Source: a virus. Taken from it: a DNA stretch of 21,042 nucleotides. The DNA is taken from IMG/VR virus record IMGVR_UViG_3300028025_006086, positions 1-21,042 of that record; one strand, given 5' to 3'. The position numbers were made by a program, and so were the translations under genes. The notes under the pieces were generated by a model. It did not search any database, had not been told where the DNA came from, and was given only the letters and a program-made list of their open reading frames with translations. Each line of letters starts with the position of its first letter. The first letter of the stretch is position 1. Of this stretch, positions 1 through 21,042 are shown one piece after another.

Positions 1-2
1 GT

Positions 3-224
3 ACAATCAAAACACCCAGTGTCATGGTCACTGAAAAAGCTCACATTGAAGATTTTTTAAGAAACTGCGATCGTAAAATGTTTCAAGAAATTAGAGATCA
101 TATTATAGAGCTGCGCAAGGATAGCGATTTTAAACCACTATCTATCAAATGCAGCAGTTGCGAACATGACTATCAGCAATCATTTACACTGAATCAATCT
201 AATTTTTTCGGCAACGCCTCTTAA
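3..224 (+). CDS. gp26: Baseplate hub protein, gp26-like, C-terminal part (5' end outside window)
   Basis: This is the last 73 codons of a gene that enters from the left edge. The frame is open from position 3, so the ATG at 24 is probably internal and not the start. The C-terminus carries a Cys-x-x-Cys pair followed about 20 residues later by a Ser-Asn-Phe-Phe-Gly sequence just before the stop. That ending is typical, from memory, of the T4 gp26-type baseplate protein family (Pfam T4_baseplate) in T4-like marine phages. T4 gp26 takes part in assembly of the central baseplate hub. The two Phe codons form a T TTT TTC slippery heptamer at 203-209, and the -1 frame is open into the following gp51-like frame, so this gene may make a second, longer product. 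The family call is based on the C-terminal motif only; the catalogue name is less certain than membership of the baseplate/tail-assembly group. Confidence 0.66.
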   Translation, partial: TIKTPSVMVTEKAHIEDFLRNCDRKMFQEIRDHIIELRKDSDFKPLSIKCSSCEHDYQQSFTLNQSNFFGNAS

Positions 225-249
225 CTTCTGGTCCTGAAGAAATTGAGGC
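203..249 (+). promoter_or_regulatory. Candidate programmed -1 frameshift site (slippery heptamer plus stem-loop)
   Basis: Seen directly: T TTT TTC at 203-209, in the correct register for the gp26-like frame (codons AAT TTT TTC). It is followed by a 6-base spacer (210-215). Then comes a stem-loop with outer arms GCCTC 216-220 and GAGGC 245-249, and inner arms CTTC 225-228 and GAAG 236-239. The gp26-like frame stops at 222-224. The -1 frame has no stop from 203 to 436 and runs into the gp51-like protein. Known: X XXY YYZ heptamers followed 5-9 bases later by a stem-loop drive -1 frameshifting, and tail-assembly chaperone genes of lambda and P2 use it. Inference: a gp26-gp51 fusion is made as a minor product. 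Confidence 0.55.
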
Positions 250-439
250 TATGGTCACTACCATGGACAAAGAAGCTGCGGATATACGGCGCGAAGCAGT
301 TAGAATGAGCTGGTATATGCGTGGCGGGATGACGTATGATCAAATTTTAAACTTGAGCTGGGATGAGCGAGTACAGATCAATGAATTGATCAAAGACAAT
401 CTTGAAACCACCAAGAAAACAAATTTACCTTTCTTCTAA
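209..439 (+). CDS. gp51: gp51-like baseplate hub assembly protein, probably a -1 frameshift extension of gp26
   Basis: The conserved core is a short helical protein with a Met-Ser-Trp-Tyr-Met-Arg-Gly-Gly motif, ending in Leu-Pro-Phe-Phe. I recognise this from small gp51-type (baseplate hub assembly catalyst) proteins of T4-like marine phages. If it is translated independently, the start would be ATG 251, giving 62 residues. However, that ATG has only GAGG two bases upstream, which is too close, and a weak AAGAA at 237-241. The frame is open back to 203, and the upstream codons read like protein (Gly-Pro-Glu-Glu-Ile-Glu before Met 251). I therefore give the interval for the frameshift extension, about 76 residues added to gp26. 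The stop TAA overlaps the ATG of the next gene by one base. The family is likely; the mode of expression is inferred. Confidence 0.6.
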   Translation, partial: RQRLLTSGPEEIEAMVTTMDKEAADIRREAVRMSWYMRGGMTYDQILNLSWDERVQINELIKDNLETTKKTNLPFF

Positions 440-942
440 TGGATTTTGAACAAGCCAAACTGGACATTGAGCAGTGGATCCGGGACTTTGTTGAAAAGCC
501 CAGTCCTGCACTCAACAACTGGGCACCGTGTCCGTATGCTCGTCAGGCTAGACTAGCCAATACCATTGTGATTGTACCCGGAAACGATCCTTACTTTGAT
601 TTGGTAAATCACTGGCGCTGGGGTATGCAGGGGCGAGAAGTTGTGGTGTTGGTGTATGATCCTGCTGTTGTCAGTGCTGACCGTTTAGAAAACTGTGCGC
701 TGATGGTACAGGTTAACTACTTTGACAACAAGAATATGTTGGCCTTAACTGATCATCCTGACTCACCAGAAATCATCAACGGTGTTGCAATGAATCAAGG
801 TGAGTATGCCCTGGTATTCATACAAGACAAAACTAAACTCAATGCAGCAGCGCAGCAGTTAGCTGGCAAAGGCTACTACCAAGACTGGCCCGAAGACTAT
901 CTCCAGGGCCTGTTTGCACATCGTCAGGACCCTAGACAGTGA
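439..942 (+). CDS. Conserved phage protein of unknown function
   Basis: A 167-residue soluble protein with no signal peptide or membrane segment. It resembles hypothetical proteins of similar size in marine T4-like phages that share an N-terminal stretch with a Pro-Cys-Pro-Tyr-Ala-Arg-Gln-Ala-Arg motif near residue 31; this is from memory and unchecked. The rest looks like an alternating alpha/beta fold, with strands such as Thr-Ile-Val-Ile-Val-Pro and Val-Val-Val-Leu-Val-Tyr-Asp. I see no catalytic signature I can name. The start ATG overlaps the TAA of the gp51-like frame (TAATG), and no Shine-Dalgarno sequence is visible, so translation probably restarts after termination upstream. The stop overlaps the GTG of the next gene. 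The tight packing suggests co-expression with the baseplate hub assembly genes, but the function is unknown. Confidence 0.8.
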   Translation: MDFEQAKLDIEQWIRDFVEKPSPALNNWAPCPYARQARLANTIVIVPGNDPYFDLVNHWRWGMQGREVVVLVYDPAVVSADRLENCALMVQVNYFDNKNMLALTDHPDSPEIINGVAMNQGEYALVFIQDKTKLNAAAQQLAGKGYYQDWPEDYLQGLFAHRQDPRQ

Positions 943-1379
943 CTTATCAATTTGCCAGGATTAATCTTGATGAAACCAATTACGTTGAGTCAGTGGAATG
1001 GCGATATCTTGAGCCCACCACTGAAGTATGTCAACAACTTGATGACATCTACAGAACCTACTGCATCTACAAGCATTTTGGATCTGTGATGCCAATGTTT
1101 CACAGTCGTTATCTTGACCCCATGGCTGACATCATCGGATACTACGACAATGCCAAACTAGTGGCCTGGAGTTTGATACGTAGATTTGATGATCGCAATG
1201 CCTTGTGCGATCAGTTTGCCTGGACATATCATCGTCCTCGATCAAGGTTAGGCATTGAAACAATGAAAACTGAATGTGCTATCTACCGGGCACGAGGTTT
1301 TGATTATTTGTATCTTGAGCAGGCACACTTGTACAAGAGTCAAATAGATGGATTTGAAATTTTAGGACCAATGACATAA
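939..1379 (+). CDS. Putative acyltransferase-fold protein, resembling the C-terminal half of Ate1/Bpt aminoacyl-tRNA-protein transferases
   Basis: A 146-residue protein starting with GTG 939, which overlaps the previous TGA (GTGA). AGGA at 926-929 lies nine bases upstream. From about residue 65 the order of elements resembles a GNAT fold as found in Bpt/Ate1. There are two strands (around Tyr-Tyr-Asp and Leu-Val-Ala-Trp-Ser-Leu), then Pro-Arg-Ser-Arg-Leu-Gly-Ile-Glu, which could be the cofactor-binding turn before a helix. A Tyr-Leu-Tyr-Leu strand follows, then a Tyr-Lys-Ser-x-Ile-x-Gly-Phe-Glu-Ile-Leu ending. Bpt proteins carry a comparable Tyr-Leu-Gly-Tyr-Trp strand and a Tyr-Lys plus Glu-x-Leu ending. 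The N-terminal Cys-rich domain of those enzymes is absent. The match is by eye to a fold, not a proven homology. A generic GNAT acetyltransferase, or an inactive relative, is equally possible. Confidence 0.5.
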   Translation: MTYQFARINLDETNYVESVEWRYLEPTTEVCQQLDDIYRTYCIYKHFGSVMPMFHSRYLDPMADIIGYYDNAKLVAWSLIRRFDDRNALCDQFAWTYHRPRSRLGIETMKTECAIYRARGFDYLYLEQAHLYKSQIDGFEILGPMT

Positions 1380-1711
1380 TGGACTTGTACACTATCTGGG
1401 CCGACAAACAAGGTGACATCACTGACCTTGAGTGGGTCACCAACATGCGCAGCTTCTTTGATCATCTTGTGGAAGAAAACAAGATGGAAAGTTATAGAAT
1501 CACACGTTGCAAGATGGGATTCAGATCAATTCCTGATATGCCTGAATGGATGATCATCATGGAATTCAAGGGCATGGCACAGATGGACGATGCGTTTCGC
1601 CGAGTGGCACCGCTGGAAGGTGAGCTTGAAGACAAACATCGTAGCTTCAATCAGTTTGTGTCAGGCAACATACAGCATGCCTTGTTCAGGGATTGGCCCG
1701 ATGACATCTAA
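1379..1711 (+). CDS. DUF6614-like small protein
   Basis: A 110-residue protein whose whole length reads like the small family I recall as DUF6614, best known from alphaproteobacteria. It has an N-terminal Leu-Tyr-x-Ile-Trp-x-Asp strand, a helix, and an Arg-Ile-Thr-Arg-x-Lys-Met-Gly-Phe strand. A central Glu-Trp-Met-Ile-Ile-Met-Glu-Phe strand and a Met-Asp-Asp-Ala-Phe helix follow, and the C-terminus ends Leu-Phe-Arg-Asp-Trp-Pro-Asp-Asp. The pattern suggests a ferredoxin-like/dimeric alpha-beta barrel fold. The biochemical role of the family is unknown to me. The ATG overlaps the previous TAA by one base, and the C-terminal coding sequence overlaps the next gene by 11 bases. The family number is from memory and should be treated as a lead. 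Confidence 0.62.
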   Translation: MDLYTIWADKQGDITDLEWVTNMRSFFDHLVEENKMESYRITRCKMGFRSIPDMPEWMIIMEFKGMAQMDDAFRRVAPLEGELEDKHRSFNQFVSGNIQHALFRDWPDDI

Positions 1712-2693
1712 AGTAGTATGTGTGACCAGCATTGGTCAGGTTGGAGCAACTTTTTTAGATTGGAGTTTGCATTGGCTTGCTGGACACACTGATATCTATA
1801 ACACCAGTCAACAGAGTTGGTTGGCATTGACTGCAATGCCCTTGACGCAAAACAATGCACACAGTCACGCCAAGAATCATCCTGCAGGACACGGGGAATT
1901 TCTGCAGACTGTTGAGAATCTACAACAAATTCCCACTGCAACTTTTCACTCTTGTTACGCAAGCCCGCTGGATTCGTATCAAACCGCACAGAATTTGTCT
2001 ATCACTGATCAGCAATTACAAGATGCAAAAATCTTAGAATGGTTAATGACCACAGTGGATCTTGACTACGCTCATATTTTTAAATCAGCACCTCAATTCC
2101 CACTCATCTACATACACACTGATTCACGGCACTCGTATTATCAATTGCTATCTATGTCACGAGCAAAAACAGATGGATACGTGGGATTTCATCAATGGTA
2201 TTTTCAGAGCAAAATGAAATCTGCACAGCACATATGGGATCAAAGAGAAATGCTGGCGCTGGATCTTCGACCCAGTTACCACTTAGAAAACGACTATATA
2301 GATTTTTCTGTTCCGCATTTGAGAGTTGATGCCGAAGAACTTTGGTACGATCCCACAGCAGTGGTAAAGCAATGCTTTGAATATCTTGACTGTGAAATTG
2401 ACAATACACGATGGGAGCATTGGAGAACTGTGGCCACTAATTGGCAGCAAATACAATTACCTCTATTAAAATTCTGCAGGGATATCAAACACATAGTCAC
2501 AGCCACAGTCAAGGGTTGGGATTTTCCACTGCCAAAACTATCATTGCTGCAAGAAGCCATGATTCAACATCACTTGATTTACGATCACAATTTAAACATT
2601 CGTAATTGGCAATTAGAAACTTTTCCAGATAATACAAACAAACTTCACAAACTGTTAGAGTCTAATCAACACGCTACAAGAACTACTTCGTAG
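1701..2693 (+). CDS. Sulfotransferase-like protein
   Basis: A 330-residue protein. The N-terminal strand-turn-helix Val-Cys-Val-Thr-Ser-Ile-Gly-Gln-Val-Gly-Ala-Thr-Phe-Leu resembles the 5'-phosphosulfate-binding loop of PAPS sulfotransferases (usually Arg-Ser-Gly-Thr-Thr-x-Leu), with the usual Arg lacking. Near the middle there is Ile-Tyr-Ile-His-Thr-Asp-Ser-Arg, plausible as the 3'-phosphate-binding strand. Near residue 220 a Val-Asp-Ala-Glu-Glu-Leu-Trp-Tyr-Asp-Pro-Thr-Ala-Val segment resembles the family's Tyr-Glu-Asp-Leu-x-x-Asp-Pro element. I chose ATG 1701 and not the in-frame ATG 1590, because 1590 would overlap the DUF6614-like gene by about 120 bases; AGGGA lies about nine bases before 1701. 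The protein could be catalytically altered. A +1 frame with protein-like sequence runs past its stop (see findings). Confidence 0.5.
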   Translation: MTSKVVCVTSIGQVGATFLDWSLHWLAGHTDIYNTSQQSWLALTAMPLTQNNAHSHAKNHPAGHGEFLQTVENLQQIPTATFHSCYASPLDSYQTAQNLSITDQQLQDAKILEWLMTTVDLDYAHIFKSAPQFPLIYIHTDSRHSYYQLLSMSRAKTDGYVGFHQWYFQSKMKSAQHIWDQREMLALDLRPSYHLENDYIDFSVPHLRVDAEELWYDPTAVVKQCFEYLDCEIDNTRWEHWRTVATNWQQIQLPLLKFCRDIKHIVTATVKGWDFPLPKLSLLQEAMIQHHLIYDHNLNIRNWQLETFPDNTNKLHKLLESNQHATRTTS

Positions 2694-2739
2694 TTCAGTT
2701 GATTTCGCTTACGCTCATCAACGATTGTCTTTAAGAGAT

Positions 2740-2818
2740 ATCATCCAGATAAAGCAGTCACTCTTTGCCCAGGGCGGGCAAAGAAAAAATGCGACATCAT
2801 CCGAGTATCACAGTCACT
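2740..2818 (+). repeat. Imperfect direct repeat (2740-2762 and 2796-2818) flanking a 9-bp hairpin
   Basis: Each 23-base unit has ATCATCC, then eight variable bases, then CAGTCACT. The two copies are offset by 56 bases and keep the same internal spacing (2740-2746 with 2755-2762; 2796-2802 with 2811-2818). The perfect 9-bp stem at 2762-2784 lies between them. The conserved ends with a variable middle could be a protein-binding or RNA element. I know no named element with this layout. Confidence 0.6.
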
Positions 2819-2920
2819 AGCATTAGGGTGTTTAGCAGAGGCGGTTGTCCGGTACCTCCATCCCCGTCTTTATTACAACGGCGGTTTATCAACAAGATGC
2901 TAGTCCTTGCCAACAAACGT

Positions 2921-2945
2921 GCTTGATCGCTCAAGCGTCTTTTTT
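2921..2945 (+). terminator. Rho-independent terminator, plus strand
   Basis: Perfect 6-bp stem GCTTGA/TCAAGC (2921-2926 and 2931-2936) with a TCGC tetraloop. It is followed by GTC and a run of six T (2940-2945), with further T-rich sequence to 2960. It would end transcripts of the left plus-strand operon about 230 bases after the sulfotransferase-like stop. On the minus strand the stem has no T run after it. Confidence 0.7.
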
Positions 2946-3094
2946 GCCTTTTGTCCTTTTCAAACAACTAAATCGCGGCGTTTGCGATCTTCATCCCTAG
3001 GGGTAGTAGTTGAGTGCTCACTAGCGCGGTGAGTCTTCCGTCCCTGTGATCTGAGATCCAGGTCTAGGGCACACGATGTTGGCCTGTGCTAGCC

Positions 3095-3529
3095 TTAGTT
3101 GCTTAATTTGCCTTTGATATGCGAGCCATGAACGCGAACTTGAATGTGACCATTGTAGTAGTCGTCTGATTCCAGCACACGTCTTGAGAATTGTTCACGA
3201 GCCTCTATATAACTGCATTCCGATTTGGTTTTGCAATAATACAGTATTTCGCGGGAGAAGTTTTCAATACCTAGTTGTTCAATGTCTTTGGAGAGTTCGG
3301 GTGATGAGCCATAGTATGTTTGCCAGTCTGAATCTATTGTATCTCTGATTTTCTTGCGCTTTTTGTTACCGTTTTTAAGTTTGACCACTCTATAAGTTGT
3401 TCGTTTAAATCTTGCCAGTTTTTTACCAATATACTTTCTGCCGGTTGTGTTGTTTGTGATCAAGTACACAAATCCCGCACAATCTTCAGGAAGCGTTTCT
3501 ACCACTAGGGATTCAAAGAGCCATGACAT
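3095..3529 (-). CDS. GIY-YIG homing endonuclease, SegE-like
   Basis: A 144-residue protein with a single GIY-YIG nuclease domain. The first motif is degenerate (Gly-Phe-Val-Tyr-Leu-Ile-Thr-Asn near residue 19, where the family has Gly-x-Tyr). It is followed by Gly-Arg-Lys-Tyr-Ile-Gly-Lys-Lys, the YIG element. A basic insertion rich in Lys/Arg comes next (about residues 40-62), then Trp-Gln-Thr-Tyr-Tyr-Gly-Ser-Ser. The catalytic-type Glu lies in Glu-Ala-Arg-Glu-Gln-Phe near residue 110. Length and pattern fit the free-standing SegE-like GIY-YIG group of T4-type phages, which cut DNA and spread themselves between related genomes. It is last in the minus-strand operon, 18 bases after the radical SAM gene, and borders the structured intergenic region. 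Endonuclease function is a family inference; it could also be domesticated. Confidence 0.78.
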   Translation of the reverse strand: MSWLFESLVVETLPEDCAGFVYLITNNTTGRKYIGKKLARFKRTTYRVVKLKNGNKKRKKIRDTIDSDWQTYYGSSPELSKDIEQLGIENFSREILYYCKTKSECSYIEAREQFSRRVLESDDYYNGHIQVRVHGSHIKGKLSN

Positions 3530-3547
3530 ACAGCATAATTTATCCCT

Positions 3548-4558
3548 TTACCACTGAGTTGCATATTCTTCTGTGACCACACTAGCAGCACATTTGGTTT
3601 GACATTCAATCCAACCATATGTTTTAAACTCGTCCTGCCAGAAATTGTCAGCAAGAACCTGCTGTAAATCCTGTGTGCGCAGGTTGTATTTGCGCCCTAA
3701 TTTTTCCCAGGGCTGGTTGTGTTCATAGCGATTGGCCACCCAACAGCAGGGGTAAAAGTTACCCTGTGCGCTGATATAGAGACCTTTATTGCCAATCGAA
3801 CACAAAGGTCTCACATTGTTTTGTACTTGACTGTCTGTGTAAAGTTGGCGATTTACAGGCCAAATTGTAGTGTTGCGACCTGTAAAATCAGTGACTTCAC
3901 GTTCAAACCGCAAGGTATTACTGATTAGTTCATCCCTGGGCTGCAGCTGATCTACAGGGCCGTAGCTAGGGTAACTTTTATAGAACTTAGTGCTGCGTGT
4001 CAACTGAAAACGATCCATGCCCAGGTCTTGAGCTTGAGATTTCATCTGTTCTAAATGTTGCTCGTTGAATGAGAATGCAATTGCAGCCCAGACAATTTGA
4101 CAATGACTTGCTGCTCGCAGGGCCCGAACACCAGTTATGATGCTGTGGTAATTGCTGTTGACACGATACTGATTGTTAGATGCATCATCGTAGCCATCAA
4201 TGCTGAAGTGTACGCTGTCTTGAGCAGATAACAACCCACCCAGGGCATGCCACCAGTCAGGGTCTTTGTAACTGCCGTTGGTGACAATCACAATTTCAAT
4301 ACCGGGCTTGGTATTTTTAAAATATCTAATAACTTCCAAAAACTCATGTGCGTAGATGGGGTCGCCATCATCGCCGCAGAATGTAAGTTTCTCTACATGT
4401 TGATGTATGAACGACTCGGGGAAGTTCTGCCAGAAGAATTCTAGATCTAGTTCGGTGTTTTTTAATCCTTCAGGTACTTCTTGACGAGCACAACGAGGGC
4501 ACCGCAAAGTACACTTGCTTGATATTTCAATGTGCCAGTGCCAAAGTGCTAGACTCAT
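3548..4558 (-). CDS. Radical SAM protein with SPASM-like C-terminal cysteines
   Basis: A 336-residue protein. Residues 16-23 carry the radical SAM Cys-x3-Cys-x2-Cys motif (C16, C20, C23) that binds the 4Fe-4S cluster and S-adenosylmethionine. A Cys-Gly-Asp-Asp-Gly-Asp-Pro stretch stands where the family has Gly-Gly-Glu-Pro, and strands Val-Ile-Val-Thr-Asn-Gly and Phe-Ser-Ile-Asp-Gly follow in the usual order. The C-terminal third has Pro-Leu-Cys, Tyr-Pro-Cys-Cys-Trp and a final Cys-x3-Cys. This looks like a SPASM/twitch-type domain for an auxiliary cluster. Such enzymes often modify peptides, but the substrate here is unknown and no obvious precursor peptide lies alongside. The start overlaps the gp46 stop (ATGA), so the two are translationally coupled. 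Radical SAM genes occur in several marine T4-like phages. Confidence 0.85.
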   Translation of the reverse strand: MSLALWHWHIEISSKCTLRCPRCARQEVPEGLKNTELDLEFFWQNFPESFIHQHVEKLTFCGDDGDPIYAHEFLEVIRYFKNTKPGIEIVIVTNGSYKDPDWWHALGGLLSAQDSVHFSIDGYDDASNNQYRVNSNYHSIITGVRALRAASHCQIVWAAIAFSFNEQHLEQMKSQAQDLGMDRFQLTRSTKFYKSYPSYGPVDQLQPRDELISNTLRFEREVTDFTGRNTTIWPVNRQLYTDSQVQNNVRPLCSIGNKGLYISAQGNFYPCCWVANRYEHNQPWEKLGRKYNLRTQDLQQVLADNFWQDEFKTYGWIECQTKCAASVVTEEYATQW

Positions 4559-6318
4559 ACTGTTTCAATATCCGTGTTATAACTTGTGAAGCCATTCTCT
4601 TTGACCACACGCAAGATGTTTTCAACTCGCCCAGCAAGTTCATCACGATGTGACACCAACCAAATACTCTTGCTGCGTTCACGACTCATCTTCTTCAACA
4701 GTGCAAGACTGTTTTCTACGCCTTGTGTATCCATGCCTGAATCAATCATCTCATCAATGAACAACAGGTTAATGGGACGGTATAAACTTTCCCAGACATC
4801 ACGGAACGCCCAGCTCATACTGAGTATGAGACGATTGCGTTCGCCACGACTTAAATTATCAAAGTCAAGTTCACGTCCCAGTTCTTCAATTTGCACAGTG
4901 AGATCGTTTTGGAACACCACTGTATGCGGTAAACCAATCCTATCAAGATAGTGTGTGAGTCTGGCATTGAGATAACTGAGATTCTGTTCGATGATCTTCT
5001 TGCGTATGAACGAATCCTTCTGTGTCAGCAGTTTCAACAAAAATTCTTGATGATCCTGTAAACGTGTGAGTTCGTTTAGTGTGTCGTACTCAACGGCCTG
5101 CACAGCCTGCGCAGTCATGTCAGCGATTTGATCAACATAAGGATCAACTTCGTTTTGCTTGGACATGAGTTGACTTAATACATGTGCCATACTTGAACGA
5201 TGCTCATAGGCATCAGACTCTTGATCGTAAAACACCTGTGGTTGAGTACCCAATGCACCAAGTTCACGTAATGCATCAGTATGTTCCATCCACTGACCGT
5301 TTGTAGACAGGGCCTGCATTGCGGCTTCGGACAAGGATTTTCTTTTGGCTTCTAATACCTGCTCGTGTTTGCTGTCATGGAACGCTTGTCCGCAACTATG
5401 ACAAGTGTGCTTTTCAAGACTGGCAATCTCCGACTTTAACTTTTCAATATCTTTCTTTTCTCTAGCGTCATCTAATTCACAGCGTTTGATCCAGGATGTA
5501 AGATCAGCAATGGCTTTTTTCTTGACGTTGTATTCGGACAATGCTTGATGTGATTGCAACTCAGTTTCAATATCAACCTTGCTGAGTTCGTCATAGGCTG
5601 CTTGAAATGCAGCAACATCTTCGTCGCGTTTCTTTTGCCAGAGAGTTTGCCTACGCCGTGCTGCATCAATCTGTTCTTCAATACGCTTGTTGGCTTCTTG
5701 CACAGCACGTATTCTAAATTCTTCTTGCTGAATGGCTTCTTTGGTTTGTTTGTTGAGTTCTTTGATACGATCAGCACGTTCACTCAACAACGTAATACCC
5801 AGCAACTGTTCAATGATCACACGTTGATCATTGGCTTTGAGACTTAGAAACGGTTCAGTGTAAGTGTTTAATGCCACAACATGTCGGAACATGTCGTGAC
5901 TCAATCCAAAGAGCCTTTCTATGGCATCTTGAGTTTCTCGTGAATCACCTTGCGCTTCGTCATCAACAGTGGTTTGTTCGTTGTCAACATAAAACTTTAA
6001 GATGTTGGGTTTACGCCCACGTTCAACACGATAGTTTTTCCCGTCAATGTTAAACTCCAAACTCACCAGCATATTCTTGCCATTGGTTTTGTTGATGAGA
6101 TTGTCTTTGCGAATGTTAGTCAATGCCTGTCCATACAAGGCAAAACTTAGGGCATTGATAATTGTAGTTTTACCAGTGCCATTCCTAGAACCATCTCCGC
6201 CTAGGTCAAGATTTTCTCCCAGCACCAGTGTAAGATCACGACGATTAAAATCAACTGCTTGTGTGGCATTGCCCACACTCATGAAATTTTTAACTGTGAG
6301 ATTGTTTAGTTGTATCAT
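4555..6318 (-). CDS. gp46: Recombination endonuclease subunit gp46 (Rad50/SbcC-like ATPase)
   Basis: A 587-residue SMC-type ATPase. With gp47 it forms the T4 Mre11-Rad50-like complex that resects DNA ends for recombination-dependent replication and host DNA breakdown. Residues 1-52 hold an extended Walker A region ending Asn-Gly-Thr-Gly-Lys-Thr-Thr (N46-T52), with a Gly-rich insertion that I recall as usual in marine phage gp46. Long coiled-coil arms (about 170-440) surround a zinc-hook Cys-His-Ser-Cys. The C-terminal head shows the ABC signature Leu-Ser-Arg-Gly-Glu-Arg, Walker B Leu-Leu-Phe-Ile-Asp-Glu and the Leu-Val-Ser-His switch. All motifs are intact. The start overlaps the stop of the SGNH-like gene (ATGA). 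Confidence 0.95.
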   Translation of the reverse strand: MIQLNNLTVKNFMSVGNATQAVDFNRRDLTLVLGENLDLGGDGSRNGTGKTTIINALSFALYGQALTNIRKDNLINKTNGKNMLVSLEFNIDGKNYRVERGRKPNILKFYVDNEQTTVDDEAQGDSRETQDAIERLFGLSHDMFRHVVALNTYTEPFLSLKANDQRVIIEQLLGITLLSERADRIKELNKQTKEAIQQEEFRIRAVQEANKRIEEQIDAARRRQTLWQKKRDEDVAAFQAAYDELSKVDIETELQSHQALSEYNVKKKAIADLTSWIKRCELDDAREKKDIEKLKSEIASLEKHTCHSCGQAFHDSKHEQVLEAKRKSLSEAAMQALSTNGQWMEHTDALRELGALGTQPQVFYDQESDAYEHRSSMAHVLSQLMSKQNEVDPYVDQIADMTAQAVQAVEYDTLNELTRLQDHQEFLLKLLTQKDSFIRKKIIEQNLSYLNARLTHYLDRIGLPHTVVFQNDLTVQIEELGRELDFDNLSRGERNRLILSMSWAFRDVWESLYRPINLLFIDEMIDSGMDTQGVENSLALLKKMSRERSKSIWLVSHRDELAGRVENILRVVKENGFTSYNTDIETV

Positions 6319-7061
6319 TGATTGGTTTGTAAACGTTCAATTAAAAAGTTTGCCCAGGCTTGATGTCCGTCTTGGTCAGGATGACCGTGCAGCCTAAATG
6401 TTTTTGATTCTTTAAACTTGAATCCTTTTGATAAAATATATCCATTGAAAGAAGTAGTCCAAGGGTTGACAACGAATGGATTACTTTCAACTTCTTCACG
6501 TAGACTTTTTATAAACGGAGAATTGTATCCAACTTTACTATCATCAGTAAATGCATCTGGGCTAGAAAATATTATATGACGTATGTTGTTGTTGTGGGCC
6601 CAGCCCGAAAACATTATTATGTCAGTCAATAGATCAGTAACAGCACTTTCAGCGTGATAGTGCAACAACCATTGCTGATAATAATCTTTCACACGACGAT
6701 CAGCCAAGTTAGCTATGTCTGGCACAATAGTATCTATCAGACCTTTGATACTCCAGTCAACTTTTGAATGATCAACCATAATTGGCCGAAAGTGCCCATC
6801 GTTCTCTATTGCAGGCAACCACGGTTGCCAAAGTTCAGCACGAGCAATAAATGTCAACCCGAGTACTGCCACAATATCTTGATGTTGTTGTTTTAGTTCT
6901 GTTAAATCTCTAATAGAAGTTCTGATAATTCGTCGATTGGTTGCCCCTGCCATACCACTGTTGACAACCTCTGCCCCCAATGATTCGGCAATAATCTCAG
7001 GATAAATTTTATGTCCTTGCCCTGGGCTACCTGGACTACAGGAATTGCTATAGACGATCAT
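6315..7061 (-). CDS. SGNH/GDSL hydrolase-like protein
   Basis: A 248-residue protein with an SGNH-like layout. The N-terminal Ile-Val-Tyr-Ser-Asn-Ser-Cys-Ser-Pro-Gly stands at the block I position, and Asn-Ser-Gly-Met-Ala-Gly-Ala-Thr-Asn (near residue 34) fits block II with its Gly. A Leu-Gly-Leu-Thr-Phe strand stands near block III, and His-Pro-Asp-Gln-Asp-Gly-His near the C-terminus matches the Asp-x-x-His block V. Known members hydrolyse esters on lipids or sugars. Here the block I motif departs from Gly-Asp-Ser, so activity is unproven; related phage proteins are, as I recall, filed as DUF6071. It lies between gp47 and gp46, one base after the gp47 stop and with an ATGA overlap into gp46, so it is expressed with the recombination complex. 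A role there is not established. Confidence 0.62.
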   Translation of the reverse strand: MIVYSNSCSPGSPGQGHKIYPEIIAESLGAEVVNSGMAGATNRRIIRTSIRDLTELKQQHQDIVAVLGLTFIARAELWQPWLPAIENDGHFRPIMVDHSKVDWSIKGLIDTIVPDIANLADRRVKDYYQQWLLHYHAESAVTDLLTDIIMFSGWAHNNNIRHIIFSSPDAFTDDSKVGYNSPFIKSLREEVESNPFVVNPWTTSFNGYILSKGFKFKESKTFRLHGHPDQDGHQAWANFLIERLQTNQ

Positions 7062-7062
7062 A

Positions 7063-8079
7063 TTATAATTCTTGATATATTTTTAACAGCAGTTTTGAAT
7101 CATAGAATTCTGATGCAATGTTGGTGAGTTGATCTGTGACAATTTGATCCACTGACTCAAATCGTACTTCACCAGGTGCCATGTCAACATCTATGGCAGC
7201 ACTCTTGTTGGGTATTAAAGCCATCTCACGCAAGTGATAGTCTTTGATAAATGTTTCTTTGATAAAGTTTGCTTCTTCATAGCTGATATCTATGTCAAGC
7301 TCAACTCTAACATGCATATTCTTGGCCAACACGTCAGGAGCATTGTTGATGACATCTGACAGTCTCAACACACGATAGCGAGGTTGATCAGGCCAAGCAT
7401 GATATTCAGGTTCTTTGCCCCATTCAATGATCATTGCACCACGTTCGTCATCATGATTATCGGCAAAGTTATGTGGGAAGCAGTTGCCAATGTAGGTGAT
7501 GTTTTTGTAGGTCTGACGTTTGTGGAAGTGACCAGAGAACACATGGCCAATGCCACCAAAGTCCTCACGTTTGATGTCACCATGGTCTGGCATTTCTACC
7601 ATGGCATTCATCTTAAAATGCGGTAGCTCAAAGTGCCCAAACATGTACTTGGCTGATAATTTTGGTATGCGTTTGTAGTCTTCGCCCACTAACCAAGGGG
7701 CCACAATAACATCACCGCTGTGTAACCAATCATTACAAATGACCACATTCGGTAAATGTTTAGCCCACTCAACACTTTGGACATCACGTTTATCACGATA
7801 ATATAAGTCATGATTGCCAGGAATGAAAAACACACGATCGAAGTTGTCGTTGAGATGTTCCAGAGCACGGAGACTATAGTTAAGAGTGACAATATTGATA
7901 CTAGCACGATGGTTATGCCAATCTCCAAGAAACATAGCTGTTTCACAGTTGTTTTCCTTTGCTAGTTTGGTTGCCCACTTGACAAAAGCCAAACAGTCAT
8001 CGTTGTGAGTTTGACTGTTTGACTTTAGTCCAAAGTGGATGTCAGTGAATACTACTGCTTTTTTAAATAAGTTGGCCAT
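7063..8079 (-). CDS. gp47: Recombination endonuclease subunit gp47 (Mre11/SbcD-like nuclease)
   Basis: A 338-residue metallophosphoesterase, the nuclease partner of gp46. The metal-binding motifs appear in the family order: Asp-Ile-His (D13, H15), Gly-Asp-Trp-His-Asn, Gly-Asn-His-Asp, then Gly-His-Phe-Glu and Ser-Gly-His-Phe-His-Lys-Arg. The length matches T4 gp47 (about 340), and all two-metal ligands seem present. The C-terminal portion (about 250-338) should be the capping and gp46-binding region. The gene starts at ATG 8079, 14 bases after the gp55 stop. No clear Shine-Dalgarno sequence is visible. A possible promoter overlaps the end of gp55 (see separate entry). It acts in recombination-dependent replication and end resection in the infected cell. 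Confidence 0.95.
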   Translation of the reverse strand: MANLFKKAVVFTDIHFGLKSNSQTHNDDCLAFVKWATKLAKENNCETAMFLGDWHNHRASINIVTLNYSLRALEHLNDNFDRVFFIPGNHDLYYRDKRDVQSVEWAKHLPNVVICNDWLHSGDVIVAPWLVGEDYKRIPKLSAKYMFGHFELPHFKMNAMVEMPDHGDIKREDFGGIGHVFSGHFHKRQTYKNITYIGNCFPHNFADNHDDERGAMIIEWGKEPEYHAWPDQPRYRVLRLSDVINNAPDVLAKNMHVRVELDIDISYEEANFIKETFIKDYHLREMALIPNKSAAIDVDMAPGEVRFESVDQIVTDQLTNIASEFYDSKLLLKIYQEL

Positions 8080-8087
8080 ATGACAAC

Positions 8088-8116
8088 ATTATACTAGTCG
8101 TCATTGAAAGTTGCAA
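8088..8116 (-). promoter_or_regulatory. Possible sigma-70-type promoter before gp47
   Basis: On the minus strand TTGCAA (8116-8111) and TATAAT (8093-8088) are separated by 17 bases. The -10 is perfect and the -35 matches 4 of 6. The predicted start of transcription (about 8081) would leave almost no leader before the ATG at 8079. That is unusual and lowers confidence. It could be chance within the gp55 3' end. Confidence 0.3.
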
Positions 8117-8987
8117 CCGGAATGGACATCACCGCCCCGGAACTTTTGCCGGAATTTTGTCTAGTCCAACTTGGGTTCAATCCGTTCATCTCCAAAATGT
8201 CATCACGTATGTTTTGCATTTTCTTTTCAATGTTCAAGATACGAGTAAAGCTGTTGGTGATGGCAGCAGTGTAATAGGCAAACGGATTCTGCGACTTTGA
8301 TTCGTCAAACTGCAGGCCAATCTGGCTGAGTTGCAACAGAGCCTGACCACGCATTTCTTCGTTGTAGGTATACCCACGCCAGTTGCTACGTGTGGCATAC
8401 CGTTCACACAGCTTCATAAACATCAGTGCCAGCTTCTTGGTCATTTGTCCGTGCTCCTTGCAGAACTCACCGGTTTCCAAATCACCGCGCCAGTGCGATT
8501 TGCCCACAACAAATGGTTGCTTGTTCTCATCAATTCTGTAGTGCCAGAACGGAGGAAAGTTAACACGCATGTGTGCCATGTCCAGCACAGGTTCAATTAC
8601 CAGATCATCAACTGTGGGCTCGTCTACGATTTCAAACAGTTCTTCTAAGCTGGCTTTTTTTGCTGCAGCCTTGGTGATTTTTTTGGGAGCCTTGGGCACA
8701 TGTTCCCAGGTGGTGATTCTAAAAACCAAGTCGGTGTTGGGGATTTTTTTGGGATCAACGATTGTACCGGTTTCACGTTTGATACGATCTGCACGATTGC
8801 GCCGAGCTTCGGCCACAGTTTTTTGATTGATTTTTGCCACACTGGGTAGAATAATATCAAACTGATGATCAATTGCTGGATCAACAAACGAGCAGTAAGT
8901 GTTTTTTGAAAAATGTATTTCTTTGAGTATGTCGCGATTGTTTAGATAGTTGACGCGGGGCGCCGTGCGTGGTATGGTTACAGACAC
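8094..8987 (-). CDS. gp55: Late-transcription sigma factor, gp55-like
   Basis: A 297-residue protein. The C-terminal region (about 170-270) carries the pattern I associate with phage gp55. It has a helix with Arg-Tyr-Ala-x-Arg-Ser-Asn-Trp-Arg-Gly-Tyr-Thr-Tyr-Asn-Glu-Glu-Met, then Phe-Asp-Glu-Ser-Lys-Ser-x-Asn-Pro-Phe-Ala-Tyr-Tyr-Thr, then a basic helix. This corresponds to sigma region 2, which binds host RNA polymerase and melts the -10-like late promoter. In T4, gp55 works with gp33 and the sliding clamp gp45. T4 gp55 is about 185 residues. The N-terminal ~165 residues here, with a Lys/Ala-rich patch near 105-120, are an extra domain of unknown role. The start is GTG 8987, supported by AGGAG at 8996-9000 with seven bases of spacing. 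A strong promoter lies directly upstream. Confidence 0.85.
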   Translation of the reverse strand: MSVTIPRTAPRVNYLNNRDILKEIHFSKNTYCSFVDPAIDHQFDIILPSVAKINQKTVAEARRNRADRIKRETGTIVDPKKIPNTDLVFRITTWEHVPKAPKKITKAAAKKASLEELFEIVDEPTVDDLVIEPVLDMAHMRVNFPPFWHYRIDENKQPFVVGKSHWRGDLETGEFCKEHGQMTKKLALMFMKLCERYATRSNWRGYTYNEEMRGQALLQLSQIGLQFDESKSQNPFAYYTAAITNSFTRILNIEKKMQNIRDDILEMNGLNPSWTRQNSGKSSGAVMSIPVATFNDD

Positions 8988-9011
8988 AGATGTTCTCCTA
9001 ATTGTGTACTT

Positions 9012-9039
9012 ATTGTAGCATTTTTACAACAATTGTCAA
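9012..9039 (-). promoter_or_regulatory. Strong sigma-70-type promoter for the gp55-gp47-gp46 operon
   Basis: On the minus strand TTGACA (9039-9034, perfect) and TACAAT (9017-9012, 5 of 6) are 16 bases apart. An extended -10 TG lies one base before the hexamer. Transcription should start near 9005, leaving a leader of about 18 bases that contains AGGAG. The form fits recognition by the unmodified host polymerase, hence early expression. Confidence 0.75.
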
Positions 9040-9072
9040 CCATTTCTTAAACATAGCCGTTTATTTTTTGAT

Positions 9073-9080
9073 TAAATACA
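9073..9080 (+). promoter_or_regulatory. Candidate late promoter element TAAATACA before the gp48-like gene
   Basis: TAAATACA ends 15 bases before ATG 9096. The same eight bases at the same distance precede gp6. T4 late promoters recognised by gp55 have a TATAAATA box and no -35, so this is a credible equivalent. AGGAA at 9086-9090 is the ribosome binding site, five bases before the ATG. Confidence 0.55.
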
Positions 9081-9095
9081 CAAACAGGAACAACT

Positions 9096-11210
9096 ATGCC
9101 TTATATCAGTGAAAACGGCCAAACTAGGTTTGTAAGCCAAGCAGAATTTGAAGCTTTTAACGAAGCGAATGGAATACCTGGCCCCCCGCCACGTCGTGGT
9201 AGATCAACAAACTCTACCACAGCACCGGCCGGCGGCACGGTTACAGATGTATCAGGTCCCAACAATGGACTCACTGGCCGAGAACGGCGTGCATTGGTAG
9301 CGCAACAGCAAGCACAAGTAGAATCTGAACTCAGTTCAGTAGATGCAACTCTGGCTCAGGCCAACACAGGAAAAATAACTCTCAGCCCTGAAGCAGTCGC
9401 TAAGTTAGAAGCTAGAAAAAATCAACTTGGTGATAATTTTAACAAACTTGAAAGTGGACAACCGGTTACAGATGGATCTCTAGAAGGTGGGCGTGCCACA
9501 CAAAAGATTTTAAATCCCAACACTTCAAACACTTCACCTGATCAGCCGTTGCCCACAACGTCAGAAAAAACAGCCAACAACAGCAACGTAGATCCCAACG
9601 CCGGATTTGTTCCTCAGTCCAACCGCACTGGTGCAGTGCCCACGCCTGAGTTTGAGGTGAGGCCCTTAGCACCCACTGAAGACGATGCTATCAACCAAGC
9701 AGTAAACGAAGCTCGGGCAGCGCGGCAAGTGCCAACAAGTGAGATAGCGCAGTCACCCCCAGAATTTTCAGGTAGTGTACCAACCTCCTCGGCACAGTTT
9801 GTTCCCTCTTATAACTTTGCCAACAATGCACCACTTGAGCAAGCTCCAGACAGCCAGTCTGGGGCAGTTTTCAACTCTGACGGTCAGGTTGTTGGATATA
9901 GATCACGTGGCATAGTTGAAACCATCACACGTGATGCGCCAGATCAACCAGTGAGTGTAGATCCAGGTGCTGCTGCAAGAGCGTTGGCAACACCGGGCAT
10001 TTTTGTGAACGAGCCTGATCCAGTTGCTGATACCAATTCTTTGGGAGTGGCAACACAATTCACCGGAGTTAATCAATTCCAACAAGGTGTGCCTGCTGAC
10101 GATCCACTCAGTGGCATAGCCGACGAAGCCGAACAACGAGACAAAGAGTCTGTGATTGGTGGCTCGCTGCGAACTGCAGCCACTTCACAAGAAAACCCCT
10201 TTACCAACCCCTATGGTGACAGACCTGAACCCAGTGCTGATCAACTCAACACTGATCCGGTATCTCCAGCAGACAGCGGCACAGGTTATGTTCAAGGCTT
10301 TGGCACTAACCCAGAATTCATAAACACTGATCCCAACAATCCGTTTGCTGCCAATCAGCAACAGTTAAAAGACGAGGCTCGTAACCAACAGGCCTTGCGT
10401 GAACAGAAGTCAGGATTCAACGACAAAGATTGGCGAGTCAGACTTGCATTGTCGCAGCAGGCACAGTATCTGTACAAAGTGGCAGCACCTGGTGATGTAC
10501 TCTATCCATTGAACATTACCAATGGAGTGATATTTCCTTATACGCCTCAAATACAAACCAGTTACCGAGCCAACTATCAAAAGTATGACATGACTCACAG
10601 CAACATGCGTGGGTTGTTTTATCAAAATTCCAGCCCAGGTGAAATATCAATTAATGGAACATTCACAGCACAAGACACCAACGAAGCCAATTACCTGTTG
10701 GCGGTGATACATTTTTTCAAAAGCGCCACAAAGATGTTTTACGGACAAGATGCACAGGCAGGAACACCACCACCAATCCTATACCTATCAGGCCACGGAC
10801 AATACCAGTATCGCCTGCATCCCTGTGTGCTGGAGAGTTTTAATTACAGTCTACCAGCAGATGTTGACTACATACGAGCAGGCAGTGTAACTGTCACTAA
10901 TACCAATTTGATTACTCGCAGAGATCGCCAGAGCAATGTACCCACTAGTACGTCGCCAATTTATTCGGCGATATCTAGATTAAAAACCATTTTTATGCCC
11001 AAGGGCGCATTGCCGCAGGCCAAAGCAATGTCATCATTTGACACTGCTGGAAATTCAACTGAGTTGGGTGGCAACGATTCAACTTATGTACCCACACACA
11101 TGGAAATACAATTGACATTGATACCAATACAGAGCCGTAGTCAGATGAGCAAACAGTTCAGTGTAAAAGAATTTGCACAAGGTAATCTATTGCGCGGGGG
11201 ATTCTGGTAA
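9096..11210 (+). CDS. Baseplate tail-tube cap protein, gp48-like, with long disordered N-terminal extension
   Basis: A 704-residue structural protein in two parts. Residues 1 to about 440 are low-complexity, rich in Pro, Asn, Gln, Thr, Asp and Ala, with one likely helical segment at about 60-120. Residues about 441-704 form the conserved part. It begins Lys-Asp-Trp-Arg-Val-Arg-Leu and contains Ile-Phe-Pro-Tyr-Thr-Pro-Gln-Ile, a Phe-Thr-Ala-Gln-Asp-Thr-x-Glu-Ala-Asn-Tyr stretch and a Leu-Pro-Ala-Asp-Val-Asp-Tyr-Ile segment, and ends Leu-Arg-Gly-Gly-Phe-Trp. I recognise this domain from marine T4-like phages as the gp48/gp54 type, which joins the baseplate to the tail tube; gp48 fits better because of the C-terminus, but gp54 is not excluded. 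It is first in the late block and overlaps gp53 by one base (TAATG). Confidence 0.72.
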   Translation: MPYISENGQTRFVSQAEFEAFNEANGIPGPPPRRGRSTNSTTAPAGGTVTDVSGPNNGLTGRERRALVAQQQAQVESELSSVDATLAQANTGKITLSPEAVAKLEARKNQLGDNFNKLESGQPVTDGSLEGGRATQKILNPNTSNTSPDQPLPTTSEKTANNSNVDPNAGFVPQSNRTGAVPTPEFEVRPLAPTEDDAINQAVNEARAARQVPTSEIAQSPPEFSGSVPTSSAQFVPSYNFANNAPLEQAPDSQSGAVFNSDGQVVGYRSRGIVETITRDAPDQPVSVDPGAAARALATPGIFVNEPDPVADTNSLGVATQFTGVNQFQQGVPADDPLSGIADEAEQRDKESVIGGSLRTAATSQENPFTNPYGDRPEPSADQLNTDPVSPADSGTGYVQGFGTNPEFINTDPNNPFAANQQQLKDEARNQQALREQKSGFNDKDWRVRLALSQQAQYLYKVAAPGDVLYPLNITNGVIFPYTPQIQTSYRANYQKYDMTHSNMRGLFYQNSSPGEISINGTFTAQDTNEANYLLAVIHFFKSATKMFYGQDAQAGTPPPILYLSGHGQYQYRLHPCVLESFNYSLPADVDYIRAGSVTVTNTNLITRRDRQSNVPTSTSPIYSAISRLKTIFMPKGALPQAKAMSSFDTAGNSTELGGNDSTYVPTHMEIQLTLIPIQSRSQMSKQFSVKEFAQGNLLRGGFW

Positions 11211-11509
11211 TGTCAACATATTCAGCCACAAGCCCATATTACAACACAGGGTTTACCCAATACTATCTTGATCTCATGGTCAATCGTCCCATACCCAAAG
11301 AGAGCGATGATTTACTGATGAAGATCAACACCGTATACGAATACAGACCAGACTTGTTGGCTTATGACTTGTATGAAACTCCTGCACTGTGGTGGGTGTT
11401 CTATCAACGCAACCCCAACACTCTCACAGCACCTCCTCTAGATTTCAAAGTTGGTGTGGAAATTTATCTTCCAAAGATTACAACATTACGTGCAGTGCTG
11501 GGATTCTAA
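11210..11509 (+). CDS. gp53: Baseplate wedge subunit gp53
   Basis: A 99-residue protein that in T4 helps join wedges around the hub. The N-terminal half has the helix Tyr-Tyr-Leu-Asp-Leu-Met-Val-Asn-Arg. The C-terminal half shows Tyr-Arg-Pro-Asp-Leu-Leu-Ala-Tyr-Asp-Leu-Tyr, then Leu-Trp-Trp-Val-Phe-x-Gln-Arg-Asn-Pro-Asn, and Gly-Val-Glu-Ile-Tyr-Leu-Pro. This is a LysM-like fold typical of gp53. T4 gp53 is about 196 residues, so this is a short version of the kind common in marine relatives. It is probably translated by restart from the overlapping upstream stop. The next gene begins four bases after its stop. Confidence 0.88.
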   Translation: MSTYSATSPYYNTGFTQYYLDLMVNRPIPKESDDLLMKINTVYEYRPDLLAYDLYETPALWWVFYQRNPNTLTAPPLDFKVGVEIYLPKITTLRAVLGF

Positions 11510-11512
11510 CAT

Positions 11513-14050
11513 ATGGCTTTTACATTTGAACAGGATTCAGGTACAGGCGGTTGGAAAGTCATTAATGATGCCACAGGCAAGGTTTATTATGGATTTGATC
11601 CATTAGGGGCTGCAAATGACGCTATTAGATCGCTGCCTAATCTCCTGCCTAGCGAAAAAGCAGCATTACAGGAACAAGCTAGATCTATAGAAGCACAACT
11701 ACGCCAACAAAACACTGCTCAAAGTGCTGGCCAAGAAGTCAAACAAAGCGGTGACGCCGGTGCCACGAACCCACCACAGCCAAATCAAGTGTTGGAGCCT
11801 GATGGAAGAATCAATCGCAATGATCTTCCAGGTGCAGGCAGCAATGCTGACAAACCCAAAACCACTGATACTTCTGCCGATGCAGGACTAGCCAACGAAA
11901 CCAAACCCATTACAGCCACACAGGCGGTCAACAACCCACCCGGACAAGGATCACAACTTCCAGACCCCAGCCGTCAGCAGGCCAACCAAGGCAACGATGC
12001 AAAGCCAACATCCAGTTACGGCCCTGGCGTAGGTCAAGGCAATGATGATGCCAGTCCTACAAAAAACGCCACACGACAAGACATTGAACTCAGTTTTCAA
12101 GAAAATATTGAACCACAGCCAAATGTGCTAGATGATTATGCCAGTTACACCTATCAAATTTCTATGTATTTGTTAAACACTGATGAATACAGAAGATTAA
12201 TTCAAAGTGGTCGTAATGAAAATATTGCTGCTGGTGATGTTGGTATTGATGGCGGTCAACTGTTGATACAAAGTGGCGGCGCACAATCATCGGAAGGCTC
12301 GTCGGCATCTGCACAGGCTAAAATTAATCGTACTAGAAATCCTTATTTCACGCTTGATTACTACATTGATAGTCTGTCAATAAAAAATGTGTTGCCCGGC
12401 AAAGGCACTGGTATGGCCAGTGCCAGTACCAATCTTAAAATGACAATAATTGAACCCAATGGAATAAGTTTAATTGACAATCTCAAAAAAGCAGTGCAGT
12501 CGTATGCAGGATTAAAAGCATTCAGTTCGGCTATCTACTGTTTGGTGATACGATTTCGTGGATACGATGCAGATGGCAATCCAGTGTTGGTGGGCAAAAC
12601 TGACAGTGGCGGGGCAAAAACAGATCCCTATTCTATTGTAGTCAAGTATATTCCTTTTGCCATAACAGATATTAAATTCTCCGTCAGCAACAGATTGAGC
12701 ACCTATGAAATAAACGGTGCTGCGATGCCTTACTTGTTTAGGCTCAGACAAACAGTTCCCTATGACGTAGAAATTACTGGCAGCACAGTGAGTGAAATGC
12801 TAGGAGGGCAAAAAATAACCACTAGCAACTCCGAAGGTGTCAGGAATAATACCGCTAGTCAGGCCAGTGGCGGCAAAAAAACTTCAACCAGCCCGCGATC
12901 ACCAGGAACTGGCGCCAGTGGTTTTCCATTAAAGGGTGATGATCCCAGCAAAACAAATACCACTGTTGCTGCTTCACCATCAATAGATGCGCCAGGTACT
13001 GCAGCATCTGCCCCACAAGGTACCAATACCAAGGCACGAGGGTTAATGCAGGCCATGAATGAATTTCAAGCTAATTTGGTAAAACAAGGCATCTACACTA
13101 AACCTGATGAATTTGTAATTGAGTTTGCCAACAACAGCATTGCCAACGCCACAATAAAGAAACCAGGAGATTTGGCCATTGACTTTACTCCCATGGACAA
13201 CAGTGCAGGGGCTAGAAAATTAGACGGTGTTCTAAATCAGATGACCCCGTCGCAGCGAAATTTTGGAATACGGCCCGGACAAAGTATAATTCAGGCCATT
13301 GAAATGACTGTTCGCAACAGCAGTTATATCACAGACCAGCAGCTTAAAATTGTTGACGAAGAAACACAACAAGAAAGACCCAACGGTACTCCTATAAAGA
13401 ACTTTGCTTGGTTTAAAATATCAGTCAAATCTGAACCTATTGGCAACGAAATAGATCCCAAGCGTGGTGATTATCCGTATAGATTTACTTTCATGGTCAA
13501 CATTTACGAAGTAAAATCCTTGATAAGTGCTTGGTTCCCTCGTACACAATTTCGTGGTGTGCATAAAAGCTATCCCTATTGGTTTACTGGACAAAATACT
13601 GCAGTACTAGATTATCAACAAAGTTTTGACAATCTCTATTATACAGTGGTGAGTGGATCAGCTGATCGATTGGCAACACAGGTTACCAGTAATCTCACTG
13701 ACATACCAAGGTTTGTTTATCAACCTGCCAGTGGACAAAGTTCGCAAGGTGCACAAGGCAAAGCCAACGAACCAGCAGCCAATGCCGCAGATTATCTTTA
13801 TAGTCCTGGTGACATTGGTAAAGTTAAAATAAAAATTCTTGGTGATCCGGCTTGGATAGCACAGGGTGAGATATTCCGTGGCAACGACCCACGCACATTT
13901 AGTTTCAGTGCATTTAATCCTGATGGTACGATAAATCTTGAATCACAAGAAATTTTGTTTGAAATTGTATGGCAACGTCCAGTTGATTATGATGTTGATG
14001 GTACTGGGCTAATGGACCCAAATTTTACTTTTAATAACGGAATTAATTAA
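11513..14050 (+). CDS. Large baseplate hub-like structural protein
   Basis: An 845-residue protein, not confidently assignable to one T4 gene. A short N-terminal strand/helix region (1-62) is followed by a disordered Gln/Asn/Pro-rich stretch (65-195). A folded region (about 197-430) ends with strands Val-Val-Lys-Tyr-Ile-Pro-Phe-Ala-Ile-Thr-Asp-Ile. A second disordered linker (430-508) leads to a folded C-terminal region (about 508-845) with Thr-Phe-Met-Val-Asn-Ile-Tyr-Glu-Val and Lys-Ser-Tyr-Pro-Tyr-Trp-Phe-Thr-Gly. Size and position, just upstream of gp5, suggest it takes the place of hub gp27, on which the gp5 trimer sits; that is inference from context. Residues 65-90 match a linker in the next protein. 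The gene begins four bases after gp53 and ends two bases before the following ATG. Confidence 0.6.
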   Translation: MAFTFEQDSGTGGWKVINDATGKVYYGFDPLGAANDAIRSLPNLLPSEKAALQEQARSIEAQLRQQNTAQSAGQEVKQSGDAGATNPPQPNQVLEPDGRINRNDLPGAGSNADKPKTTDTSADAGLANETKPITATQAVNNPPGQGSQLPDPSRQQANQGNDAKPTSSYGPGVGQGNDDASPTKNATRQDIELSFQENIEPQPNVLDDYASYTYQISMYLLNTDEYRRLIQSGRNENIAAGDVGIDGGQLLIQSGGAQSSEGSSASAQAKINRTRNPYFTLDYYIDSLSIKNVLPGKGTGMASASTNLKMTIIEPNGISLIDNLKKAVQSYAGLKAFSSAIYCLVIRFRGYDADGNPVLVGKTDSGGAKTDPYSIVVKYIPFAITDIKFSVSNRLSTYEINGAAMPYLFRLRQTVPYDVEITGSTVSEMLGGQKITTSNSEGVRNNTASQASGGKKTSTSPRSPGTGASGFPLKGDDPSKTNTTVAASPSIDAPGTAASAPQGTNTKARGLMQAMNEFQANLVKQGIYTKPDEFVIEFANNSIANATIKKPGDLAIDFTPMDNSAGARKLDGVLNQMTPSQRNFGIRPGQSIIQAIEMTVRNSSYITDQQLKIVDEETQQERPNGTPIKNFAWFKISVKSEPIGNEIDPKRGDYPYRFTFMVNIYEVKSLISAWFPRTQFRGVHKSYPYWFTGQNTAVLDYQQSFDNLYYTVVSGSADRLATQVTSNLTDIPRFVYQPASGQSSQGAQGKANEPAANAADYLYSPGDIGKVKIKILGDPAWIAQGEIFRGNDPRTFSFSAFNPDGTINLESQEILFEIVWQRPVDYDVDGTGLMDPNFTFNNGIN
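11705..11782 (+). repeat. Linker-coding repeat, copy 1
   Basis: 78 bases encoding residues 65-90 of the large hub-like protein. It aligns without gaps to 14353-14430 in the next gene, with 63 of 78 identical bases by hand count. In both genes it joins a helical segment to a disordered region. Confidence 0.8.
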
Positions 14051-14052
14051 TC

Positions 14053-14997
14053 ATGCTTCAGACCGAAGAAGAACTACGATTAAACAAAGAAATCAGTGAT
14101 GCGCTGAATCTCAAAGGCAACTTGATCAATATCATTGGCAGCCTCAAGATTAGAATACAACGAGCAGAAGCAGCCGCTCGTGATCCTGAGACTGACCCAA
14201 GACTGAGACCAATCGCTGATTCATTGAGCCTTGCAGAACTTCAGGCAAGACTGGCAACAAGAGAAAGAGAGCTACAGGCGGTAGATGCTAGACTAGTCAG
14301 TTTAAACGAGCAACAAGCTCTGCTTCAGAGTCAGATTGACGGCAAAACAACACAACAAAACAACACACAAAGTGCTGGACAACAAGTCGCACAAAGCGGT
14401 GATGCTGGTGTCACGAATCCCTCACAGCCCACACAGACTTTTACCAGTCCTGATGCTGCTACTACCACTGCCACACAACCTGATCCAGTGGTTGCAGTGT
14501 CTAACAGTAACATACCTGCTATTGGTGCTAGTTCTAGCCCTAGCTCAGATGCTGCTGCAACTACAACACAAACCAATGCCGAAGAGGCAGTGGATCAAAC
14601 AGGCGCATTACCTGAACAGTTTAGCACTGCTACCCGTGGTCCCGCACAACAGAGTTATGTATTCTATGCCACAGAAATAACTAGTGAGTTTCGTCAAGGA
14701 CGATTTGAACAAACATTAGAGGGCTGTCTTTACATATTTCCAAGGCCAAAAACCTCACAAGTTGCGGATCCTCCAGTTAGAGCCGCTGACCTTGGTAGTC
14801 AAAGTTTTGGATTGACTCCCAATAACACTACGCCTCGGGTCAATACAACCACAAGAAAAGTATCCTCGGCACAGGATGTAAGAAAAGCCACTATAGCCAG
14901 TCAGACATTTCCTCTCAAAGATGCAGGGGGTACACCTACAAATACACGAGTCACTGCACAAGACAACACCCCAGATTCTAGATTTTTTGGCTTTTAG
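14053..14997 (+). CDS. Baseplate-region structural protein with N-terminal coiled coil
   Basis: A 314-residue protein without a family name I can give. Residues 1-97 are a charged helical, probably coiled-coil region with repeated Leu and Arg/Glu. Residues 98-198 are disordered, rich in Thr, Ala, Gln and Ser. A short conserved-looking piece at 200-230 reads Ser-Tyr-Val-Phe-Tyr-Ala-Thr-Glu-Ile-Thr and then Gly-Arg-Phe-Glu-Gln-Thr-Leu-Glu-Gly; such a segment occurs, from memory, at the ends of hub-associated proteins. The tail from 235 is again low-complexity. Residues 101-126 match a linker in the preceding protein. Placement between the hub-like protein and gp5 suggests a role in hub or spike assembly, possibly as connector or chaperone. 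Confidence 0.55.
   Translation: MLQTEEELRLNKEISDALNLKGNLINIIGSLKIRIQRAEAAARDPETDPRLRPIADSLSLAELQARLATRERELQAVDARLVSLNEQQALLQSQIDGKTTQQNNTQSAGQQVAQSGDAGVTNPSQPTQTFTSPDAATTTATQPDPVVAVSNSNIPAIGASSSPSSDAAATTTQTNAEEAVDQTGALPEQFSTATRGPAQQSYVFYATEITSEFRQGRFEQTLEGCLYIFPRPKTSQVADPPVRAADLGSQSFGLTPNNTTPRVNTTTRKVSSAQDVRKATIASQTFPLKDAGGTPTNTRVTAQDNTPDSRFFGF
14353..14430 (+). repeat. Linker-coding repeat, copy 2
   Basis: Gap-free match to 11705-11782. Many differences are at third codon positions, so the encoded linker is kept (shared residues include Gln-Ser-Ala-Gly-Gln and Gln-Ser-Gly-Asp-Ala-Gly). This suggests duplication followed by selection or exchange. Confidence 0.8.
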
Positions 14998-15017
14998 TAT
15001 AATGCATAGAGGATAAC

Positions 15018-16523
15018 ATGGCAGATAACGTTTACACCACACATGGCAGACCCAAGGGATATAAATTTGATCGCGGCGGTGTGCCAGCAGAGATGGGGCC
15101 ATATGTTGGCGAGGTAATGAATAATGTTGACAGCATTCGTTCAGGCCGCTTACAGGTTTACATTGAACAGTTTTCTGGCGGCGACAAAACCAACAGCAAA
15201 CTCTGGCGCACAGTGCGATACTTGCCGCCATTCTATGGGATAACACAAAAACCCAACGGCGGCGCAGCTGGTGATGGTACCTACACCAGCAATCAACACA
15301 CCTATGGCATGTGGTTCACACCACCGGATATTGGAGTGCGAGTAATGTGCTTCTTTGTAGCAGGCGACCCGTCGCAAGGTTACTATCTTGGATGTATTCC
15401 TGAGCCTGGGGTGAGTCATATGATTCCGGCCATAGGTGCAGCACCCAAGGGTCAATACATTCCTGGCAACAAAACACAGGCCAAATACACTGAAACTTCG
15501 CCGCAGCAGCCGGTTACAGAAATCAATGCCAAGAGCAATTCAATCATCAGCAATCCTAGATTCTTTGATTCACCAAAGCCCGTTCATGCTGTGATAGCTG
15601 GCACATTTTTTCAACAAGGACTTGACAAAGATCCTGAACGTGGGCCAACCAACAGCAGCTCGCAGCGTGAAAGCCCCAGCGCAGTGTATGGGATTTCAAC
15701 ACCAGGTCGCCCAGTCTATCAAAGCGGAGTTGGTCCAAACGAAATTCGCAAAGCCCTGATGGAAAACACACTCAGTCCAGCAGATGTAACTGTGATTGCA
15801 CGTCAAGGCGGACATACCCTTGTCATGGACGACGGTGACTTAGAAAATCAAAATGCCATGATTCGCCTGCGTACCAGCAAAGGTCATCAAATCACAATGA
15901 GTGACGACGGCAACTTCTTTTACATTGTGCATGCCAATGGCTTGACCTGGATTGAGCTGGGCGTGGAAGGCACAGTAGATGTGTTCAGCACCAACTCTGT
16001 AAACATCAGAACACAAGGTACAATTAACCTACATGCCGACAAAGACATCAACATGTTTGCTGGAGAGAAGATCAATATCAAAGCCAAAGTAAATGTTGGA
16101 TTAGAAAGTGATCAAACCATTACCACGTTTAGTCAAGGCAAAACTACCTTGTACAGCAAAGCTCAATTGGGCATACGAGCCGATGGCTCTCTAGCACTCA
16201 AAGGCGCAGGTGGAAGCTTTGATGGTGGTGGAGCATTGAAACTCAAGGGTGGACGTATTGATCTCAATGGTGGTGGTGCAGATGATGTGGCACCAGTCAA
16301 AGTCATGACAAAGTACACCATGGACGACACAAAGTTTGATGCGTCAACTGGTTGGCAAGTAGAAACCAATAAATTACAAAGTGTTGTGACACGAGCTCCT
16401 GCGCATGAACCATGGCCCTATCACAACAAAGGTGTGGCCACATCAGTGACCATTGGCGAGGGCGACAGTCCTCCCCCGGCTGCTGTGCCAGTGCCACAAA
16501 ACGTTTCTATTACAAAGAACTAA
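15018..16523 (+). CDS. gp5: Baseplate central spike protein gp5, without recognisable lysozyme domain
   Basis: A 501-residue protein. The N-terminal region (about 25-135) has the OB-fold pattern of gp5/VgrG spikes: Gly-Arg-Leu-Gln-Val-Tyr-Ile, Pro-Pro-Asp-Ile-Gly-Val-Arg-Val and Gly-Tyr-Tyr-Leu-Gly-Cys-Ile. Around 262-313 comes Gly-Gly-His-Thr-Leu-Val-Met-Asp-Asp-Gly-Asp, then Ile-Arg-Leu-Arg-Thr-Ser-Lys-Gly-His and Trp-Ile-Glu-Leu, the usual entry to the spike. Residues 320-399 form about ten consecutive eight-residue repeats with a branched or aliphatic residue at the repeat start (V320, V328, I336, I344, I352, V360, I368 and so on), as in a trimeric beta-helix needle. T4 gp5 (575 residues) carries a lysozyme domain between these parts; here the stretch 136-255 is Ser/Pro-rich and does not look like a lysozyme. 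GAGGA lies five bases upstream. Confidence 0.86.
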   Translation: MADNVYTTHGRPKGYKFDRGGVPAEMGPYVGEVMNNVDSIRSGRLQVYIEQFSGGDKTNSKLWRTVRYLPPFYGITQKPNGGAAGDGTYTSNQHTYGMWFTPPDIGVRVMCFFVAGDPSQGYYLGCIPEPGVSHMIPAIGAAPKGQYIPGNKTQAKYTETSPQQPVTEINAKSNSIISNPRFFDSPKPVHAVIAGTFFQQGLDKDPERGPTNSSSQRESPSAVYGISTPGRPVYQSGVGPNEIRKALMENTLSPADVTVIARQGGHTLVMDDGDLENQNAMIRLRTSKGHQITMSDDGNFFYIVHANGLTWIELGVEGTVDVFSTNSVNIRTQGTINLHADKDINMFAGEKINIKAKVNVGLESDQTITTFSQGKTTLYSKAQLGIRADGSLALKGAGGSFDGGGALKLKGGRIDLNGGGADDVAPVKVMTKYTMDDTKFDASTGWQVETNKLQSVVTRAPAHEPWPYHNKGVATSVTIGEGDSPPPAAVPVPQNVSITKN

Positions 16524-16525
16524 CC

Positions 16526-18160
16526 ATGGCAAACACAGCTGATAACAAATTAGTTTACACCGGACAAGATCCTATCGTATGGAATCGGGTCAATAAGCTA
16601 CGCTTGGAGCAAGGATTACCAGGACTAGCTGATATAGGCCTCCCAAGACCCGCAAATGATAGTAAATCCTACAACGCTTATTCGCAGTACACTCCTACAA
16701 CCAATGCAGCCACGGGATCAGGATCTAAGTTTACTTTTAATTTTGGCGGAGACAATTTCACAGTGAATGCACCGGCTGGCACCACCGAGGCCCAGGCCCG
16801 AGCAATTTTTGATCAGCAGGCCAGTACCGGAAGTCTTACTGGGTTAACATCCGGGCAGACGTTGGATGCTGCCAAACAATTTGCCGGAGGTTTGCTCACA
16901 GCAGCCAGCCAACTCAATGTTTCGCAATTGGCCAGTGGATTGAGTGGATTAACCAGTGGTATAGGCGGCGGCATAGGCAGTGCGCTAGGCGCCGTGACAC
17001 GGTTCACCGGAGGCACAACTGGGGGAATAACCAGCGCCGCCCTGGGATCTGCGTCAAGGCTCACTGGTGTGCCCATCAAGAACCCCATGAATGTTGCTGA
17101 TTTTGTCAAAGTTGGTGTTGGGTCTGTCAAAGAAATAGGCGCACTAAGCAGCACACAAGTACAAGGCCTATTGGGACAAGCCGCTGCCAGCACCGGACAA
17201 TCAGTTTCAGATTATAGCCTAGACAAAGGCATAGGACAGTATGGCATCAATCCCGCACAGTTGGAACAAACAGGATATTTAAAACCTGGAACACTGGCAC
17301 AGTACACCAAGAATGCCCAAGTCACGCAGGCTGACATTGATGAAGCTCAACGAGTCAACGCATCAGGTGGCAGCACCACACCAGAACTCATAGCCTCAAA
17401 TCGCAAAATCAAAGAAGTGTTGAATGTAGGCGGTGTTTGGACTGGCAAAGGGGGTGTCAGTAATTTGACTTCTTTAGTGGGCGACTCCACCAAGCAACTG
17501 TCAGTACAGTCTAACATAATGGAGACTGGCTATAATTCATTGCAAAAGGCCGGAGTTATCACAGCTGGTACTGCCAAGGATGCAATAGGTGGTCTAGTAC
17601 AAGCAGCCGGAAAGGTTGGTGCTGCATTGACTGCAGCCTGGAGCAAAGGAACAGCTCCTGCTGGCGCAGTTGATTCAATTAATAATTTGGCCAAACAAGG
17701 ACTCACTGCAGTAAATTTTACAGATTTTAAATTACCTGCAGGTGCATCGGGTGAACAAATAGCCACTGGCGTAACAAATACTGTAAACCGCAAAGTGTTG
17801 AATCAATCAGTGGTGGCATTTATTGGTGATGCCAAAGTACCTGTGATAGACTATGGACAACCAGTTGCTGCAGCCGTGCCAACCGCAACTCCGTCTGTGG
17901 TCAGCACCGGAGTCCTTGATGAACCGTCGGCATCTGATCGGGCTGAATTTAAACGACTCACAGAAGAAAAAGCAACATTGGGCAGACAGGTTGACTTTGA
18001 CGATCAAGAGTACAATCGTCTACGAAGCATATATGGGCGCGATGATCTACAGGTCATCGCTGCTAGAGACAAGTGGGAAGCAGATTTAAATAAGTATAGA
18101 GCAGTGATTAACACGTTGAACGCATTGGTGGATAAGTATCCTGCTTTACTCTATTACTAA
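16526..18160 (+). CDS. Glycine-rich baseplate-associated structural protein
   Basis: A 544-residue protein starting at ATG 16526, two bases after the gp5 stop; an in-frame ATG at 16412 lies inside gp5 and is rejected. A short beta piece and a Pro-Ala-Gly-Thr-Thr-Glu-Ala-Gln-Ala-Arg-Ala-Ile-Phe motif (82-95) open it. A strongly Gly/Ala/Ser-rich, weakly hydrophobic stretch runs from about 120 to 182. A Gln-Tyr-Gly-Ile-Asn-Pro-Ala-Gln-Leu-Glu-x-x-Gly-Tyr-Leu-Lys-Pro-Gly-Thr motif (238-256) follows; I recall this from large structural proteins of marine T4-like phages. The C-terminal 75 residues are a coiled-coil candidate. No enzymatic signature is seen. Lying between gp5 and gp25, it is likely a virion protein of the baseplate centre; the Gly-rich stretch could contact membrane or thread the tube, which is speculation. 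Confidence 0.62.
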   Translation: MANTADNKLVYTGQDPIVWNRVNKLRLEQGLPGLADIGLPRPANDSKSYNAYSQYTPTTNAATGSGSKFTFNFGGDNFTVNAPAGTTEAQARAIFDQQASTGSLTGLTSGQTLDAAKQFAGGLLTAASQLNVSQLASGLSGLTSGIGGGIGSALGAVTRFTGGTTGGITSAALGSASRLTGVPIKNPMNVADFVKVGVGSVKEIGALSSTQVQGLLGQAAASTGQSVSDYSLDKGIGQYGINPAQLEQTGYLKPGTLAQYTKNAQVTQADIDEAQRVNASGGSTTPELIASNRKIKEVLNVGGVWTGKGGVSNLTSLVGDSTKQLSVQSNIMETGYNSLQKAGVITAGTAKDAIGGLVQAAGKVGAALTAAWSKGTAPAGAVDSINNLAKQGLTAVNFTDFKLPAGASGEQIATGVTNTVNRKVLNQSVVAFIGDAKVPVIDYGQPVAAAVPTATPSVVSTGVLDEPSASDRAEFKRLTEEKATLGRQVDFDDQEYNRLRSIYGRDDLQVIAARDKWEADLNKYRAVINTLNALVDKYPALLYY

Positions 18161-18165
18161 AAAAT

Positions 18166-18540
18166 ATGACAACATTTATCGGCTACAACACCATCAATCA
18201 ATTCAAAAAATTTACCCTGGTAGATCAGGATCTCATCAAGCGTGATCTTCTCAACGCCTTTAACATACGTCAAGGTGAGCTGGTGGGCAGGCCTGACTAC
18301 GGTACTGCACTTTGGGATTTTTTGTTTGAACCCCAGACACTTGAAACTGAAATAGCCATTAGAAACGAAGTACAACGTGTAGCCGGTGGCGACCCCAGGC
18401 TCACAATAGCCAACATCTACACCTATCCACAGGAAAATGGTATTTTAATTGAACTGCAAATTCAAATAGTACCCAGCTCCAACGCTGAAATTCTAGCTAT
18501 ATTCTTTGATCAAGAAACCCGTCAAGCCAGTTACATATAA
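18166..18540 (+). CDS. gp25: Baseplate wedge subunit gp25
   Basis: A 124-residue member of the GPW/gp25 family, one of the most conserved parts of contractile injection machines. It binds the gp6 ring and starts sheath polymerisation. The diagnostic core Arg-Gln-Gly-Glu-Leu-Val-Gly-Arg-Pro-Asp-Tyr-Gly-Thr-x-Leu-Trp-Asp-Phe-Leu-Phe-Glu-Pro lies at about residues 36-57, including the Glu-Pro of the family's EPR motif. The length matches T4 gp25 (132). It begins five bases after the previous stop with no clear ribosome binding site. Its neighbour gp6 is its structural partner. Confidence 0.95.
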   Translation: MTTFIGYNTINQFKKFTLVDQDLIKRDLLNAFNIRQGELVGRPDYGTALWDFLFEPQTLETEIAIRNEVQRVAGGDPRLTIANIYTYPQENGILIELQIQIVPSSNAEILAIFFDQETRQASYI

Positions 18541-18560
18541 CTGCGTGGTTTTCTGGGCCA

Positions 18561-18568
18561 TAAATACA
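18561..18568 (+). promoter_or_regulatory. Candidate late promoter element TAAATACA before gp6
   Basis: Identical to 9073-9080 and, like it, followed by exactly 15 bases and then ATG (18584). It lies in the 43-base gap after gp25, the longest gap inside the structural block. It would give gp6 its own late transcript. No clear Shine-Dalgarno sequence is present in this leader. Confidence 0.5.
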
Positions 18569-18583
18569 AAATAATATATTACT

Positions 18584-21034
18584 ATGGCTAAAACTACCAG
18601 ACAAACCGTTATCTTTGGAGTCGAAGACTGGAAACAGATCTATCAGACCTATCGTGAAGCTGATTTTCAAAGCTACGATTTTGAGACTCTACGCAAGAGT
18701 TTTGTAGACTATTTGCGTTTATACTATCCTGAAACTTTTAATGATTACATTGAAAGTTCAGAATTCATTGCACTGCTGGATGTCATTGCGTTCATGGGGC
18801 AATCGTTGGCTTTTAGAGCTGACTTAAATGCCCGTGAAAACTACCTGGACACTGCCGAGCGCCGCGATTCTGTCAATCGTTTGGCTAATTTGGTCAGTTA
18901 CACTGCCAAACGCAACACCGCAGCACAAGGCTTGATCAAAGTCACAGCAGTGTCTACCACAGAAAATATCACAGATTACAACGGTGTAAATCTGGCCAAC
19001 ATCACTGTGAACTGGAATGATCCCACAAACACCGACTGGTTTGAGCAGTTTACTTCCATCATCAATGCAGCATTGATCAACAGCCAACGTTATGGCAATC
19101 CAGGAAACAATCAAACAATCATTGATGTCAAAACAGAAGAATACACTTTGAATCTAGTGCAAGGATACTTGCCTGTGATTCCTTACACTGCCACGGTTGA
19201 TGGGGTCAACATGCCATTTGAAGCTGTCAATGCCACATCAACAGGCCGTACATATTTGTATGAACCTGCACCACGTCCTGATGGCGCATTTAATATCTTG
19301 TATCGCAATGACCAACTGGGTTTTGGATCCAACAACACCGGATTTTTCTTTTTGTTCAAGCAAGGGTCGTTGCAGTCTGCAGATTTTAATCTAGCAGAAA
19401 AAGTCAGCAATCGTGTGGTGGCCATCAATATTGACGGCATCAACAATGAAGATCGTTGGTTGTTCCAACTTGATGATATTGGAAGTGTACAATCTGAATG
19501 GTTGTACACTGAATCAGTTTACACTGCTGCTGCCGAACAGAGCACAACCGGCCTGCGTAAAATTTATTCAACACAGAGTCGTAGTAATGATCAGATTTCG
19601 CTGACATTTGGTGATGGTGTGTTCTCTGCTATTCCAGTGGGCCTGTTCCGTGCGTATGTTAGATCATCAAACGGACTTGAATACATCATCAATCCCGAAG
19701 AGATGCAGAGCATTGTTCTACCAATCAGTTATGTGAGTCGTACTGGTAGAATTGAAACACTGACATTTACTGTAAATCTACAAACACCAGTGAGCAATGC
19801 ACAGACACGAGAATCCATTGATGAGATCAAGCAACGTGCACCTGCTCGTTACTACACACAGAATCGTATGGTCAACGGTGAAGACTACAATCTGTTTCCG
19901 TTTACCCTGTACAACTCAATTATCAAATCCAAGGCCTTGGCCCGCAGCGCGATTGGCACTTCAAGATATCTTGAATTAGTTGACACCACCAACAAGTATG
20001 CCAGTACCAATGTGTTTGGCAGTGACGGCGGACTTTATAAAGATAATGCATTGCCAACATTTCAATTTTCCTGGTTCACAACCAATGACATTGCTGATGC
20101 AGTCACAAACAAAGTGCAACCATTGTTGACACAACCTGGAATACTGCAATTTTATTATGCCAACTTCACAAGACCTAATTTAGCAGTATTGAATATTGAT
20201 TGGAATCAGAGCACTGCGTTGACAAATCTATGTACTGGATATTTTAGAAGTTTGACATCACCATTTTTTCCTTATCCAGTTGGATCTTTTTCCAGCAGCA
20301 ATACACAATACATTGTACCAAACTCTCTAGTAAAATTTGTTCCACCTGACGGCTATTATTTTGATCAATACAATCATTTGGTTGCAGGCATACCCACCGC
20401 TGACACCGACAAAAGTTTTATCTGGGCCACAGTGACCAGTGTGGTATTAGATGGTACTAACCAAGGCCAAGGTAATCTTGATGACGGCACTGGTCCTATT
20501 TCTCTCAACAATTATGTGCCAACTGGCGCTATAGCCACACAAGTTATACCGTTGTTCTTGACCGACTTACCATCAACTATTGTTCAAAACATCATTGAAT
20601 TAATACGCTTGTATCGTAATTTTGGACTTGGCTATAACAATCTAACTTCAACCTGGTATATAATTACCCAAACAAATCTTGACACCACCGGTGAATTTAG
20701 TTTAATCAATCAGCAGAGCACTGCAGGCATCTATAACGATTCAAGCTGGTTAATTGAGTTTGTCACTGATGGTACACAATATTCTGTCACAGCACGTGAG
20801 TTGACATATTACTTTGCATCAGTGCTACAAACACGTTTCTTCTTTGAATCAGGCGCCAGCATCTATGATTCACGCACAGGCACGGTGATCAAAGATTTTA
20901 TTCGTGTGCTAAAAACCAACAGTCAACCTGACAGTAATTCACCATTGACTGGTGACACTACTATGCAAATTATTGGACAGCCAGAACAAAGCGATGGCTA
21001 TGTTGATGACTTCCAAGTCATTGTCAGCATCTGA
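18584..21034 (+). CDS. gp6: Baseplate wedge subunit gp6
   Basis: A complete 816-residue protein; in T4, gp6 dimers form the inner baseplate ring and the core of each wedge with gp7, gp25 and gp53. The N-terminal ~110 residues are the typical gp6 helical region (Asp-Phe-Glu-Thr-Leu-Arg-Lys-Ser-Phe-Val-Asp-Tyr, then Phe-Ile-Ala-Leu-Leu-Asp-Val-Ile-Ala-Phe-Met-Gly, then Glu-Asn-Tyr-Leu-Asp-Thr-Ala). The middle holds Leu-Thr-Phe-Gly-Asp-Gly-Val-Phe and the region around Arg-Tyr-Tyr-Thr-Gln-Asn-Arg-Met-Val-Asn-Gly-Glu-Asp-Tyr. Both are common to gp6/baseplate J proteins. It is longer than T4 gp6 (660), with the extra length in the C-terminal half. The stop is eight bases from the window end. Confidence 0.93.
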   Translation: MAKTTRQTVIFGVEDWKQIYQTYREADFQSYDFETLRKSFVDYLRLYYPETFNDYIESSEFIALLDVIAFMGQSLAFRADLNARENYLDTAERRDSVNRLANLVSYTAKRNTAAQGLIKVTAVSTTENITDYNGVNLANITVNWNDPTNTDWFEQFTSIINAALINSQRYGNPGNNQTIIDVKTEEYTLNLVQGYLPVIPYTATVDGVNMPFEAVNATSTGRTYLYEPAPRPDGAFNILYRNDQLGFGSNNTGFFFLFKQGSLQSADFNLAEKVSNRVVAINIDGINNEDRWLFQLDDIGSVQSEWLYTESVYTAAAEQSTTGLRKIYSTQSRSNDQISLTFGDGVFSAIPVGLFRAYVRSSNGLEYIINPEEMQSIVLPISYVSRTGRIETLTFTVNLQTPVSNAQTRESIDEIKQRAPARYYTQNRMVNGEDYNLFPFTLYNSIIKSKALARSAIGTSRYLELVDTTNKYASTNVFGSDGGLYKDNALPTFQFSWFTTNDIADAVTNKVQPLLTQPGILQFYYANFTRPNLAVLNIDWNQSTALTNLCTGYFRSLTSPFFPYPVGSFSSSNTQYIVPNSLVKFVPPDGYYFDQYNHLVAGIPTADTDKSFIWATVTSVVLDGTNQGQGNLDDGTGPISLNNYVPTGAIATQVIPLFLTDLPSTIVQNIIELIRLYRNFGLGYNNLTSTWYIITQTNLDTTGEFSLINQQSTAGIYNDSSWLIEFVTDGTQYSVTARELTYYFASVLQTRFFFESGASIYDSRTGTVIKDFIRVLKTNSQPDSNSPLTGDTTMQIIGQPEQSDGYVDDFQVIVSI

Positions 21035-21042
21035 ATCTTGGA

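Follow-up and report, generated by a model that had tools for sequence, protein, structure and literature searches.

T4-like aquatic phages that are rich in radical SAM genes are a kind already published. One report describes a T4-like genome with 12 such genes (PMC5332604), another describes pelagimyophages, likewise T4-like, with radical SAM cassettes in a variable region (PMC7029224), and the consulted part of a third notes that such genes are prevalent in viromes of the Tasman Sea (PMC7150976). The environmental phages of the first report resemble the carriers of the gene studied here, rSAM1, in being T4-like and in having many radical SAM and Fe-S assembly genes; in the parts of the first two reports considered here we found no mention of the rSAM1 subfamily or of the gp46-segE slot in which it lies (PMC5332604, PMC7029224), and neither was found in the literature searched. 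On the enzyme side, twitch domains bind one auxiliary cluster, which in BtrN is held by four cysteines and likely accepts an electron during a two-electron oxidation, MoaA with its three ligands being stated as an exception in the part of the source considered here (PMC9012708).

The window analysed is an entire virus record of 21,042 bases, from a virus of water. On its minus strand, genes for a gp55-like sigma factor, gp47, a DUF6071 protein, gp46, rSAM1 and a SegE-like nuclease follow one another in this order (Table 1). We found rSAM1 to be exchangeable cargo beside the SegE-like nuclease gene in aquatic T4-like phages. Our tentatively preferred reading is that this cargo encodes a competent twitch-type enzyme which would carry out a BtrN-like oxidation of a sugar-like small molecule or surface glycan.

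Table 1. Coordinates in the window of rSAM1, its putative functional motifs and the surrounding features.
Feature	Position	Strand	Evidence
Predicted sigma-70-type promoter TTGACA-16-TACAAT with TG, upstream of gp55	9012..9039	-	motif scan
gp55-like late sigma factor, first in presumed minus-strand operon	8094..8987	-	phrog_12791, 8e-77
gp47 (SbcD-like subunit)	7063..8079	-	phrog_100, 1e-57
DUF6071 protein, between gp47 and gp46, second variable site	6315..7061	-	PF19547, 30.4 bits vs 27
gp46 (SbcC-like subunit), left slot border, ATGA overlap with rSAM1	4555..6318	-	phrog_77, 8.7e-101
rSAM1, radical SAM protein of putative twitch type, 336 aa	3548..4558	-	ORF, Pfam, PHROGs, alignment, AlphaFold model
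Radical SAM cluster motif CTLRCPRC, codons of C16-C20-C23	4490..4513	-	sequence; 105/105 members
FCGDDGD stretch, codons with C61, G62, G65, D66	4361..4381	-	alignments
Predicted auxiliary cluster site, first half: codons C253 to C271-C272 (PLC...GNFYPCCW)	3743..3802	-	alignments
Predicted auxiliary cluster site, second half: codons of C319-x3-C323	3590..3604	-	alignment A2
segE-like GIY-YIG nuclease, right slot border	3095..3529	-	PF19835, 116 bits
Polynucleobacter-1 RNA (RF01718), full-length	2962..3094	-	118.3 bits, cut-off 37, E 1.5e-25

The rSAM1 ORF starts with ATG, and its product scores above the cut-off of the Pfam model Radical_SAM (PF04055, 36.2 bits; cut-off 29.5) and matches the radical SAM family phrog_21308 in PHROGs (7.8e-20). 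AlphaFold2, run with alignment A2 (67 rows, paralogues of rSAM1 included), predicted a radical SAM fold with a mean pLDDT of 94.1 and a pTM of 0.93, and dN/dS between the window gene and five close relatives was 0.056-0.087 over the five pairs. Because purifying selection, a PF04055 score above the cut-off and a confident fold come together, rSAM1 is no chance ORF; sequence and predicted structure confirm it as a real, conserved radical SAM enzyme, which is how the sequence-only reading had described it.

Our main set of 105 sequences consists of viral relatives, three MAG contigs and the window, and is divided by identity to the window's rSAM1 into group A (at least 58%, 82 sequences), group B (44-47%, 6) and group C (28-33%, 17). 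The earlier observation that the cluster cysteines are all present holds throughout this set, since C16, C20 and C23, spaced as CX3CX2C, are kept in 105 of 105 aligned members; so are E11, R25, C61, G62, G65 and D66. The FCGDDGD stretch is presumably a family-specific form of the SAM-binding GGEP-like motif. Invariant in all 67 rows of A2 are E11, C16, C20, C23, R25, G62, G65, D66, T93, W103, F118, D121, G122, R132, W157, N165, C253, G266, C271, C272, C319 and C323. Judged by these residues, rSAM1 is probably active as an enzyme.

The C-terminal part had been called SPASM-like. A SPASM domain has two auxiliary clusters and a seven-cysteine motif; rSAM1 was found to have neither enough C-terminal cysteines for such a two-cluster domain nor a score over the cut-off of the SPASM model (PF13186, 20.3; cut-off 21.5). 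C253, C271, C272 and C323 occur in 104 of 105 aligned members, and the single miss is a gap, taken to be the row of the truncated L105. C319 is present in 67 of 67 rows of A2 and in 87 of 105 of the script alignment, a shortfall attributed to a one-residue shift in 17 group C rows that read ECC or similar. After residue 240, group A members (n = 82) have five cysteines in 74 cases, six in seven and none in one. Five conserved C-terminal cysteines are too few for two clusters, so a single-cluster twitch-type domain fits the sequence better than SPASM, and we replace the earlier label accordingly; which four of the five would bind the cluster is not fixed by the count.

Comparison of the rSAM1 model with solved structures by VIA-align gave Z values of 18.7 for SuiB, 18.5 for SkfB, 18.4 for BlsE, 17.9 for DesII, 17.6 for anSMEcpe, 17.5 for MoaA, 17.0 for ChlB, 16.7 for a viperin-like enzyme, 16.1 for PqqE and 15.3 for BtrN, where rows within 1 of each other count as tied; all of the 50 structural matches listed are radical SAM enzymes. 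Foldseek placed BlsE at the top (E 3.1e-10) and viperin second, and a sequence profile searched against solved structures placed the peptide enzyme SkfB first (E 1.2e-6). BlsE (PDB 7vob), of blasticidin S biosynthesis, aligns over 265 residues, but at 17% identity and with no antibiotic-pathway genes among the searched genes of the window. SuiB and SkfB (PDB 5v1s, 6efn) differ from rSAM1 in that their alignments begin at chain residue 102, after an N-terminal part that rSAM1 lacks. BtrN (4m7t) has in common with rSAM1 the CX3CX2C core, few conserved C-terminal cysteines and the fold, whereas sequence identity is ~15% and rSAM1 is viral and has an invariant cysteine pair (CC). We also take it that BtrN-type enzymes have the usual motif where rSAM1 has CGxxGDP. 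Since peptide and small-molecule enzymes tie in the structural ranking, the fold does not name the substrate, and naming rSAM1 by its fold was rejected on the tie of SuiB and SkfB with BlsE.

Naming by family was rejected as well, all NCBIfam models scoring far under their cut-offs. The named families tested include TIGR04317, NF033640, viperin (NF038283) and MoaA; the best score was 52 for TIGR04317, against a cut-off of 380; N_Twi scored 38.7 against 170, viperin 31.3 against 180 and MoaA 27.3 against 284. By E-value only, TIGR04317 matches 67 of 67 members of A2 (best E 4.6e-20). Membership in a radical SAM family of known, unrelated substrate had been named as the result that would speak against the sequence-only reading, and no NCBIfam model nears its cut-off for rSAM1.

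Relatives were collected from viral contigs by a protein scan, which gave 29 loci, and by an alignment-based scan, which gave 537 relatives; the best 80 of these were studied, 8 of them already among the 29. The annotated phage collection has matches in 4 of 50,697 records, all below 30% identity and with coverage of no more than 59% of the protein, which leaves no cultured carrier of rSAM1 to consult. Most of the close relatives found come from viruses; a small clade belongs to one alphaproteobacterial order. A scan of bacterial and archaeal contigs with viral-derived patterns confirmed three relatives from 65 pattern matches. Among 190 alphaproteobacterial genomes, the A2 profile found a cellular homologue in G044 (204 bits); a Pelagibacter MAG contig scored 367 bits and has, by eye, the order primase, rSAM, helicase of phage group C. 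Beyond these two, nothing exceeded 93 bits in the 190 alphaproteobacterial or 398 phylum genomes. Counting G044 itself, 7 of the 61 genomes in its order have a relative at 59-100% identity, and an eighth has a weak match (E 9.7e-9). For the phylum of the Flavobacterium MAG, 93 of 198 genomes gave matches, none above 85 bits, while the MAG's own fragment scored 99 bits. The idea of a virus-only family was rejected on the G044 homologue and its relatives in that order. The cellular homologues (L127, L221-L226) lie, by eye, in the rpoZ-rel-pdxJ region in three cases (rpoZ itself listed in two, folK in one), near groEL in three and near a suf operon in one; these neighbourhoods are inconsistent and thus give no substrate. 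In a tree of 45 sequences, several deeper nodes of which are poorly supported, the cellular clade groups with distant viral sequences, outside rSAM1 (support 0.87).

In the group A loci, which were sampled through rSAM1 itself (n = 82), the gene upstream of rSAM1 is another radical SAM gene of its family in 40 and gp46 in 37, the remainder being an N-twitch radical SAM gene in two, other genes in two and a contig end in one; segE follows rSAM1 in 70. As this sample is biased by design, loci were sampled by gp46 instead, taking the best 80 of at least 596 gp46 relatives (T4-like phage loci). The gp46-segE gap was empty (<100 bases) in 24 of them, at 29 to 78 bases, and carried cargo in 51; segE was not found in 5. 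rSAM1 occupies the slot in 27 of these 80 best loci, and an ORF of the rSAM1/2/3 cluster (single-linkage BLAST) occurs in 40 of the 51 with cargo. Other cargo, named by eye, comprises two types with the CX3CX2C motif (525 aa in six loci, 333 aa in three), an unplaced 181-aa protein in six, an SGNH-like protein in five, and six further ORF types in one or two loci each. The view of rSAM1 as a core phage gene was rejected, because the 70 of 82 came from the rSAM1-chosen sample and the gp46 sample shows a slot. The empty loci carry segE too, which makes segE the fixed neighbour, and it may have a role in moving the cargo. Barth and co-workers, in the part of their paper considered here, placed nuclease genes at exchange boundaries and proposed HEG-islands; a slot beside a SegE-like gene fits this picture (PMC10448857). 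Thus rSAM1 looks like exchangeable chemical equipment and not a fixed part of the virus, and a slot with empty, single and tandem states offers natural comparisons for the role of a single gene. A further idea, which we consider unlikely, is that the space between gp46 and segE serves as a dedicated exchange site, kept open next to the SegE-like nuclease, and that the radical SAM enzymes which aquatic T4-like phages trade through it alter a surface glycan or virion component, with effects on superinfection exclusion or host range.

A second variable place, a cassette site, lies between gp47 and gp46. Identity of the DUF6071 protein is 50-90% among L001-L008, where gp46 and gp47 exceed 92%, and other loci have other genes there instead. 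The reported coupling of rSAM1 to gp46 by ATGA was found in the sequence, and the two genes lie at a distance of -4 nt in 23 of 77 measured pairs. An extended promoter is predicted ~25 bases upstream of gp55. It ranks first among 21 matches in 2600-9200, where shuffles lead one to expect 13.7 (sd 4.2), and is for this reason a lead only. The earlier statement that rSAM1 is made early goes back to operon position and this predicted promoter (9039-9012), and we soften it to early expression in infection being plausible. The closest matches to the baseplate proteins in the annotated phage collection come from large T4-like phages of Erwinia and Serratia (~35% identity), and the nearest segE is that of Methylophilales phage Melnitz (51%), which lies one small gene from ribonucleotide reductase genes and has no annotated gp46 within the 14 kb shown.

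Related phages have further radical SAM genes, a feature that, like the slot, is absent from the sequence-only reading. Among 13 virus records chosen for carrying the rSAM1 family, all 13 have PF04055 matches, 2 to 21 each, counting some under the curated cut-off and with one gene able to give two. Tandem arrays of 400-460-aa N-twitch radical SAM genes, recognised by eye, occur in L106-L110 together with a carbamoyltransferase gene (by Pfam on L106, by eye on the rest). Distant relatives lie among annotated amidinotransferase and nucleotide-sugar transferase genes in Campylobacter phage F379, and among annotated carbamoyltransferase and aminotransferase genes in Pelagibacter phage Mosig. An aminoglycoside-like cluster was considered and rejected, the island genes being outside the operon of rSAM1. 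For the distant viral relatives L141-L220, a methyltransferase-like gene, assigned by eye and with no match in Pfam, lies within 6 kb in 69 of 80 loci. Genes for S-adenosylmethionine synthetase and a NifU/IscU-type scaffold are near the radical SAM gene in nine of the 80 (L144 at 6001-9928, L145, L146, L150, L152, L153, L155, L157 and L219); this same group is also near an FAD/NAD oxidoreductase gene, the names of these genes being given by Pfam on L144 and L152. These synthetase, scaffold and oxidoreductase genes are possibly a support kit for radical SAM chemistry. The radical SAM genes and neighbourhoods described in this paragraph support the idea, through paralogues of rSAM1, that related phages supply such chemistry of their own.

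Whether a peptide is the substrate was approached through short ORFs. In 1-9100, 12 ORFs of 15-110 aa lie mostly clear of the listed genes, and none resembles a conserved coding peptide; a conserved 62-aa gene (251-439) was set aside as a normal gene. Eight of the 12 fall in 2725-3074, where both strands and several frames are occupied and it is the DNA itself that is conserved, a pattern suggestive of noncoding conservation; the others are three of 16-23 aa and one (24-224) that is the 3' end of a gene crossing the left window edge. This agrees with the earlier remark that no precursor peptide is visible nearby. A peptide-recognition (RRE) domain or extension was not found in rSAM1 itself, whose first strand starts from residue 7 in the AlphaFold model. 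The lack of both an N-terminal extension and a precursor ORF argues against rSAM1 being a classical RiPP maturase.

By the preferred reading, a [4Fe-4S] cluster on C16, C20 and C23 would split S-adenosylmethionine, the resulting 5'-deoxyadenosyl radical would take a hydrogen atom from the substrate, and an auxiliary cluster on C253, C271 (or C272), C319 and C323 would accept an electron. From the five conserved C-terminal cysteines and the analogy with BtrN, we infer that the net outcome may be a two-electron oxidation of the BtrN kind. The substrate would be a surface glycan or sugar-like small molecule that is produced or changed in infection, and not a dedicated precursor peptide. The sugar-type neighbours of distant phage radical SAM genes point this way, but they belong to distant paralogues, and the operon of rSAM1 itself consists of replication and recombination genes; the tie of SuiB and SkfB with BlsE and the rank of SkfB as best sequence match also weigh against it. 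The same two peptide enzymes, at the head of the structural list, favour a somewhat unlikely alternative in which rSAM1 modifies a phage or host protein, such as a tail fibre or host machine, by oxidation, epimerisation or cross-linking in the manner of SuiB, SkfB or anSME. Consistent with such a target, group B members in L009-L013 (46-47% identical) lie 1.7 to 2.5 kb upstream of genes that look tail-fibre-like by eye, and a gene of the Asp/Asn hydroxylase type (PF05118, one member) is near distant relatives in 25 of 80 loci. The missing recognition extension and the fruitless search for a precursor ORF in 1-9100 count against it, as does the finding that no conserved candidate target gene other than gp46 and segE lies next to rSAM1. 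The sequence-only reading had suggested a host or phage protein as target; the context of the distant relatives leans slightly to small molecules and glycans instead. Either a surface glycan or a virion protein as substrate, if true, would explain why phages invest in expensive, oxygen-sensitive chemistry.

Genomic position also bears on a nucleotide or phage DNA base as target, in DNA hypermodification or a nucleotide pathway, which we consider improbable. rSAM1 adjoins gp46/gp47, and in 13 of the 17 group C loci the radical SAM gene has, by eye, primase and helicase as its immediate neighbours on the two sides; in the other four a single additional gene follows the primase. We further assume that T4 DNA glucosyltransferase genes lie near 47 and 41, and count this in its favour; against it, the slot also holds genes that, by eye, are unlike DNA-modifying ones. 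It is very improbable that rSAM1 is ordinary cargo under relaxed selection, without a consistent phage function. Such cargo would accord with 53 of the 80 gp46 loci in which rSAM1 was not found in the slot (3 of them unreadable to segE), but the low dN/dS and the unbroken conservation of the radical SAM cysteines oppose it.

Several features beside the operon deserve mention. The Polynucleobacter-1 RNA begins at the base right after the segE stop and is here phage-borne. Of 25 distinct sources scanned, 15 have it; L237 and L238, whose slot is empty, are among these, and the RNA therefore goes with segE and not with rSAM1. In the portion consulted of the 2010 paper, it is reported from Burkholderiales and from fresh water and estuary (PMC2864571). 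A second conserved noncoding element lies at 2694-2961 (core 2741-2890), between convergent operons. BLAST matches to it occur in 56 sequences, the window and duplicate loci included, at up to 100% identity; no Rfam family matched it, and its consensus fold is weak, with two-sided changes in 3 of 22 pairs. A terminator-like hairpin is present on the plus strand at 2919-2938. Also on the plus strand, 251-1711 encodes the 62-aa protein, which ends in KKTNLPFF, a 167-aa protein, a GNAT-like protein (by eye) and a DUF6614 protein (PF20319), and these genes recur in 23 to 41 of the 105 loci, depending on the gene.
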